Assembly (NCBI RefSeq): GCF_000147075.1
Contig: NC_014484.1
Span: 1,505,501 to 1,569,500, forward strand
Length of the DNA: 64,000 bases
Origin: Spirochaeta thermophila DSM 6192
GTDB taxonomy: Bacteria; Spirochaetota; Spirochaetia; Winmispirales; Winmispiraceae
Reading direction: 5' to 3'
The notes beneath the pieces were generated by a model. That model did not search any database and was not told where the DNA came from. It saw only the letters and a program-made list of their open reading frames with translations. Both the position numbers and the translations under genes were made by a program. This document shows positions 1 to 64,000 of this stretch, in pieces (position 1 is the first letter of the stretch; each line of letters begins with the position of its first letter).

Positions 1-187
1 CCTCGGTGAGCGCCCCACCGAAGCCGAGTATGCGCTGATACTCCCGAGAGGGATCGACCACCACCTCCCGCTCGATATACGGTGATCCTGACACGGACGC
101 AGGACTGCGTTCTTCTGGACGCAGAGGGGTAAGACGCGTTCCCGTGACATACGAAGACTCGTAGAGCACTGCCTCGTTCAAGTCCAT
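1..187 (-). CDS. Glycoside hydrolase family 30 enzyme, N-terminal part (cut by window edge)
   Basis: Only the first 60 or so residues are present. They contain the GH30 opening signature, a V-V-D-P-S segment followed by Q-R-I-L-G-F-G-G-A-L-T-E, which leads into the first strand of the TIM barrel. There is no signal peptide, so the enzyme is probably cytoplasmic, like the other glycosidases here. GH30 members act as beta-glucosidases, beta-xylosidases or glucuronoxylanases, and the context favours xylo-oligosaccharides. It is the last visible gene of the ABC importer operon, 40 bp after the permease stop. The ribosome-binding site GAGGAGG directly abuts the ATG at 187, so the in-frame TTG at 181, six bases further on, may be the real start. 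Confidence 0.75.
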   Translation of the reverse strand, partial: MDLNEAVLYESSYVTGTRLTPLRPEERSPASVSGSPYIEREVVVDPSREYQRILGFGGALTE

Positions 188-227
188 CCTCCTCACGTGA
201 GTAGTAGATATATTCGACCAAAGGTGA

Positions 228-1253
228 TTACTTGAACACCCCCGTATCGATGAGACGCTGCATGAACACCCTCTGGGCGAAGGCGAAGACCACCAACGGT
301 ATCACACTCGCGATGAGGGCCGCGGCCTGGATGAGGTGGTTCTGAGAGGTGTACATGTTGTTGAACACCGTGAGTCCTATGGAGATCGGATAGAGGTCCC
401 CCTTCCCGGAGAGATAGATGAGCGGACCGAAGAAATCATTCCAGGCGAAGAAAAAGTGGAAGAGCGCCACCGCGATGATCGCGGGCGTGGCCTGAGGAGC
501 GATGATCTGGAACAGGGTCCTCAGAGGCCCCGCACCATCGATACGTGCGGCCTCATCGAGTTCCCTCGGTATACCCATGAGGAACTGTCTGAGCAGGAAG
601 ACGTTGTACGCATTCGAGAAGAAGGCCGGCACCATGAGGGGGAGCCATGTCCCCACCCAACCGAGAAAGTAGAACATCGCATACGTGGGTATGGACGTCA
701 CCGCCGAGGGGAGGATGATGGTGGACATGAGGACCACGAACAGCACGTTCTTTCCCGGGAAGCTGAACCGGGCGAAGCCGTAGGCCACGAGGAGCGAGGA
801 GAGCACGGTACCGAAGGTGGTGATCACTGCATAGAGCACGGTATTCTTGAGGAGCACGGGGAACTTCGTCGCCTTCCACGCCTCAGCGAAGTTGCTCCAC
901 TGGGGATCGACCTTCCACACACGATCGAGGGTCCTCCAGTTCCCCTCCCATACGATCTGCTCACCCGGTTGTTGCGGATCCATGAACACGGAAGATGTCC
1001 GTCCCCTCTTCATCATGGCGAGTATGCGGACCTCTCCATCCACGGGAACCTCATAGAGGTCGTACTGCCTCCCTTCGTATTCCCAGGTCCTGGGCGAAAG
1101 AGGAAGGATGGAAAGTTTCGCGGATGCGATCTGATCCCTCGTCTTGAGCGACATGGACAACCCGTACATCAGGGGAAGGAGATACACCGCCGCCAACACG
1201 GCAACACCGAGGGTGAAGACGACTCGTCTGAGCAAAAGGCGTTGTTCTCTCAT
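228..1253 (-). CDS. Carbohydrate ABC transporter permease, MalG type
   Basis: Inner-membrane permease of 341 residues that forms the channel with the preceding MalF-type protein for uptake of sugars or oligosaccharides. It has an N-terminal membrane segment (about residues 10-30), then the conserved permease core with the EAA loop E-L-D-E-A-A-R-I-D-G-A-G, which contacts the ATPase, and ends near D-T-G-V-F-K. Between the first and second membrane segments there is an unusually long extracytoplasmic insertion (about residues 45-120, with W-E-Y-E-G-R-Q-Y-D-L-Y). Such insertions occur in some bacterial MalG relatives. The start ATG overlaps the upstream permease stop by four bases (ATGA), so the two are translationally coupled. 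No ATPase gene is nearby, so a shared MsmK/UgpC-like ATPase encoded elsewhere is expected. Confidence 0.9.
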   Translation of the reverse strand: MREQRLLLRRVVFTLGVAVLAAVYLLPLMYGLSMSLKTRDQIASAKLSILPLSPRTWEYEGRQYDLYEVPVDGEVRILAMMKRGRTSSVFMDPQQPGEQIVWEGNWRTLDRVWKVDPQWSNFAEAWKATKFPVLLKNTVLYAVITTFGTVLSSLLVAYGFARFSFPGKNVLFVVLMSTIILPSAVTSIPTYAMFYFLGWVGTWLPLMVPAFFSNAYNVFLLRQFLMGIPRELDEAARIDGAGPLRTLFQIIAPQATPAIIAVALFHFFFAWNDFFGPLIYLSGKGDLYPISIGLTVFNNMYTSQNHLIQAAALIASVIPLVVFAFAQRVFMQRLIDTGVFK

Positions 1254-2194
1254 GATTCCTCTCCTCCTCCTGCATAGAAGACCCAGTATCGCGATGTCCT
1301 GAACAATATCAAAGTGAAGAAAAGACCCAGGAAAAAGATGATCCATGCGATCACTGCGCCATAGCCCATATTGAGATAGGTGAAGGCCTGCCGGTAGAAG
1401 TAGATCATGGGGAAGTTGGTCATTCCATTCGGGAATCCACTGCCCATGTTGATCACATAGGGCGGCAGGAAGTACTGCATGAGACCTATCACCCCTATCA
1501 CCACATTGTAGAACACCACCGGTGTGATGAGCGGAAGGGTGACGCTGAAGAACCGCTGCGCCGGTCCTGCTCCGTCGATCTGCGCCGCCTCGTAGAGCTC
1601 TATGGGAATCCCCTGGAGGCCGGCGAGGAAGATGATGATGGTGTTCCCCAGCCCCCACAATCCGATGAGGGTGTAGGTGAAGTAGATCAGTCTCGGATCG
1701 GCGAGCCACCTGATCCCGTCGGTACCGGTCACGTCGAGACCGGTGATCCCTTCGATCGCGAGGTTGATCCACCCTGTGTGCTCATTGAGCACCCCCTGCC
1801 ATATGATCACGGCCGCCACGAAGGGCACGATGGAAGGGAGGTAGAAGAGCGTCCTGAAAGCCCGCGTCCCCAGCAGATACCTGCTGTGGAGGAGCAGGGC
1901 CACGGCGAGTGCGAAGAGCATGCCGATGGGAAGGGAGATGAGCGCGAAGAGGAGTATGCGTCCCACCGAAGCCAGGACCTCCGGATCCTCCACGAAGGCC
2001 CTGCGCCAGTTGACGAACCCGACGAACGTGGTGGCCCCAGGATCGGCGAGGGAAAAGTCGAGCAGCGAGAACACGAACGACGCGACCATGGGAAAGAGGT
2101 AGAAGATCAGGAAACCCAGGAGCCAGGGCGCGATGAAGGCGAGCCCCCACCTGTATTCCCACAGTCTCAAAGGATGTCTCTCCTTATGGCTCAT
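1250..2194 (-). CDS. Carbohydrate ABC transporter permease, MalF type
   Basis: Inner-membrane permease of 314 residues, partner of the MalG-type protein. The first membrane helix (about residues 16-40, F-I-A-P-W-L-L-G-F-L-I-F-Y-L-F-P) is typical of the MalF/UgpA group without the extra N-terminal helices of enteric MalF. The EAA loop reads E-L-Y-E-A-A-Q-I-D-G-A-G-P. The gene lies 67 bp downstream of the solute-binding protein gene and overlaps the next permease by four bases, which gives a binding protein-permease-permease-GH30 operon. Substrate is inferred from the neighbouring xylan enzymes: probably xylo-oligosaccharides or aldouronates. Confidence 0.9.
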   Translation of the reverse strand: MSHKERHPLRLWEYRWGLAFIAPWLLGFLIFYLFPMVASFVFSLLDFSLADPGATTFVGFVNWRRAFVEDPEVLASVGRILLFALISLPIGMLFALAVALLLHSRYLLGTRAFRTLFYLPSIVPFVAAVIIWQGVLNEHTGWINLAIEGITGLDVTGTDGIRWLADPRLIYFTYTLIGLWGLGNTIIIFLAGLQGIPIELYEAAQIDGAGPAQRFFSVTLPLITPVVFYNVVIGVIGLMQYFLPPYVINMGSGFPNGMTNFPMIYFYRQAFTYLNMGYGAVIAWIIFFLGLFFTLILFRTSRYWVFYAGGGEES

Positions 2195-2261
2195 AGTCTC
2201 AACTCCTTATATAAAAGCGAGTAATGGTGGAGGACGCGAGGTCCTCCACCACCGGATCGAG

Positions 2262-3626
2262 TCACTGCTGGGCAGCCCTGAAGATCTTGTCCAGATCCTC
2301 TTTCAGCCTCTGGATCTCCGCATCGACGTCCACATCGGGGTTGTTGAAGATGAGATCCGTGAACTGGTTGTACCGGGTATTCGCCTCCTGGAAGCTGGGC
2401 ATCCAGCTCTCGTGGTTGGGATTGTCGGCGAACTGGATGCTGTCCTGGATCACCTTCAGATTGAACTCTTGACCAGGCCATCGTTTGGCGAAAAAGGTCT
2501 CGAGGAAGTCACCCTGAAGCTCTTTCTTCGCAGGCATGCCGCCGTAGACCGCACAGAGCTCGCCCGCCACGTCGTCCACCAGATAGGAGAGCACCTTGAA
2601 GGCTGCGTCGGGATTCTTCGACTGCTTCGTGATGAGGAAGGTATCGGCGTGCATCTTTGCAGTCGTCTTCCCCTTGTAGGCAGGCACGGGATAGACGTTC
2701 CACTTGAAGTTGATCTCGGCGAATCCCGCGTACCAGAGATGACAGTGGACCATGGCCACCCTGCCGGAGGAGAACCAGTCTCCGTTCTTCAGGAGGTCGC
2801 TCGACCCGTAGGGACCGTTGGGATAGAAGTGGCTCTTCCACATGCCGTCGTATACCCACTTCCACGCCTCAGCCCAGTGAGGAGGAATCTGCGCACCTCC
2901 ATCGGGAGCCACGAAGGTGCCAGGGCCGAAGAGCGTACCGATGCCTCTCGCGTCGGTCCACTGGATGCCGAACCCCCACTGCACGATGTTCTGGGGATCG
3001 AAGTCGGGGCTCGAAGCGTCGTTTCCGTTCTGATCGACGGTGAGCTTCATGGCGATCCGCTTCACCGTGTCCATATCCCACGGCCAGCTCTTGCCGTTCT
3101 CGTCCACATACGGCTGTCCGTACTCAGTTGGTGGCAGCGGGATCCCCGCCTCTTCGAAGAGCTCCTCGTTCACGTAGAGGAACGAGGGATAGATGGCAAA
3201 CGGAAGTCCGAGGAGTCCCTCGCCGGGATTCCGGTAGAAATCCACCATCGGCGCGTCAAAGATGGAAAGATCGAACTGGTACTTCTCCACGAGCGGCTGG
3301 AGGTCGATCCAGGCCCCCTTGAAACTGTCCCGTCCTCTGATGCCCACAGGGCCCACCACATCAGGGGCATTACCACCCGAGAGCTCGGTGGCCAGGGTCT
3401 GATACGCCTGGTTGTTGGGAACGATCTCGAGGACGAGCTCGATCTCATCCTGCGACTCGTTGTACCGCTTTACGATCTCTTCCTGGGCAGCGATAGTGGG
3501 TTCATCGGTGCCCGCACCCAGACCGACGAACCACCGGACCTGGGTCTTCTCAGCCTTCTGTGCTGGTCCCCCACACCCGGCAAGGACCAGTACGAGGGCT
3601 ACGATGAGGAGCAGATACCGTCTCAT
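2262..3626 (-). CDS. Extracellular sugar-binding lipoprotein of ABC transporter
   Basis: Family 1 solute-binding protein of 454 residues, anchored as a lipoprotein. The signal peptide starts M-R-R-Y-L-L-L-I-V and ends in a lipobox L-A-G-C with Cys18. The mature part has the two-lobed fold pattern of ABC sugar-binding proteins, including an N-N-Q-A-Y-Q-T-L-A-T-E-L segment and an aromatic-rich C-terminal half. The start was set at 3626 because TAAGGAGGG lies just upstream and the lipobox follows at the right distance; longer in-frame starts would bury the signal peptide. It is the first gene of the importer operon, behind about 180 bases of leader and a promoter flanked by palindromic operators. 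Confidence 0.92.
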   Translation of the reverse strand: MRRYLLLIVALVLVLAGCGGPAQKAEKTQVRWFVGLGAGTDEPTIAAQEEIVKRYNESQDEIELVLEIVPNNQAYQTLATELSGGNAPDVVGPVGIRGRDSFKGAWIDLQPLVEKYQFDLSIFDAPMVDFYRNPGEGLLGLPFAIYPSFLYVNEELFEEAGIPLPPTEYGQPYVDENGKSWPWDMDTVKRIAMKLTVDQNGNDASSPDFDPQNIVQWGFGIQWTDARGIGTLFGPGTFVAPDGGAQIPPHWAEAWKWVYDGMWKSHFYPNGPYGSSDLLKNGDWFSSGRVAMVHCHLWYAGFAEINFKWNVYPVPAYKGKTTAKMHADTFLITKQSKNPDAAFKVLSYLVDDVAGELCAVYGGMPAKKELQGDFLETFFAKRWPGQEFNLKVIQDSIQFADNPNHESWMPSFQEANTRYNQFTDLIFNNPDVDVDAEIQRLKEDLDKIFRAAQQ

Positions 3627-3794
3627 GACTCCCTCCTTAGGGAAGATATGTCTCATTTCCCCTACGGGAAATGTGGTCATCACCTCTTCACACACACCTC
3701 ACCGCACCACGACCGTGGCTGCAGCCCCGGAAGGCACAGGAAGCAAGCCCCATAACGAGCACTCCTTGGAGCAGAAAGATGGCAAGAGAGGCCG

Positions 3795-3810
3795 ATGTTT
3801 TCGAAAACAT
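3795..3810. promoter_or_regulatory. Operator 1: perfect 16-bp palindrome at the ABC importer promoter
   Basis: ATGTTTTCGAAAACAT is a perfect inverted repeat with a central CG, the usual layout of LacI-family operators. It lies just downstream of a plausible minus-strand promoter for the importer operon (TTGTTT at 3843-3838, 16-bp spacer, TATCGG at 3821-3816), so a bound regulator would cover the transcription start. Identity of the regulator is inference; none is encoded in the window. Confidence 0.7.
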
Positions 3811-3815
3811 TGATG

Positions 3816-3843
3816 CCGATAAATAAAAGTCCTTATAAAACAA
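3816..3843 (-). promoter_or_regulatory. Candidate promoter of the ABC importer operon
   Basis: In an AT-rich stretch, TTGTTT (3843-3838) and TATCGG (3821-3816) are separated by 16 bp on the minus strand. It sits between two copies of the ATGTTTTCG-type palindrome, with operator 1 starting five bases after the -10. The -10 match is modest and other AT-rich hexamers nearby could serve instead. Confidence 0.45.
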
Positions 3844-3881
3844 AGATAAAATATTCTTTCTCATACAATGTTAGCCTTATC

Positions 3882-3897
3882 ATGTTTTCGACAACAT
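3882..3897. promoter_or_regulatory. Operator 2: second copy of the 16-bp palindrome
   Basis: ATGTTTTCGACAACAT differs from operator 1 at one position. Its centre is 87 bp from that of operator 1, upstream of the candidate promoter. Paired sites at this distance are typical of LacI-family repression with DNA looping. The 348-bp gene-free stretch 3627-3974 holds these two operators, the promoter, the untranslated leader of the binding-protein gene and the terminator of the beta-xylosidase gene. Confidence 0.65.
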
Positions 3898-3924
3898 TCT
3901 ACCCCCGGTTTCGGGATCTGTCAA

Positions 3925-3952
3925 CAAAAAAAGATCCCCTTCCGGGGATCTT
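3925..3952 (-). terminator. Rho-independent terminator of the GH67-GH3 operon
   Basis: Nine-base-pair stem AAGATCCCC/GGGGATCTT with a four-base loop, followed on the minus strand by a run of seven T. It lies 23 bp past the stop codon of the GH3 gene and separates it from the ABC importer promoter. Confidence 0.9.
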
Positions 3953-3974
3953 CTCTCCTCTCCGACACAGCAGG

Positions 3975-6056
3975 TCAACACTCCACTACAATCTCCACAC
4001 CCTCCGGTGACCCCAGCTCCTGGGCCCGCCCTCCCGGGGAAGCCGGTCCCACATGGAAGCGGAGTCTGCCCTCGGGGAGCACCTTCCTCCCCTTCTCGTC
4101 TATGAAGGAAAGATCCTCGGGAGAGAGCACGAAGCGCACCTGTATCCGTTCCCCGGTGCCAAGGGACACCCTCGTGAACCCCTTGAGCGACCACAACGGC
4201 ACACGGAACGGGGCGTCCTCCCACCTCACGTAGAGCTGGACCACCTCGTCGGCAGGGATCGACGAGGTGTTTTCGACCTCACACACGACCTCGAGTGTCT
4301 CCCTCTTGTCCCATCTCGAGGCCGAGGACTTGGGATCTCTGTACGAGAAGGTTGCGTAAGAGAGCCCGAACCCAAATGGGTAGAGAGGTTCTTCCTTCAT
4401 GTAGCGGTAGGTGCGCCCCTCCATACTGTAGTCGGTGAAGGGAGGCAGCTGGTCCACGCCTTTTGGGAAGGTGATGGGGAGCCTCCCCGAGGGCGAGACC
4501 TCACCGAAGAGCACCCGCGCAATGGCGTTTCCTCCCTCTTCGCCGGGATACCACGCGTACACAATGGCGTCCGCCAGTTCCTCGAGTTCGGGAGAACACA
4601 CAGGGGCTCCCGAGAGGAGGACCACCACGAGGGGTTTCCCTATCTCCTTTATTCGTCTCAGGTAATCGATCTGCTCACGGGAAAGGTTGAGATCGGATAG
4701 ATCGCCGTAATTATCGGAAAAGATCGCATCCCCCTCTTCTCCTTCCACCGCGGAGTCACGTCCCATCACGGCGACGGTCACGTCCGCATACCGGGCCACC
4801 CCGCTCGCCCAATCGATGGGATTTATCTTGTTTCCTTGGAGTGGACACCCGATCTTGTACGTCACCGTGATTCCAGGGCCCGCATAACCGGTGATCCCTT
4901 CGAGCACCGTCACGAGCCGGGATGAGACGCCCGCATAGTTGCCCAGGAGGGCGACGGGATTCGCAGCGTTCGGGCCTGTCACATAGATGTACCGCAGCTT
5001 CCGCCTATCAAGAGGGAGGATCCCATTGTTCTTGAGGAGCACAACCGACTTCTCCGCCGCCTCTCGGGCAAGCGCTCGGTGCGCCTCCCAGTCTATGTCC
5101 GCGAGGGAGAGCCGTACGTAGGGGTGGTCATCGGTGAAAAGGCCAAGGCGGTCGAGGGTGGAGAGAAGTCGGGCCACCGATCGGTCCACAAGCTCCTCAG
5201 AGACCGCTCCGGCCTTCACCGCATCGAGGAGGTGCTCGTAGGTGTTCCCGCAGTTGAGGTCACACCCTGCCTCCAGGGCCATGGCGATCGACTCTATGGG
5301 ATCCTTCGTCACCTTGTGGTGGAGATGGAAGTCGGCGATGGCCCAACAGTCGGAGACCACATGCCCTTTGAAACCCCACTTCTTTCTGAGGATCTCCTCG
5401 AGGAGCCGTTTACTCCCACAGGCAGGCTCCCCGTTCACGCGGTTATAGGCCCCCATCACCGCCTCCACCCCCGCCTTCACAAGGGCCTCGAAGGCGGGAA
5501 GATACGTCTCCCAGAGGTCCTTCTCGGAGACCCGCGCGTCGAAGACGTGCCGCAGTCCCTCCGGACCGGAGTGGACCGCGTAGTGCTTTGCACATGCCGC
5601 CACCCGCAGGTAGTAGGGATGATCTCCCTGCAGTCCCTTCACGAAGGCTACACCTATCTTGGAGGTGAGGAAGGGATCCTCGCCGTAGGTCTCCTGCCCC
5701 CTCCCCCAGCGCGGATCCCTGTAGATATTGATGTTGGGAGACCAGAAGGTGAGCCCTCTCTCGTATTCCGCGGCCCGTTCCTTGCCCACTGCGTTGAACT
5801 TCGCACGGGCCTCCCTGGAGATGGCATCCGCCACCCGCCGTACGAGATCGGGATCGAAGGTGGCCGCAAGCCCTATGGCCTGGGGGAAGACGGTGGCCTC
5901 TCCCGAGTTGGCCACTCCGTGAAGGGCCTCGTTCCACCAGTTGTAGTTGGGGATTCCCAGACGGGGAACCCCTTTCGCCCGATGCACCATGAGACCCGCC
6001 TTCTCCTCGATCGACATCCTGGAGAGCAGAGAGGTCATACGCTCATTTCCATTCAT
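3975..6056 (-). CDS. Beta-xylosidase / beta-glucosidase, glycoside hydrolase family 3
   Basis: A 693-residue cytoplasmic GH3 enzyme (no signal peptide) that removes beta-linked sugars from the non-reducing end of oligosaccharides. The segment I-P-N-Y-N-W-W-N-E-A-L-H-G-V (residues 35-48) is characteristic of the xylosidase-like branch of GH3. The substrate-binding K-H-Y is near residue 157, and the nucleophile is predicted to be Asp236 in V-V-S-D-C-W. The (alpha/beta)6 sandwich domain and a C-terminal fibronectin type III-like domain follow. The start at 6056 has GAGGAGG seven bases upstream. The gene follows the GH67 alpha-glucuronidase after 59 bp, so debranching and xylose release are probably made from one mRNA. 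Beta-xylosidase is preferred over beta-glucosidase from context and motif. Confidence 0.9.
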   Translation of the reverse strand: MNGNERMTSLLSRMSIEEKAGLMVHRAKGVPRLGIPNYNWWNEALHGVANSGEATVFPQAIGLAATFDPDLVRRVADAISREARAKFNAVGKERAAEYERGLTFWSPNINIYRDPRWGRGQETYGEDPFLTSKIGVAFVKGLQGDHPYYLRVAACAKHYAVHSGPEGLRHVFDARVSEKDLWETYLPAFEALVKAGVEAVMGAYNRVNGEPACGSKRLLEEILRKKWGFKGHVVSDCWAIADFHLHHKVTKDPIESIAMALEAGCDLNCGNTYEHLLDAVKAGAVSEELVDRSVARLLSTLDRLGLFTDDHPYVRLSLADIDWEAHRALAREAAEKSVVLLKNNGILPLDRRKLRYIYVTGPNAANPVALLGNYAGVSSRLVTVLEGITGYAGPGITVTYKIGCPLQGNKINPIDWASGVARYADVTVAVMGRDSAVEGEEGDAIFSDNYGDLSDLNLSREQIDYLRRIKEIGKPLVVVLLSGAPVCSPELEELADAIVYAWYPGEEGGNAIARVLFGEVSPSGRLPITFPKGVDQLPPFTDYSMEGRTYRYMKEEPLYPFGFGLSYATFSYRDPKSSASRWDKRETLEVVCEVENTSSIPADEVVQLYVRWEDAPFRVPLWSLKGFTRVSLGTGERIQVRFVLSPEDLSFIDEKGRKVLPEGRLRFHVGPASPGGRAQELGSPEGVEIVVEC

Positions 6057-6115
6057 GGATTTTCCTCCTCAAGAAAAAGTAAAATCATGGAAGAGAACCT
6101 CCCGTCTATCGACAG

Positions 6116-8155
6116 TCAGTAGAGGGTTCTCCCCTCTTCGTCCGGTATGCCGGTTTTTCTATAGAAATAGGTGTTGATCACGTCACGCCATTCCACAGCG
6201 TTCTTCACTTGTCTGTCGAATCGTTCGAGTACCTCGCGGAACACACGAGGAGATACGTGCTTTCTCAGTTTGAGCCATTCCTCTCTGAGACGTTTCACCT
6301 CCTCGGCTCCCTCGAAGTGACTGTCATAGTAGTACTGGATGAGGGTTCTCCCGTCCTTCAGTGTATAGGTGTACGGCAACCTGTGGAAGAAGAGGATGAG
6401 CTCCTCCGGGCAGGTCGCAGGATCATCGTAGAGTTCACGCCACGGAGAACGATACTGGGTGGTGAACCCCGTTCCACGGGATGATCTGTCCACCCCTATG
6501 GCGCGGTTGTCGGCCCTGTGATAGGTTCCCCAGAATGAGTACTCATACCCTTCAGGGCTGGGGCCGTAGTGATGTCCCGGATTCACCATCCATCCGAGCC
6601 CGAGCGGAGTGGTATACTTCTCATAGACAGGCCACGAGGCGAGGAGGATATCCACCAACCGCTCTACGGCTTCTCCATCCCGGGTGAGGGTTCTCAGGCA
6701 CCACTCCCTCGCGATCTCCTCCGGCGAAAGGTCGGGGTTCCATGTGAGACGCCCGTACCCATAAAGGTTGGCCTGGGCGAGCCAGTGCCCCGTCCAGTTG
6801 TAATCAGAGCCCACATTCGCGACACCTGCACATCCGCCGTGAGGACGTCCGAAGAGGGAACCGTCCACCACGCGTCTCACCGTGGACCCCTCACCTCTCG
6901 CATGCGTATCGAACTCGAGCACCTCCTTCCACATGGGCACGAGGTAGCACAGATCGATCTGCTGACCGGTGTACTCCTGGGTGATCTGGAACTCCACCAT
7001 CTGGTTCGTACGTTCCATGCCGCCGAAAAGGGGCGAGACCGGTTCTCTCACCTGGAAATCCATGGGCCCGTTTTTTATCTGAAGGAGCACATTGTCGGCA
7101 AACCGGCCATCGAGGGGAGAGAAGATGTCGTAGGCCGCCCTCGCCCGATCGGTCTTCCTGTCCCGCCAGTCCTGGATGTTGTAGACAAAGGCCCGCCAAA
7201 TGAGGAGACCGCCGTGAGGCGCGAGGGCCTCGGCCAGCAGGTTGGCGCCATCGGCCTGGGACCTCCCATAGCTGTGCGGCCCGGGATTGAACTCGGAATC
7301 CGCCTTCACCAGAAAACCGCCGAAGTCGGGAACGTACTCGTAGATGCGTGCGACGACCTCGGCCCACCACTTCTTCACAGAAGGGTCAAAGGGGTCGGCG
7401 GAGGGAAGCCCCCCGACGTATACGGGGCTCATGAAGTTCACGCTCAAGTATACCCGTATCCCGTAGTCGCGGAAGACATCGGCTATCCTCCTCACGGAGG
7501 GCAGGTACTCCTCGGTGATGAGTCTGAGGGCCTTGTTCCGTACGTTCACGTTGTTGAGCACCACCCCGTTTATGCCCACAGAAGCAAGGAGGCGGGCATA
7601 ATCCCTTATGCGATGGAGCCCCTTCACCACCTTGTTCCTGTGAAAGAAAATCGACTTGCCTGCGTATCCTCGCTCTATCGTGCCGTCGAGGTTGTCCCAG
7701 TGATTGATGATCCTCAAGGGGAACGCCGGTTCCTCGTGGAGAGAGATCCCCTCCAGGGGGATGCCTCTCTGCAACATGGAAACGAGATAGAAAACCCCGT
7801 ACACGAGACCCCGCCGTGTCTTCGAGGTGAGCACGAGGGAGGAGCCTCCCTTTCTTTCTCTCACCTCCTTCAGGAGGAATCCCTCATCACCGAGCTTCTC
7901 CAGCTCCCCAGCAGGAATCCGGTCCGCCACAGGCGCCTGGTCAGAGGTTCCGACGTAGAGGGTTCCAGCGTCTCCCGTCGATCCCTCCCCTGGGACATGA
8001 TGAAAGAGCCGGGAGAGTGCATCACGGATCTCGAATCCGACTACATCCTCGCCCGGTTGGATCCACAGGGTGCGGATACGGTCGACGACAGCGTCCTTGT
8101 ACGCACGGTCGTCACACGGCCGGTACTCCAGCCAGCAGAGAGCGTATCGAGGCAT
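6116..8155 (-). CDS. aguA: Alpha-glucuronidase, glycoside hydrolase family 67
   Basis: A 679-residue protein matching GH67 alpha-glucuronidases along its whole length. These cleave the alpha-1,2 bond between (4-O-methyl)glucuronic acid and the non-reducing terminal xylose of aldouronic acids. A central barrel carries the diagnostic stretch V-K-A-D-S-E-F-N-P-G-P followed by G-R-S-Q-A-D-G-A-N, which includes the region of the catalytic acid. There is no signal peptide, as usual for GH67, so substrate must be imported first. The start at 8155 was chosen because GGAAGGAG lies seven bases upstream; an in-frame extension to 8239 has no ribosome-binding site. It is the first gene of the GH67-GH3 operon. 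Confidence 0.93.
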   Translation of the reverse strand: MPRYALCWLEYRPCDDRAYKDAVVDRIRTLWIQPGEDVVGFEIRDALSRLFHHVPGEGSTGDAGTLYVGTSDQAPVADRIPAGELEKLGDEGFLLKEVRERKGGSSLVLTSKTRRGLVYGVFYLVSMLQRGIPLEGISLHEEPAFPLRIINHWDNLDGTIERGYAGKSIFFHRNKVVKGLHRIRDYARLLASVGINGVVLNNVNVRNKALRLITEEYLPSVRRIADVFRDYGIRVYLSVNFMSPVYVGGLPSADPFDPSVKKWWAEVVARIYEYVPDFGGFLVKADSEFNPGPHSYGRSQADGANLLAEALAPHGGLLIWRAFVYNIQDWRDRKTDRARAAYDIFSPLDGRFADNVLLQIKNGPMDFQVREPVSPLFGGMERTNQMVEFQITQEYTGQQIDLCYLVPMWKEVLEFDTHARGEGSTVRRVVDGSLFGRPHGGCAGVANVGSDYNWTGHWLAQANLYGYGRLTWNPDLSPEEIAREWCLRTLTRDGEAVERLVDILLASWPVYEKYTTPLGLGWMVNPGHHYGPSPEGYEYSFWGTYHRADNRAIGVDRSSRGTGFTTQYRSPWRELYDDPATCPEELILFFHRLPYTYTLKDGRTLIQYYYDSHFEGAEEVKRLREEWLKLRKHVSPRVFREVLERFDRQVKNAVEWRDVINTYFYRKTGIPDEEGRTLY

Positions 8156-8296
8156 AGCAACTCCTTCCATCCCAGAAATGTATATCAAGTGGGAGCCTCG
8201 AATTCCAGCAAGACCCCACACCGAGATGCAGTTTCCCACAACCGGCGTTCTTCTCTCTATCCGGCCGGAAGTGGCCCGGCAGGAGACACCCGCAGG

Positions 8297-8314
8297 GAGG
8301 AATGATCATTCCTC
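8297..8314. promoter_or_regulatory. Perfect 18-bp palindrome upstream of the GH67 gene
   Basis: GAGGAATGATCATTCCTC is perfectly self-complementary and lies about 140 bp upstream of the GH67 start. The 313-bp gene-free stretch 8156-8468 contains this palindrome, the terminator of the upstream CBM22 gene and presumably the GH67 promoter, for which I see only a weak TATACA near 8175. An operator for a dimeric regulator is the likeliest reading; an RNA hairpin is the alternative. Confidence 0.55.
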
Positions 8315-8403
8315 GAGAGGCCTCGGAATCCGGAAGCCGAGATGGTAAAAAGAAAAGTCCCGTCGTCACTCTCAGAACGCCCTCCATGGGATTCCAGGCT
8401 TCA

Positions 8404-8448
8404 CTCCCGACAAAAACGGGAGGGGTCCCGGCAACATCCGGAACCCCT
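8404..8448 (-). terminator. Terminator of the CBM22 lipoprotein gene
   Basis: An 11-bp stem (8421-8431 with 8438-8448, one G-U pair) is followed on the minus strand by CCCG and TTTTT. A second, overlapping small stem CTCCCG/CGGGAG (8404-8422) flanks the T run. The structure begins about 20 bp past the stop at 8469. Confidence 0.75.
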
Positions 8449-8468
8449 GTACCGTAAAGAACTTTTTG

Positions 8469-9023
8469 CTACTTCACCTGAGATATGGTGACATCATCGA
8501 CATAGTAGGAGAGGGAACTGCTCTCCGCCTCCACATAGAAGACGAGTTCTTCCACCTTTGCCGACTGAACCTGGTACTCTCCCTTGAGCTCCACCCAGGT
8601 ATTCGGCGCCACCGAGACCTCGGCGATACGGTCCCATCCCTTCTCCCCGTTGTAGATGCGCTCCATGGTGATGATGAGCTTCTTGGCAGACGCGGAGGTG
8701 TGGTACACCCACACGGAGAAGCTGTACTTCTTACCGGGCTGGAGCTTCTTGAGAAGGTCGATCTGCGTGCCGTGCCAGTTGGCGCTCCGGTTGGAGACAT
8801 AGAGGCTGTACTTCCCGGAGTGGGCCGCAGCGTCCGAGATCGCTATCCTGGTCCCATCTCCTCGCGCCATCCAGTCTCCGGGTTTCTGGTCCTCGAAATC
8901 GTTCGAGACGATCACCATCTGTTGGGGGGAGGCCGGTGTCTCAGCCATCGTCACCTGCTGAGAAGCGCACCCTCCGAGAAGGAGCACGATAAGGAGCCAG
9001 CGGAATCCCATGAAACGTTTCAT
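8469..9023 (-). CDS. Carbohydrate-binding lipoprotein, CBM22-like module only
   Basis: A 184-residue lipoprotein. The signal peptide M-K-R-F-M-G-F-R-W-L-L-I-V ends in the lipobox L-G-G-C, and a short linker leads to a single beta-sandwich module. The pattern N-D-F-E-D, then A-A-H-S-G-K-Y-S-L-Y-V-S-N-R, W-H-G-T, L-Q-P-G-K-K-Y-S-F-S-V-W-V and the closing Y-Y-V-D-D-V-T-I matches CBM22 and CBM4_9 modules, which bind xylan or other beta-glycans. No catalytic domain is attached. Its job is inferred to be holding xylan or oligosaccharides at the cell surface or in the periplasm. The start at 9023 follows GAGGAGG. It has its own strong promoter and terminator, so it can be made in excess of the enzymes. 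Confidence 0.85.
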   Translation of the reverse strand: MKRFMGFRWLLIVLLLGGCASQQVTMAETPASPQQMVIVSNDFEDQKPGDWMARGDGTRIAISDAAAHSGKYSLYVSNRSANWHGTQIDLLKKLQPGKKYSFSVWVYHTSASAKKLIITMERIYNGEKGWDRIAEVSVAPNTWVELKGEYQVQSAKVEELVFYVEAESSSLSYYVDDVTISQVK

Positions 9024-9142
9024 GTGGTACCTCCTCACAGAGCATCTTCCGGGGACAGCCCCGGCTTCGGGCGGGGGGTTGCATAGCAAAAACCGATATA
9101 CAAAGATCCTTCAAAAGCCTGTCCCCACAACCCATCCTCTCG

Positions 9143-9170
9143 ATTATACCACACCATGTTCATGTGTCAA
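9143..9170 (-). promoter_or_regulatory. Strong sigma-70-type promoter of the CBM22 lipoprotein gene
   Basis: TTGACA (9170-9165) and TATAAT (9148-9143) are separated by 16 bp on the minus strand, both perfect consensus. The -10 is embedded in TGGTATAATCGA, the same context as at the GH4 promoter. It predicts a leader of about 110 bases. Confidence 0.85.
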
Positions 9171-9200
9171 GGGAAATAGCATCCTGACTAAAAATTTTTC

Positions 9201-9229
9201 TTTACATGTTTCGAAAGTCAATTTATAAT
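9201..9229 (+). promoter_or_regulatory. Promoter of the outer-membrane barrel gene, with operator-like spacer
   Basis: TTTACA (9201-9206), 17-bp spacer, TATAAT (9224-9229). The spacer contains ATGTTTCGAAAG (9206-9217), which resembles the ATGTTTTCG half of the operators at the importer promoter, so the same regulator may control both. An inverted repeat of two CTGCAG copies (9234-9239 and 9247-9252) lies over the expected transcription start. Confidence 0.8.
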
Positions 9230-9279
9230 TTCTCTGCAGAGTCGATCTGCAGCATACCCCATACCATGAGGAGGTTTCT

Positions 9280-10470
9280 ATGAACAGTAAAAGACTATGG
9301 TTAGTGCTGCTCCTCGTAGCGCTGGCCACCCCGCTGACCGCTGGCGACTACAAGATCACCGCCACCATGGACCTGGGATTCGGAGTGGGGATTCCCGGCA
9401 TCGCAAAGGATGGCTCCTCCACCGCAAAGCTCGACTGGTCGATCGTGAAGCTCGACGGTACTATCGACGAGTACAATTCGTATTCCCTCACGCTGGAGTA
9501 CGACGACTGGTACGACACCGAGATCACCGCCACTTCGTTTCCATTCGACCTGGGCATCTCGGAGTTCTTCCTCACCACCGATATCCTGGGGCCTTTCGGG
9601 CTTTCCGATCTCCCCTTCACGCTCACACTCGTGAGCGGGTACGGTCCTCTGGCGGTGAGCGATCGCTACAGCAACCTCACCGGATGGAGCACCGGCCGCT
9701 GGAGCGGCTACGGGGTCGGTCACCTCTACAGCCGCTGGGACCGCTTCGGCGTACTCGACCTGAGGGTGGGACTCATGGGTGGTAAACTCACTCTCCGCTA
9801 CGGGCTGTCGCCCATGATCAACCGGGTGGGGCCCGACGGTGAGGAGAAACGCATCCCCATGCTCGCCGAGATCACCTTCGGGGAGTTCGCCCTGGGGCTC
9901 GTCTCCCTCAAGGGCGATGTGAACTTCCGGGGTGAGGGATACCTCATGGCCGGAGGAGGAAGGCTCAACCTCAAGATGATGCTGGGTCCGGTGACGCTCG
10001 CGGGATTCCTGGGTGAGGACTACAAGACCAACACCGACACCAAAGAGGCGGACAACGCACTCTTCGTGGGCATCAAGCCCTCCCTCTACCTCTCAGGTCT
10101 CGGCACCGCGTATCTGGGCGCCTGGTACGGGCTTGCCACCACCATGCCCGCCGAGGGGGATACCACCAACGTGCACAAGCTCGCGGTCGATGGGGGGCTG
10201 AGCATCAGCGCCACCAAGACCACCATCTACGGCGGTGTGCGCTACGACGACCTCCTCGACACCGAGGACAACGGCGGCCAGTACGAGAGACAGATGTCCT
10301 ATGAGTATGGCGTGAAGCAGGAGTTCGGTGCGGTTGCCATGTACCTGGGCTACAACTACACCCAGAACGGACAGGACATGTACGCGGCCCAGGGCACGGT
10401 GGGTGTGTTCACCAACGACGAGGGCGACAAGGTGGGCAACCTGTACATGAGGATAAAGTTCTACTGGTGA
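9280..10470 (+). CDS. Outer-membrane beta-barrel protein (porin-like)
   Basis: A 396-residue protein with a Sec signal peptide (M-N-S-K-R-L-W-L-V-L-L-L-V, cleavage near A-G-D at about residue 22). The mature part has alternating hydrophobic strands rich in Gly, Tyr and Trp and ends in an aromatic residue (R-I-K-F-Y-W), as expected for an outer-membrane barrel. I do not recognise the exact family. It lies inside the xylan locus, divergent from the CBM22 gene and with an operator-like motif in its promoter, so passage of xylo-oligosaccharides across the outer membrane is a reasonable inference. GAGGAGG lies five bases before the ATG. A terminator follows. Confidence 0.75.
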   Translation: MNSKRLWLVLLLVALATPLTAGDYKITATMDLGFGVGIPGIAKDGSSTAKLDWSIVKLDGTIDEYNSYSLTLEYDDWYDTEITATSFPFDLGISEFFLTTDILGPFGLSDLPFTLTLVSGYGPLAVSDRYSNLTGWSTGRWSGYGVGHLYSRWDRFGVLDLRVGLMGGKLTLRYGLSPMINRVGPDGEEKRIPMLAEITFGEFALGLVSLKGDVNFRGEGYLMAGGGRLNLKMMLGPVTLAGFLGEDYKTNTDTKEADNALFVGIKPSLYLSGLGTAYLGAWYGLATTMPAEGDTTNVHKLAVDGGLSISATKTTIYGGVRYDDLLDTEDNGGQYERQMSYEYGVKQEFGAVAMYLGYNYTQNGQDMYAAQGTVGVFTNDEGDKVGNLYMRIKFYW

Positions 10471-10491
10471 GAAAAAGGAACACACCAATAA

Positions 10492-10524
10492 GAGAGGGGA
10501 GGCGGGAGCCTCCCCTCTTCTTTC
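10492..10524. terminator. Terminator between convergent barrel and CBM lipoprotein genes
   Basis: Ten-base-pair stem GAGGGGAGGC/GCCTCCCCTC with a GGGA loop, followed on the plus strand by TTCTTT. It lies 22 bp after the barrel gene stop and 33 bp from the stop of the convergent lipoprotein gene, so it may serve both. The T tract is better on the plus side. Confidence 0.75.
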
Positions 10525-10556
10525 ATACCCATTCTTTCATACCCATCATCAGGGAC

Positions 10557-11138
10557 TTACTGAGTCACGGGAGAGATGTCGATTTCGTCCACGTAGAAGG
10601 TGATGGAAGGAGTAACGGATTCAATATACAAATCGGTGGGTTGTCCCTTCGTGGCACTCTCGAGCGAGAAATCCGCTTCGAGGAGTGTCCAGGCTCCGGA
10701 AGGCACCGTCTGCTGATAGAAGACCGAGTTATAAAACTCATTCGAACCATCAGAGGACTTCAACGTGAGGGTAAACTGTTGGTCGGATCCTGTCTCCTGA
10801 TAGACCCACACTGCGTAGTGGTAGGACTGATCAGCCTGGATATAGTTCTCGATGTCATAGTACCACGCAGTCTTCCATCCTGCATCTCCGGTCGTAATTT
10901 TCAGGGAATAGGTGGTTCCCCCAGCTGCCTGCTCAGTGGATGCTTCCACGGTAGCACCACCATTCCCTTGCCATCCCTGAGTAGTGCCATCCTCAAAGTC
11001 CCATGAAATACCGGACAGTGGAGTAGGCGTGGGCGTGGGCTCAGCCCCTCCTCCTGCACCTGCTTCCTCACAGCCTGCGAGGAAGAGGACCACCATGACG
11101 CCCAGGATGATCCCGAGCACGCTCAACGCACGTTTCAT
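10557..11138 (-). CDS. Carbohydrate-binding module lipoprotein, second copy type
   Basis: A 193-residue lipoprotein with signal peptide M-K-R-A-L-S-V-L-G-I-I and lipobox L-A-G-C at Cys23, then a Gly/Ala/Thr-Pro linker (T-P-T-P-T-P). One beta-sandwich module follows that opens W-D-F-E-D-G-T-T-Q-G-W and closes F-Y-V-D-E-I-D-I. This is the general CBM4/9/22 pattern, but the sequence differs clearly from the CBM22-like lipoprotein at 8469-9023. There is no catalytic domain. Its ATG overlaps the stop of the GH4 alpha-glucuronidase gene by four bases, so binding protein and glucuronidase are co-expressed. The ligand is unknown; glucuronoxylan fragments are inferred. Confidence 0.8.
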   Translation of the reverse strand: MKRALSVLGIILGVMVVLFLAGCEEAGAGGGAEPTPTPTPLSGISWDFEDGTTQGWQGNGGATVEASTEQAAGGTTYSLKITTGDAGWKTAWYYDIENYIQADQSYHYAVWVYQETGSDQQFTLTLKSSDGSNEFYNSVFYQQTVPSGAWTLLEADFSLESATKGQPTDLYIESVTPSITFYVDEIDISPVTQ

Positions 11139-12556
11139 GTCGTACCTCCCATGGGAAAGTTTTGTCTCAGTTCTTCGTGGAAGGGCAACGCCCAGATGTC
11201 ACGAAGAACGGCCTGCACCTGTTCGAACGACCTGGTGCGGGGATCCCTCACCAGGATCTCCTCGAAGACACGGATGTCCCGGGAGAGGTAGGCCTCGAGG
11301 GCCCACTCCATGCGGAGGATGCGCGGCCAGAGGTACATCTTCTTGATGCGCGGGGTGAGGTCGGGCTCGATCCTCTCGGGGTGGAGTCCTTCTCCATCCA
11401 CGCGTGCAGGTAGTTCCACCACCACATCGTCCGGAATACCCTCTATGACACCCCTGTTGGGCATGTTGAGCACGAGCCGCTGGGGCGTGCCGCACTCGAG
11501 GGCCTGGACGAAGGGTATCTGCTGTTCGCCGCTCCTCCTCTCCCTGGAGAAAAGGCGGGGCCACCGCTCGGTGAGCCGGATGGAGGGGTCGGCGGCCACC
11601 TCGGCCGCAAGCTCAAGCATCTTGCGCTTCCCCTCCCTCAGCTGCTCGTGGAACTTGGGCCGCTCCACCTCGTTGTCTATGCCCCCGAACCTCCCGTACC
11701 AGCGTTTCTTGGTGGCGAGGTCGTAGTTGTACTTCCAGGAGCCGTTCCGGCAGGTGTCCCCTATGGGGAGCATGCCGTAGAACCGGTACATGTCCATCAC
11801 CGCAGGGCTCATCTGCACGTCCCAGGGGCTCCGCGACTCCCACGAGGGGCCCTTCTCCTCTATCCATCGATCCAACAGAGGATAGGCATCCTCCCCCCGG
11901 TGGCGCAGCCTGTTGAGCCATATCCCGTGGTTCACCCCCGCCACCTGCCAGTCCACCTCCTCGTACGGCAGCCCCAGCTGCTCGCACACCTCGTGGACCC
12001 CGCCGTGGCCGTGGCAGAACCCTACGGTCTTCACCGGCGTCTCGCGCGTGAGGAGCTGGGTGATCTCGAAGACCGGGTTTCCGGTCTGGAGGATCCAGCC
12101 CTCGGGGGCGTACTTCTCCATGGTCCGGGCCACGTTGAGGGCCAATGTGAGATCGTAGTAACTGCAGAAGACGTACGTATACGTGGAGACGAAGTTGAAC
12201 TCCTGTGCGTCGATCCCCCGGTAGTAGCCGTGTCGCTCGGAGATCTCCACCACCTTCTCGTAGGCGGCGAACCCATCGGCCCCCTCGGGACGGGGATAGG
12301 CGAGGGCCGTGTTGATCACATAGTCCGCGCCTTCCACCGCCGCTTCGAGCGAAGTGGTGGCCTCGATCTTCACCGGGACCTCAAGCTCTTCCATGTACCT
12401 GCGGGCGAGGATCTCGGTGGCCTTGAGCCGTTCCTCGTTTATGTCCATGAGGCTCACCACAGGACCCTTTTTCGAAAGCTCCTCGGTCTTCGCCAGATCT
12501 CCTACAAGCTGGAGCGCATACCGAACGCTTCCTGCACCGACGATCGTAAGCTTCAC
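11135..12556 (-). CDS. Alpha-glucuronidase, glycoside hydrolase family 4
   Basis: A 473-residue cytoplasmic GH4 enzyme. Family members use NAD and a divalent metal in an oxidation-elimination mechanism. The N-terminal Rossmann fold has G-A-G-S-V-R at residues 7-12. The metal-binding region carries the C-H-G of G-F-C-H-G-H-G-G-V, and V-A-G-V-N-H-G-I-W and M-L-P-I-G-D-T follow. Long stretches such as F-G-G-I-D-N-E-V-E-R-P-K-F-H-E-Q match the Thermotoga alpha-glucuronidase group from memory, rather than the alpha-glucosidase or 6-phospho-glucosidase groups. The start is GTG with AAAGGAG upstream. It is unrelated to the GH67 enzyme, so the locus has two different alpha-glucuronidases. A weaker alternative is alpha-galacturonidase. 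Confidence 0.85.
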   Translation of the reverse strand: MKLTIVGAGSVRYALQLVGDLAKTEELSKKGPVVSLMDINEERLKATEILARRYMEELEVPVKIEATTSLEAAVEGADYVINTALAYPRPEGADGFAAYEKVVEISERHGYYRGIDAQEFNFVSTYTYVFCSYYDLTLALNVARTMEKYAPEGWILQTGNPVFEITQLLTRETPVKTVGFCHGHGGVHEVCEQLGLPYEEVDWQVAGVNHGIWLNRLRHRGEDAYPLLDRWIEEKGPSWESRSPWDVQMSPAVMDMYRFYGMLPIGDTCRNGSWKYNYDLATKKRWYGRFGGIDNEVERPKFHEQLREGKRKMLELAAEVAADPSIRLTERWPRLFSRERRSGEQQIPFVQALECGTPQRLVLNMPNRGVIEGIPDDVVVELPARVDGEGLHPERIEPDLTPRIKKMYLWPRILRMEWALEAYLSRDIRVFEEILVRDPRTRSFEQVQAVLRDIWALPFHEELRQNFPMGGTT

Positions 12557-12591
12557 ACCATCTCCTTTCCCCGAAAACCATATGCGTGATA

Positions 12592-12609
12592 CGATAGGTC
12601 ATCCTATCG
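12592..12609. promoter_or_regulatory. Inverted repeat in the leader of the GH4 operon
   Basis: CGATAGG-TCAT-CCTATCG, a perfect seven-base inverted repeat with a four-base spacer. It lies between the predicted transcription start (near 12640) and the start codon at 12556. It could be a repressor site acting as a roadblock, or an mRNA hairpin. Confidence 0.5.
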
Positions 12610-12646
12610 AGGGGACGACTTGTCAACAGATCGTCCTTCTCATTCG

Positions 12647-12674
12647 ATTATACCATGCCCTTCTACGCTGTCAA
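12647..12674 (-). promoter_or_regulatory. Strong promoter of the GH4-CBM operon
   Basis: TTGACA (12674-12669) and TATAAT (12652-12647) with a 16-bp spacer on the minus strand. The string TGGTATAATCGA around the -10 also occurs at the CBM22 promoter (9143-9170), which has the same 16-bp spacing. Confidence 0.85.
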
Positions 12675-12766
12675 GAAAAATAAACCCTCTTTAAAAATAT
12701 CATTGGCTATTCGCCCACACGGCGGGTCCCGTTCCCTTCCCGCCATATTTGAACTATAACTATAGT

Positions 12767-13390
12767 ATGGAAAAAGATGTCCTCATCCGTCTCCTCGAGC
12801 GTGAAGGAATACACGACCGGAGGATCCTCGACGCCATCGACAAGGTCCCACGAGAGGAGTTCGTGCCCCCTGCGCAACGACAGTACGCCTACGAGAACAT
12901 CCCCCTCGAGATAGGCTGGGGACAGACGATAAGTCAGCCCTACACCGTTGCCTTCATGATCCAGCTCCTCGAGCTTCGACCCGGACTCAAAGTCCTGGAG
13001 GTAGGGGGAGGCTCGGGCTACAACGCCGCTGTCATGTGGGAGGTGATGGACCGCACGGGAGACCTGTACTCGATGGAGATCCACCCCGAGGTGTACCGGA
13101 TGGGAAAGGCCAACCTCGAACGGACGGGGTACACCGAGATCAACTTCATGCTCGGTGACGGCTCGAAGGGGCTCCCGGAAGAGGCGCCCTTCGACCGCAT
13201 CGTCGTGACAGCCGCAGCCGAGGAGACGCCTTCCACCCTGCTCTCGCAGCTCGGAGAGGGGGGAATCCTCGTCATCCCTGTACACGTGGGCGGGGGCACG
13301 TCGGTCATGACCCGCATCCTCCGCGAGGGCGGCGCGTTCCACACATCCACCCACGGCTACTTCAGGTTCGTGCCGCTCGTGACGCGGTGA
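12767..13390 (+). CDS. pcm: Protein-L-isoaspartate O-methyltransferase
   Basis: A 207-residue SAM-dependent methyltransferase that starts the repair of isoaspartyl residues in aged proteins. Family signatures visible are V-P-R-E-E-F-V-P (residues 22-29), G-Q-T-I-S-Q-P-Y, the SAM-binding loop V-L-E-V-G-G-G-S-G-Y-N, and D-R-I-V-V-T-A-A-A later on. The loop has G-G-G-S-G where the family usually has G-T-G-S-G. Start at the ATG 12767 fits the family; a TTG six codons upstream is possible. No ribosome-binding site is seen. TATAAC at 12755-12760 lies six bases before the ATG, so the mRNA may be leaderless. Confidence 0.92.
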   Translation: MEKDVLIRLLEREGIHDRRILDAIDKVPREEFVPPAQRQYAYENIPLEIGWGQTISQPYTVAFMIQLLELRPGLKVLEVGGGSGYNAAVMWEVMDRTGDLYSMEIHPEVYRMGKANLERTGYTEINFMLGDGSKGLPEEAPFDRIVVTAAAEETPSTLLSQLGEGGILVIPVHVGGGTSVMTRILREGGAFHTSTHGYFRFVPLVTR

Positions 13391-13404
13391 GGCGGCCGAC
13401 CGGG

Positions 13405-13432
13405 TTTACATTCCGCGCACATCGGCTATACT
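13405..13432 (+). promoter_or_regulatory. Promoter of the TrmH-type methylase gene, probably giving leaderless mRNA
   Basis: TTTACA (13405-13410), 16-bp spacer, TATACT (13427-13432). Only eight bases separate the -10 from the ATG at 13441, so transcription should begin within a base or two of the start codon. Confidence 0.7.
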
Positions 13433-13440
13433 TGAGCCCC

Positions 13441-14190
13441 ATGGTGCACGTCGATGACCGTTACAGGAGGGCACTCATCCTCTACCTCTCGCGGTGGGTG
13501 ACGCCGAGGAGGTTCCGCAGGATGCAGGAGGTGGTGAAAGAGCGGACCCGATACGTAACCGTCGCCCTCGAAAACATCTACCATCCGCACAATGCCAATG
13601 CGGTCTTAAGGAGCGCAGAGGCCATGGGTCTACAGGATGTGCACATCGTGGAGGATGCCGTCCCCTTCACTCCGTCGAAAGGGGTGTCCATGGGCACCGC
13701 CCGGTGGCTCTCGCTCCATCGATACCGGGATCCTCGAATGGCGGTCAGCCGCCTCAGGGAGGAAGGCTACCGCATCATCGCCACCACCCCGCACCGCACC
13801 CCCACTCCCGTAGACGAGTTCGATGTCACACGGGGAAAGTGCGCGTTCTTCTTCGGAGGCGAGCTTCCGGGTCTCAGTGACGCCGTGCTCGAAGCGGCAG
13901 ACGAATACCTCACCATCCCCATGTACGGGTTCGTGGAGAGCCTCAACATCTCGGTGACGGCAGGAATCGTGCTCCATAACGTGGTCCAGCGGCTCAGGAA
14001 GACCGATATCCCGTGGAAGCTCACGTCCTCCGAGCAGGAGGCCCTCCTCCTCTCGTGGTTGAGGAGACGGATCCCTCACCACAAGGAGCTCGAGGAAGTC
14101 TTCTGGAAAGACCCCTCCCCCTATCTGGAGGCACTCGCCTCTTCCGACGTCCTCGGGGACTCGACGCCGGAGGAAGCCTCGTCCTCCTGA
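13441..14190 (+). CDS. TrmH/SpoU family RNA 2'-O-methyltransferase
   Basis: A 249-residue SPOUT-class methyltransferase that methylates a ribose 2'-OH in tRNA or rRNA. Family motifs are visible: motif 1 with N-I-Y-H-P-H-N-A-N-A-V-L-R-S-A-E, motif 2 F-F-F-G-G-E-L-P-G-L-S, and motif 3 I-P-M-Y-G-F-V-E-S-L-N-I-S-V-T-A-G-I, which form the knotted SAM site. The tRNA Gm18 enzyme TrmH is the nearest named relative, but the substrate cannot be fixed from sequence. The start is ATG 13441; an upstream GTG at 13387 lies within the pcm stop region. The last 23 codons overlap the 3' end of the opposite-strand MFS gene. Confidence 0.88.
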   Translation: MVHVDDRYRRALILYLSRWVTPRRFRRMQEVVKERTRYVTVALENIYHPHNANAVLRSAEAMGLQDVHIVEDAVPFTPSKGVSMGTARWLSLHRYRDPRMAVSRLREEGYRIIATTPHRTPTPVDEFDVTRGKCAFFFGGELPGLSDAVLEAADEYLTIPMYGFVESLNISVTAGIVLHNVVQRLRKTDIPWKLTSSEQEALLLSWLRRRIPHHKELEEVFWKDPSPYLEALASSDVLGDSTPEEASSS

Positions 14191-16361
14191 AACGCGACCC
14201 GGGAGAGGATCGTGTAGCACCAGTAGAGCAGGGCGAGGGCCTCGGCCCGTCCTTCGGGGACGGGTGCCTCCTTCACGAGGTCTGCGAGTCTCCCGAGCAC
14301 CGGGGTAAGCCGGGAGGTAGGCACCCCCGCGAGCACCTGCGACGTCCACGCACCGAGATCGGCGAACCTCCCCTCCTCCCACAAGGTGCGCAGATCCTTG
14401 CGTGCCTTCAAGAAGACATCGAGGTGACGCGCCTCGTCCAGAAGCAGGGAAAGTCCCGCCCCTTTCCTCCGGTTCTCCCTCTGATAGACAAGGGACAGAG
14501 GGGGTTCACCGTCCAACAAGTCGGCCAGGAGGGAGTGGTACGTCTGGAGAAACCCCTGCGACCGCCCCGACGGGATCTGGAAGAAGAGATCGAACTCTCG
14601 GGGCCCCATGAGGATCCAGGCGATGACATAGTTGAGGAGGCTCACCGGGTCCATGAACTCACGCTGTTCCCTCAAACGGTACTCCACCAGGGGGAGGAGC
14701 CCCTTCTCCCCGATCCGGGCGAGCGACTTGGCCGCGACCGAGGCGGGCCGCAGGTGATCGTTCCTGCAGACCTCCTCGAGGAGCTTTCGGGTCTCCTCTC
14801 CCGGATAGGCCCCCAGGGCGAAGAGGGCCTCCTCCCTCACGTAGGAATCGGGGTCGGCGGCTTCCTTGAGGATGTACGGCAAGAGCGAGGGCCGGGGATG
14901 CTCGAAGAGGGCGAGGAGGATCTGCTTCTTCTCGGGAGAGAAGGGAGAGAGGAGGAGGTCCCTGAGGGTCCTGTCCGCAAGCGGGCCGGGATCCTGGGTG
15001 ATCCTGAAGAGGAGCACCTGCTTCTGCTGGGGGTCCTTCTCCTCCACGAGGGCATGGCTCGCGAGGAATACCCTGAGGTTGCGGGTGGAGAAGAGGATGG
15101 AAAGGACGTCCCGCACGCTCATCCCTCCTCCCTCCTCGAGTCCGGCCGCGAGGAAGACGAGGGTGAAAAGCCCCGCACCCATGGCGAGGAACACGAGGTC
15201 GAACCCGTCGGTCCCGGGCACGGTCCCGGAGAGGTCGGAAAGCACTCCCGCGAGGAAGCCGCTGCCCAGGGCGGTGAGCGCGGTGGAGGCCGTCATGAAC
15301 GAGGAGAATCCTGCGGTGTTCCCGTCGGGGATCATCTGGATGCTGATCTTGCTCACGAAAAGCCCCACCACGCCCACGAAAAACTGAAACGCCATGCCGA
15401 CGAGGAAAAACGCCCACACCGGTGCCGAGAGCGGCATGAACACGAAGAGGAGTACACACACCGCCGCCCCGGACGTACCGAGGATGAGGAGGGGACGAGC
15501 CCCCATCCTGTCGACGAACGGGATCATCAGCATCCCCGCGAGGGCCGAAACCACGAAGGAGGCAAGGGAATAGAGGAAGACCGTACCCTGCGAGAAGAGG
15601 AGGACCTTCCTCAGGAAAGGAACGATCATTCCCTGCAGGGTGAAGACGATGGAGGCCACCCATCTGATACTCGTCCTCCTCCGTACCTCCCTGCTGAATG
15701 CGTAGCGAGCGGCCTCCCACAACCCGGAGGTACCGGGAGGACGCTGGATCCGATCCCGGGAGGGGACCTGCCAGTAGTAGTACGCTGCGAGGGAGTTCAT
15801 CACCACCCCGAGGCTGAGGAGGAAGAGGAGCTCATACGGGTGCGGGAACGGGAGGTAGGTGACGGCCACGAAACTGATGACCTGTGAGAGGGCCCCGGTG
15901 ATCTGGAAACGGATATTGAGGGAGGAGATGAACTCACCCAGCTCGTGACTCGGAGCCACCCTCTTCTGGACCGTCTCCTGCATCGCGATCCCGACTATCC
16001 GGGCGACGCAGAAGAGGGTATAGAGCACGAGGATGAGGAGGACCGCCCCCCTTCCGGAAGTGAGGAGGAGGAACCAGTACCCGAGACCGGTGGCCCCCCG
16101 AATCCACCACGCCACCGCCCACACCTTCCCCATGGGAAGTCCCTCGAGAAGACGGGGGACGAAGAGGAGCGCGAGCCCCGCCACGTTGATCACGGAGGAG
16201 AGGTACCCGAGCTCCAGGTTGGTGGCGCCATAGGAGATGGCGAGCAACGAGATGACGGTGGACCCCAGGAAGGAGAAACCGAGACCGTTGAAGAGGGAGC
16301 CCTGCAGGTAGGCCCATCTCCCCTTCCTTCGTTCCTGGGGGGTGAGATACTGCGTCCTCAT
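14121..16361 (-). CDS. MFS-type transporter fused to a C-terminal HEAT-repeat region
   Basis: A 746-residue protein. Residues 1 to about 420 form a twelve-helix major facilitator-like membrane domain, with helices such as V-I-S-L-L-A-I-S-Y-G, A-V-L-L-I-L-V-L-Y-T-L-F and F-V-V-S-A-L-A-G-M-L-M-I-P-F. The remainder is soluble and helical. Between about 440 and 570 it has HEAT-like repeats, for example S-Y-V-R-E-E-A-L-F-A-L-G-A-Y. The transported substrate is unknown. The charged tail (E-A-S-S-G-V-E-S-P) overlaps 70 bp of the convergent methylase gene. The start ATG has no ribosome-binding site and lies eight bases after a good -10 element. Confidence 0.75.
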   Translation of the reverse strand: MRTQYLTPQERRKGRWAYLQGSLFNGLGFSFLGSTVISLLAISYGATNLELGYLSSVINVAGLALLFVPRLLEGLPMGKVWAVAWWIRGATGLGYWFLLLTSGRGAVLLILVLYTLFCVARIVGIAMQETVQKRVAPSHELGEFISSLNIRFQITGALSQVISFVAVTYLPFPHPYELLFLLSLGVVMNSLAAYYYWQVPSRDRIQRPPGTSGLWEAARYAFSREVRRRTSIRWVASIVFTLQGMIVPFLRKVLLFSQGTVFLYSLASFVVSALAGMLMIPFVDRMGARPLLILGTSGAAVCVLLFVFMPLSAPVWAFFLVGMAFQFFVGVVGLFVSKISIQMIPDGNTAGFSSFMTASTALTALGSGFLAGVLSDLSGTVPGTDGFDLVFLAMGAGLFTLVFLAAGLEEGGGMSVRDVLSILFSTRNLRVFLASHALVEEKDPQQKQVLLFRITQDPGPLADRTLRDLLLSPFSPEKKQILLALFEHPRPSLLPYILKEAADPDSYVREEALFALGAYPGEETRKLLEEVCRNDHLRPASVAAKSLARIGEKGLLPLVEYRLREQREFMDPVSLLNYVIAWILMGPREFDLFFQIPSGRSQGFLQTYHSLLADLLDGEPPLSLVYQRENRRKGAGLSLLLDEARHLDVFLKARKDLRTLWEEGRFADLGAWTSQVLAGVPTSRLTPVLGRLADLVKEAPVPEGRAEALALLYWCYTILSRVAFQEDEASSGVESPRTSEEASASR

Positions 16362-16369
16362 AGCTCAGC

Positions 16370-16398
16370 ACTATACATCATTCGAATCACGTATACAA
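16370..16398 (-). promoter_or_regulatory. Promoter of the MFS-HEAT gene, probably giving leaderless mRNA
   Basis: TTGTAT (16398-16393), 17-bp spacer, TATAGT (16375-16370) on the minus strand, then eight bases to the ATG at 16361. Confidence 0.75.
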
Positions 16399-16415
16399 TT
16401 GCAGGTGTGATCTGG

Positions 16416-16427
16416 TCTTGTACAAGA
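16416..16427. promoter_or_regulatory. 12-bp palindrome in the divergent promoter region
   Basis: TCTTGTACAAGA is perfectly self-complementary and overlaps a possible plus-strand -35 (TTGTAC, 16419-16424) for the DUF1820 gene, with TATGCT 18 bp further. Possible operator; no regulator is assigned. Confidence 0.4.
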
Positions 16428-16491
16428 GACCGATTTATACGTATGCTGTACTCCCAGCCATGCGAAGACCGACAGGTGAAGGAGCGTGAGC

Positions 16492-16821
16492 GTGTCGATC
16501 TACAGGGTGCACATCCAGTGGAAGGACAAGGAGCTGGTGATAGAGGCCAGGAGTCTCGACCTCACCCACCCCTACTTCGTCTCGATCAAGGACATCCTCC
16601 TTCCCGAAGAGAGTTCCCTCATCATCAACCCTCAGGCCGACGAGGTGCGTAAACTCATCGGTGACGCCCACCACCTCATGTTCCCTTTCCAGAAGGTGAC
16701 CCTCATCGAGGAACTCGACGAGAAGAAGACCCGCGGGCCTAAGATCAAGGCCTTCCCGGTCACGGGCGAGGGTGTGGACGAGGAGGACGGAGGACCGGGT
16801 GAAGGTCCCAAGGACGGCTGA
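16492..16821 (+). CDS. DUF1820 family protein
   Basis: A 109-residue soluble protein. The N-terminal 80 residues match the DUF1820 pattern: I-Y-R-V near the start, E-A-R-S in the first strand region, then P-E-E-S-S-L-I-I-N-P and F-P-F-Q-K-V-T-L-I-E-E. The tail is acidic and Gly-rich (E-D-G-G-P-G-E-G). Function of the family is unknown. The start is taken as GTG 16492 because AAGGAG lies seven bases upstream; a GTG at 16486 lies too close to it. It ends one base before the convergent protease gene. Confidence 0.75.
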   Translation: MSIYRVHIQWKDKELVIEARSLDLTHPYFVSIKDILLPEESSLIINPQADEVRKLIGDAHHLMFPFQKVTLIEELDEKKTRGPKIKAFPVTGEGVDEEDGGPGEGPKDG

Positions 16822-17679
16822 TCACGCACGCAACGAGAGGAGCCTCCTGATCCGCTCCTCGGTGGGCGGGTGTGAGAGGAAGAGCGAGTGCTCCCGCTCG
16901 AGTCGTCTGAGACTGCGGCCGAAGGGGAAGAGGGCCCCAAGGATGTCGTAGCGAGGGCTCGTGATGCGGTAGAGGGCCATCGCAAGCCCCTGGGGGTCTC
17001 CGGTGAGCTCCGCGGCGGTGAGGTCGGCCTGGAACTCGCGGGTGCGCTGGAGCGCGAGGGCGAGGAGCAGGCTCAGGATGGGCGAGGCCACCATGAAGAG
17101 GAAGAAACTCAAGGGTTGCACCTGACGGGCGAAGAGGAGGAAGGGGAAGAAGAAGAAGACGAGGAGGACCCATCCGGCCTGGGAGACCATCTCGGTGAAC
17201 TGTCGAACGATCTCGACCATCCTGAAGAGGGTGAGGTCTCCGTTGCGGATGTGCGCGATCTCGTGCGCGAGTACGCCGGCGAGTTCGCGTGGGGGAAGTG
17301 AAGAGAGCAGGGTGTCGGTGACTACGATGACGGGCCGCTCCGCAGGGCCTGTGGTGAGGGCGTTCATGAGAGGCGAAGGGACGAGGTAGAGCTGAGGGAC
17401 CTGGGGGATGCCCGCCCGTTCGGAGAGGAGGTCGAGGAGGCGATAGACCTCGGGGGCCTCCCAGCGGGAGAGCGGCCGCGCATTCGCCGGGATGAAGTAG
17501 GCGTCTCCCGACAGGCGTACCATGAGGTAGATGAGCCCTCCGATGAGGAAGAGTCCGAGTCCGGAGAGCCCCAAGATGGTGCGGGCCGAGAGGTAGAGGA
17601 GGACGGCGAGGAGGGCGAGGAGACCTGCACTCTTGAAAAAGAGGAGCATCTTTTCTCTTGCGACCATGTCCCTGGGCAT
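16822..17679 (-). CDS. htpX: M48 family membrane metalloprotease, HtpX-like
   Basis: A 285-residue inner-membrane zinc protease implicated in membrane protein quality control. Two membrane segments at about residues 15-60 are followed by the catalytic domain with the zinc motif H-E-I-A-H in A-G-V-L-A-H-E-I-A-H-I-R-N-G-D. A further hydrophobic hairpin (W-V-L-L-V-F-F-F-F-P-F-L-L) precedes the downstream Glu region (R-T-R-E-F-Q-A-D), which gives the third ligand. The start at 17679 has GGAGG seven bases upstream; the longer reading frame to 17760 lacks one. It is divergent from the cupin gene. Confidence 0.9.
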   Translation of the reverse strand: MPRDMVAREKMLLFFKSAGLLALLAVLLYLSARTILGLSGLGLFLIGGLIYLMVRLSGDAYFIPANARPLSRWEAPEVYRLLDLLSERAGIPQVPQLYLVPSPLMNALTTGPAERPVIVVTDTLLSSLPPRELAGVLAHEIAHIRNGDLTLFRMVEIVRQFTEMVSQAGWVLLVFFFFPFLLFARQVQPLSFFLFMVASPILSLLLALALQRTREFQADLTAAELTGDPQGLAMALYRITSPRYDILGALFPFGRSLRRLEREHSLFLSHPPTEERIRRLLSLRA

Positions 17680-17789
17680 CGTACGTCCTCCACTAGAGAA
17701 GATACCCATGGACCGTCCCATCGAACACCCCTTGCAGAGAAAAGGAACGGTCGGCACCATATCGAACAGATCCCTGTACGGAGGAGGAC

Positions 17790-18059
17790 ATGGAGATAGA
17801 GGTGAAGAGGCTCACAGAAGAGGAGATAGAACGGCGGGGGATCCGCTCGTGGCCTGTGTGGACCTGCGGGGTGGAGCGGTTCCCCTGGACGTACGAGAAG
17901 GACGAGGAGTGCCTCATCCTCGAAGGCCGGGTCATTGTGGAGACGTCCGATGGGAAGAAGGTGGAGATCAAGGCGGGCGACTTCGTGAAGTTTCCCAGAG
18001 GGCTCTCATGCGTGTGGGACGTAACGCATCCCATCAGGAAGCACTACTCCCTTGGATGA
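17790..18059 (+). CDS. Small cupin-domain protein (Cupin_3 / DUF861)
   Basis: An 89-residue single-domain cupin. The core W-T-C-G-V-E-R-F-P-W-T-Y with E-E-C-L-I-L-E-G and A-G-D-F-V-K-F-P-R-G-L-S-C-V-W matches the short Cupin_3 family found in many bacteria and plants. Members of the family have no established general function; some related proteins act in ureide catabolism. GGAGGAG lies immediately upstream. It stands alone between htpX and glnS. Confidence 0.8.
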   Translation: MEIEVKRLTEEEIERRGIRSWPVWTCGVERFPWTYEKDEECLILEGRVIVETSDGKKVEIKAGDFVKFPRGLSCVWDVTHPIRKHYSLG

Positions 18060-18063
18060 TCAA

Positions 18064-18084
18064 GGCCGGGCTCCGGGCCCGGCC
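18064..18084. terminator. GC-rich hairpin between convergent cupin and glnS genes
   Basis: GGCCGGGC and GCCCGGCC pair in an eight-base-pair stem around a five-base loop, in the 33-bp gap between the two stop codons. There is no T tract on either side, so termination strength is uncertain. Confidence 0.45.
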
Positions 18085-18092
18085 GTACGAGG

Positions 18093-19802
18093 TCAGCGCT
18101 TCTCCTGCTCCATGCGTCGCTTGATGCGCTCCCACTCGTCCTTGAGGGTGACGGTGCGGTTGAAGACGAGATGCCCGGGAGCGGAGTACCTGGAGTCGAG
18201 ACAGAAGTACCCCTTCCTGAGAAACTGGTAGTGTTCTCCCGCCTTCGCGTCTTCGAGTGAGGGCTCGAGCACCGCATCTTCCAGTATCACGAGGGAATCG
18301 GGGTTGATGTAGTCCAGGAAGGTCTTCCCCTCCTCCACATCGGTGGGGTCCTCTTTGGTGAAGAGCCTGTCGTAGAGGCGGACCTGGGCCCTGAACCCAT
18401 GGCGAGCCGAGACCCAGTGGAGGGTGGCTTTCACCTTCCGGTCGCTTCTCCGTCCTCCGCTCCTGGTCTCGGGATCATACGTACAGCGTATCTCTACGAT
18501 GTTGCCCTGCTCGTCCTTCACCACCTCCTCGCACTTCACGATGTAGGCGTGCTTGAGCCGCACCTCCCTCCCGGGGGCGAGGCGGTAGTATTTCGGTGGC
18601 GGATCCTCCATGAAGTCCTCGCGCTCGATGTAGAGCTCACGACAGAAGGGAACGAGTCTGGTACCGGCGGAAGGATCCTCGGGGTTGTTCTCGGCCTCGA
18701 GCCATTCCACCTCGTCTTCCGGATAGTTGGTGATCACCAGCTTCACCGGCTCGAGCACGGCCATGCGTCGGGGCGCGGTCTTGTTGAGCTCCTCTCGGAT
18801 CACGGCCTCGAGGAAGGCCATGTCCACCACGCTTTCGACCTTCGACACCCCTATGCGGTAGCAGAAGGTGCGGATGCTCGAAGGGGTGAACCCTCGACGC
18901 CTCAAGCCCGCGATGGTGGGGAGGCGGGGATCGTCCCACCCGTCGACGTAGCCTTCCTGCACGAGCTGGGTGAGGAGGCGTTTGCTCATCACGGTGTGGG
19001 TGAGGTTGAGACGGGCGAACTCTATCTGTTTGGGATGCGGGATGTCCGGGAGCTGGTCGAGGAACCAGTCGTAGAGCGGCCTGTGCACCTCGAACTCGAG
19101 GGTACAGATGGAGTGAGTGATGCCCTCGAAGGCGTCCTCGAGCCCGTGCGCCCAGTCGTAGGTGGGATAGATGCACCATCTGTCGCCCTGACGGTAGTGG
19201 GAGACCTTCTTGATACGGTACATCACAGGGTCACGAAGGTGCATGTTGGGAGAGGACATGTCGATCTTGGCCCGCAGGACGCATTCCCCCTCCTCGAACT
19301 CGCCCCTGCGCATCTTCTCGAAGAGCTCGAGGTTCTCCTCCACGCTCCGGTCGCGATACGGGCTCGGGATACCAGGTTCGGTGGGCACCCCTCGCATCCT
19401 GCTTATCTCCTCAGGGGTCGAATGATCCACGTAGGCCTTGCCCACTTTGATGAGCCGGACCGCGAGCTCGTACATGCGGTCGAAGTAGTCGGAGGCGAAG
19501 TAGAGCCTGTCCCCCCAGTCGAAGCCGAGCCAACGGACGTCCTCCATGATGGCCCGCACGTACTCCTCGGTCTCCTTCTCGGGATTGGTGTCGTCGAACC
19601 TGAGGTTGCAGGTGCCCCCGTACTTCTCGGCGAGGGAGAAGTTGAGGACGATGGACTTCGCATGGCCTATGTGGAGATAGCCGTTCGGCTCGGGGGGGAA
19701 GCGAGTACGGACCGTGGCACACCACCCGGTCTCCAGGTCCTTTCGGATGATGTCGTCTATGAAGTTGTCGGGGATGGTCTCTCGTCCGGGTTCTCGCGAC
19801 AT
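18093..19802 (-). CDS. glnS: Glutaminyl-tRNA synthetase
   Basis: A 569-residue class I synthetase that charges tRNA-Gln directly. The Rossmann domain has [14 protein letters not shown] with the HIGH motif, and the KMSKS equivalent is V-M-S-K-R. The anticodon-binding beta-barrels are complete at the C terminus. The sequences F-D-D-T-N-P and R-A-K-I-D-M are typical of GlnRS rather than the non-discriminating GluRS. The start at 19802 has AAAGGAG six bases upstream. A separate gltX is in this window at 60104-61582, consistent with direct charging of both tRNAs. Confidence 0.95.
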
Positions 19803-19958
19803 ACCGGCTCCTTTGGGTGTGTGGTCTACGCACGCAAGACTAGCCCGAAGGTGAAGATATGGCAAGGGGAAGAGCGGCGTTGGTGGTAAACGAAAGAGAT
19901 ACCACTCGAGCGTACGGTATGGTATACTGTGCCGTTCTTCTTTACTGAGGAGGGGCTC

Positions 19959-20774
19959 ATGTCAGAGATAGGGGGAGCGCGTACGCTCATCACGGGGGCG
20001 GCCTCCGGGTTCGGACGTCTCTTCGCAGTGAGGGTGGCGAGAGAAGGCGGACACCTGGTGCTCCTGGACAGGGACGCGGCGGGGCTCGAGGAGGCTGCGG
20101 CTTCGTGCAGGGGGTACGGGGTGAGGGTCTTTCCCTACGTGGTGGATCTCTCCTCTCGGGATGAGATCTTCCGTACGGCCGAGCGTATCAAGGCCGAGGC
20201 CGGGGCGGTGGACATCCTGGTGAACAACGCAGGGGTCGTGACGGGCACCTCGTTCCGGGAGGCGCCGGTGGAGAAGATCGAGGCCACGTTCGCGGTGAAC
20301 ACCCTGGCGCACTTCTGGCTGGTGAAGGCCTTTCTGGAGGAGATGATCGCCCGGAACCGGGGGCACATCGTGACGATCTCCTCTGCTGCGGGTATCATCG
20401 GGGTGCGGAGGCTCGCCGACTACTGCGCCTCGAAGTTCGCGGTGTTCGGATTCACCGAGGCCCTCCGTATGGAGTTCAAGAAGGAGGGGCTTCGCATCAA
20501 GACCACGATCGTGGCGCCCTACTATGCGAAGACCGGGATGTTCGAGGGCGTGAAGACCCGTGTCCCGTGGATGCTTCCCCTCCTCGAGCCCGAGTACGTG
20601 GTGGCACGGATCTTCAAGGCCATCAAGAAGAACAGGCCCCTCGTGGTACTGCCTCCGGTGGTGCGGAGTGTGTGGTTCTTCAGGCTCCTCGGGGTGCGGG
20701 TGCTCGATGCGATGGCCGATGTGCTCGGGGTGCATACCAGCATGGATACGTTCGTGGGAAGGAGGACCTCGTGA
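19959..20774 (+). CDS. Short-chain dehydrogenase/reductase
   Basis: A 271-residue classical SDR. The cofactor loop is T-G-A-A-S-G-F-G-R near residue 11, the N-N-A-G motif is present, and the catalytic Ser and Y-C-A-S-K lie near residues 140-158. The C terminus is hydrophobic and basic ([11 protein letters not shown]), which suggests membrane association. It resembles the group that acts on retinol- or steroid-like and long-chain alcohol substrates. The start has GAGGAGG upstream. Its stop overlaps the aldehyde dehydrogenase start by four bases (GTGA), so an alcohol-to-acid pathway through an aldehyde is a reasonable inference. Confidence 0.85.
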
Positions 20775-22366
20775 ACAGGACGTACACGGTGTCCCGTGAT
20801 CCGTATACCGGGGAGGAGTTGGGGAGGTTTCCGGTGCACACGAGCGAGGAGGTGCGCGAGGCGATCGCGCGGGCGCGGGAGGCCTCGCGGGTGTGGAGGT
20901 CGGTGCCGCCCCGGGAGCGGGCGCGGAGGCTCCTCAGGGTGCGGGAGGTGCTGGTGGAGGAGGGGGAGGCGATCGCCCTGGCGATAAGCCGCGAGAACGG
21001 GAAGGTGCCGACCGATGCGATGGCGACGGAGGTGTTTCCGGCGGCGGTGGCCCTCACCTACTACTGCAGGATGGCCCCGCGTTGGCTCAAGGACGAGCGG
21101 CCGGGGGGCGCGTCGGTGATCCTGGCGCACAAGCGGGTGCGGATCACCAGGGAGCCGTGGGGTGTGGTGGGGGTGATCTCTCCGTGGAACTACCCGTTCG
21201 CGATCCCGTTCTCCGAGGTGGTGTGCGCCCTCCTTGCGGGTAACGGGGTGGTGCTCAAGACGGCTTCGATAAGCCAGCTCGTGGCGCACAGGCTCGCCGG
21301 GTGCTTCGAGCGTGCGGATCTGCCGGAAGGGCTCTTCTCGCTGGTGAATGTGCCGGGGAGGGTGGCGGAGGAGTGCTTCCTGGGGCAGGGGGGTGTGGAC
21401 AAGTTGTGCTTCACGGGGTCGGTGGCGGTGGGGAGGCGGCTGGCCGAGCGGGCAGGGGCGAGGCTCGTGCCGGTGGTGCTCGAGCTGGGGGGGAACGATC
21501 CGGCCCTGGTGCTCGAGGATGCGGACCTGGATCGTGCGGCGTGGGGGATCGCGTGGGCGGGGTTCCAGAACGCGGGGCAGTCGTGCGGCGGGGTGGAGCG
21601 TGTGTACGTGCAGGAGGGGGTGTACGAGGCCTTCCTGGAGCGGCTCGCGGGGGTGCTGGAGGGGCTGCGCTACGGGCTGGACGGGAGGGTGGAGAACGAT
21701 CTCGCGGGGCTGAGCACGGAGGAGCAGGCGCGGGTGGTGAGGGAGCACGTGGAGGATGCGCTCGCGAGGGGGGCGCGGGTGTACTACCGGAAGGGGATCC
21801 CCGAGCCCTGGGCCGGGCATCCTCTTTCCGTGCCGCCTACGGTGCTGGTGGAGGTGGATCACTCGATGCGGGTGATGCGCGAGGAGACGTTCGGGCCGGT
21901 GGTGGGGGTGATGCGGGTGGGGAGCGTGGAGGAGGGGGTGCGGCTGGCGAACGAGGGGGGTATGGGGCTCACGGCGTCGGTGTGGAGCAGGGACAGGCGG
22001 AAGGCGCTGCGCATCGCCCGGATGCTGGAGGCGGGTGTGGTGACGGTGAACGATCACCTGATGAGTCACGGCCTGCCGCAGGCGCCGTGGGGTGGGTGGA
22101 AGGATTCGGGGCTGGGGTGGACGCATGGGAGGCGGGGGTTCGAGGAGATGGTGCGCCTCAAGGTGCTGGTGGACGATGTGCTCTCCCGCCTGCCGAAGCA
22201 GGTGTGGTGGCATCCGTACGGCGAGGGGAGCTTCGGGACGCTGGGGGCCGGGCTGCGGGCGCTGTACGGGAGGGGGGTGTGGGAGCGGGTGAAGGGGTGG
22301 GTGCGGCTGGTGCGGGGGGTGGTGGGGAAGGTGCGGGAGGGGAGAGGGGGCCGGGGAGAGGGCTAG
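20771..22366 (+). CDS. NAD(P)-dependent aldehyde dehydrogenase
   Basis: A 531-residue aldehyde dehydrogenase that oxidises aldehydes to acids. Recognisable are S-P-W-N-Y-P-F (NAD-binding loop), F-T-G-S-V-A-V-G, the general base Glu in L-E-L-G-G-N-D-P, and the catalytic Cys in G-Q-S-C-G-G. About 60 residues beyond the usual end are basic and aromatic and could attach to the membrane. GTG start with GGAGG upstream. Composition is striking, with GC content locally near 75-80 percent and mostly G-ending codons, unlike the SDR gene before it. Its TAG stop shares the bases CTAG with the stop of the facing helicase gene. A long-chain aldehyde substrate is inferred from the SDR partner. Confidence 0.88.
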   Translation: MNRTYTVSRDPYTGEELGRFPVHTSEEVREAIARAREASRVWRSVPPRERARRLLRVREVLVEEGEAIALAISRENGKVPTDAMATEVFPAAVALTYYCRMAPRWLKDERPGGASVILAHKRVRITREPWGVVGVISPWNYPFAIPFSEVVCALLAGNGVVLKTASISQLVAHRLAGCFERADLPEGLFSLVNVPGRVAEECFLGQGGVDKLCFTGSVAVGRRLAERAGARLVPVVLELGGNDPALVLEDADLDRAAWGIAWAGFQNAGQSCGGVERVYVQEGVYEAFLERLAGVLEGLRYGLDGRVENDLAGLSTEEQARVVREHVEDALARGARVYYRKGIPEPWAGHPLSVPPTVLVEVDHSMRVMREETFGPVVGVMRVGSVEEGVRLANEGGMGLTASVWSRDRRKALRIARMLEAGVVTVNDHLMSHGLPQAPWGGWKDSGLGWTHGRRGFEEMVRLKVLVDDVLSRLPKQVWWHPYGEGSFGTLGAGLRALYGRGVWERVKGWVRLVRGVVGKVREGRGGRGEG

Positions 22367-25300
22367 AAGAGGGTGTACTGGCGGGGGCCGCGGTCGGGGA
22401 GGGGTGCGGGGCGCCAGGGGAGGTGGGCGAGGAAGGGGGAGGGGACGCCGGAGAGGGACCGCCCCTTCAGGGTGCGCCGCCTCGCCATGGTGAGGACCAC
22501 CTCGCGTTTCGCGCGGGTGAGGGCCACGTAGAGGAGCCGACGCTCCTCTTCCTCGTCCGAGCCCTCGGTGGGAAACAGGGAGAAGGGGACCAGGCCCGCC
22601 TCACAGGCGGGGATGAAGACCACGTCGAACTCCAGGCCCTTGGCGGCGTGCATGGAGAGGAGGGAGACCTCCCCCTTCCTCCCCTCCACCCCCTCCATCC
22701 CCCCCGCCAGGCAGTCCGCCACCAGTTCCCGCACCGGAAGGTGCGGGAACCTCCCCACCAGCTCCTCCCACACCCGCAGATCCTCGCCCTCCAGCCCCCA
22801 CTCCCGCGCCACTCCTCCCCCCACCTCCCCTGCAGCCTGCTCCCACACACCCCCCTCACCCATCACCCGCGCCAGGCGCTCCCGCGCCCCCCTCGACAAC
22901 CGCACCCCCTCCCCCACCCGCCGGTATGGGATCCCATGGTTCCTGAACGCCTCCTCCAGGACATCCATCACCAGGTGGGTGCGGCACAGCACCCCTATCT
23001 CCTCCGGCGCCACCCCACCCTCATCCTCCACCACCTCGCTGTCGAACGAGAAGAACGTCGTCCCCCCCAACCGCTGCTCGATCTGCCTCGCGATGAACTC
23101 CGCCTCGCTCTCCGGGCTCGCACACTCCCACGCACTCACCCTCCCCCCCCCTCCCCTCGCCCGCATCCTCCGCCCCACCCCCTCACCCAGCACCCCCTCC
23201 GCCACCTCCAACACCTCCGCCGGGCAGCGGAAACTCTCTTCCAGCCGCACCACCCGCGCCCCATACTCCTCCACGAACCGCCCCATCCACCCGGCCGAGG
23301 CCCCGCGGAACCCGTAGATCGCCTGCGCAGGATCCCCTATCATACACACCACCCCCTCCCCCGTGGGCGCCATCCGCACGAGGAGCCCGTACTGCGCCGC
23401 ATTGAGATCCTGCGCCTCATCCACCAGGACCCACCGGCACTGCCCCCTCACCCACTCCCGTACCCCCTCCACCCCCTCGATGAGCCGGGCCGCCTGCAGG
23501 AGAAGATCATCCACATCGCAGGCCCCCCGCTCCGCCAGCAACCCCTCGTACACCCGCCACACCTCCCCCACCACTCCCTCCACCTCCTCCGGCCGCCTCC
23601 CCTCCCGCTTGAGCCGCTCCACCCTCCCCAGCCCCACCCTCCCCGCACCCACCCGCCTGCACGCCTCCTCCCACACCACCCTCCGCTCATCCCCCTCCAG
23701 CACCACAGGCGGCGCCCCGTACCCCGCCTCCCGGTGGAACCGCACGAGACACTCGTAGGCCCATGCGTGGAACGTCCCCACCCACACCCCCTCACCCCCC
23801 GCCACCCCGCGAAGCCGCTCCCGTATCTCCTCGGCCGCCTTCCGCGTGAAGGCGAGCACCGTGATCCCCCCCTCCCCCTGCTCCACCAACCGGGCCACAC
23901 GCCCCACCAGCACCCTCGTCTTCCCCGCCCCCGGCCCCGCCACCACACACAACTGCTCCCTCCCCGCCTCCACCACCTCCCTCTGCGCCCCGGTCAACCC
24001 TCCCCCCCTCACCTCCGCACCCCCCGACTCACCCTTCACCCGCGAGAGCATCCCGGGATCGAACCCGAGGAACGGCCGCACCGGCACCTCCGGCACCTCA
24101 TCCCCGCCGAAGAGCCCTCCTTCAGGCCTCCACCCCTCGGGGAACACCCGCACCACCCCGTACTGCCCATCGAACCCCTCCCTCACCCACACCCGCCGCT
24201 CCCGCATCCCCGCCACCCCCTCGGCCACCCAGCCGTCCACCCGGGCGATCTCCTCCACCGGCACCTCGAGCAACACCTGCAGCTCACCCCCCAACCTCCG
24301 CACCACCTCCAGATACCGACCCCTCACCGCCTTGGACTGCACCCCCTTCCCCTCGATCTCCGCCACGATCTCATCGAGCGGCACGAGCGAGTAGAACGGC
24401 GGAAACCGCTCCGGCTCGATCCTGTCCCGGTCCGCCAGCTGCACCACCCGATTCATCACCCCCACTGTGAGCGGCCTCCCGCACACAGGACACCGTCCCC
24501 CCCTCTCCAGCGTTTCCACCGGAGTGAGGCACACCCCGCACTTGCGGTGTCCGTCCAGGTGGTACTTCCCCTCCTCGGGGAAGAACTCCACCGTCCCCAG
24601 GAACCCCCTTCGCGTCTCGAGAGCCTCACGGATACCCGTGAACGAGAGCTCGGTGTCAAAGAGATTCGCCTCCCTCCCCAAATTCCCCGCCGAATGGGCA
24701 TCCGAGTTGGAAACCAGGGTGAACCTGTCGAGGAACGAGCAGAGCCAGTTCATGGGAGGATCGGACGAGAGCCCGGTCTCCACCGCGAAGATCTCCGACA
24801 CAAGATCGCGATAGCACTCCTCGATCGAATCGAACCCCGACTTGGAACCGAGCACCGAAAACCACGGGGTCCAGATGTGCGCCGGCACAAAGATCACCTC
24901 GGGACAGGCCTCGAGGGCCATCTCCAGGAGGTCCCGACTGTCCACCCCGAGGATGGGCCTCCCATCGGAGGCCAGGTTCCCCCTCCGCTCCAGGGCCCGT
25001 GCGAACCGCTCCACCGCCTCCAACGAAGGAAAGAGCACCACGTGGTGCACCTTCCGCACCCGCCGTCCGTCCGAGCCCTCGGCACTGTAGATGGTGCTGA
25101 TCTCACCCGAGAGCACGAAACGCGTAGGAGGACGTTCCAGGGCAAAGGCGAGCTCCCCCGCCTCGGCCGGCGAGGGGAGCACCTCACGCCTCAGCACGAA
25201 GAGCCCCTCTTCCGCAGGCTCGAGCACCTCGGCAAGCTCCTTCCGCCATGCCGGGTGGGTGCAGTCCCCCGTCCCCACCACCGCGATCCCCTTCACCCGC

Positions 25301-25389
25301 GCCCACACATCGAGGAGCTGGGCCGTGAGGAACTTGCTCGTCCCCCGAGAGAAGCGCGAGTGGGTGTGAAGATCGGCGATGAACCTCAT
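22363..25389 (-). CDS. Endonuclease Q-like PHP nuclease fused to UvrD/Rep superfamily 1 helicase
   Basis: A 1008-residue two-part repair protein. Residues 1 to about 410 match endonuclease Q, a PHP-family enzyme that nicks DNA 5' of deaminated bases. Seen are D-L-H-T-H-S-R-F-S (6-14), G-T-G-D-C-T-H-P, S-G-E-I-S-T-I-Y, P-A-H-I-W-T-P-W-F, S-N-S-D-A-H-S and a zinc site C284-x2-C287 with C300-x2-C303. Residues from about 460 are a UvrD-like helicase with A-G-P-G-A-G-K-T (484-491), V-D-E-A-Q-D (656-661), G-D-P-A-Q-A-I-Y-G-F-R-G, H-A-A-K-G-L-E and V-A-L-T-R-A-K. The start overlaps the dNTPase stop by four bases. GC content jumps from about codon 355 on. Either half could act alone in homologues; the joint role is inference. 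Confidence 0.92.
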   Translation of the reverse strand: MRFIADLHTHSRFSRGTSKFLTAQLLDVWARVKGIAVVGTGDCTHPAWRKELAEVLEPAEEGLFVLRREVLPSPAEAGELAFALERPPTRFVLSGEISTIYSAEGSDGRRVRKVHHVVLFPSLEAVERFARALERRGNLASDGRPILGVDSRDLLEMALEACPEVIFVPAHIWTPWFSVLGSKSGFDSIEECYRDLVSEIFAVETGLSSDPPMNWLCSFLDRFTLVSNSDAHSAGNLGREANLFDTELSFTGIREALETRRGFLGTVEFFPEEGKYHLDGHRKCGVCLTPVETLERGGRCPVCGRPLTVGVMNRVVQLADRDRIEPERFPPFYSLVPLDEIVAEIEGKGVQSKAVRGRYLEVVRRLGGELQVLLEVPVEEIARVDGWVAEGVAGMRERRVWVREGFDGQYGVVRVFPEGWRPEGGLFGGDEVPEVPVRPFLGFDPGMLSRVKGESGGAEVRGGGLTGAQREVVEAGREQLCVVAGPGAGKTRVLVGRVARLVEQGEGGITVLAFTRKAAEEIRERLRGVAGGEGVWVGTFHAWAYECLVRFHREAGYGAPPVVLEGDERRVVWEEACRRVGAGRVGLGRVERLKREGRRPEEVEGVVGEVWRVYEGLLAERGACDVDDLLLQAARLIEGVEGVREWVRGQCRWVLVDEAQDLNAAQYGLLVRMAPTGEGVVCMIGDPAQAIYGFRGASAGWMGRFVEEYGARVVRLEESFRCPAEVLEVAEGVLGEGVGRRMRARGGGGRVSAWECASPESEAEFIARQIEQRLGGTTFFSFDSEVVEDEGGVAPEEIGVLCRTHLVMDVLEEAFRNHGIPYRRVGEGVRLSRGARERLARVMGEGGVWEQAAGEVGGGVAREWGLEGEDLRVWEELVGRFPHLPVRELVADCLAGGMEGVEGRKGEVSLLSMHAAKGLEFDVVFIPACEAGLVPFSLFPTEGSDEEEERRLLYVALTRAKREVVLTMARRRTLKGRSLSGVPSPFLAHLPWRPAPLPDRGPRQYTLF

Positions 25390-26531
25390 TCCTCCTCCTC
25401 TATCACATCCTCGAACAGGAGGGAAAACCTCCGCGGCATCATCACCTCCATGGCACTCCTGAGGGCAAACTCGTCGGTCATCCCCGCGATATAGTCGAAG
25501 ACCACCCAGTCCTCCTCCCCCCGCTCCACATAGACAGCACGCATCTTGCCCACGTAGTCGCCGAACTGTCGTGCGAGCCGATTGTGTTCCCGTGCGTAAT
25601 GGTCGAGCTCCCATCCGTACCGGGAGAAGAGTTCGCCCAGGTAGTCGTGGAGGGTCCTGAGGATACGCTCGAAGTACTCGTGAAAAGAAGTGAGCCGTGG
25701 GCTCCGGTAGATGGAGCGGTAGTTGAACTCCAGGAGGACCATGAATGCCTCGTAGACCGGCTCGGAGAACCCGACCACCCCGTGGTCCATGGAGTAGGCG
25801 ATGAGATCCCTCACCAGGGTGTTGATGATCTCGCTGTTGGTGCTCCCCAGCACCCTCCGCGCCTCAGCCGGTACCTCATCCCGCCGTATAAGTCTGAGCT
25901 GGAGAGCATCCTCCAGATCCCTCCCCACATAGGCGATCCTGTCGGACATCCGCACCACACACCCCTCCCAGGTCGAAGGGTACCCCTCCACATCTTCGAG
26001 CGACTCGAGGACGCGCTCTCTCTGCTCAGGCCGGATCTCTCGCTCGAACCGTTCCCCGCAGTGGAGGACGATGCCGTCCCGCACCGCATAGGTGAGGTTG
26101 AGCCCCTGCCCGTACCCGGCCAGCAGATCCACCACCCGGAGGCTGTAGAGCTCGTGGTGGAAGGTCCGACCCCGCGGCATGTAGGAGGCGAGGATCTCCT
26201 CACCCAGGTGTCCGAAGGGCGCATGACCGAGGTCGTGCCCCACCCCTATAGCCCAAGCGAGGTCGCTGTCGAGCCCCAGTGCCCTGCAGATAGTGGCGGC
26301 GATGGTCGCCACGTGCATCACATGCTCGATCCTGGTGCAGATGTGGTCGTTCTCGGGGATGAAGAAGACCTGGGTCTTGTGCTTGAGCCTCCGGAAGGGA
26401 TAGGAGTGGATGATCGCCGTGGCGTCCCTGAAGTAGGCCCCGCGGGGATCGGTCCCCTCCTCGGGTCGGGGCCGTCTCCTCCGCCGGTAGACCCCATCGT
26501 CGAGAGGATTGACGAAGAAGAGGTTGCCCAT
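25386..26531 (-). CDS. HD-domain deoxynucleoside triphosphate triphosphohydrolase (dGTPase-like)
   Basis: A 381-residue HD phosphohydrolase of the dGTPase type, which cleaves dNTPs to deoxynucleoside and triphosphate. Signatures are R-R-L-K-H-K-T-Q-V-F, then R-I-E-H-V-M-H-V for the first metal-binding His, and G-H-D-L-G-H-A-P-F-G-H for the HD pair. The extended C-terminal helical part is present, so it is a full-length member. The start at 26531 lies seven bases after TACAGT, so the mRNA may be leaderless. It is the first gene of a two-gene operon with the endonuclease Q-UvrD fusion. Which dNTP it prefers, and whether it works as a housekeeping or defence enzyme, cannot be told from sequence. 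Confidence 0.88.
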   Translation of the reverse strand: MGNLFFVNPLDDGVYRRRRRPRPEEGTDPRGAYFRDATAIIHSYPFRRLKHKTQVFFIPENDHICTRIEHVMHVATIAATICRALGLDSDLAWAIGVGHDLGHAPFGHLGEEILASYMPRGRTFHHELYSLRVVDLLAGYGQGLNLTYAVRDGIVLHCGERFEREIRPEQRERVLESLEDVEGYPSTWEGCVVRMSDRIAYVGRDLEDALQLRLIRRDEVPAEARRVLGSTNSEIINTLVRDLIAYSMDHGVVGFSEPVYEAFMVLLEFNYRSIYRSPRLTSFHEYFERILRTLHDYLGELFSRYGWELDHYAREHNRLARQFGDYVGKMRAVYVERGEEDWVVFDYIAGMTDEFALRSAMEVMMPRRFSLLFEDVIEEEE

Positions 26532-26538
26532 CGTCCCT

Positions 26539-26567
26539 ACTGTACGGCCAGGCCCGGCGAAAGGCAA
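26539..26567 (-). promoter_or_regulatory. Promoter of the dNTPase-EndoQ/UvrD operon, probably giving leaderless mRNA
   Basis: TTGCCT (26567-26562), 17-bp spacer, TACAGT (26544-26539) on the minus strand, with seven bases to the ATG at 26531. Confidence 0.6.
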
Positions 26568-26660
26568 GGGGGCCTCTCACCGATCACGGGACTCCCCTTC
26601 CAGAGATTGCGCCTCCAAGGTACGGAACTTTTCTTCCATCTGCACTATACTTTGAGGAGG

Positions 26661-26702
26661 ATGGAAGGGGATCACGGATGGGAGCGCACCGATACAACGT
26701 AG
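26661..26702 (+). other. Possible 13-codon leader ORF before the diguanylate cyclase gene
   Basis: An ATG directly after TTGAGGAGG opens a 13-codon frame that ends in TAG at 26700-26702, in the same frame as the cyclase gene 22 codons further on. TATACT at 26646-26651 lies nine bases upstream. It may be a leader peptide or the relic of an older start. Confidence 0.3.
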
Positions 26703-26726
26703 CTGACATGGAAAGGAACAAAAGCG

Positions 26727-28313
26727 ATGTCTTCCACTTCCCTCCAGAGGACCATATTCAGAACTGTACTCCTCGTCGTCATAGGATGGGTGACCATCTA
26801 CGGATCCCTCACCGCCTCGATCCTCTTCTCCAGAGGGATCACGCTCGCCCGTCAGCTGGTGGCCCAGCGCAACCTCGCCGCGGCCTACTACCTCAAGGCC
26901 TACTTCACCCCCGTGAGGAGCACCGCCGAGTTTCTGAGTTCCCAGGACATGGTGAGGAACCTCCCCCACCTCGATCCGAAGGAGAGAGAGGAAGTCCTCG
27001 GGCTCTATCTCGCCCTCGAGGCCGCAAATCCTGACATCCACTACGTCTACTCGGGCTATGAGGACGGCAGCCTCGTTATCAACAACTACGATCCTCCCCC
27101 GGGATTCGACCCGAGGGTCCGCCCCTGGTACACAGCCGCCCTCGATTCGGCCCCCGACCTCTCTCCCGGCATCCCCTACCGGGAGATAAAAACCAGAGAA
27201 TGGCTCGTCTCCATCAGCAAGGTACTGATCGACGACGAAGGGAACAGGGTGGGAGTGGTATCCATCGACGCCTCCATGGAGCGGGCGGCCGAATTCCTGA
27301 GAGAGACCATCACCCCCTACACCACGGGCTACAGCTACGTGGTGACCCCCGGAGGGATCATACTCATCCATCACCGGGAGGAACTCCTCGGCAAGCATCT
27401 CTCGCAGGTCATCCGGCCGCCGGTGGCCTTCACGGAGGCCTCCTCCCCATTCGAGTACCGCTTCGAGGGGGTGGAGAAGTTCGCCCACTACACCGTGCTC
27501 CCCGATCTGGGTTGGGTCGTCATATCCGTACTCGACAAGTCGGAGATCCTCGTCCCGCTCATCCGTCAGATCGCCGCGGGATTCCTCCTCGTGGCCCTCT
27601 TGGCCGCCGGTTCCGGGTGGGCCGCCAGCCGGTTCCTCACCGGGCACATCATCACACCACTCACCACCCTCCGGGCAGACCTCGAGCGGGTGATCTCCGG
27701 CGATCCGGGAGTACCCCTCGCGGACTATCCGGACAACGAAGTGGGGGAGATCGCGAAGGGAATCGAACAGATCACCCGAACCGAACTCTACAGGAAGAAC
27801 CAGACGCTCAAGGCCCTCAACACGCGCCTCGAGATCCTCTCCATCACCGATCCCCTCACCTCGCTCTTCAACCGGAGGAAACTCCAGGAGGAACTCACGA
27901 GGGAATATCAGCGGGCCCTCAGGTACGGTTCCCCCTTTTCGCTCATCCTCATCGATCTGGATCATTTCAAGGCCATCAACGACACCTTCGGCCACGGCAA
28001 AGGGGACGAAGTACTCAAATGGATCGCAGAGGCCCTCCGAACCCAGCTGAGGAGCACCGACATCGTCGGTCGCTGGGGCGGCGAAGAGTTTCTCGTGCTC
28101 TGTCCGGAGACCCGTCTCTCCGAAGCGGGACTCATCGCCACAAAGCTGGGGAATGAGATCGCCCGTACCTCTCCCCTCCCCTCGTATCGCGTCACCATCA
28201 GCGCCGGCGTGGCCTCCTTCTCCACCGGGAAATCCCTCGAGGACCTGCTGAAAGAGGCCGACAAAAAGCTCTACCGTGCAAAGGAAAGCGGGAGGAACAC
28301 CATCATCACCTAG
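26727..28313 (+). CDS. Membrane diguanylate cyclase with extracellular Cache sensor
   Basis: A 528-residue inner-membrane sensor enzyme that makes c-di-GMP from two GTP. An N-terminal membrane helix (about 8-32) is followed by an extracytoplasmic double-Cache region, with the typical F-D-P-R-V-R-P-W-Y motif, up to the second helix near 285-310. A HAMP-like segment and a GGDEF domain complete it. The active-site motif is intact as G-G-E-E-F, with D-L-D-H-F-K-A-I-N-D for metal and substrate. No R-x-x-D inhibitory site is evident just upstream of GGEEF (the residues read T-D-I-V-G-R-W). The start has AAAGGA about ten bases upstream. The ligand is unknown. Confidence 0.9.
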   Translation: MSSTSLQRTIFRTVLLVVIGWVTIYGSLTASILFSRGITLARQLVAQRNLAAAYYLKAYFTPVRSTAEFLSSQDMVRNLPHLDPKEREEVLGLYLALEAANPDIHYVYSGYEDGSLVINNYDPPPGFDPRVRPWYTAALDSAPDLSPGIPYREIKTREWLVSISKVLIDDEGNRVGVVSIDASMERAAEFLRETITPYTTGYSYVVTPGGIILIHHREELLGKHLSQVIRPPVAFTEASSPFEYRFEGVEKFAHYTVLPDLGWVVISVLDKSEILVPLIRQIAAGFLLVALLAAGSGWAASRFLTGHIITPLTTLRADLERVISGDPGVPLADYPDNEVGEIAKGIEQITRTELYRKNQTLKALNTRLEILSITDPLTSLFNRRKLQEELTREYQRALRYGSPFSLILIDLDHFKAINDTFGHGKGDEVLKWIAEALRTQLRSTDIVGRWGGEEFLVLCPETRLSEAGLIATKLGNEIARTSPLPSYRVTISAGVASFSTGKSLEDLLKEADKKLYRAKESGRNTIIT

Positions 28314-28318
28314 TTCCC

Positions 28319-28347
28319 TTGTTACGCATCTTCCATTTCCCTATAAT
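28319..28347 (+). promoter_or_regulatory. Promoter of the acyl-CoA synthetase gene
   Basis: TTGTTA (28319-28324), 17-bp spacer, TATAAT (28342-28347). The -35 overlaps the end of the cyclase gene region, so the synthetase can be transcribed on its own. Confidence 0.75.
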
Positions 28348-28377
28348 GGTACCATCACATCCTGCAGGAGCGACTCG

Positions 28378-30270
28378 ATGTACAGGAACCTTCCGCACCT
28401 CTTGAAAGTCCAGGCAGAAACCCATCCTGAGAGCATCGCTCAGTACGTGAGGCAGCCCGAAGGCGGGTTCACCCCCATCACCTACCGCCAGCTCCTCGAG
28501 GACGTCCTCACCTGCGCTGCAGGATTCGCGGCGCTCGGCATCGGGAAGGGAGATCTCGTGGCCCTCATCTCGGAGAACAGGAGGGAGTGGCTCCTTGTGG
28601 ACATGGGGCTCCTCTTCCTCGGCGCCGCCGACGTGCCACGGGGATGCGACGTCACCGAGAAGGAACTCGAACACATCCTCCTCACCGCCGAGTGCTCGAT
28701 CGGGGTGTTCGAAAACCTCGTCCAACTCAAGAAGGCCCTCGCTTCAGAGAGGATCCGCCACCGGTTGAAGACAGCCGTACTCTTCGACATGCCACCCCGG
28801 ATCGAAGGGGAGAGAGAGGGCCTCACCGTCCTCTCCTTCCACCAACTCATGGAAAGGGGAGCGCAGGCCCTCCCCGGGATGAGGGATCACATACTCGCCG
28901 CCGCCGAGGAGCTCCCGGCCAGTACCCTCGCCACCGTGATCTTCACGAGCGGCACCACGGGGCTTCCCAAAGGGGTCATGCTCTCACACGGCAACTTCCT
29001 GCACCAGGTGAAGGGGGTGCCCATCCTCCTCAAGGTGGGACCCGGCGACATCTGGCTCTCGGTGCTCCCCGTGTGGCACTCCTTCGAGCGCATGATGCAG
29101 TACGTGGCGTTGAGCAGCGCCTCGGCCATAGCCTACTCCAAACCGATCGGAAGGATCATGCTCCAGGACATGGCGACCCTCAAACCCACCTGGATGGCCT
29201 CGGTCCCCCGCATCTGGGAGGGGATACGGAAGGGCATCCTCCAGACGATCAAGAAGGAGCCCCCCCTGGTCCAGGCGATCTTTCAGGCATCCCTCGTCGT
29301 GGGGAGGGCGTATGCGTTCTTCGCACATATGGTCAAGGGAGAACTTCCCCGCTTCAGATGGCGCCCCCGTATCCTCGACAGGATGGCCGGCCTGATCCCC
29401 TTTCTCCTCCTCTGGCCGTTCAAACAGCTCGCCCATCTCCTGGTATTCAGGAAGCTCCACCGGAAACTGGGAGGACGCTTCGTGGCAGGCATCTCGGGGG
29501 GAGGGGCCCTTCCGCCCGAGGTCGATGGGTTCTTCGACGCCATAGGCATCACGGTCCTCGAAGGGTACGGCCTCACCGAGGCAGCACCTGTGCTCGCAGT
29601 ACGCTCCTACTATCACCCCGTCCCCCATACCGTGGGTCCAGTCTTTCCCGACACAGAGATCCAGATACGGGACGAAGAGGGGAACGTCCTCCCGCCGGGA
29701 AGGCAGGGCACGGTCTTCGCACGAGGGGGCCAGGTGATGCTCGGCTACCTCAAGGCACCGGAGGAGACCCGGAAGGTGCTCGACGAAGAGGGCTGGCTCA
29801 ACACCGGGGATCTCGGGATGCTCACCTGGGACAACGAGCTCGCCATCACCGGACGGGCCAAGGACACCATCGTCCTGAGGGGAGGGGAGAACGTGGAACC
29901 GGCACCCCTCGAACAGGCCCTCAAGGAACACCCCCTGGTGGCCCACGCCATGGTCGTAGGACAGGACGAGAAGTACCTGGGGGCTCTCATATTCGTGGAT
30001 CAGGAGGGCCTCAAGGAGTGGTGCACGGACCATGGACTGGAGATCACGGAGGACATCCACCGACACCCCAGGCTGATGGAGGAATTCTCCGACTTCATCT
30101 CGCACAGGATCCACCCACGTCACGGCTTCAAGCCCTTCGAGAGGATCTACCGGTTCACACTCCTTCCCAACACACTTACCGTGGGGGAAGAGCTCTCCGC
30201 AAAGCAGGAGATCAAGCGCCACGTGGTCTACAGGAAGTACGCAGACGAGATCAGGGCCCTGTATCGATGA
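28378..30270 (+). CDS. Long-chain fatty acid-CoA ligase (AMP-forming)
   Basis: A 630-residue adenylate-forming enzyme that activates fatty acids to acyl-CoA. The P-loop is F-T-S-G-T-T-G-L-P-K-G-V-M, the adenine motif Y-G-L-T-E-A-A-P, and the hinge W-L-N-T-G-D-L-G followed by G-R-A-K-D-T-I-V-L. An inserted segment with two hydrophobic stretches (I-P-F-L-L-L-W-P-F-K-Q) resembles the FadD15/AMP-ligase branch used for membrane lipid synthesis. The start at 28378 has CAGGAG upstream. A following phospholipase C-like gene hints at lipid turnover, but that gene has its own promoter. Confidence 0.9.
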   Translation: MYRNLPHLLKVQAETHPESIAQYVRQPEGGFTPITYRQLLEDVLTCAAGFAALGIGKGDLVALISENRREWLLVDMGLLFLGAADVPRGCDVTEKELEHILLTAECSIGVFENLVQLKKALASERIRHRLKTAVLFDMPPRIEGEREGLTVLSFHQLMERGAQALPGMRDHILAAAEELPASTLATVIFTSGTTGLPKGVMLSHGNFLHQVKGVPILLKVGPGDIWLSVLPVWHSFERMMQYVALSSASAIAYSKPIGRIMLQDMATLKPTWMASVPRIWEGIRKGILQTIKKEPPLVQAIFQASLVVGRAYAFFAHMVKGELPRFRWRPRILDRMAGLIPFLLLWPFKQLAHLLVFRKLHRKLGGRFVAGISGGGALPPEVDGFFDAIGITVLEGYGLTEAAPVLAVRSYYHPVPHTVGPVFPDTEIQIRDEEGNVLPPGRQGTVFARGGQVMLGYLKAPEETRKVLDEEGWLNTGDLGMLTWDNELAITGRAKDTIVLRGGENVEPAPLEQALKEHPLVAHAMVVGQDEKYLGALIFVDQEGLKEWCTDHGLEITEDIHRHPRLMEEFSDFISHRIHPRHGFKPFERIYRFTLLPNTLTVGEELSAKQEIKRHVVYRKYADEIRALYR

Positions 30271-30277
30271 GTACTCC

Positions 30278-30306
30278 TTGGCATGACCTCCCCACTCTGG
30301 TAGCCT
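30278..30306 (+). promoter_or_regulatory. Promoter of the phospholipase C-like gene, probably giving leaderless mRNA
   Basis: TTGGCA (30278-30283), 17-bp spacer, TAGCCT (30301-30306), then six bases to the ATG at 30313. No ribosome-binding site is present. Confidence 0.55.
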
Positions 30307-30312
30307 GACTCC

Positions 30313-31374
30313 ATGCCGTCGCACATCACCCACGCCCTCGTCGCATGGAAAGCCTGGGCCCTCGCCACGGGCCGATCGGTCCCCCGAGAAGGGCCGCTCC
30401 CCTCTGAGCTGCGTGCCCTCACCTTCGGGGCCCAGGGGCCGGACATCTTCTTTCACAACAGGCGGCGGAAACCTTCCGGTCTGTCCCTCGGCGCCCTCGC
30501 TCACCGGCGCGCCTACGGTCCCCTCACCTCCGCCATGCAGGAAACCCTCGCCGAGGACGACGCCCTCGGCCTCGCCTACCTCGCAGGGTGGATCACCCAT
30601 GCGATAACCGACCGCATCCTCCATCCCTACGTGATCTACCGGAGCGGCTGGTTCAGCCCCGAGCTGCCTCATACCAAACGATACATCCGATGCCACACCC
30701 TCCTGGAGCGACTCATCGACCTCCACCTGCTCGCCGGGGAGACCGCGCTCGAGATAGAGGAGCTGGACTTCAGACACTACGTGGATCTGGGGGAAGAGGC
30801 CCCCGCCTGGTTCGTACGGATGCTGAAGACGGGCTTCCGCTCCACCTACCAGGAGGCGCGCAAGGACAAGAAACTCGTCCTCAGGATCAGGAACGCCTAT
30901 GCGGATGCGCGGGACTTCTATGCCGCCATACATCCTGTGACCCACACCCTCGTCCTCCGGCGCATGGAGGAAAGGCCCTCACGGGAGGCGAGGCTCAAAG
31001 GCCTCACCCTCCTCCACCCGCTCCTCCCCCCGTCCTTCGACATCGCCAACACCCGACGGAGTCTCTGGTACGAACCGACTCCACCCCCCACCCCCAGGCG
31101 GGAAGGCATCGCCGAACTCTTCCAGAAGGCCGTGGACCTCTCCGCCGACACCATCGCCCCCCTCTACTCCCCCCGCGTATCGAAAGCCCCCCTCGAGGCC
31201 TTCCTGAGAGACCGCACCAACCTCTCCGACGGGAGGCACGAAGGGAGGTCGCACGTACGCTACAGCAACCCCCTGCCCCTCCCCTCATACCTCGAGGATC
31301 TCCTCCTCCACTACGAAGCGCGGTTTCCCCTCACTGCCCCGGCGGCCGGTGCAGGGCCTTCACGTACTGGATGA
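30313..31374 (+). CDS. Zinc-dependent phospholipase C family protein
   Basis: A 353-residue protein whose N-terminal half has the pattern of the zinc-dependent phospholipase C/S1-P1 nuclease-like family. The opening M-P-S-H-I-T-H-A, G-A-Q-G-P-D-I-F-F-H, S-L-G-A-L-A-H-R-R-A-Y-G and Y-L-A-G-W-I-T-H-A-I-T-D-R supply conserved His and Asp metal ligands. No signal peptide is seen, so it is probably cytoplasmic, unlike secreted toxins of this fold. The substrate is unknown; phospholipid hydrolysis is only a family-level guess. The last 44 bp overlap the convergent EAL gene. Confidence 0.75.
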   Translation: MPSHITHALVAWKAWALATGRSVPREGPLPSELRALTFGAQGPDIFFHNRRRKPSGLSLGALAHRRAYGPLTSAMQETLAEDDALGLAYLAGWITHAITDRILHPYVIYRSGWFSPELPHTKRYIRCHTLLERLIDLHLLAGETALEIEELDFRHYVDLGEEAPAWFVRMLKTGFRSTYQEARKDKKLVLRIRNAYADARDFYAAIHPVTHTLVLRRMEERPSREARLKGLTLLHPLLPPSFDIANTRRSLWYEPTPPPTPRREGIAELFQKAVDLSADTIAPLYSPRVSKAPLEAFLRDRTNLSDGRHEGRSHVRYSNPLPLPSYLEDLLLHYEARFPLTAPAAGAGPSRTG

Positions 31375-33361
31375 ACTCCTCCTCCCTGAGAGGCTCCTTG
31401 TAGAAGAATCCCTGGAAGACCTGGCAGTTGAAGGTCCGGAGGAGGAGGGCCTGCTGCTCGTTCTCCACTCCCTCGGCGATCACCGCAAGGCCGAGCCCGT
31501 CGGCGAGCGTGAGGATGGCCTGTATGATGGCCACGTCCTCCCCCCTCGCAGGCAGACCCTGGACGAACGACTTGTCGATCTTTATGGCCTTCACCGGGTA
31601 CTGCTTGATGTACTGGAACGTGGAATAGCCCGTCCCGAAATCATCCAGGGCGATTCCTATCCCCATCTCCTCGAGGCGGGAAAAGAACTCCCTGCTCCCC
31701 ATGTGCTCGAGGAACGTGCGCTCCGTGATCTCGAGCGTGAGGTATCCGGGAGGTATTCCGTGCTGAGAGAGCGTCTCTCTCAGGTGATCCACCAGCTGCC
31801 TGTCCCTTATCTGCTGGGGGGAGAGATTCACCGAGATGGTGAGCGAGGAAAGCCCCTCCCTCCTCCACCTTCCCCATGCCTCCGCAGCCCTGCTTATCAC
31901 CCAGCGTCCGAGCGGAAGGATGAGACCGGTATCCTCTGCGATAGGAACGAACTCGGAGGGGAGGATCAGCCCCTCTCTCGGATGACGCCACCGGAGGAGG
32001 GCTTCGGCCCCTACCACCACCCCCTCGCTGCTCACCAGAGGCTGGTAGTAGAGTTCGAGCTCCTCTTCCCGAAGGGCCCGTTGAAGGTCGCGCATGCGCC
32101 TCAGCCTCGTGGCGGCCCCCTGGAGCATGCTCTGGGAATAGAACCTGAACCCGCTCCTCTCCCTCCGTGCATGGTGGAGTGCAGCCTCGGCGTGCTGCAG
32201 GAGGACCTCGGCCGACCCCCCGTTCTCGGGATAGAGGGCGATACCCACCACGCCCGAGAGATACACCGGGGTGCCTCGGACGAAGAACGGCCGGGCGAAG
32301 GTGTCCAGTATCCGTTGCGCGAAGAGGGCCACGTCCCCTGAAGAGGAGGCCCCCTCGAGCGTGAAGACGAAGGTCTGGTCCTCGATGTGGAAGAGGAGAT
32401 CCCCCCTCCGCTTCACCAGGAGGAACCTGTCGGCGATCTCCTTTATGATCAGGTCCCTCGCCTCGTGGCCGTAGAGGTCCGTCACCTCGGAGAGATCCTC
32501 GGGGCTCGCCACGAGAAGGGCGAGCTTCCCTTCCGTCCCTCTCCCGACCCTCGCCCCCACTCTCTCATAGAACCGCGGAGCGGTCTCGAGTCCCGAGATC
32601 CGATGCCGATGGGTGAGCTCATCGAGCCTCTCCTCCAGCTCACGGGTCTGTGTGACATCCTCCATGAAACCGATGAACACCGGGTGGCGCCGCCCGTTCT
32701 CCGCGATGTAGACGAGCCCGTATACCTTTACCGTGAGAAACCCGCCCGAGGCCCTCCTCACCCTGCACTCGAAGGAAAACCGCTGTCCTTCTGCCCAGTG
32801 TCTGCTCACGAAGATCTCCTCAACCCGTTCCCTGTCCATGGGATGGATGTTCTCGAAGAACACCCTCGCAGGATAGGGGACGAAGGGAGAAAGCTCGGGG
32901 GCGAAGTGTTCGCAGTACCTCTTGCTGAAAACGAACTCCCCCCGCCACGGGGTGTAGCGGAAGAAGCCTTCCTCAGCAGTATCGAGGGCGAAAAGAAATT
33001 CCTTGGACCGCTCCCGTACCTCCTTCCTGAGGTACCGTATCACCTCCAGGAGCGCACCTCCCATAAGGAGGAAGAGGTCTCCCATGTATCGGGCCGGCAC
33101 ATCCTGGAGATAGAGGCCCCGAGCCCCCGAAGCCGCGAACTCAGTCACGCCCACCAACAGCAGGGCCGTGACCACGGTGACCCTGCGGACACCCAGGAAG
33201 TATGCCAAAGAGAGAGGAAGGAGTCCCGCGAGGACCGCATAGACCCCTGTGAGGGACGATCCCATCAGTATGAAGATCACATATCCCAGGAAGGAAATAC
33301 CGAGACACACGCCGAGTATCGAAAAGCGAGTCCAGGGTCCCGTCTTCACGAGATGTACCAT
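31331..33361 (-). CDS. Membrane c-di-GMP phosphodiesterase: PAS-degenerate GGDEF-EAL
   Basis: A 676-residue protein. Residues 10-110 are hydrophobic, with about four membrane helices. A PAS domain (about 120-240), a GGDEF-like domain (250-410) and an EAL domain (420-670) follow. The GGDEF motif is lost: the position reads H-I-E-D-Q-T-F, so cyclase activity is not expected. The EAL part is complete, with A-E-A-L-L-R-W, N-L-S-P-Q-Q, E-I-T-E-R, D-D-F-G-T-G-Y-S and K-I-D-K-S-F. It should hydrolyse c-di-GMP, with the GGDEF relic perhaps sensing GTP. The start is ATG 33361. TTGCGG-17-TATGGT at 33385-33357 would place the mRNA start close to an in-frame GTG at 33349. Confidence 0.88.
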   Translation of the reverse strand: MVHLVKTGPWTRFSILGVCLGISFLGYVIFILMGSSLTGVYAVLAGLLPLSLAYFLGVRRVTVVTALLLVGVTEFAASGARGLYLQDVPARYMGDLFLLMGGALLEVIRYLRKEVRERSKEFLFALDTAEEGFFRYTPWRGEFVFSKRYCEHFAPELSPFVPYPARVFFENIHPMDRERVEEIFVSRHWAEGQRFSFECRVRRASGGFLTVKVYGLVYIAENGRRHPVFIGFMEDVTQTRELEERLDELTHRHRISGLETAPRFYERVGARVGRGTEGKLALLVASPEDLSEVTDLYGHEARDLIIKEIADRFLLVKRRGDLLFHIEDQTFVFTLEGASSSGDVALFAQRILDTFARPFFVRGTPVYLSGVVGIALYPENGGSAEVLLQHAEAALHHARRERSGFRFYSQSMLQGAATRLRRMRDLQRALREEELELYYQPLVSSEGVVVGAEALLRWRHPREGLILPSEFVPIAEDTGLILPLGRWVISRAAEAWGRWRREGLSSLTISVNLSPQQIRDRQLVDHLRETLSQHGIPPGYLTLEITERTFLEHMGSREFFSRLEEMGIGIALDDFGTGYSTFQYIKQYPVKAIKIDKSFVQGLPARGEDVAIIQAILTLADGLGLAVIAEGVENEQQALLLRTFNCQVFQGFFYKEPLREEEFIQYVKALHRPPGQ

Positions 33362-33444
33362 AGCATGAGAAATTTCGGCCCGCAACTCGATTTTTTATTT
33401 TTTTAGAGATTTTTGATATTTTGTAGATTTTTGGGAAAGCCGGG

Positions 33445-33882
33445 CTACCTCAAGGCGATGAGAATCCGCTCGAGGACCTTCTCCCTGTTGAGGGGTTTCA
33501 CGATGAAGTTCTTCGCCCCCTCGAGGAGGGCCGTCTTCACGAGGTCGTCCCGTCCGAGGGCGCTTATGATCACCACACGGGCATCGGCGTCGAATTCCAT
33601 GATCTTCTTCAGAGCAGTGATACCATCCATCCTCGGCATGGTGATGTCGAGCGTCACCAGGTCCACACCGGGGTGGAGGCTTTTGTAGAGCTCCACCGCC
33701 TCATCCCCGGTGTTGGCCTCGCCGATCACCTCGAACCCCGCCGAGGAGAGGATCTGCCTCAGCTGTTTCGTCACGAATATGGAATCATCTGCGATCAGTA
33801 TCTTATAGGGGGTACCATCCGGTTTACGCCCCTCGAACTTGCCGGCTTGATCCCCGACGGGGAGATCACCTTTCAGTTTCAT
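33445..33882 (-). CDS. CheY-like single-domain response regulator
   Basis: A 145-residue protein: about 25 N-terminal residues, then a receiver domain. The acidic pair D-D is in L-I-A-D-D-S, the phosphorylation Asp in V-T-L-D-I-T-M-P-R-M-D-G, the switch Ser/Thr in I-S-A-L-G, and Lys in I-V-K-P-L-N. There is no output domain, so it acts by protein contact, as in chemotaxis or a phosphorelay. The start at 33882 has GAGGAG upstream. An AT-rich 60-bp stretch (33386-33444) separates it from the EAL gene. Confidence 0.9.
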   Translation of the reverse strand: MKLKGDLPVGDQAGKFEGRKPDGTPYKILIADDSIFVTKQLRQILSSAGFEVIGEANTGDEAVELYKSLHPGVDLVTLDITMPRMDGITALKKIMEFDADARVVIISALGRDDLVKTALLEGAKNFIVKPLNREKVLERILIALR

Positions 33883-33951
33883 GCCTCACTCCTCATGTAC
33901 ACTCGTCTGTTCCCACGATCCTATCGAAAAACACCACGACAGACAAGCGTG

Positions 33952-35271
33952 TCAGAATCTCTCACCGTACTTTCGCTGGTAGTACGCAACCCTCTCCTCG
34001 AGAGACTTCCCCCTGAGAGGGGGCCGGGAGGAGACGATCTCCTCCCTCTTCACCCGTCTCTCCCCTCCCTTGCCCTGCGCCCCTTCCGCACGTCTTCCCC
34101 TGGGAGGACGGCGCCTCCTTTCCCTCTTCCTGCCGGATCCGCCTCTCTGGCGTCTCTCCCGGGCACGCAGGGAGCCGTCCAGGAGTTCGTCCAACGGGAA
34201 AGAGGGGAAGTGCCTTTCCATGTCGAGTTCCGTCTCCAGGTAGTCGTAGGCGTCCGCCTCCGAGACCAGGGAAACGCAGAGGGGGCCGGCCCCCTCCTCG
34301 AGAAATCGAATCCGGTAGAGATAGGAGTCGCCGGAGACGGGCATCTGATAGTTCACGACCATCGAGAAGGCGGGCACGTGAAGGTTCCGGGAAGTGGACT
34401 CGGAGGTCACGACCACCACCCGACCGGACGCCCCGAGAGGTTCACCGAGGAGGAATCCCCTGTGTCGGGGCATATCGCCGGTGACGCAGTAGTTCTTGAT
34501 GCCGCCGATGAGGAGGGCCCCGGCGACCTGCTGACTCACCTCGTCGCCGCCGGTGAAGACGATGGTGTCGTGGGCGGGGAAGCGCCTGAGGAGGGCTTCG
34601 AGGGCCTTCAGTTTCCTGTGCCCTGCGAGATGGTAGACCCTCTCCTCCACACCCGAGAGGATGGAGCTGGAGGGCCTGGGCCTCACCTCCTCGGGATGAT
34701 CGGCGTACTTCCACACGAGATTCCGCATCTCCAGGGAAAGGGCGGAAGAGAAGAAATAGGTGAGACGCTCCGATCGATGAGGCCGAAGGAGATCGAGGAC
34801 CTCGTAGAGGTTGTCGTCGAGGAGCATCCTGTGCGTCTCATCGACCACGAGGCAGGTGAGGGAAGCGGGATCGATCTGCCCCCGCTCCATCATGGAGCGC
34901 ACGGTCCGGGGAACACCCACCAGGAGCTGATACCGCTCCGGAGCCCGTGTCACCTCGCTCCGTCCGGCGATCCCGCACCTGTACTCCAGGTAACGACCGA
35001 TCACCCCCGCCTCATGATGGACCAGGTTCTCGAGTTCGTGGATGGGTACCAGGATGAGCGCCTTTTTGTCCGTATGCTCTAGGAGGCTCTGATAGGCCAT
35101 GCTCACATAGGCTGCCACACGGGCGTGGAGATACTGGGCGTCGAAGAGGGCATCCCGCCTCTCACGATACCGTTCCATGAGATGGATGAGGGCCGGCCAA
35201 GGCTCGAGATACCCGGATTGAGAGAGCGGTCGTGCGATGTACTGATGTAGTCCCAGTTCCTCGTACTGCAT
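33952..35271 (-). CDS. Degenerate DEAD-box RNA helicase homologue, probably ATPase-dead
   Basis: A 439-residue protein with the layout of a DEAD-box helicase but with ruined motifs. The Q-motif region survives (F/Y-E-E-L-G-L with G-Y-L-E-P-W). The P-loop A-x-x-G-x-G-K-T is replaced by A-Q-Y-L-H-A-R-V (45-52). DEAD reads D-E-T-H (144-147), SAT reads S-S-A (175-177), and the arginine-finger motif Y-x-H-R-x-G-R reads Y-L-Y-R-I-R-F (317-323). The C-terminal 80 residues are very basic (R-G-G-S-G-R-K-R-E-R-R-R-R), typical of RNA-binding tails. An RNA-binding or scaffold role without unwinding is inferred. The start has AAGGAG upstream. Confidence 0.8.
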   Translation of the reverse strand: MQYEELGLHQYIARPLSQSGYLEPWPALIHLMERYRERRDALFDAQYLHARVAAYVSMAYQSLLEHTDKKALILVPIHELENLVHHEAGVIGRYLEYRCGIAGRSEVTRAPERYQLLVGVPRTVRSMMERGQIDPASLTCLVVDETHRMLLDDNLYEVLDLLRPHRSERLTYFFSSALSLEMRNLVWKYADHPEEVRPRPSSSILSGVEERVYHLAGHRKLKALEALLRRFPAHDTIVFTGGDEVSQQVAGALLIGGIKNYCVTGDMPRHRGFLLGEPLGASGRVVVVTSESTSRNLHVPAFSMVVNYQMPVSGDSYLYRIRFLEEGAGPLCVSLVSEADAYDYLETELDMERHFPSFPLDELLDGSLRARERRQRGGSGRKRERRRRPPRGRRAEGAQGKGGERRVKREEIVSSRPPLRGKSLEERVAYYQRKYGERF

Positions 35272-35378
35272 ACCTGCTCCTTCTCTCTAAAGGTGTACAG
35301 CGAGCACTCAGAACGTCCTATCACGGTAGATATAGTATCGCAAAAAGGCAAAAGGGGAAAGAAGAATGCACCTCCACT

Positions 35379-37739
35379 CTAGGAGTGCTGGGGGGAGAGG
35401 CTGCGTTCCACGTATTCCTTCGTCCGCACGAAGCCCTGTTTGAGACGGGGGAAGAGCTGCTTGCACCGGGAGAGATCACCCTCCTTCGCCGCCGCCTCCA
35501 TCTCGGCCGCGAGGTCGCCCAACAACTTCATGGAGAGATTCCAGCTCCCCCCTTTGATCCCGTGGGCCTCGGTGCGCACCGTCTCGATATCCTGGCTCGA
35601 GAGGGCCTCCTCTATCCGGCCGAACTGCTGGGGAAGTCGCTCGAAAAACCGATCTATCACGTTCGAGAGCACGTCCAGGTCATCCATGAAGGCCTCTCTC
35701 GCCCCGCTGAGGTCGAAGAGATCATCTCCTCCCACTTCCGCGGCAGGGGCAGTCCTGGTAGAAGCCGACTCAGGGGCGGGCCGATCCTTCCCGGTATCCG
35801 ACAGCCACTTCTGGAGCACAGGGAGCAGATCCTTCTTCTTGAACGGTTTGGGAAGGAAATCGCTCATACCGGCCGCGAGGGCACGTTCCCTGTCCTCCCT
35901 GAAGGCGCTCGCCGTCACCGCGATCACCGGTCCCTCATATCCTTTCTCCCTCAGGACCCGGGCGGCATCATACCCGTTCATCTCGGGCATCTGCACGTCC
36001 ATGAAGATGAGGTCGGGTTTGAGCGCGAGCCCCTTCTCCACTGCCTCCTTCCCGTTGCCCGCAAGCTCGACCCTGTAACCGAGTCGGGAGAGGATGGTGA
36101 GAAAGAGCTCCTGGTTCACGATGTGGTCCTCCGCCACGAGGATGAGATAGTTTCCTGCATCCGCGGGCGTTTCCTCTCCCCCTTCGGTCCCTTCCGCTTC
36201 CTCCACCGCTTCGAGTTCCATCTCCTCGTTCACCACCTTGGCGACAGTTCGATAGAGATCGTCTTTCCTCACCGGCTTGGCAAGGTAGGCGTCGAACCAC
36301 TTGAGGAGCTTCATCTTCGCCTCTGCACCCTCCCCCATGGGGCTCATGAGGACCATCCTCGTGTCGTTGATGCTCCTGTCGGCGTTCACCTCGCTCGCGA
36401 ACTGCCATCCGTCCATGCCGGGAAGGGTGAGATCGACCAGCACGAGGTCGTATATCTCCCCCCGTTCGGCCCGTTCCCTCATCTTCCTGAGTGCCTCCGC
36501 CCCTGTCGACGCTTCGTCGATACGGGGGAAATACCGCTGCAGGTATCGGTGGAGCACCTTCCTGGTGAGGGGATAGTCCTCCACGAGGAGGAGGCTTCCC
36601 ACCTCTCCGAGCGAGACGGGAGGTTCGTAGGATTCCACGATCGGCAGGGGGAGCAGGAACCAGAAAGAGCTCCCCTCCCCTTCCTTGCTTCTCACCCCTA
36701 TCTCACCCTTCATCATCTCCACGAGACTCTTCGAAATCGCGAGTCCGAGCCCCGTACCGCCGAAACGCCTGGTGGTGGACTCGTCGATCTGGCTGAAGAC
36801 CCGGAAGAGTCTATGCTTCTTGTTCTCGGGTATGCCTATACCGGTATCCTCCACCGTGAACGCCACCCACGCCACTCCCTTCCTCTCCTGCACGAGCTGT
36901 ACCCGGCAGAAGACATGCCCCTTCTCCGTGAACTTCACCGCATTGTTGGCCAGATTGACCAGGATCTGGCGTATGCGGAGGGGATCGCCTTTCACCTTGC
37001 GGGGCACCTCCTCACCGATATCCACCACCACTTCGAGGTGTTTCTTGTGGGCCTGGAGCGAGACCATACCCACGGCCTGCTCCACCACCTCGTAGAGGTC
37101 GAACTCGATGATCTCCATGGGGAGCTTTCCGGCCTCTATCTTCGAGTAATCCAGGATATCGTTGATGAGGGCGAGAAGGGCCTCCCCCGAGAACCTGATC
37201 TGCTGCACGTAGTCCCGCTGCTCCTCGTCGAGGCGTGTGTCTTCGAGCAGTTCCGTCATACCGAGGATCGTGTGGAGCGGAGTGCGTATCTCGTGACTCA
37301 TGTTGGCGAGGAACCGGGACTTGGACTGCACCGACCTTATCGCCTCCTCCCGCTCCTTCCGAAGGTGTTCCTCGGTGACCTTCTGATCCGTGATGTCGAA
37401 GGCCCCGAGGAGGACCTCCCCTCCCCTCGAGAATCCCCAGAGTCGCCACCAGGCGATGCTCCCATCCTTACGGGCCGCCCGGACCAGGATACTCGCCTGA
37501 TCCACCTCTCCGCGGGCGAGGCGCTCGATGAACGAGCTCACCACAGGTTCGTCCGATGAATAGATGATCTGGGGAAACCTCACCCCGTCCAGCTCCTCCT
37601 CGGTCCAGTCCACCATGTCGAAGAACCGGCCGTTCGCAGCCAGGATGTCCCCCTCGGGGGAGAGCAGGATCATCCCCACCGGGACGTGTTCCAGAACCTC
37701 GAGGAGCATGGGCGAAGAAAAGCTGGATATCCGCTGCAA
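35379..37739 (-). CDS. Hybrid sensor histidine kinase: PAS-HisKA-HATPase-REC-REC-HPt
   Basis: A 786-residue soluble hybrid kinase. A PAS domain (about 10-125) precedes the dimerisation domain with the phospho-accepting His in F-L-A-N-M-S-H-E-I-R-T-P. The ATPase domain has N-L-A-N-N-A-V-K-F, D-T-G-I-G-I-P and G-T-G-L-G-L-A-I. Two receivers follow, with Asp in V-L-V-D-L-T-L-P-G-M and I-F-M-D-V-Q-M-P-E-M, and a C-terminal HPt domain has H-G-I-K-G-G-S. It has no membrane helix. The start codon is TTG, chosen because AGGAGG lies exactly six bases upstream and the PAS domain begins at once. It lies 10 bp after the REC-STAS-REC gene, so the two form one signalling operon. Confidence 0.92.
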   Translation of the reverse strand: MQRISSFSSPMLLEVLEHVPVGMILLSPEGDILAANGRFFDMVDWTEEELDGVRFPQIIYSSDEPVVSSFIERLARGEVDQASILVRAARKDGSIAWWRLWGFSRGGEVLLGAFDITDQKVTEEHLRKEREEAIRSVQSKSRFLANMSHEIRTPLHTILGMTELLEDTRLDEEQRDYVQQIRFSGEALLALINDILDYSKIEAGKLPMEIIEFDLYEVVEQAVGMVSLQAHKKHLEVVVDIGEEVPRKVKGDPLRIRQILVNLANNAVKFTEKGHVFCRVQLVQERKGVAWVAFTVEDTGIGIPENKKHRLFRVFSQIDESTTRRFGGTGLGLAISKSLVEMMKGEIGVRSKEGEGSSFWFLLPLPIVESYEPPVSLGEVGSLLLVEDYPLTRKVLHRYLQRYFPRIDEASTGAEALRKMRERAERGEIYDLVLVDLTLPGMDGWQFASEVNADRSINDTRMVLMSPMGEGAEAKMKLLKWFDAYLAKPVRKDDLYRTVAKVVNEEMELEAVEEAEGTEGGEETPADAGNYLILVAEDHIVNQELFLTILSRLGYRVELAGNGKEAVEKGLALKPDLIFMDVQMPEMNGYDAARVLREKGYEGPVIAVTASAFREDRERALAAGMSDFLPKPFKKKDLLPVLQKWLSDTGKDRPAPESASTRTAPAAEVGGDDLFDLSGAREAFMDDLDVLSNVIDRFFERLPQQFGRIEEALSSQDIETVRTEAHGIKGGSWNLSMKLLGDLAAEMEAAAKEGDLSRCKQLFPRLKQGFVRTKEYVERSLSPQHS

Positions 37740-37749
37740 CGGGAGCCTC

Positions 37750-39018
37750 CTAGAGTGAGATGAGGACCTCCACCGCCTTCCTGCGGAGGAGCTCCGGCTT
37801 GAGGGGTTTCACGACATAGCTCTTCACCCCGTATTCTACCGCTTTGAGCACGGTCTCCCGCCTCGAGAGGGCGGAGAGGACGATGATGGGAAACGAGGCA
37901 CCCATGGACTTGAGGGCCTGCATGGTGGCGAATCCGTCCATCTGGGGCATGAGGAGGTCGAGGAAAAGGAGCGTGCACCGGGAGACGCCTTCGTTGTCCA
38001 TGACGAATTCGCGTCCGTTGTTGTAGGCCTTCACCGTGATCCCCACATCGGAGAAGGCCTTCTTCACGAGCTCCTGGATCACGAGGTCGTCGTCGACCAC
38101 GCAGAAGAGTGCATCGCGGGGAAGGGCCCCGAGGAGGGTGCCGGGGGCGGGTCGTGCCCCTCGCTCCTCCACCTTCTCCGCACCGAACCGCAGATGGAAC
38201 TTTTCCTCCCGCGCGGCGTCGGGCCTCTGGGAGGAGAGGATGTGTTCCGCAGGCTGTCCTGACCCTTCGGCCTTCTCTCCCAGGAGGGCGTCCATCACCT
38301 TCTCGAGGGAGTCGGCCACCTCTATCTTCTGGAACTCCTCGTGGTGGGCGAGATAGTCCCTCACGAACTCGCTGGTGGTGAGCACCTTGACGAGGCGCGG
38401 TCTCGTCTTCGTCTCCTCGAGCACGATGTGGAAGAGGGCGGCAAGCTTGAGGGAATCCTCCTTGGTGATCTCGAGGCTGCTCATGATCACCAGCACCCGA
38501 GGGACCTTGAGCTTGTAGAGCTCCATGAGTTCCGCGAGCTTGTAGCGGAGTAGCTCGATCTTCTCCTTGTTGAGCCCCTGCGCCACCTCTATGAAGACGA
38601 TCTCCTCGTTCACATGGGCCTCGATGATACACGGCGTATCATCGAGCGTGACAGGGACACCCAGCAGTTCCGAGATCCCTTTGAGGAGTACGTCGATCTT
38701 GAGGGGCTTGGTGAGGATCTTCCGGATCCCCTTCTGGGCGAGCCTGAGGAGGGTCTGTTTGTCCATCGCCCCGGCGGTGAGGATGAGGGGAATACCCTTC
38801 GTGTTGGGGTGCTTCGACTTCTCGTCGAGCACCTCCTCCACGCTTCCTCTCGAGAGGAAGGAGTCGAGGATCACGAGATCGGGGACCTCGTTACGCATCT
38901 TCACCAGCCCGTCGAGGGCACTGGGACTCGAGATCACTTCGAATCCGTATTCGGGAAGCTTCTGGGTGAGGTAGTCCCTCAGATGCGAGGACTCATCGAT
39001 GACGAGTATCTTCTTCAT
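37750..39018 (-). CDS. Multi-domain response regulator: REC-STAS-like-REC
   Basis: A 422-residue protein with receiver domains at both ends and no DNA-binding output. The first receiver (1-120) has D-E-S in place of the usual acidic pair, Asp in V-I-L-D-S-F and Lys in L-T-K-P-L. The second (about 300-422) is canonical: V-V-D-D-D, F-L-D-L-L-M-P-Q-M-D-G, L-S-A-L, V-K-P-L-K. The middle part (about 125-245) looks like a STAS/anti-sigma antagonist fold (V-N-E-E-I-V-F-I-E-V-A-Q-G-L and P-R-V-L-V-I-M-S-S-L-E). Phosphorylation-controlled partner switching is inferred. GGAAGGGG precedes the ATG. It is first in the operon with the hybrid kinase. Confidence 0.85.
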   Translation of the reverse strand: MKKILVIDESSHLRDYLTQKLPEYGFEVISSPSALDGLVKMRNEVPDLVILDSFLSRGSVEEVLDEKSKHPNTKGIPLILTAGAMDKQTLLRLAQKGIRKILTKPLKIDVLLKGISELLGVPVTLDDTPCIIEAHVNEEIVFIEVAQGLNKEKIELLRYKLAELMELYKLKVPRVLVIMSSLEITKEDSLKLAALFHIVLEETKTRPRLVKVLTTSEFVRDYLAHHEEFQKIEVADSLEKVMDALLGEKAEGSGQPAEHILSSQRPDAAREEKFHLRFGAEKVEERGARPAPGTLLGALPRDALFCVVDDDLVIQELVKKAFSDVGITVKAYNNGREFVMDNEGVSRCTLLFLDLLMPQMDGFATMQALKSMGASFPIIVLSALSRRETVLKAVEYGVKSYVVKPLKPELLRRKAVEVLISL

Positions 39019-39052
39019 GTGTCCCCTTCCACGAGCGGATCTTACATCCTCT

Positions 39053-39082
39053 AATATAGTGGATAGAGAGGCGGATTGTCAA
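39053..39082 (-). promoter_or_regulatory. Promoter of the REC-STAS-REC / hybrid kinase operon
   Basis: TTGACA (39082-39077), 18-bp spacer, TATATT (39058-39053) on the minus strand, giving a leader of about 30 bases. Confidence 0.75.
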
Positions 39083-39152
39083 AATACTCCTCTCCGGATG
39101 CCCGAAAAACCTGCGAGTGATTCTCATGTTTCACGGAGGAGGAGCAGACCCA

Positions 39153-39181
39153 TTGCCGCCGAGGAAGAATGAGAGTATATT
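39153..39181 (+). promoter_or_regulatory. Promoter of the TetR-RND operon
   Basis: TTGCCG (39153-39158), 17-bp spacer, TATATT (39176-39181). The long inverted repeat bound by the presumed repressor begins two bases after the -10. Confidence 0.65.
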
Positions 39182-39182
39182 C

Positions 39183-39223
39183 GTATCTGACTGATAGTCA
39201 GGTAATATATATCAGTCATATAC
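39183..39223. promoter_or_regulatory. Operator of the TetR-family regulator (long inverted repeat)
   Basis: TGACTGATA (39188-39196) and TATCAGTCA (39210-39218) are perfect inverted copies separated by 13 bp. GTAT and ATAC at 39183-39186 and 39220-39223 extend the symmetry to 14 bp per arm with one mismatch. A smaller repeat, CTGACT-GAT-AGTCAG, is nested in the left half. The site covers the expected transcription start, as for autorepressing TetR proteins. Confidence 0.75.
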
Positions 39224-39244
39224 AAACGATCGGTCGGAGGTTTC

Positions 39245-39895
39245 ATGGGTACGGCGGAACGCAGGGCACGGGAAAAAGAGGCCCGTCGGAAGGCCATCCT
39301 GAAGGCCGCCCGGAAACTCTTCCTCTACCGGGGGTTTCTCGAGACGAGTATGGACCAGATCGCCGAAGAGTGCGAACTCAGCAAGGGCACCCTCTACCTC
39401 TACTTCAAGAACAAGGAGGAGCTCGCCCTCGCCATCGTCAACCAGACATTCGACGAGCTTCTCGCACGGATCAAGGAGGCCACTGAGAAGGCCCGCACCG
39501 GCCTGGAGGCCCTCAAGAAGGTGGTGGAGGCCTACCGGCGGTTCTACGAGGAGCACGTGAAGGAGTTCTCCTTCGCCGCCTCGCTCGAGTTCCTCGCCCA
39601 GAAGATCGGTGTGAAGAAGGAGAGCATCAAGGCCTCCTATACAAGGGTGGACGCCATCCTCGCCCTCATCATCGATATCCTCAAAAAGGGGATACAGGAC
39701 GGGTCCATCCGCAAGGACATAGAGCCGGAGAAGGCCGCCTTCGCCGTGGCGAACGTGATCAAGAGTTTCCTCCAGCGCATGGCCGTCGGCGCGAACCTCC
39801 TCCTGCTGGGGACGAACTTCTCCGAGCAGGAGATCATCGACTACACCCTCTCGCTCTTCCTCGACGCACTCTCACCGGAAAGGAGCAGCACATGA
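39245..39895 (+). CDS. TetR/AcrR-family transcriptional regulator
   Basis: A 216-residue repressor. The N-terminal helix-turn-helix (about 16-62) has A-A-R-K-L-F-L-Y-R-G-F, then T-S-M-D-Q-I-A-E-E-C-E-L-S-K-G-T-L-Y-L-Y-F-K-N-K-E-E, the standard TetR pattern. The C-terminal ligand domain is helical and lipid-pocket-like, but the inducer is unknown. The start has GGAGG upstream. Its stop overlaps the exporter start by four bases, and a large inverted repeat lies at its own promoter, so it probably represses itself together with the exporter operon. Confidence 0.92.
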   Translation: MGTAERRAREKEARRKAILKAARKLFLYRGFLETSMDQIAEECELSKGTLYLYFKNKEELALAIVNQTFDELLARIKEATEKARTGLEALKKVVEAYRRFYEEHVKEFSFAASLEFLAQKIGVKKESIKASYTRVDAILALIIDILKKGIQDGSIRKDIEPEKAAFAVANVIKSFLQRMAVGANLLLLGTNFSEQEIIDYTLSLFLDALSPERSST

Positions 39896-42594
39896 AGGTA
39901 CGCGTCTCCCTTCTCTACCGGCATCCCTGGCTCACCATAGGGATCATCCTGGGCATCACCCTGTTCTTCGCCTTTCAGATCCCCCGTATAGAACTCGACA
40001 ACGATCCCTTCCACTTCATCCCCGAGGACCATCCGGAACGGATCGCCTTCCAGGAGACCGAGGACCAGTTCGGCGAGGCCCTGGGGATCGTGGTGGGGAT
40101 AGAGACCGAGGTGGGCACCATCTTCTCGCCCGAGGTCCTCTCCTTCGTGGACGCCCTCACCCGCGAGATAGAGGCACTCGAAGAGGTGGAGGACGTGACC
40201 TCCCTCACCAACACCGACTACATCGCCCCCACCCCTGAGGGCATGGAGGTGGTGCCGATCATCGAGGATCCCACCGATCCGTCCCAGATCGCCCGTCTGA
40301 AGGAGCGGCTCCTCTCATGGGAGATGTACGAGGGGGTGCTCTACTCCCCCGACTTCAGGGCCACGCAGATCATCGTCCCCATCAGGAGCTCCACCACCGA
40401 GGACGAGCGTCAGCACGTCTACTTCGCCATAAAGGAGTTCATCGAGCGGACCCCGCACCCCCACATGCGTACCTACATCGCCGGTACCCCGGCGGTGACG
40501 GTGCTCATCTCGAGCAACATGCAGAAGGACCTGGTGCTCCTCATCCCATTGGTGATCGGTGTCCTGGTGTTGGTCCTCGCCCTCTCCTTCCGCAAGCCGG
40601 GTGGGGTGATCCTCCCCCTCACCACGGTGATCATCAGCACCATCTGGACCGTGGGGCTCATGGCCCTGCTCGGGATCAAGCTCTCACTCATAGGAACGGT
40701 CCTCCCCGTGGTGATGATGGCGGTGGGGAGCGCCTACGGGATCCACATCATAAGCCACTACTACGACCTCATCAGGGAGCGGGGCGGCCAGGTGAGTGAG
40801 GAGGAGCACGAGGAGATCGTGGCCTCCATCGTGCGACACATAGGGAAGTCGGTGTTCCTCGCCGCGCTCACCACCATGGTGGGATTCGGCTCACTCGCCT
40901 CGAGTCAGGTGCGGCCCATCCAGGAGTTCGGGATCTTCAGCGCCTTCGGCGTCCTGGTGGCCCTCGTGGTGGCCGTGACCTTCATACCCGCGCTCCTCAT
41001 AGCCCGTCACCGTGCCCTCCAGGTCCGGCTCAACAACAGGAAGGTGGAGAAGGAAGACCTCGCCGACAGGTTCATGCTCTTCCTCTACACCCTCTTCTCG
41101 CAGAAGAAGGGGAGCATCCTCCTCTTCGCCCTGGTGGTGGTGATCGTCGGTATCTACGGCACCACGCTGCTCGACAAGGACAACGTACTCATCGACTACT
41201 TCCGTCCGGGCACCGAGATACGCGAGGCGGACAGGTTCTTCAGAGAGCGGTTCGTAGGGACCAAGACCTTCGAGATCGTGGTCGAGGGCACGGAGAAGGG
41301 GGCGCTCACCAATCCGGAGGTGCTCAAGGCCATGGAGGATCTCACCCTGTACCTCAAGGACAAGTTCCCCGAGGTGAAGAAGGTGGTCTCCTTCACCGAC
41401 TTCCTCAAGCGGATCAACCAGGTGCTCAACGCACCGCCTGAAATGGAGACCCCCGTGGCCGTCGGGCCTGTGTCCACCGTCTCGAGCGCTCCGGAGGAGT
41501 CTTCCGGCCTCCCCTTCAGCTTCTTCGAGGAGGAGAAAGCCGAGGAGGGTCTCTTCTTCTTCGAGGAAGAGGGGACCGCCGAAGGGGCTGCGTCAGAGCA
41601 AGCCTCCCCACCCCCTGCCGAGAGGGCCCCTGCGCCCCAGGGGGTGACCACCCTCTCGCGGGAGGAGTTCCTCACCATCCTCAATCAGGCCTACGCCCTC
41701 GCCCCCAGGGCCGACATCTCGGCGGCCGAGCTCGTGCGGCTCATCAACCGGGCCCTCAACTGGAGAGGCGCCGCCTACTACGAGATCCCGTACGATCCTG
41801 CGAAGTACCCGGTGGAGACCAGGGAGGAGCTTTCCAACCTCATCTCCCAGTACCTTCTCCTCTACTCGGGGAGCCTCTCGGCCTGGATAGACGATGCCAT
41901 CGAGCCCTCCAAGGCCAAGATGACCGTGCAGCTCGCCACCTCGAGCTCCATACGGGCCTACGAGATCGCGCGGGAGGCCGAGGAGTATGCCCGTGCCCAC
42001 TTCCCGGAGGGGTACACCATACGGACGAGCGGACAGGCCAAGGTGGAGTACGCCCTCACCGACCTCATCGTCAAGTCGCAGACCATAAGCATCGCGGTCT
42101 CGCTCGGGCTCGTGTTCCTCATACTGGTGGTCACCTTCAGGTCCATCGCCGCCGGGATCTACGGGCTCATCCCGCTGGGGATCACGGTGCTCATCAACTT
42201 CGGGGTGATGGGGCTCGCAGGTATCAGGCTCGACATCCCCACCTCCATGGTGGCCTCGCTCGCCATCGGTATCGGGATCGACTACGCCATCCACTTCATG
42301 AACTACTACCACCGCGAGCGGATCAGCACGGGTGACAGGGAGAAGGCCACGCGCAACAGCATGAAGGGCGTGGGCAAGGCCATCCTCTTCAATGCGGTCT
42401 CGGTGGCTGCTGGGTTTCTGGTGCTCCTGCTCTCGCAGTTCGTGCCCATCGCCTACATGGGACTGCTCATCGCCCTCACCATGGCCACCTCGAGCGCGGC
42501 CTCCATCACCCTGCTGCCTGCGATCTTCGCCATAAAGGAAGCGGCCTTCCTGAGAAAGGCCGACACCACACACGAGACGGGAGGAACCACATGA
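39892..42594 (+). CDS. RND-superfamily (MMPL-type) exporter
   Basis: A 900-residue inner-membrane protein with the duplicated RND layout: one N-terminal helix, a periplasmic loop, five to six helices around residues 210-370 including the sterol-sensing-like region, then the same again. The second loop, about 516-584, contains an unusual linker rich in Glu, Pro, Ala and Phe. The second helix bundle is at about 715-890 (G-I-G-I-D-Y-A-I-H-F-M-N-Y-Y, matching G-S-A-Y-G-I-H-I-I-S-H-Y-Y in the first half). These families move lipids or hydrophobic compounds. The periplasmic LolA-like protein and barrel encoded next suggest transport to or from the outer membrane. Confidence 0.88.
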   Translation: MKVRVSLLYRHPWLTIGIILGITLFFAFQIPRIELDNDPFHFIPEDHPERIAFQETEDQFGEALGIVVGIETEVGTIFSPEVLSFVDALTREIEALEEVEDVTSLTNTDYIAPTPEGMEVVPIIEDPTDPSQIARLKERLLSWEMYEGVLYSPDFRATQIIVPIRSSTTEDERQHVYFAIKEFIERTPHPHMRTYIAGTPAVTVLISSNMQKDLVLLIPLVIGVLVLVLALSFRKPGGVILPLTTVIISTIWTVGLMALLGIKLSLIGTVLPVVMMAVGSAYGIHIISHYYDLIRERGGQVSEEEHEEIVASIVRHIGKSVFLAALTTMVGFGSLASSQVRPIQEFGIFSAFGVLVALVVAVTFIPALLIARHRALQVRLNNRKVEKEDLADRFMLFLYTLFSQKKGSILLFALVVVIVGIYGTTLLDKDNVLIDYFRPGTEIREADRFFRERFVGTKTFEIVVEGTEKGALTNPEVLKAMEDLTLYLKDKFPEVKKVVSFTDFLKRINQVLNAPPEMETPVAVGPVSTVSSAPEESSGLPFSFFEEEKAEEGLFFFEEEGTAEGAASEQASPPPAERAPAPQGVTTLSREEFLTILNQAYALAPRADISAAELVRLINRALNWRGAAYYEIPYDPAKYPVETREELSNLISQYLLLYSGSLSAWIDDAIEPSKAKMTVQLATSSSIRAYEIAREAEEYARAHFPEGYTIRTSGQAKVEYALTDLIVKSQTISIAVSLGLVFLILVVTFRSIAAGIYGLIPLGITVLINFGVMGLAGIRLDIPTSMVASLAIGIGIDYAIHFMNYYHRERISTGDREKATRNSMKGVGKAILFNAVSVAAGFLVLLLSQFVPIAYMGLLIALTMATSSAASITLLPAIFAIKEAAFLRKADTTHETGGTT

Positions 42595-43361
42595 GACGAG
42601 TGTTCACCGCATTGCTCTTTCTGCCCCTCCTCGTCACCGGGGCCTTTGCCCTGGACGGAAGGGAGATCATGGAAAAGGCTCGCGACGCCGTGAAGGTGGA
42701 CGCGAGCCACGCCCTGGTGCGTATGCTCCTCATAGAGAAGGATGGGAGCACCTCGGAGCGTATCCTCGAGATGTTCGGGAAAAAGGGGAGCGATGGGCTT
42801 ACCCGATCGCTCATCGTGTTCCACCGACCTGCCTCGGTGAAGGACACCAGGTTCCTCGTCCTCGAACAGAAGGGCAGACCCGACGACAAGTTCATCTACC
42901 TTCCGGCACTTCGGCGGGTGCGGAGGATCGCGGCCGAAGAGGGGAGGCAGTCGTTCATGGGCTCGGACTTCACCTACGACGACATGTCGAGCAGGGAGGT
43001 GGACGAGGATGTCCACACCCTTCTCCGGGAGGAGCAGCTCGACGGCGTGGCCTGCTACGTGGTGAAGTCGGTGCCGAAGGACCCCTCGCAGAGCCAGTAC
43101 CACCACAGGATAAGCTGGGTGAGGAAGGACAACTTCATCCCCATGAGGGTGGAGATGTACGAGGACGAGGAGACCCTCCTCAAGGTGCTCACCATCGAGA
43201 AGCTCGAGAAGGTGGAGGGGGTCTGGACGCCCATGATGACCGTGATGAAGAACGTGAAGACCGGCCACGCCACGAGGCTCGAGATCCAGAAGATCAAGTA
43301 CAACGAGGAGCTTCCGGACGCGCTCTTCAGCCAGAGGTTCCTCGAAACAGGAAGACTGTGA
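42591..43361 (+). CDS. LolA-like periplasmic outer-membrane lipoprotein-sorting family protein
   Basis: A 256-residue secreted protein with signal peptide M-R-R-V-F-T-A-L-L-F-L-P-L-L-V and cleavage near F-A-L-D at about residue 20. The mature part has the unclosed beta-barrel pattern of the LolA-like family that pairs with RND proteins: I-M-E-K-A-R-D-A-V, then F-H-R-P-A-S-V-K-D-T-R-F-L-V-L, Y-L-P-A-L-R-R-V-R-R-I and F-M-G-S-D-F-T-Y-D-D-M. It probably carries a lipid or lipoprotein across the periplasm. Four-base overlap with the exporter gene; the barrel gene begins 12 bp later. Confidence 0.85.
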   Translation: MRRVFTALLFLPLLVTGAFALDGREIMEKARDAVKVDASHALVRMLLIEKDGSTSERILEMFGKKGSDGLTRSLIVFHRPASVKDTRFLVLEQKGRPDDKFIYLPALRRVRRIAAEEGRQSFMGSDFTYDDMSSREVDEDVHTLLREEQLDGVACYVVKSVPKDPSQSQYHHRISWVRKDNFIPMRVEMYEDEETLLKVLTIEKLEKVEGVWTPMMTVMKNVKTGHATRLEIQKIKYNEELPDALFSQRFLETGRL

Positions 43362-43373
43362 GGGAGGTACGCC

Positions 43374-44807
43374 ATGAAGCGGATAGGGATCATAGCGATG
43401 TTCAGTGTGTGTCTCCTGTGGGCGGGTGCCCAGGAGCTCTCGTTCTTCGAGGAGGGGGCGGCCGGCCCTGTGGAGGTCTCGGGGAAGGTGGAGAGCCAGG
43501 TGCGCCTCTTCACCGATCCCGACAGGGAACCAGGTGACCAGACGGTCTCTCCCTTCGCCACGGTGGAGCTCGGCCTCGCCTACGAGGGCGAGCGGTCGCG
43601 GGCAGTGGCCCGGCTGCACTACAGCCAGTGGTACGACTACACCACCCAGGAGGGGGTGTACCGGTCGCTCGAGGACCTCATCGACGAGGCGTACGTGCAG
43701 GTCTTCCTCCCCTGGGCCACGCTCGATGTGGGCTACCTCAAGCTCGTGTGGGGCAAGGGCGACAAGGTGCACGTCTTCGACACCATCAACCCGATGGACT
43801 ACTCGGACTTCATCAACCCCGACTACCTGGAGCGCAAGAAGGCCGAGAAGATGGTGAGGCTCGGCGTGCCGGTGGGCACGATGGGGAGTTGGGAGCTGGT
43901 GTACGTGCCGGTCTTCACGCCCGATGTCTTCCCCACGGAGGGGATGTGGGTGCAGCGGGAGCTTGCGGAGCTTGAGAACGCGGTGGAGGAGGTGATCGAC
44001 CAGGCGGCGACACAGATGGCACAGGCCCTCGCCACACAGTACATCACGGGAAGCATGAACGCCACGGCAGCCCAAGATCTGGCCTCACTCATGGCGGCCG
44101 CCTGGGCGGAGGAGGCGGCCTCGTCGGCCGTCCGGTACGAGCTTCCCGATTCGCTCGAGGACTTCGTGGCCGCCACGAGGTTCACCTACTCTGCCGGCGG
44201 GGTGGACCTGGGGCTCTCCTACCAGTACACCTTCGACCGGCTCCCGGTGATCGATACCTCGCGGCTCGCCACCGACTACCGGGTGACGATCTCCTACGAC
44301 AGGGTCCACCTCTTCGGTCTCGAGGCAGGGGCTGCGCCGGGAGGGTTCAACCTCAAGGGTGAGCTCGCCTACTTCCTCACCGAGGATACCGCGGGCGACG
44401 ACCCGCTCGTCCGCAACAACCGGATCGCCTACCTGGCGGGGGTGGACAAGGATCTGCCGTTCGGTACCCTCAACGTGAACCTCCAGGTGGTGGGTACGGT
44501 GATCCTCGGGACCTCGGGGCTCAAGGCGGGCGACATCGAGTACGATGAGGATGAGACCTACACCACCACGATCGTGAACGCGGGGATCACCGAGCGGCTC
44601 CTGCACGATACGCTCACGATCGAGCTCGCGGGGGCCTACGTGGTGGAGGACGGTGACTACATGATCCGCCCGAGGCTCGAGTACAACGTGGCCGACGACC
44701 TCTTCCTCACCGCCTCCTCTACCTGGTTCGGCGGGGATGAGGAGGGGTACTTCGGTCAGTTCAACGGGAACAGCTTCTTCCAGCTGGGGGCGAGGATGGC
44801 GTTCTGA
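43374..44807 (+). CDS. Outer-membrane beta-barrel protein of the RND/LolA-like operon
   Basis: A 477-residue protein with signal peptide M-K-R-I-G-I-I-A-M-F-S-V-C-L-L-W-A-G-A. The mature protein is made of amphipathic strands and ends Q-L-G-A-R-M-A-F, with the aromatic end expected for insertion in the outer membrane. The segment W-G-K-G-D-K-V-H-V-F-D-T-I-N-P-M-D-Y resembles DUF1302-type barrels, which are found beside RND and LolA-like genes in other bacteria. The last gene of the TetR-controlled operon, followed by a strong terminator. The cargo is unknown. Confidence 0.8.
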   Translation: MKRIGIIAMFSVCLLWAGAQELSFFEEGAAGPVEVSGKVESQVRLFTDPDREPGDQTVSPFATVELGLAYEGERSRAVARLHYSQWYDYTTQEGVYRSLEDLIDEAYVQVFLPWATLDVGYLKLVWGKGDKVHVFDTINPMDYSDFINPDYLERKKAEKMVRLGVPVGTMGSWELVYVPVFTPDVFPTEGMWVQRELAELENAVEEVIDQAATQMAQALATQYITGSMNATAAQDLASLMAAAWAEEAASSAVRYELPDSLEDFVAATRFTYSAGGVDLGLSYQYTFDRLPVIDTSRLATDYRVTISYDRVHLFGLEAGAAPGGFNLKGELAYFLTEDTAGDDPLVRNNRIAYLAGVDKDLPFGTLNVNLQVVGTVILGTSGLKAGDIEYDEDETYTTTIVNAGITERLLHDTLTIELAGAYVVEDGDYMIRPRLEYNVADDLFLTASSTWFGGDEEGYFGQFNGNSFFQLGARMAF

Positions 44808-44828
44808 GGCCGGGATGCTACGGGAGGA

Positions 44829-44854
44829 GGCGCCGCACGTGCGGCGCCTTTTTT
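44829..44854 (+). terminator. Rho-independent terminator of the RND operon
   Basis: GGCGCCGCACGTGCGGCGCC is a perfect 20-bp palindrome followed by six T. It lies 21 bp past the barrel gene stop. Confidence 0.95.
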
Positions 44855-44956
44855 CCATGAGGCGGTCTTGTCTCTTTTCGGTTTTTCGTTTTAGATGAGC
44901 TGCTGTGAAGGGGGTCCCCCTTCGTGAACGAGAGAATGCCACAAAGAGGAAGGGTG

Positions 44957-46798
44957 ATGGCGGTAGATCGGCTCCACCTGATGAGCGCGCTCGAGGGGTA
45001 CATCCTCTCGGTTTCCGGATGGCGAAAGGTGTTCGCGGCCTCGGGGGATGAGCAGGATGCCTCCCCCCGGATCACCGAGGCGGACAGGGTGCTGGCGGTG
45101 TGCGCAGGCAGGGTGATCGGTCGGTTCTTCAGGGAGCGGGGAGAGGGGGCCGGGGTGTTGCTCGCGCGTGATTCCCGGCCCACCGGGGAGGCGATCTGCA
45201 GGGCGATCGCGGCGGGGCTGTGCATGGAGGGGGTGGGGGTGCGGTATGCGGGGATCGCGGCGGCGCCGGAGGTGATGGCCTTCTCTGCGGCAGACCCGGA
45301 GCCGGCCGGGTTCGTGTACGTGTCTGCGAGCCACAACCCGGTGGGGCACAATGGGATTAAGGTGGGCTCGAGGGGAGGGGTGCTGGGAGCAAGGGAGGCG
45401 GGGGAGCTCATCCGGCGGTTCAGGGAGGAGGTACGAGGGCTCGGCGAGACGGAGGCAGCGGGGCTCCTCGGGGCAGAGGCGCCTCCGGGGGTGTGGGAGG
45501 AGGAGGCGAGGTGGAAGGAAGGGGCGCTCAGGGCGTACGGGGGGTTCGTGCGCCGGGTGATCACGGGAGGGGAGGCGGAGGAGGTGGTCCGGAGGTGGGC
45601 GGAGCTCGGGGAGGGGGTGCGCAGGAGAGGGGCGGTGATAGTGGGGGAGCTGAACGGGAGCGCCCGGGGGGCAAGCGTGGACAGGGATGTGCTCGAGGAC
45701 CTAGGGTGCGAGGTGCGTCTCTTCAACGCAGCGCCCGGAGGGTTCGTCCACGAGATCCTGCCCGAGGGGGAGTCGCTGGAGATGTGCGCGGACCTGGTGA
45801 GGGGGGTGGTGGAGGAGCGGGGGTGCGAGGCGCTGGGCTACGTGCCGGACTGCGACGGCGACAGGGGGAACCTGGTGTACGGGGCGCCGGGGGTGGGGGT
45901 GAGGGTGCCGGGGGCGCAGGAGGTGTTCGCGCTGGCGGTGCTGGGGGAGCTGGCCTGGCTGGATGCGGTGCTGCCGGGCGGGGTGCGGGGGCACAGGGTG
46001 GCGGTGGTGGCGAACGGGCCGACGTCGCTGCGGGTGGAGGAGGTGGCGGGGGCGTTCGGGGCGCAGGTGGTGCGGACGGAGGTGGGGGAGGCGCACGTGG
46101 TGGGGAAGGCGGAGGAGCTGCGGCGCGAGGGGTGGGTGGTGCGGGTGATGGGGGAAGGGTCGAACGGGGGGAGCATCGTCTGGCCGGCACGGGTACGCGA
46201 TCCCCTCGCCACGCTCGGCTCGGTGCTCAAGCTGCTCGCCTTGCGCGATGAGCCCTATGCCCTCTTCAGACGATGGTGCACGCTCCGTGGCATCCCCTAC
46301 GAGCCCTCCTTCACCCTCGCCGACGTGCTCGCCTCGCTTCCCTCCTATCGCACCACCGGAACGGGGGAGGAGGCGGCCCGGCTCACCATCCGGTCAAGCG
46401 ATCAGGCGGCCTTCAAGGCCTCCTATGAGCGCCTCTTCCTCTCGGACTGGGAGGGCCGTGCTCAGGAGCTCCGGCGCCGCTTCGGCATCACCGGCTTCGA
46501 GGAACACAACCACGAGGGTACCGTGACGAGGGTGGGCTTCGGCCCCGCGTTCCGCACCGGCGCGCAGAAAGGGGGCCTGAGGATCCTCTTCAAAAACGAA
46601 AAAGGAGAGCCGTGCGCCTTCATGTGGATGCGCAAATCGGGCACCGAGCCGCTCTTCCGCGTGCTGATCGACGCGAGAGCCGATATCCCCGGACTCTACG
46701 ACTACCTCCTGGAGTGGCAGCACGGCCTCATCCGACGCGCGGACGAGGAGGCCGCCGCCGGCCTTAGCCCCGGTTCAACACGAAGATGCTCGCATTGA
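44957..46798 (+). CDS. Phosphoglucomutase / phosphomannomutase family
   Basis: A 613-residue alpha-D-phosphohexomutase that moves phosphate between C1 and C6 of hexoses. The phosphoserine loop is S-A-S-H-N-P-V-G-H-N-G-I-K, the magnesium loop D-C-D-G-D-R-G-N, the sugar loop G-E-G-S-N-G-G and the phosphate-binding loop R-K-S-G-T-E-P-L-F-R. It is longer than enteric homologues, in the 570-620 residue class. The start at 44957 has AGAGGAAGG upstream. From about 45,100 to 46,185 the codons are overwhelmingly G-ending and GC content is very high, then use returns abruptly to the C-ending style. The last 35 bp overlap the convergent tspO gene. Confidence 0.9.
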   Translation: MAVDRLHLMSALEGYILSVSGWRKVFAASGDEQDASPRITEADRVLAVCAGRVIGRFFRERGEGAGVLLARDSRPTGEAICRAIAAGLCMEGVGVRYAGIAAAPEVMAFSAADPEPAGFVYVSASHNPVGHNGIKVGSRGGVLGAREAGELIRRFREEVRGLGETEAAGLLGAEAPPGVWEEEARWKEGALRAYGGFVRRVITGGEAEEVVRRWAELGEGVRRRGAVIVGELNGSARGASVDRDVLEDLGCEVRLFNAAPGGFVHEILPEGESLEMCADLVRGVVEERGCEALGYVPDCDGDRGNLVYGAPGVGVRVPGAQEVFALAVLGELAWLDAVLPGGVRGHRVAVVANGPTSLRVEEVAGAFGAQVVRTEVGEAHVVGKAEELRREGWVVRVMGEGSNGGSIVWPARVRDPLATLGSVLKLLALRDEPYALFRRWCTLRGIPYEPSFTLADVLASLPSYRTTGTGEEAARLTIRSSDQAAFKASYERLFLSDWEGRAQELRRRFGITGFEEHNHEGTVTRVGFGPAFRTGAQKGGLRILFKNEKGEPCAFMWMRKSGTEPLFRVLIDARADIPGLYDYLLEWQHGLIRRADEEAAAGLSPGSTRRCSH

Positions 46799-47246
46799 GC
46801 ACGGTGGCATAGCTCACCCACACCAGGTACGGGATGAGGAGATAGCCTGCCCACCGCTCGATCCGCACACTCATCACGATGAGGGCGAGGATGGCCACCC
46901 AGAGGAGCACGATGTCGACCAGCGCAAGACCGGGGCTCTGCCGCGCAAAGAAGAAGAACGACCAGAGGACATTGAGGACGAGCTGCACCACAAAGAGGAG
47001 TACCACGAGGCGGACCTGGTACGAGAGGCCCGTGCGGATCACGAGATAGGCGGAGATTCCCATGAGGATGAAGAGGACCGTCCAGACAGGGGCGAACAAC
47101 CAGTTGGGAGGGGTGAACGAGGGCTTCTGGATGGTGCTGTACCAGCCCTCGATGGCGGGCATGGTAAAGGAAGAACCCAAGAAGCCCGCTCCCAGACATA
47201 CCCCCACGGCGAGTACCAGCAGGATGATCTCCTTGAGCAGACTCAT
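46764..47246 (-). CDS. tspO: TspO/MBR family tryptophan-rich sensory protein
   Basis: A 160-residue integral membrane protein with five predicted helices. Family signatures are W-Y-S-T-I-Q-K-P-S-F-T-P-P-N-W-L-F-A-P-V-W near residues 36-56 and N-V-L-W-S-F-F-F-F-A in helix three. TspO proteins bind porphyrins and related ligands and often modulate stress or pigment responses; the role here is unknown. The start has AAGGAGG upstream and a good promoter is present. Confidence 0.92.
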   Translation of the reverse strand: MSLLKEIILLVLAVGVCLGAGFLGSSFTMPAIEGWYSTIQKPSFTPPNWLFAPVWTVLFILMGISAYLVIRTGLSYQVRLVVLLFVVQLVLNVLWSFFFFARQSPGLALVDIVLLWVAILALIVMSVRIERWAGYLLIPYLVWVSYATVLNASIFVLNRG

Positions 47247-47276
47247 TACCTCACCTCCTTGAACACTTCTCCTTCA

Positions 47277-47305
47277 ACTATAGTACCTCGCCCCCTCCCC
47301 TTCAA
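47277..47305 (-). promoter_or_regulatory. Promoter of tspO
   Basis: TTGAAG (47305-47300), 17-bp spacer, TATAGT (47282-47277) on the minus strand, within the 62-bp gap after the MutY-like gene. Confidence 0.7.
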
Positions 47306-47308
47306 CCC

Positions 47309-48127
47309 TCACGGCACGTACACCCTCTCCCCCTCCCTCACCACCAGCCCCTCCCGCTCCAGCGCCTCCACCACCCCTTCCACCACCTCCCTCTCCCTCC
47401 CCACCTCCCGCGCCAGATCCCCCACCCCGCAGCCCCCCTTCCCCACCAGCACCCGCAACACCGCCCCCCGCACCTGCCGCACCGACCCCTCGAACCGCCC
47501 CTGGCGCCGGTAGTGCGCGCTCCTGCGCCCCGCATTCCCCCTCCGCGCCTTGATCGCCGCCCCCAGATCCATCAAGGCGTAGTACCACGTGCGGACATCA
47601 TCCCGGTAGAGGGTCTCCTCAACCAGCGGGAGGATCTCCGCATCCCTCACCCCCTCCCTCCCCGGGAAGAACCGATCGAGGAACACCGTACGGATATTCG
47701 TCTCCACAAACACACAGGGCCGCCCGTAGGCGAACGTCGCCACGGCCCGCGCCGTGTACGGCCCCACCATGGGAAGCCCCTCCAGCACCCCTGGCTCATC
47801 CGGCAGCCTCCCGCCCCACCGCTCCACCACAATCCGGGCGCTCTCCCACACCCCCCTCGCCCGCCTGTTGTACCCCAACCCCTGCCACACCTCCAGCACC
47901 TCCCCCAGCCTCGCCCCGGCGAGCACCTCCCACGAGGGAAACCGCGCCAGGAACTCACCGTACTTGCCCACCACCCGGGAGGTCTGTGTCTGCTGGAGCA
48001 TCATCTCCGAGACGAAGATCGCGTACGGATCACGCGTCCGCCGCCACGGGAAATCACGCCCCTCGCGCCGGTGGAACCCCAGCACCTCCTCCTGGAACCC
48101 CCTCACCACCGCCGACCCCAGCCTCAT
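47309..48127 (-). CDS. MutY-like HhH-GPD DNA glycosylase lacking the iron-sulphur cluster
   Basis: A 272-residue base-excision glycosylase related to adenine glycosylase MutY. The helix-hairpin-helix is G-L-P-M-V-G-P-Y-T-A (117-126), and the general acid Glu41 lies in S-E-M-M-L-Q-Q-T-Q. The usual catalytic Asp is Glu142 (V-E-T-N). The C-x6-C-x2-C-x5-C cluster that should follow residue 190 is absent: the region A-I-K-A-R-R-G-N-A-G-R-R holds no Cys. There is no C-terminal NUDIX-like domain for 8-oxoG recognition; instead a short winged-helix-like segment (about 222-272) ends the protein. Substrate cannot be assumed to be A:8-oxoG. It is third in the trpS-HAD-MutY operon, one base after the HAD stop. 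Confidence 0.82.
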   Translation of the reverse strand: MRLGSAVVRGFQEEVLGFHRREGRDFPWRRTRDPYAIFVSEMMLQQTQTSRVVGKYGEFLARFPSWEVLAGARLGEVLEVWQGLGYNRRARGVWESARIVVERWGGRLPDEPGVLEGLPMVGPYTARAVATFAYGRPCVFVETNIRTVFLDRFFPGREGVRDAEILPLVEETLYRDDVRTWYYALMDLGAAIKARRGNAGRRSAHYRRQGRFEGSVRQVRGAVLRVLVGKGGCGVGDLAREVGREREVVEGVVEALEREGLVVREGERVYVP

Positions 48128-48128
48128 C

Positions 48129-48842
48129 CTACCTCCCCACCCCCACCCCACACCCCAGCCACTCCCACACCCGCTCCGCGGAAAACTCCCCCATCCCCCC
48201 TTCGAACAACACATCCGCCTGGTAGAACACCTCCGGGTAGCGATCCTTCACCAGCGTGGGGATCGCCACGCACACCATCCCCGCATCCAACCCCGCCCGC
48301 ACCCCCGGCTCCGAGTCCTCGAAGACCACACACCCACCCGGCTCCACCCCAAGCCTCCCCGCCGCCTCGAGGAACACATCCGGCGCCGGCTTGGGACGCG
48401 CCACCTCGTCCGCCGACACCACCACCCGGAAGAACCCCGCGAGCCCCGTCTCTTCGAGCAGCACCTCGATAATCCCACGGGGCGACCCCGACGCCAGGGC
48501 ACACGGCATCCCCGCCTCCTCAAGGAGCCCCAACAACCTCCGCATCTCGGGGAACACCTGCACCCTGCCCCGCGCATGTGCGAGAAACACCTCCATCTTC
48601 TCCCTTGCCAGCTCCTCATCGGACCTGGGGATCTCCTTCTGCGTACGCATCCACTCGATGAACCCCTTCGTCCCCCTCCCGATCATGTACTCGCGCAGGG
48701 CATCATCGTGGGGGATCCCGTACCGATCGAGAAAGGCGCAGTCCGCATCCCAATACACATCCTCGGAATTGACGAGCGTCCCATCCATATCGAAGATCGC
48801 CGCCCGGATCCCAGGCGGCGCGCACTCACGCCTCTTACGCAT
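48129..48842 (-). CDS. HAD-superfamily hydrolase, beta-phosphoglucomutase-like
   Basis: A 237-residue HAD phosphatase or mutase. Motif I is F-D-M-D-G-T-L-V (residues 16-23), the helical cap follows, then motif II A-S-G-S, Lys in R-P-K-P-A-P-D-V-F, and motif [10 protein letters not shown]. The G-x-x-D-x-x-K-P-x-P-D-x-F form places it with phosphatases of small phosphometabolites or beta-phosphoglucomutase. The start overlaps the end of trpS by eight bases and has GGAG upstream. Composition becomes strongly G-ending in its second half. Confidence 0.85.
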
Positions 48843-49902
48843 CCGTACCCCCCTTCTCCTGCCTCTTTCTCCGCCGCTCCGCACCCCGGCTTATCCTGTT
48901 CCACACCCCGGCGAGCCCCATCGCCTTCCTCACCTCGATGAGGGTCTTCCTCCCCTCCTCCCGCATCCGCATGGTCCCCTCGTAGAGGATCTCGTCCACC
49001 AGACCCGTCTGCTGGCGGAAGTACTCACGCCGCTCTCGGATGGGATCCAGGAAGGCATTGAGCGCCCTCGCGAGCTTCTCCTTCACCTCCACGTCCCCCA
49101 CCTTCCCCTCCCGGTACCGACGCTTGAGATCCTCCACCTCCTCCTTGTTGGAATTGAAGATATCGTGATAGATGAACACTGGGTTCCCCTCGACCCTCCC
49201 CGGTATATCCGCGCGCACCCGGTTCGGATCCGTATACATCTTGAATACCTTCTTCTCTACGGTCTTAGGATCGTCGGAGAGGAGGATGGCGTTCCCGAGC
49301 GACTTGGACATCTTCGCCGCACCATCGATCCCCACCAGGGTGGGAACTTCGCCCACCAGCGGGTCGGGCACGGGAAAGACCTCTCCGTAGAGGAAATTGA
49401 ATCTGCGCGCGATCTCCCGGGTGAGCTCCACGTGCGGCACATTGTCCTTCCCCACCGGCACCACGTGGGCCCGGGGGAGGAGGATGTCGGCGGCCTGGAG
49501 CACCGGATACCCGAGGAGCCCCAGAGGCATCTCCTCCAGGTGCGCCGCCTGCGCCATCTCCTTGAGCGTCGGGATACGCTGGAGACGAGGGACCGTCACA
49601 AGCATCTCGAAGAAGAGGTTGAGCTCATACACCTCGGGAACGGCGGACTGCAGGTAGATCACCGACTTCGCAGGATCGATCCCGCACGCCAGGTAGTCGA
49701 GCACCATCTCCCTCGCATTGTCCGCGATCGCCTCGACGTCCTTTTTCTCCGGCTTCGTGGTGAGCATGTGCAGGTCGGCGATGATAAAGAAACACTCGTA
49801 CTCGTCTTGGAGCTTCACCCTGTTTGCGAGCGAACCCACATAGTGTCCCAGGTGCAGCTTCCCCGTCGGTCTGTCACCCGTGAGAATGCGCTTTCGTTCC
49901 AT
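48835..49902 (-). CDS. trpS: Tryptophanyl-tRNA synthetase
   Basis: A 355-residue class I synthetase that charges tRNA-Trp. The N terminus [16 protein letters not shown] gives the HIGH-type motif, and [10 protein letters not shown] the KMSKS loop. The Trp-binding region has [11 protein letters not shown]. The C-terminal 25 residues are strongly basic (R-R-R-K-R-Q-E-K-G), beyond the usual end. AAGGAG precedes the start. It is first in the operon with the HAD hydrolase and MutY-like glycosylase. Confidence 0.95.
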
Positions 49903-49934
49903 GAGCCCCTCTCCTTACCCTGAGATACGGCCAT

Positions 49935-49963
49935 ACTATAGACAGGAACCCCTCTCCTTGCAA
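49935..49963 (-). promoter_or_regulatory. Promoter of the trpS operon
   Basis: TTGCAA (49963-49958), 17-bp spacer, TATAGT (49940-49935) on the minus strand, giving a 25-30 base leader that includes the ribosome-binding site. Its -35 lies five bases from the -35 of the divergent promoter. Confidence 0.75.
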
Positions 49964-49968
49964 GGGCG

Positions 49969-49997
49969 CTGGCACGATCCAGGAAACGTGATATACT
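49969..49997 (+). promoter_or_regulatory. Divergent promoter of the secreted-protein/pabB genes
   Basis: CTGGCA (49969-49974), 17-bp spacer, TATACT (49992-49997), with eight bases to the ATG at 50006. The GGGAGG between -10 and ATG looks like a ribosome-binding site but would be mostly or wholly left out of an mRNA that starts at the usual distance. Confidence 0.6.
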
Positions 49998-50005
49998 GGG
50001 AGGCG

Positions 50006-50695
50006 ATGCGGAACCGTCTCATGCATGCGGCATTTCTCCTCCTCACCTGCGCGCTCCTGCCGGCCCATCCCCTCTCGGGCCTCTACACCTACCACACCAC
50101 GGCAGGAGACCGCTCGTGGGAAGTCCGTTACCGCGTCGTGGAGGACGGCGGCCGCCTCGACATCGAGGTGGAAAGCACCGAATCCCGGTGGGAAGCCGTG
50201 CATGCGGGGACCTCCACCCTCCTGTGGAGGTACGAGGCCGGGGATCTCCGCATCACCACCCAATGGGACCCAAAGAGGCGCGTCCTCCACTACCTCAGGG
50301 AGCAGGATACCGAGAGGGAAGAGAAGACCCATACCCTGAAGAAAGACCTCCCCTTCATCCAGGTCTTCGAGTTCGGCCTCATCCCCTTCATCACTGCATC
50401 CTCACAGGAGAGGTTCACCTTCTATGCCCTGCGTCCCGCCACCGGTGAGGTCTACGAGATGGAGGCCCGGAAACAAGGGGAGGAGACGCTCACCGTGATG
50501 GGAAAAGAGGTCCGCGCCTTGAAGGTCACCATCCGGCTCGCCGGGCTGCTCTCCGCCTTCTGGAAGAGCACCTACTGGTTCGACCCTGCAACCGGGGTGA
50601 TGCTACGATTCGAAGGAACCTTGAGCGCAGGCGGACCCTTCCTCACACGGCACCTCACCGGAATGGCGCCCGTGTCCCTCACTCCGGAAGGATAG
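50006..50695 (+). CDS. Secreted protein of unknown function (DUF3108-like)
   Basis: A 229-residue protein with a cleavable signal peptide (M-R-N-R-L-M-H-A-A-F-L-L-L-T-C-A-L-L, end near A-H-P). The mature part is predicted to be mostly beta strands. It has Y-R-V-V-E-D-G-G near the start and closes with W-F-D-P-A-T-G-V-M-L-R-F-E-G, a pattern like DUF3108 and related periplasmic proteins with a LolA-like fold. I cannot assign a function. It is followed by pabB after one base, so the two may share an mRNA. Confidence 0.65.
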   Translation: MRNRLMHAAFLLLTCALLPAHPLSGLYTYHTTAGDRSWEVRYRVVEDGGRLDIEVESTESRWEAVHAGTSTLLWRYEAGDLRITTQWDPKRRVLHYLREQDTEREEKTHTLKKDLPFIQVFEFGLIPFITASSQERFTFYALRPATGEVYEMEARKQGEETLTVMGKEVRALKVTIRLAGLLSAFWKSTYWFDPATGVMLRFEGTLSAGGPFLTRHLTGMAPVSLTPEG

Positions 50696-50696
50696 G

Positions 50697-51830
50697 ATGC
50701 GTGCACTCTTCCACGACCCCGTGTCCGATACCTGGCTCCTCTTCCGTCGTCCCCTCGGCGTCCTGGTGGTAGGCCCCGAAGCCCTCGCCTCGATCCCGCA
50801 GGTGCTCGAAGAGGCCGATTACGAGATACAACGCTCACATCGGTACGCTGCGGGCTGGCTCGCGTACGAGGCCGCCCCGGCCTTCGACCCAGCCTTCAGG
50901 ATCCACCCTCCTCGTGGACCGCTCCTCTGCGTGGGAATATTCGACCCTCCGGAGCATGTCCCGCTTCCCCCTCCGCGACGGATCGAGCCCCCCTCCCTCA
51001 CCCCGGAACTCGACGAGAAGACCTATCTCTTCCACCTTTCGAGGATAAAAGAAGCCCTCGAGGCAGGCATCACGTACCAGGTGAACTACACCTTCAGACT
51101 CGAAGGCCGGTCTCTTTCGGATCCCCTCTCCCTCTTTCTTTCCCTGGTGAACAGAAGCGCGCCTTCCTACAGCGCCTATGTGGAAGCCGGGGATCACGCG
51201 GTACTCTCGTTCTCGCCCGAGCTCTTCTTCCGGAAACACAGAGACCTCGTCGAGTGCGAACCCATGAAAGGCACCTCCCGTCGAGGGACGAACCCGGACG
51301 AAGACGCCCACCTCGTCCACCGACTCCACACGAGCGAGAAGAACCGGGCCGAAAATCTCATGATCGTGGACATGATCCGCAACGATCTCGGGAAGATCGC
51401 CGCCATCGGCACGGTGGAGGTTCCGCACCTCTTCTCCATCAGGACCATTCCCTATGCCCACCAGATGGTGAGCACCGTGAGGGCGCGGACATCTGCCTCG
51501 ATCCCCCGGATCCTCGAGGCACTCTTCCCCTGCGCATCCATCACCGGAGCCCCCAAGGCGAGCACCATGAGTATCATCGCACGCGAGGAACATTCCCCCC
51601 GTGGGGTGTACACCGGTACCGTGGGATTCTGGAGCAGGGAGACGGCCCTCTTCAACGTGGCGATCCGTACCCTCGTGAAGGACGGGCCGCGCTGGTACTA
51701 CGGTACAGGCGGAGGCATCGTGTGGGACTCGGATCCGGGCGAAGAATACCTCGAGGCCCTCCTGAAGGTGGGAGCCCTGGGGAGGCCTCTCGCCTCCCCC
51801 TGTAGGCCCCCTTCGTGCCCCCAAAGGTGA
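50697..51830 (+). CDS. pabB: Aminodeoxychorismate synthase component I
   Basis: A 377-residue chorismate-using enzyme that makes 4-amino-4-deoxychorismate for folate. Visible are G-I-T-Y-Q-V-N-Y-T (the Q-V-N segment of PabB), E-P-M-K-G-T-S-R-R-G with the catalytic Lys, M-I-V-D-M-I-R-N-D-L-G-K and A-S-I-T-G-A-P-K. The K-G-T form fits PabB better than anthranilate synthase TrpE. It starts ATG one base after the previous stop, with GGAAGG upstream. No pabA glutaminase is in the window. The lyase pabC follows after a 161-bp gap in which I see no gene. Confidence 0.9.
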   Translation: MRALFHDPVSDTWLLFRRPLGVLVVGPEALASIPQVLEEADYEIQRSHRYAAGWLAYEAAPAFDPAFRIHPPRGPLLCVGIFDPPEHVPLPPPRRIEPPSLTPELDEKTYLFHLSRIKEALEAGITYQVNYTFRLEGRSLSDPLSLFLSLVNRSAPSYSAYVEAGDHAVLSFSPELFFRKHRDLVECEPMKGTSRRGTNPDEDAHLVHRLHTSEKNRAENLMIVDMIRNDLGKIAAIGTVEVPHLFSIRTIPYAHQMVSTVRARTSASIPRILEALFPCASITGAPKASTMSIIAREEHSPRGVYTGTVGFWSRETALFNVAIRTLVKDGPRWYYGTGGGIVWDSDPGEEYLEALLKVGALGRPLASPCRPPSCPQR

Positions 51831-51991
51831 TACCACTGTTTCCGGAATTCCGCAAATTCCACGTGCACTAAACCCAATATCAATTCCCCGGCGATCCTCA
51901 CGGCACCATGCGTACCACACCGCTGCCTGCGTCCTTCACCCCTGGTGCAAGACGCCCGCCGGTGCTACGATATCCCGTACCGGAGTAGCCC

Positions 51992-52687
51992 ATGCCGACT
52001 CATCCAGAGGGACACACGCCCCCGTCGGAGGAATGCTCGTCTCTCCAGGAGCATCCTCCCCTCCTCGAGAGCCTGAGGTGGACGCCCGGGGGAGGGCTGT
52101 GGCTTCTCGAAGAGCACCTCGCACGGCTCGAACGGAGCGCCCGGATCCTCCGATACCCCTTCTGCCTCTCCCTGACACGAAAGGCCCTCGAGGACTACAC
52201 CTCCACGCTCGCGCACCCTGCAAAGGTGCGCCTCCTCCTCCACCCCGACGGCAGGCTCGAGACCGGTCATGAGCCGCTTTCCGCCGGCGCTCCCCCACTC
52301 CCCGTCCCCCTCGTCCTCTCGCCCGAGCCCGTGGATCCCTCCTGGTGGTGGCTCCGGCACAAGACCACCTTCCGCCCCTTCTATACCCGTATGGAGGAAC
52401 ACGCGGGGAGTCGCTATCTCCTCTACTGGAACACCCGAGGCTTCGTCACCGAGACCGGCTTCGCGAACATCCTTCTGGAGGTGGGAGGCGTACTCTTCAC
52501 CCCTCCCGAGGAGGACGGTCTCCTCCCCGGTGTCTACCGTGCGCACCTCCTCGCAAGGGGAAAGATCAGGGTGCGCCCGCTCAGAGTGGAAGACCTTGCG
52601 CAAGGGAGGATCCATCTGATCAACAGCGTCCGCGGATTCATGCCCGCCCGTCTCGTGAACGGTCCCGTCTCGAGGCCGTCCCCATGA
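51992..52687 (+). CDS. pabC: Aminotransferase class IV, probable 4-amino-4-deoxychorismate lyase
   Basis: A 231-residue PLP enzyme of fold type IV. Catalytic Lys is in L-R-H-K-T-T-F-R-P-F-Y, the cofactor-phosphate region in V-T-E-T-G-F-A-N-I, and L-L-P-G-V-Y-R and I-N-S-V-R-G-F follow. The short length and place after pabB support the lyase that releases p-aminobenzoate. GGAG lies about seven bases before the ATG. The last 50 bp overlap the convergent permease gene. A branched-chain or D-amino-acid aminotransferase role is less likely. Confidence 0.85.
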   Translation: MPTHPEGHTPPSEECSSLQEHPPLLESLRWTPGGGLWLLEEHLARLERSARILRYPFCLSLTRKALEDYTSTLAHPAKVRLLLHPDGRLETGHEPLSAGAPPLPVPLVLSPEPVDPSWWWLRHKTTFRPFYTRMEEHAGSRYLLYWNTRGFVTETGFANILLEVGGVLFTPPEEDGLLPGVYRAHLLARGKIRVRPLRVEDLAQGRIHLINSVRGFMPARLVNGPVSRPSP

Positions 52688-53684
52688 GGATGCTCACGGC
52701 CTTCAGCTGGGGGATGTTCTCACACACGATCTTCACGATCACGGTGAGGGGTACGGCGATGAACATCCCCGCCACCCCCCAGAGCCAGCCCCAGAAGAGG
52801 AGCGAGAAGAGGACCACCACCGGACTCAAGTTGAGCTGCTCACCCGCGAGCTTCGGTTCGAGGAGGTTCCCCATCACCATCTGGATGAACATCATGCTCC
52901 CGGACACGAGGAGAGGGTGCTGCCAGTCCGGATAGAACTGGATCACGGCGAAGAGGGAGGAGAGGCCCCACACGACCGCCGACCCGATATTGGGGATGAA
53001 GTTGAAGAGAAAGGCGAGAAGCCCCCATATGAAGGCGAAGTCGAGACCGATGAGCGAATAGGCCGCCCAGACCAGCAATCCGGTGGCGAGACTGATCAAG
53101 AATTTCACCGCGAGGTAACGGGAGATCTGCTCCGAGATGTGCTCAAGGATACGGGCGATCCGGGCGGTGAGCCCCCTCCTGAGGGCCCTCAGCATCTTCC
53201 GGGGGAGGTGCCGCCACTCCAGAAGGAGGAAGAGGAGGAAGAGGAGCACCAGGACGGTGTAGGTCACCAATTCCACCAGGCGGCCGGAAAGGCCTACGAG
53301 GTAACTCCCTATGGTCCGCACCCACGAGAGGTCGTTGAAGAGCCACTCCCTCAGGTGGAAACGATCCACCAGGGTGTTGTAGAGACCGATGAACCTCGTC
53401 TGGTAGCGGGGATACTCACGTATGAGCGAGTAGAGGCTGGACGACAGCAGCGTGCCGAGCCCTGCGATGATGAGCACGAGAAGGAGCATCACCACGGTGA
53501 TCCCGAGGAAATAGGGGATACGCGCACGATGCATGCGTACGACGAGCGGTGCAAGGATGAACGAGAGCAGAGCCGCGATCACGAGGGGGAGCACCACCTG
53601 TTGGGTGATGTGGAGCACCCCCCCTATCGCAACGAGAGAGAGGAGGGCCAGGAAGATGACCTGCAGGCGTACCAGGCGTTCCAC
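52638..53684 (-). CDS. AI-2E/PerM family membrane transporter
   Basis: A 348-residue inner-membrane protein with seven to eight helices. Two N-terminal pairs come first, a soluble loop at about 80-135 (Y-P-R-Y-Q-T-R-F-I-G-L-Y), then helices to the end with the family motif F-I-P-N-I-G-S near residue 235 and L-E-P-K-L in the last third. Members were named for autoinducer-2 export but include Na/H antiporters, so the substrate is open. The start codon is GTG, with no clear ribosome-binding site. It lies 25 bp after the SH3 lipoprotein gene. Confidence 0.85.
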   Translation of the reverse strand: MERLVRLQVIFLALLSLVAIGGVLHITQQVVLPLVIAALLSFILAPLVVRMHRARIPYFLGITVVMLLLVLIIAGLGTLLSSSLYSLIREYPRYQTRFIGLYNTLVDRFHLREWLFNDLSWVRTIGSYLVGLSGRLVELVTYTVLVLLFLLFLLLEWRHLPRKMLRALRRGLTARIARILEHISEQISRYLAVKFLISLATGLLVWAAYSLIGLDFAFIWGLLAFLFNFIPNIGSAVVWGLSSLFAVIQFYPDWQHPLLVSGSMMFIQMVMGNLLEPKLAGEQLNLSPVVVLFSLLFWGWLWGVAGMFIAVPLTVIVKIVCENIPQLKAVSILMGTASRRDRSRDGRA

Positions 53685-53709
53685 GACGCCAGGGTACCAG
53701 AAAGGCCCC

Positions 53710-54525
53710 TCACATAGAAGAGGCCGTCGTCTCCGGAGAAGGCTCGGGAGTAGGCGTCTCTTCTGCCTCTTCGGCGAGCTCCTGCGAGAGTTCGTCGAGT
53801 TTCACCTGGAGCGAATCCACGAGATCCGCCGAGACCGGCTCGGCCTGGGATTCCTGAGCGAGCTCCAGGATCTTCTGATACCGTTCTTCGGGCGGGAGGT
53901 CCTCATCCCGCAGGATGAGGAAGTAGCGTGCCGTGAGCCTGAGGTCCACGTCCCTGTCCGAGAACCCCTCCATGACCCACGCCTCCCTCACCACATTGCG
54001 GGAAGTCTCGAAGAAGTAGATCTGCTGTCTTCCCTCCTCCTTCTTTTCACCGATTCCGATGAGGGTGAAGGGCTCGAGCTGCCCCGAGGGTAGAAGGGTG
54101 GTGGGTCTCTGGTAGTAGTCCACCTTCTTGGTGATCACCCCCAATGTCGCCCTGAGTGCGAGGTATCCGGTGTACGCCCAGCCCTGGGTACCGTCGGAGA
54201 GGCGTACGAGGGCGTACTCCAGCTTGTTGCCGCTGGAGGAAACTCCCTCCTTGATCTCCCCCAGGAAGGTGAGCCGCTCACCCACGGTGGCCGTAGCGAG
54301 GGATTTCTTGCCCTTGTCGAGACTGTCCCAGATACTCACGGCCTCCAAGACCACGGCGGGCGCCTCCTCCCGCGGGATGTCCCTCGAGGGCACGCCTTCC
54401 GCCTGGGCGCTCGCCACGGGCTCTCCACCGGTGGCCGCAGGCTCCTCGCTCCTCCGTTCGAGCCTCTCGCATCCCGAGAAAAGAAGAAGCAGGAGCAGCC
54501 CTCCTGCCAGCATGGAACGTCTCAT
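53710..54525 (-). CDS. Lipoprotein with SH3-like domain
   Basis: A 271-residue lipoprotein with signal peptide [15 protein letters not shown] and lipobox F-S-G-C at Cys18. After an acidic linker, a bacterial SH3-like domain (about 55-130) has [13 protein letters not shown] and [14 protein letters not shown]. The remainder is charged and predicted helical, with a Pro/Thr-rich end (T-P-T-P-E-P-S-P). SH3b domains often bind peptidoglycan; here that is inference. The start at 54525 has GAGGAGG upstream, whereas the longer frame has none. Confidence 0.78.
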
Positions 54526-54610
54526 CTCGTCACCTCCTCGTACCATATCACTCTCTACATTAAACATGGAAGCCGGAACGCATGTCAACACCGAAAGTCC
54601 GAACGGGGCC

Positions 54611-54647
54611 TTGCTGTTCGAACAAAACATGATTATTTTAGTAATAA
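54611..54647 (+). promoter_or_regulatory. Promoter of the superoxide dismutase gene with AT-rich inverted repeat
   Basis: TTGCTG (54611-54616), 17-bp spacer, TATTTT (54634-54639). TTATT-TTAGT-AATAA (54633-54647) forms a small inverted repeat over the -10 and start region that could be a Fur/PerR-type site; the match is weak. Confidence 0.5.
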
Positions 54648-54669
54648 ATACGGAATCAGGAGGAATCCT

Positions 54670-55290
54670 ATGAGCTTCACACTCCCCTCACTTCCCTATC
54701 CCTACGATGCACTCGAGCCTCACATAGACGCCCGGACCATGGAGATACACCACACCAAGCACCATGCCGGGTACGTGAACAACCTCAATGCCGCGCTCGA
54801 AAAGGCGCCCTTTGCAAAGGACAAAGACCTGGTCTTTCTTCTCAGGAATCTCAAGAGCCTTCCCGAGGAGGTGCAGACCGCGGTCCGCAACAACGGCGGC
54901 GGGCATGCGAACCACAGCCTCTTCTGGACCGTCCTCTCGCCCGAAGGCGGAGGCACGCCCCAGGGTGCGGTCGGCAAGGCCATCGTCTCAACCTTCGGTT
55001 CGTTCGACGCCTTCAAGGAAGCCTTCACCAAGGCGGCCGCCACCAGATTCGGGAGCGGCTGGGCCTGGCTCGTGGTGAACGCGTATGGTACGCTCCAGGT
55101 GTACTCCACCCCCAACCAGGACAGCCCCTACCTGGACGGCTTCATCCCCATCCTGGGCCTGGACGTCTGGGAACACGCCTACTATCTTTCGTATCAGAAC
55201 AGGAGGCCCGACTACATCGCCGCCTTCTGGAACGTGGTGAACTGGGAGGAAGTCGAACGACGCTACAACGAGACTCTCGAGGCCCTGTGA
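54670..55290 (+). CDS. sodA: Superoxide dismutase, Mn/Fe type
   Basis: A 206-residue cytoplasmic SOD that converts superoxide to peroxide and oxygen. Metal ligands are seen at H-H-T-K-H-H (first His near residue 28), [11 protein letters not shown] (second), and L-D-V-W-E-H-A-Y-Y (Asp and His). The G-G-G-H-A-N-H form is more usual in manganese enzymes, but the metal is not certain. GGAGG lies seven bases before the ATG. It stands alone between its own promoter and a strong terminator, ahead of the redox regulator Rex. Confidence 0.94.
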
Positions 55291-55308
55291 GCGACCTCTC
55301 GGTATCAC

Positions 55309-55347
55309 ACAGGGGAACGCCTCACGTTCCCCTGTTTTTTTTTTTTT
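55309..55347 (+). terminator. Rho-independent terminator after the SOD gene
   Basis: Eleven-base-pair stem ACAGGGGAACG/CGTTCCCCTGT with a five-base loop, followed by a run of 13 T. Confidence 0.95.
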
Positions 55348-55435
55348 GTATAGAAAATTATTCAGTCTTTTCTTTTTCCCCTGTTCAGCATATAATAAAC
55401 GTCATAAATTTCACTCGACCCGTGTGGAGGAAAGC

Positions 55436-56071
55436 GTGAAGCGACACAAGCTGCTCAATGTACCGAGTATCCGGAGGCTTCCATCGTACCTTCAAGTGGT
55501 GAAAGGAGCGGCGGAGGAAGGCAGGGAATACATCTCCGGAACCTACATCGCACAGGAACTCGAGCTCGAGGCCATACAGGTGCGAAAGGACCTGGCCCTC
55601 ACAGGTATCATGGGGAAACCCAGGCTCGGGTACCCTGTCCAGGAACTCATCCACGCCATAGAGCGATTCCTCCGATGGGACATCGACCAGTTCGCCTGTC
55701 TCGTGGGAGCGGGTAATCTGGGACAGGCCCTCCTGGGATACCAGGAGCTCAAGAGGCACAAGTTGCACATCGCCGCGGCCTTCGATGTGGATCCTTCGAA
55801 GATCGGCAAGGTGGTGCACGGCACGAGGATCCACCCCCTCTCGGAGTTCGCAGCGGTAAAGGAAAAGGAGGACTTCGAGATGGCCATCCTCACCGTGCCG
55901 CCCGAGGTTGCACAGGAAGTGGCCGAAATCATCGTGGACCACGGCATCAAGGGGATCTGGAACTTCACCAACGTGAAGCTCAAACTGCCCTCCCACGTGG
56001 TGGTTCAGCAGGAGGACCTCTCCTCGGGGTACGCGGTGCTCTCGCTCAAGATGGCGAAGTTCGCCCGCTAG
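55436..56071 (+). CDS. rex: Redox-sensing transcriptional repressor Rex
   Basis: A 211-residue NADH/NAD sensor that controls fermentation and respiration genes. The winged-helix N-terminal part has R-R-L-P-S-Y-L-Q and Y-I-S-G-T-Y-I-A-Q-E-L, then I-M-G-K-P-R-L-G-Y. The Rossmann domain has L-V-G-A-G-N-L-G-Q-A-L and the C-terminal swapped helix G-Y-A-V-L-S-L-K. The start is GTG 55436, placed five bases after GGAGG; the longer frame from 55346 runs into the terminator T tract. TATAAT at 55391-55396 is a possible -10. The last 26 bp overlap the convergent ABC ATPase gene. Confidence 0.93.
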   Translation: MKRHKLLNVPSIRRLPSYLQVVKGAAEEGREYISGTYIAQELELEAIQVRKDLALTGIMGKPRLGYPVQELIHAIERFLRWDIDQFACLVGAGNLGQALLGYQELKRHKLHIAAAFDVDPSKIGKVVHGTRIHPLSEFAAVKEKEDFEMAILTVPPEVAQEVAEIIVDHGIKGIWNFTNVKLKLPSHVVVQQEDLSSGYAVLSLKMAKFAR

Positions 56072-56789
56072 TACGGGACTCCTCAATCGAGGCGAGGGCA
56101 CGCCGTATCCCGCGCTCGAGGGGGAGGAGGCGCGGATCCGTCATCTCCTCCACTCCGTGAGGGGCCGGATGATCGAGGATGGCCAAGACACGGGTCGGAT
56201 TTCCCCCCAGTATGAGCACGTGGTCTGCAAGAAGGAGGGGCTCCTCGAGCCTGTGGCTCACCAGCACGGTGGTACGGGGCTGTTCCTTCCACAGTCGGTG
56301 GAAGACCCGCAGCGTCTTCGAGAGGAGCACGAGGTCCAGCGAGAGGAAGGGCTCGTCCATGAGGAGGAGCGGCGAGGGAAAGGCGAGGGCGCGGGCGAGG
56401 CCCACGCGTTGTTTGAGTCCTCCGCTGAGCTGGTGGGGATAGGCGCCCGCATAGGGGGCAAGGCCCAGTTCCTCCATGAGATGCTCGACCATCGTTCCCT
56501 CCCCCTCGTGTGGTGGAAGCACGAGAGCGATGTTCTCCCTCACCGTGGCCCAGGGAAGGAGCCTCGGCTCCTGGAAGACCATACTCACAGGGCCGGCGGG
56601 GAGTCCGGTGCACCGACCCGCCTGGGGCGCGAGGAGTCCTGCGAGGACCCTGAGGAGGGTGGTCTTGCCGCAGGCTGAGGGTCCCATGAGACAGGTGATC
56701 TTCCCCTCGGGAATCGTGAGGCTGAAGTCGTCGAACACGAGCCTTCCTGGAAAGGCCACGCGTATGCCTTCGAGCCTGATCCCACTCAC
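56046..56789 (-). CDS. ABC transporter ATP-binding protein, nitrate/taurine (SsuB/TauB) type
   Basis: A 247-residue ATPase that drives the permease encoded upstream. The Walker A is G-P-S-A-C-G-K-T-T, the Q-loop F-Q-E-P-R-L-L-P-W, the signature L-S-G-G-L-K-Q-R-V, Walker B L-L-L-M-D-E-P-F, and the H-loop V-S-H-R. The P-R-L-L-P-W motif is typical of the nitrate/sulfonate/taurine group. The start is GTG overlapping the permease stop (GTGA), with GGAGG upstream. The substrate-binding protein is missing from the window. Last gene of the tRNA-synthetase operon. Confidence 0.88.
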   Translation of the reverse strand: MSGIRLEGIRVAFPGRLVFDDFSLTIPEGKITCLMGPSACGKTTLLRVLAGLLAPQAGRCTGLPAGPVSMVFQEPRLLPWATVRENIALVLPPHEGEGTMVEHLMEELGLAPYAGAYPHQLSGGLKQRVGLARALAFPSPLLLMDEPFLSLDLVLLSKTLRVFHRLWKEQPRTTVLVSHRLEEPLLLADHVLILGGNPTRVLAILDHPAPHGVEEMTDPRLLPLERGIRRALASIEESRTSGRTSPS

Positions 56790-57544
56790 CGCATCCCTCC
56801 CCAGAAGACCCTCCTGGAGACGAGGCCGAGCAGCAGGTGGGAGAGCCCGCTCAAGACCACCCCGATCGAGGTCCAGGCGAAGACCCCGGGGGTATCGATG
56901 AAGAGCTTGGCGGTGTAGAGGGCCGTCCCCACCCCCGAGGAGGGGAAGGCGATCACCTCTGCAGCGATGACCGCCTTCCAGACGAGGCTCAGCGCCGAGC
57001 GCGCCCCGGCCAGGACGAAAGGTATCAGCGAGGGAATATAGATCCTGGTGATCTGAACCCTGCGGGAAAGCCCGAAGGCCCTCGCCATCTCCAGCAGATC
57101 CACCGGGGCCGCCTCCATTCCCTCCAGCGTGGTGATCAGGATGATGGGGAATGCCATGGCGAGTCCCACCCAGAAAGGTGTGAGGGCGCTCCCCACCCAG
57201 ATGAGGAGGATGAGGATCACCGAGACCACGGGCACCGACTGGAGCACCACCGCAGCAGCCCTGAGGGGCAGACCGAGACCGCCGGAGATCCCCCCGAGCA
57301 CTCCGAGCCCCACACCTACGGCCAGGGCACACGCGAACCCTCCCAGGGCCCTGAGAGTGGTCACGGCCACGTGGGAAAGAAAGTGGGGATCCCGGAGGAT
57401 CCCCACCACCTTCAGCGCCACCTCTTCGGGAGAAGGGACGATCAACGGGCTTCCCGCGACGAGGGACACCACCTTCCAGAGAAGGAACGCCCCGGCCACG
57501 ACGAACACGAAGCCTCGTCCCCTCCCCCATCTTCCTCCATTCAT
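56786..57544 (-). CDS. ABC transporter permease, SsuC/TauC type
   Basis: A 252-residue inner-membrane permease with six predicted helices, starting about residue 12 (F-V-F-V-V-A-G-A-F-L-L-W). The EAA loop is E-M-A-R-A-F-G-L-S-R with I-Y-I-P-S-L-I-P. The layout fits the nitrate/sulfonate/bicarbonate family; thiamine-precursor and riboflavin importers share it. Its ATG overlaps the tyrS stop by four bases, so it is co-translated with the synthetases. The imported compound cannot be told from sequence. Confidence 0.87.
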   Translation of the reverse strand: MNGGRWGRGRGFVFVVAGAFLLWKVVSLVAGSPLIVPSPEEVALKVVGILRDPHFLSHVAVTTLRALGGFACALAVGVGLGVLGGISGGLGLPLRAAAVVLQSVPVVSVILILLIWVGSALTPFWVGLAMAFPIILITTLEGMEAAPVDLLEMARAFGLSRRVQITRIYIPSLIPFVLAGARSALSLVWKAVIAAEVIAFPSSGVGTALYTAKLFIDTPGVFAWTSIGVVLSGLSHLLLGLVSRRVFWGGMR

Positions 57545-58773
57545 CTCACCACGACCCTGAAATATCGCTTCTTGCCCGCCCGGAGGAGGAGCTCCCCCGC
57601 CTCGGGCACATCCTGCAACCTCACCACCTGCTCCAGATCCTTCACTTGTTCGCCCTCGATGTAGGCGCCGCCCTGGGAGATGAGACGGCGGGCCTCGCTC
57701 TTGGAAGCGCAGAGATCGGTCTTCACGAAAAGCTCCACCACACCGATACCGTGCTCGAGCTCTTCCCGTGGGATCTCCACGAAGGGGATGGAGGAACGAT
57801 CCTGCCCCCCCTTCCCGAATGCCGCCCGGGAGGCCTCGAGTGCCTTGTCGGCCTCTTCCCTGCCGTGGATGAGCGCGGTGAGCTCGTAGGCGAGCCGCTC
57901 CTTGGCCAGGTTGATCCGCTCGTCCGTGTGGGCCGTGAGGCTCGCTATCTCGTCGATCGGAAGGAAGGTATAGTACTTGAGGAACGTAGCCACGTCCTGA
58001 TCCGGCACGTTCCTCCAATACTGGAAGAACTCGTAGGGGCTCACCATGGAGGGATCGAGGAACAGGGCTCCCTTCTCGGTCTTCCCCATCTTCTTCCCGT
58101 CCGAGCGGGTGACCAGGGGCATGGTCAGGCCATAGGCCTCCTCTCCCCTCACCCTCCGTATGAGGTCGATCCCGGCCACGATGTTGCCCCACTGGTCGTC
58201 CCCGCCTATCTGGAGGGTGCAACCGTAGCGCTCGTTGAGCACCAGGAAATCGTAGGCCTGGAGGAGCTGGTAGTTGAACTCGATGAACGAGAGGCCGGTC
58301 TCGAGGCGCGCCTTGTAGGTTTCGAAACTGAGCATCCGGTTCACCGAGAAGTGTCGTCCGATCTCCCGGAGGAAGTCGATGTAGTTGAGCTCGGCGAGCC
58401 ACTCGGCGTTGTTCAGCATGAGGGCCCGCTTCCCGTCCACGGGAAAGAAACGCTCTATCTGGGCCTGGATGGCCCGGGCGTTGCGATCTATCTCCTCCAC
58501 GGAGAGGATCCTGCGCATCTCGGTCTTGCCCGAGGGATCCCCTATGCGGGCCGTGCCCCCGCCTATGAGGATGATGGCACGGTGCCCCGCGTTCACCAGG
58601 TGCGTGGCAGCGAAGAGGGGGACGAGGTGTCCCGCGTGGAGGCTCGGACCCGTGGGATCGATCCCCAGGTAGAAGGTGACGGGGCCCTCCTGCATACGGG
58701 CCCCGAGCCCTTCGAGGTCGGTGCACTGCTTCACCAGGCCGCGTTCGGCAAGAAGCGGGAGGGCGTCGCTCAT
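57541..58773 (-). CDS. tyrS: Tyrosyl-tRNA synthetase
   Basis: A 410-residue class I synthetase for tRNA-Tyr. HIGH is H-A-G-H in [11 protein letters not shown], the KMSKS loop is G-K-K-M-G-K-T, and the tyrosine-binding region has Y-Q-L-L-Q-A-Y-D-F and [12 protein letters not shown]-terminal S4 RNA-binding domain (about 345-410) completes it. It corresponds to the TyrRS subgroup with H-A-G-H rather than H-L-G-H. ATGA overlap with glyS upstream and with the permease downstream. Confidence 0.95.
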
Positions 58774-60101
58774 GTGCCGACCCTCCTGTACTCCCTGATG
58801 GCCTGCTGAACAGCCGACACGATCTCGTTCCTGTGAATCCGCACCTGCTCCATCGAATCCCGATACCGAAGGGTGACGGTGTCGTCCTTAAGGGTCTGGT
58901 AGTCTACGGTGATGCAGTAGGGAGTCCCCACCTCGTCCTGCCTCCTGTACCTGCGGCCTATGGCCCCGCTCTCGTCGTAGAAGGTGTTGAAGTGGTCCCT
59001 CAGCTCCTCCTCGAGGTTCTGGGCATAGGTATCGAGCCCATCACGCCTCATGAGCGGGAACACCGCCACGGTGATCGGGGCGATGAGAGGATGGAACCTG
59101 AGCACCGTACGTTTCTCCCCGTTCTCGAGTTCCTCTTCATCGTAGGCATCGGAGAGCACCATGAGCACGCTGCGGGTGAGTCCCGCCGAAGTCTCGATGA
59201 TGTAGGGGATGTATCGCTCCCTCGTCTCGTCGTCGAAGTACGAGAGGTCCTTCCCCGAGAACTGTGAGTGTCGGCTCAGGTCGTAGTCCGTGCGGTTGTG
59301 AACCCCCTCCAGCTCCCTCCATCCGAACGGGAACTCGTACTGGATGTCGACCGCCTCCTTGGCATAGTGGGCGAGCTCGTCCGGTCCATGCTGGTGGAAC
59401 CTGAGCTTCTCAGGCCGAACCCCCATCTTCCTGTAGTACTCCATGCGCTCCGCTTTCCAGTAGTCGAACCACTTCTTGTCCTCGGAGGGGTGCACGAAGA
59501 ACTGCATCTCCATCTGCTCGAACTCGCACGTGCGGAAGATGAAGTTCTTGGTCACGATCTCGTTCCTGAAGGCCTTGCCCACCTGGGCGATCCCGAAGGG
59601 AACCTTGAGCCTGCTCGACTGCAGGCAGTTCTTGTAGTTCACGTAGATACCCTGGGCGGTCTCGGGCCGCAGGTAGACCACCGTACTCTCGTCCTCGACC
59701 GGCCCCAGGTGGGTCTTGAACATGAGGTTGAACTGGCGCGGCTCGGTGAAGGAGTCCTTCGCGCCGCACTCCGGACAGGGGGCCGAGAGATCTATCTGGT
59801 CGGCCCTGAACCTGGCCTTGCACTCCTTGCAATCCACGAGAGGGTCATGGAAGTTCTCCACATGGCCCGAGGCCTCCCACACCTTGGGGTGCATGAGGAT
59901 GGCGGCATCGAGTCCCACGATGTTCCGGCGTTTCCGGACCATCTCGTTCCACCAGAAGCGTTCGATGTTGTTCTTGAGCTCCACACCAAGTGGACCATAG
60001 TCCCATGCCGACGAGAGTCCACCGTAGACCTCGCTCGACTGAAACACGAATCCGCGGCGCTTACAGAGCGACACGATGGTATCGAGGGTCACCTGTGCCA
60101 T
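58770..60101 (-). CDS. glyS: Glycyl-tRNA synthetase, single-chain class II type
   Basis: A 443-residue alpha2-type (eukaryotic/archaeal-like) GlyRS, not the bacterial alpha/beta pair. Class II motif 1 is near F-W-W-N-E-M-V, motif 2 is F-R-N-E with the following [10 protein letters not shown], and motif 3 G-L-T-R-S-V-L. A zinc-like C-x2-C...C-x2-C (C-K-E-C and C-P-E-C, about residues 91-112) lies in the insertion. The C-terminal anticodon-binding domain is present. GAAGGAGAG precedes the ATG, three bases after the gltX stop. Confidence 0.95.
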
Positions 60102-60103
60102 GT

Positions 60104-61582
60104 CTACTCTCCTTCCGTGAGCGATGAAAGTTTTTCAAGTGCGCGGTCGATCCTCTGCAACGTCTCCTCCGCTCCCAGGAGCCGTATGGACTCGAGGAGG
60201 GGTGGAGAGACCGTGGAGCCGGTGACGGCCACCCTGAGGGGCATGAGGAGCTGTCCCAGCTTGATCCCCATCCGTTCCGCGAGGGCCCGCATCCTCTGTT
60301 CGTTCTCCTCGTCGGTACGCGTCCAGTAGCCTGAAAGCTCCTCCTTGAGGGCGGTGAGGATCCTCATCGTAGCAGGCGGGTCGAGCTTCTTCGGCACCAG
60401 GAGAGCCGGCTCGTACTCGGGGACCTCGTGGAAGAGGAACCAGAGGAGGTCCTTCACGTCGCGGAGCACCTTGAGGCGCTCCTTGACGATGGGCACCGCG
60501 AGCCTGAGCTTCTCCTTCTCCTCATCGGTGGGAGGGCTCGGGAGGAGCCCCGTCTCCTCTGCGACGGGGAGGAGGAGGGCGAACAGTTCCTCATCGGTCT
60601 TCGCACGGATGTAGACGCCGTTGAACCACTCGAGCTTCTTGTAGTCGAAGACCGCAGGGGACTTGTTGAGCTTCTCCAGGGTGAAGACCCGCTCGAGCTC
60701 CTCCCGCGTGAAGAGCTCCCTGGAGTCGTCGTAGGCCCACCCCAGGAGGGAGACGTAGTTGACGACGGCCTCCGGAAGGTACCCCATCCTCCGGAACTCC
60801 TGCACGCTCGTGGCGCCATGACGCTTCGAGAGCTTCTGGCCGTCGGGACCGAGGACCATGGGAAGGTGACAGTAGACAGGATGTTCCCACCCGAAGGCCC
60901 GGTACAGGAGGACATGGAGCGGTGTCGAGGGGATCCATTCCTGGGCCCTCAGGATGTGCGTGATGCGCATGAGGTGGTCGTCCACCACGTTGGCCAGATG
61001 GTAGGTGGGAAACCCGTCGGACTTGAGGAGCACCGGATCGGGGTTGACGTCCGCGTTGGGGTATTCCACCCTCCCCAGCAGGTAGTCCTCGAAGACCGTG
61101 CTCCCCTCGACGGGCACCTTGAACCGGATGACGTGGGGCCTCCCTTCGGCGAGGAGCCGCTCCACCTCATCGGGGGGGAGCTTCCTGCAGTGCCGGTCAT
61201 AGCCGGTGGCACGTCCCTTTCCCCGTTCCTTTCTCAGCTGTTCCAGGCGCTCCGGAGTGCAGAAGCAGCGGTACGCATGTCCCTGTTCGACGAGGAGACG
61301 GGCGTGCTCCTGATAGAGTTCCTTCCGCTCCGACTGGAAGTACGGACCATATGGTCCGCCCTTGCCCGGTCCCTCGTCCCAGGTGATACCGAGCCACTCG
61401 AAGGTCTCGAACAGGTCCTGGAGGGCCCGCTCGTCGTAGCGCTCCCTGTCGGTATCCTCTATCCGGAGGATGAAGGTACCCCCCTGCGAGCGGGCGAAGA
61501 AGTAGTTGAACAGGGCCGTGCGGAGCCCCCCTATGTGCTGAAGCCCGGTGGGCGAGGGCGCATACCGTACTCGGACGCTCAT
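60104..61582 (-). CDS. gltX: Glutamyl-tRNA synthetase
   Basis: A 492-residue class I synthetase for tRNA-Glu. [14 protein letters not shown] at the N terminus gives the HIGH-type motif and Q-K-L-S-K-R-H the KMSKS loop. R-I-E-D-T-D and [10 protein letters not shown] are typical of GluRS. The C-terminal helical anticodon domain is complete. CTGGAG precedes the ATG. It leads the operon gltX-glyS-tyrS-ABC permease-ABC ATPase. Confidence 0.95.
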
Positions 61583-61613
61583 GGACACTCCAGAAGTCGA
61601 AGATGTGTAAGGG

Positions 61614-61642
61614 ATTATAAGTGAGCCTCGAACGAGGGTCAA
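61614..61642 (-). promoter_or_regulatory. Promoter of the gltX operon
   Basis: TTGACC (61642-61637), 17-bp spacer, TATAAT (61619-61614) on the minus strand, with a leader of about 25 bases. No T-box-like leader fits in that space. Confidence 0.8.
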
Positions 61643-61701
61643 GGCGAGGGAACGCACCGGGAAGCCGGGCAGGTGGTGCCGTCCTCCGGGCGTGTGAGCG
61701 T

Positions 61702-62949
61702 CTAGGCCACCCCCGCCCCGTTCTGGCGGTAATCCGCGAGGAAATCGGCCAGGCGCCCGATGGCGTCCCGAAGCGTGTCCTTGTCGGGAAGGAACACGAT
61801 CCTGAAGTGGTCGGGGTGCGGCCAGTTGAACCCCGTGCCCTGCACCACCTGGACCTTCTTCTCCCTCAGGAAATCGAGCACGAACAGCTCGTCGCTCTCG
61901 ATGCCGAAGCGCTCGGCATCGAGCTTCGGGAAGCAGTAGAGGGCACCCTTCGGCTTGCGACACGAGACCCCCGGAATCTGGTTGAGGAGCTCGTAGCAGA
62001 GGTTCCGCTGCTCGTAGAGCCTGCCGCCCGGTCTCACGAGGTCGTCTATGCTCTGATACCCGCCGAGGGCGGTCTGGATCCCGAACTGGGCGGTCATGTT
62101 GCTGCACAGGCGCATACTCGAGAGGAGCGAGATCCCCTCGATGTAGTCCTTGGCGAGCGGCCGCTTCTTGCCGCTGATCATGAGCCACCCCGCACGGAGT
62201 CCGGCGGCCCGGTAGGCCTTCGAGAGGCCGTTGAAGGTGAGACACAGGGCATCCTCGGCGATGAGCGACATGGGGGAATATGCGGCCCTCGCATCCTCGT
62301 CATAGATGATCTTCTCGTAGATCTCGTCCGAGAAGATCACCAGGTTGTGTTCACAGGCGATCTCGTAGATCTTCTCCAGCACCTCCCGAGGATAGACCGC
62401 ACCCGTGGGGTTGTTGGGGTTGATGACCACGATGCCCTTCGTGCGCGAAGTGATCTTCCGCCGTATGTCCTCTATGTCGGGTATCCAGTCACTCTCCTCG
62501 TCGCAGATGTAGTGTACCGGTCTGCCACCCGCCAGACGGGTGACCGCAGTCCACAAGGGATAGTCCGGAGCGGGGATGAGCACCTCGTCCTCGGGATTGA
62601 GGAGGGCCTGGAGGCTTATGGAGATGAGCTCGCTCACGCCGTTGCCTATGAAGATATAGTCGGTGTCGGCGTCGAACACCCCCTTGGCCTGGTAGTACTG
62701 CATCACCGCCTTCCGGGCGGGAAAGATACCCTTGCTGTCTCCGTACCCCTGCGCGTTCGGCAGATTGATGATGATGTCGTGGAGGATCTCGTCCGGGGTG
62801 TTGAATCCGAACGGCGCAGGGTTCCCGATGTTGAGCTTGAGGATCTGGAATCCCTCCTCCTCCATCCGTCTCGCCTCGTCCATGACAGGCCCGCGGATCT
62901 CGTAACACACGTCGTCGAGCTTGTGCGACTTCTGGAACAGTTGTTTCAT
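61702..62949 (-). CDS. PLP-dependent aminotransferase, AlaA/AlaT-like
   Basis: A 415-residue fold-type I aminotransferase. L-N-I-G-N-P-A-P-F-G-F starts the substrate region, N-P-N-N-P-T-G is the PLP-contacting loop, and the Schiff-base Lys is in N-G-L-S-K-A-Y-R-A-A-G-L-R-A-G-W. R-I-V-F-L-P carries the carboxylate-binding Arg. The opening M-K-Q-L-F-Q-K-S-H-K-L and Y-G-D-S-K-G-I match the glutamate-pyruvate (alanine) aminotransferase branch, but aspartate or other substrates are possible. The ATG overlaps the stop of the upstream membrane-protein gene by four bases. Confidence 0.9.
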   Translation of the reverse strand: MKQLFQKSHKLDDVCYEIRGPVMDEARRMEEEGFQILKLNIGNPAPFGFNTPDEILHDIIINLPNAQGYGDSKGIFPARKAVMQYYQAKGVFDADTDYIFIGNGVSELISISLQALLNPEDEVLIPAPDYPLWTAVTRLAGGRPVHYICDEESDWIPDIEDIRRKITSRTKGIVVINPNNPTGAVYPREVLEKIYEIACEHNLVIFSDEIYEKIIYDEDARAAYSPMSLIAEDALCLTFNGLSKAYRAAGLRAGWLMISGKKRPLAKDYIEGISLLSSMRLCSNMTAQFGIQTALGGYQSIDDLVRPGGRLYEQRNLCYELLNQIPGVSCRKPKGALYCFPKLDAERFGIESDELFVLDFLREKKVQVVQGTGFNWPHPDHFRIVFLPDKDTLRDAIGRLADFLADYRQNGAGVA

Positions 62950-63746
62950 ACGTACACCCGTTCTACCGCATCGGCTATGAGTTTGTTCATGATAAGTACC
63001 ACAAGCTCCTCCCTGTGTCCATCGAGGTAACGTCTCAGGGCGGACCTGGGTACGGCACGGAGAAAGGCTTCCCTCTTCTCTTCGAGGAGCGTCCGTCGCT
63101 CCTCGTCCTTGGGGAAGAACTCGCTGAGGGCATGGAACGAGAGCAGACGGACGGCGGGGTTCCTTCCCCCGTCGAGGAGAGAGAGGAACACCCGTTCCGC
63201 CTCTTCGTACTCGTTGCAGAGGATGAGTCCGTAGCCGTGGAACCACTGTGACCACTCCCTGTCGGCGCCTTTGAGTCGCCCGACAGCGTTCGCATAGTGA
63301 TCCCGTATCGCCTCGCCTTCGTTCGAGAGTATCAGGGGAAGTCCGAGTTCGAGGAGAAACGTCCGGTGTACCGCGGGATTCACCTCTTCGAGAAAGACAT
63401 CGAGCCTCCGAATGGCCTCCCAGTCCCCCCTCATGGCAGCGAGCGTGAGATAGAGTTGCACGTCCCCCCGGGAGACCCGCCTCAGCTTGAAGATCCGGTT
63501 CGAGAGGAGCTCGTAGAGGGCATCCCACTGTTCTTCCTCTAGATAGGAAAAGAACAGACGGTTCCTCGTATAGAACACCACAAGGAGCACGAGGAGGAGG
63601 AGAAACCCCGCGAGCAGGTACCAGTACGAGGACCAGAAGGACACGGCATACTCCCAGCCGAGCATCCAGAAGGGGAGCAACACGAGGAGGAGGGATGCGA
63701 GGACCACCACGCCGACGAAGGCAAGAAAAAGGACCTTAAATTTCAC
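62946..63746 (-). CDS. Membrane-anchored protein of unknown function
   Basis: A 266-residue protein with two N-terminal membrane helices (about 5-30 and 40-60), followed by a soluble helical part. The soluble part has a repeat-like look (E-E-E-Q-W-D-A-L-Y-E-L-L, later E-Y-E-E-A-E-R-V-F-L-S-L-L), suggestive of TPR-type packing. I do not recognise a family. The start is GTG with AGGAG nine bases upstream. It is co-transcribed with the aminotransferase gene. Confidence 0.7.
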   Translation of the reverse strand: MKFKVLFLAFVGVVVLASLLLVLLPFWMLGWEYAVSFWSSYWYLLAGFLLLLVLLVVFYTRNRLFFSYLEEEQWDALYELLSNRIFKLRRVSRGDVQLYLTLAAMRGDWEAIRRLDVFLEEVNPAVHRTFLLELGLPLILSNEGEAIRDHYANAVGRLKGADREWSQWFHGYGLILCNEYEEAERVFLSLLDGGRNPAVRLLSFHALSEFFPKDEERRTLLEEKREAFLRAVPRSALRRYLDGHREELVVLIMNKLIADAVERVYV

Positions 63747-63807
63747 CGTGTTTTCTCCTATAATGAAAGAGAGTGTAACGTATACCCCATGGGGCGGTCA
63801 ACAGAAG

Positions 63808-64000
63808 ATGAAACAGATCCCGGTGAAAGATCTCAAACCCGATAGCTACTGTTCGGACGACCTGTACCTGGACGAGGAATACATCCTCCTCCCTCCTGAG
63901 GTGCCTATCTCATCGGAGCTCATCAACCGTCTCCTGCGATGGGGATTTCTCACCGTGTGGAGCAACGGCAGTCTCTCGGACAGTCCACCAGGGGGGATAC
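63808..64000 (+). CDS. Probable HD-GYP c-di-GMP phosphodiesterase, N-terminal part (cut by window edge)
   Basis: Sixty-four codons are visible. The sequence I-P-V-K-D-L-K-P-D-S-Y, then Y-L-D-E-E-Y-I-L-L and I-S-S-E-L-I-N-R-L-L-R-W-G-F, resembles the N-terminal segment of spirochaetal HD-GYP proteins (treponemal type). The catalytic domain itself lies outside the window, so this call rests on resemblance of the N terminus alone. There is no signal peptide. A TATAAT at 63759-63764 could be its -10. The ribosome-binding site is weak. Confidence 0.5.
   Translation, partial: MKQIPVKDLKPDSYCSDDLYLDEEYILLPPEVPISSELINRLLRWGFLTVWSNGSLSDSPPGGI

Follow-up and report, generated by a model that had tools for sequence, protein, structure and literature searches.

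An endonuclease Q fused to a UvrD-type helicase in a spirochaete: a candidate clamp-linked protein for starting the excision repair of deaminated bases

In the spirochaete genome studied here (2,472,645 bp in a single contig), one gene joins endonuclease Q (EndoQ) to a UvrD-type helicase, each with an intact active site, and its product ends in a conserved motif of the type that binds the bacterial replication clamp. The reading favoured here, to which we give a probability of roughly 0.6, is that this one clamp-linked polypeptide starts the excision repair of deaminated bases: it would nick the DNA and then displace the damaged strand by means of its own helicase. Positions are those of the window, that is, the whole stretch of 64,000 nucleotides that was analysed.

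In the literature (PMC6202378), EndoQ is mostly an archaeal enzyme that only limited bacterial groups possess, a distribution which is changed by the presence of a protein with EndoQ, helicase and clamp motif in about 20 bacterial phyla. Moreover, removal of the EndoQ-nicked lesion has been proposed in the literature, where no demonstration of it was found, and this step becomes directly testable with one purified protein. In a search of mostly open literature, no published study of an EndoQ-helicase fusion was found, either in this role or in another one. A broader proposal is put forward more tentatively, at somewhat less than even odds, namely that bacterial excision repair of deaminated bases is widespread, with one clamp-tethered nickase-helicase acting in many phyla alongside glycosylases and supplying the lesion removal that follows the EndoQ nick.

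Gene organization

The fusion gene lies at 22363..25389 on the minus strand and encodes 1008 amino acids in a single uninterrupted open reading frame, which confirms the joining of the two domains described in an earlier, sequence-only reading of this DNA. Its product was aligned with 62 relatives, and the sister species, a genus-mate, has a protein with the same start that is also 1008 aa long. The two proteins are 90% identical, with a dN/dS of 0.17 overall, about 0.09 in the EndoQ half and 0.28 in the helicase half; both halves are under purifying selection in the genus. The start codon shares 4 bp (ATGA) with the stop of the upstream gene, encoding a dGTPase of the HD-domain type (25386..26567, minus strand; TIGR01353 above cut-off), and a converging aldehyde dehydrogenase gene adjoins the 3' end. 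A GGDEF gene is also among its neighbours in the window.

The EndoQ half

The EndoQ domain comprises residues 1-415 (24145..25389, minus strand). It matched the structures 5zb8 and 7k30 in phmmer, with a value of 4e-61 for 5zb8 (Pyrococcus furiosus EndoQ, PfuEndoQ) and of 1.2e-62 in a further comparison with characterised EndoQ, and the AlphaFold model of the fusion (pLDDT 85, pTM 0.79) matched 5zb8 in Foldseek with a TM of 0.88-0.89 of the target, at 32% identity. The PHP metal site is formed by D6, H8, H10, D42, E96, H115, H171, E204, D230 and H232. Over the 62 aligned relatives, D6, H10, D42, E96, H115, H171, E204, G206, S208, D230 and H232 are invariant, and H8 is conserved in at least 90%. 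None of the EndoQ catalytic residues is missing, and over 62-89 relatives almost all of them are invariant, which bears out the earlier remark that the PHP metal residues look intact. Alanine mutants of PfuEndoQ E76, H84 and H139, which are essential ligands, are dead (PMC8307549); H84 and H139 correspond to H115 and H171 by direct phmmer alignment, and E76 to E96 by position and invariance, in a stretch left unaligned by phmmer. The pocket residues reported to keep T and A out of PfuEndoQ by steric hindrance, H139, G169 and S171 (PMC8307549), correspond to H171, G206 and S208 of the fusion, all invariant. The EndoQ half is predicted to nick on the 5' side of deaminated bases.

A zinc site with four cysteines had also been proposed. 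The four-ligand module is there (residues 281-303; 24481..24549, minus strand; placed by alignment to PfuEndoQ), but not the four cysteines, the ligands probably being H281, C284, C300 and C303. These columns are conserved in 88/89, 89/89, 89/89 and 89/89 relatives, respectively, while C287, an extra cysteine that the sequence-only reading evidently included among its four, is found in 43/89. H281 is preferred over C287 because of this conservation and because the first cysteine of the PfuEndoQ site aligns with it.

The archaeal enzyme (P. furiosus PF1551; 5zb8, 7k30-33) shares with this half the full-length fold (TM 0.88), the catalytic Zn ligands, the pocket residues, the Zn-binding domain and the position of a clamp tail after the domain, whereas it has no helicase, carries a PIP box for PCNA instead of a beta-clamp motif, and has four Cys at the site that is His-Cys3 in the fusion family. 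Bacterial EndoQ of the stand-alone kind (Bacillus pumilus/subtilis; TIGR00375), of about 390-430 aa and without helicase, belongs to the same domain family. With 175 bits against a curated cut-off of 326.6, the fusion is homologous to TIGR00375 but is not a member by the NCBI rule; no spirochaete match lies above that cut-off.

The helicase half and the linker

The UvrD/PcrA-type SF1A helicase occupies residues 464-990 (22420..24000, minus strand), with PF00580 (1.3e-44) and PF13361 (8e-26) both above cut-off, phmmer matches to UvrD (2e-54) and PcrA (6e-52), and Foldseek TM values of 0.62-0.68 of the UvrD/PcrA targets. Motifs Q, I, Ia, II, III, IV, V and VI are all present, the catalytic residues of I-VI being invariant or nearly so. 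On the minus strand, motif I, AGPGAGKT (aa 484-491; 23917..23940), has A484, G485, P486, G487, G489, K490 and T491 invariant; motif II, DEAQ (aa 657-660; 23410..23421), has D657, E658 and Q660; and motif VI, YVALTRAKR (aa 954-962; 22504..22530), has T958 and R959. The claim of a complete superfamily 1 helicase with all main motifs stands as regards the motifs, but not as regards completeness, since the 2B subdomain (aa 831-901; 22687..22899, minus strand; by alignment to UvrD) is under half the UvrD length, with about 71 residues between the aligned blocks vs about 166 in E. coli UvrD. The 2B subdomain is the regulatory, partner-binding part of UvrD and Rep, and its reduction suggests that the helicase half is regulated otherwise than these enzymes. 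In addition, subdomain 2A contains a family-specific insert, GGxxFFSxDS (aa 775-790; 23020..23067, minus strand), which in the alignment has no counterpart in E. coli UvrD; its G776 is invariant, and G775 and D783 are conserved in at least 90% of the 62 relatives. Apart from the reduced 2B, the insert and a tail that consists of a clamp motif without the PcrA-type extension, the fusion shares with UvrD, PcrA and Rep all the motifs and the 1A/1B/2A architecture, and by homology it is predicted to unwind with 3'->5' polarity.

The genome also encodes two ordinary UvrD-type paralogues and a 1206-aa relative of RecB/AddA size; identity of the helicase half to the paralogues is 27-35%. As separate UvrD-type proteins exist, the fusion helicase would not be the housekeeping enzyme.

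The linker (aa 416-463; 24001..24144, minus strand) is variable, with a median identity to relatives of 17%, and a short helix is modelled in it (aa 445-452, pLDDT about 83-85). An FDxxxY/F-type segment recurs in the linkers of relatives (26/62 by a loose pattern; window about 24030-24100); modelled as the short helix at aa 445-452, it is a possible docking element.

Clamp-binding-like motifs and proposed mechanism

The bacterial beta-clamp pentapeptide is QL(S/D)LF-like and usually C-terminal (PMC9690074). The fusion protein ends RQYTLF, a looser form, whose residues 1004-1008, QYTLF (22366..22380, minus strand), include Q1004 and L1007, each at least 90% conserved, and the alignment consensus of the 62 relatives ends QLxLF. 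Within the last 14 residues, Q..[LM][FL] occurs in 79 of the 83 relatives with intact tails vs 6 of 544 other proteins encoded at the same loci, taken as controls, and the strict QL[SD]LF in 29/83 vs 0/544. Pentapeptides of this type are also found in DnaE (QGFLF) and MutS (QPELF) of the source genome, and the tail of a UvrD paralogue has none. A further motif, GGLF (aa 424-427; 24109..24120, minus strand; F427 at least 90% conserved), forms a degenerate clamp/PIP-like position at the junction of the two halves, where relatives have Q..[LM][FL] in 27/89 and LF in 65/89 cases (1.7% and 18% in shuffles). This weak copy lies at the position of the C-terminal PIP box of archaeal EndoQ, through which that enzyme binds PCNA and is stimulated in its nicking (PMC4858679); a beta-clamp-type motif has also been reported in the C-termini of bacterial EndoQ (PMC4858679). 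The fusion tail probably docks on the beta clamp, a tethering favoured by the enrichment over control tails, the likeness to the DnaE and MutS motifs and the archaeal precedent. The C-terminal motif, with its weaker junction partner, is the main addition to the sequence-only reading.

In the preferred mechanism, the EndoQ half would flip out hypoxanthine or uracil, and possibly AP sites, and nick on their 5' side. The UvrD-type half would load at this nick and move 3'->5' along the undamaged strand, so that the damaged strand would be displaced from its new 5' end for resynthesis, while the C-terminal motif would hold the enzyme on the beta clamp and bring the polymerase to the 3'-OH. With a 5' nick and a 3'->5' helicase, the lesion could be removed only through travel on the undamaged strand. 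UvrD behaves in this way after incision in nucleotide excision repair and mismatch repair, displacing the damaged strand by running on the other one. The catalytic activities, the polarity, the clamp binding, the order of the steps and the choice of lesion are what we infer from sequence. The mechanism is supported by its fit to the helicase-removal branch that the original description of EndoQ (PMC4357722) already included in its repair scheme, and it is favoured by the conserved EndoQ catalytic and pocket residues, by helicase motifs I-VI and by the match of the model to both folds. The idea of one protein that nicks and then unwinds is thus plausible and is the best reading, although UvrD behaviour may not transfer to a protein with so short a 2B.

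EndoQ also cuts U and Hx in single-stranded DNA (PMC11354406), which would suit a helicase acting before the nick. The fusion would then be a clamp-bound, replication-coupled scanner that moves along single-stranded DNA or at forks and brings EndoQ to deaminated bases, and both the conservation of the clamp motif and the reduction of 2B agree with this. Nevertheless, nicks and gaps are the classical loading sites of SF1A helicases of the UvrD type, and such an order of events is considered unlikely.

Repair context

Neither EndoV nor an AAG-type hypoxanthine glycosylase was found in the source genome, which has UDG and three HhH-GPD proteins. Hypoxanthine is therefore the likeliest unmet repair need, unless an AlkA-type enzyme is present, and the lack of EndoV and AAG, together with the separate UvrD paralogues, makes a specialised helicase plausible. 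Against the nick-and-displace mechanism, the pathway may be redundant given UDG and the HhH-GPD glycosylases. Among relatives, UDG is found in 59/60 and EndoV in 2/60; an anticorrelation of UDG with the fusion was also considered, but is uninformative with UDG in 59/60. An HhH-GPD DNA glycosylase homologue lies within the window, at about 47681-48013 on the minus strand.

As uracil is already covered by UDG, the EndoQ half might instead cut mainly AP sites, oxidised pyrimidines or some other lesion. PfuEndoQ acts on a wide variety of lesions (PMC8307549), and family-specific residues (I172, W173 and F177) lie near the active site of the fusion, H171 being followed by IW here vs AF in archaeal EndoQ, a difference that also counts against the preferred mechanism. 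The family has, however, conserved the residues of the catalytic site and of the steric pocket, and the genome is without EndoV and AAG, and we regard a shift away from deaminated bases as quite improbable. Fusion of repair enzymes for deaminated bases is also seen in FacAGT-EndoV, an alkyltransferase-EndoV protein (PMC4357722), but its nuclease is unrelated and it has no helicase.

Distribution and evolution

In the GTDB species genomes scanned, at least 584 loci encode a relative. The best 80 of these, picked by similarity to the fusion so that they show breadth and not frequency, have both domains in one open reading frame in 80/80 cases, which rules out a chance or annotation artefact. This survey of fusion-bearing genomes, suggested in the sequence-only reading, reached about 20 phyla among the best 80 loci, among them actinomycetes from soil, Melainabacteria from the gut, and termite-gut Treponema and Bacteroidales, carriers which we take from their lifestyle to be mostly mesophiles. 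The proposed advantage at high temperature is not supported by this spread over mostly mesophilic habitats, and an invention specific to thermophiles is rejected. The fusion is old and common.

Within Spirochaetota, an EndoQ-type match was found in 44 of 295 genomes; by open-frame length, these are about 30 fusions (two of them interrupted), 12 short genes and 2 fragments. The interrupted ones are L146 (G088), with an in-frame TAG, and L147 (G141), with a frameshift. A second, distant family of stand-alone EndoQ-like proteins in this phylum (L118, L123, L140, L142-L145) starts DLHSHSxYxGG, scores about 150 bits, forms its own tree group and has an altered zinc region.

In a tree of the EndoQ domain, built by a quick method and with several long branches, the fusions form one large group. 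Two EndoQ-only genes fall within it, one in the sister genus (G002, L113:8412-9761), where the corresponding locus still lies beside dGTPase but no longer holds the helicase, and the other in G272 (L139:4508-5833). In G014 (L114:7261-10353), a single in-frame TGA stands between EndoQ, whose last residues are GQLALF, and the helicase, which closes with RQLPLFDA; this is either gene fission or a draft-genome error. These cases imply that the helicase is not strictly needed, which weighs against the nick-and-displace mechanism, as does the much lower conservation of the helicase half (median identity 37% vs 55% for the EndoQ half, with EndoQ more conserved in 1770/1770 pairs). Since EndoQ is the more conserved and the helicase is lost or split in sister lineages, EndoQ appears to be the core, to which the helicase is an aid that can be lost.

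Among the related loci compared, the fusion has no recurrent gene neighbours, which fits a self-contained enzyme. Very improbably, it could be an anti-phage nuclease-helicase against uracil-containing or otherwise modified phage DNA, as a defence role has been suggested for Bacillus EndoQ (according to the citing passage in PMC8307549) and PADLOC GajB models match the helicase half, but these matches cover only the generic UvrD part, related loci show neither recurrent neighbours nor defence islands, the fusion was not found on plasmids nor any relative in the phage or viral contigs searched, and the clamp motif points to host replication. A defence island or mobile element was rejected on the same evidence, and identity with GajB of Gabija because the partner GajA is not adjacent in the window and related loci have no conserved partner. 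An operon logic with dGTPase was likewise rejected as a general feature, since among related loci dGTPase stands next to the EndoQ gene only in G001 and G002, that is, in the source genus and the sister genus. The dGTPase gene overlaps the fusion translationally in the source genus and lies beside EndoQ in G002; a link to the dNTP pool is possible, though limited to this family.

GC-skew switches

Sharp local switches of GC skew (+0.35 to +0.5 followed by -0.5) occur where GC is near 0.72, roughly 24 kb apart, at 20750-24500 and 45000-49000 of the window and, on the source contig (G000:C1), near 1528166, 1551693-1552350 and 1576960. The octamer GGTGCTGG points to the switch centre from both sides, with 17 copies in the window vs 3 expected. 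The switches may arise partly from the GTG/CTG codon bias of converging genes; the first one, which lies inside the fusion gene and not at its end, runs counter to this. Between the source and the sister species, synonymous divergence falls to 0.03-0.16 at this first switch, vs about 0.5 on the EndoQ/dGTPase side.
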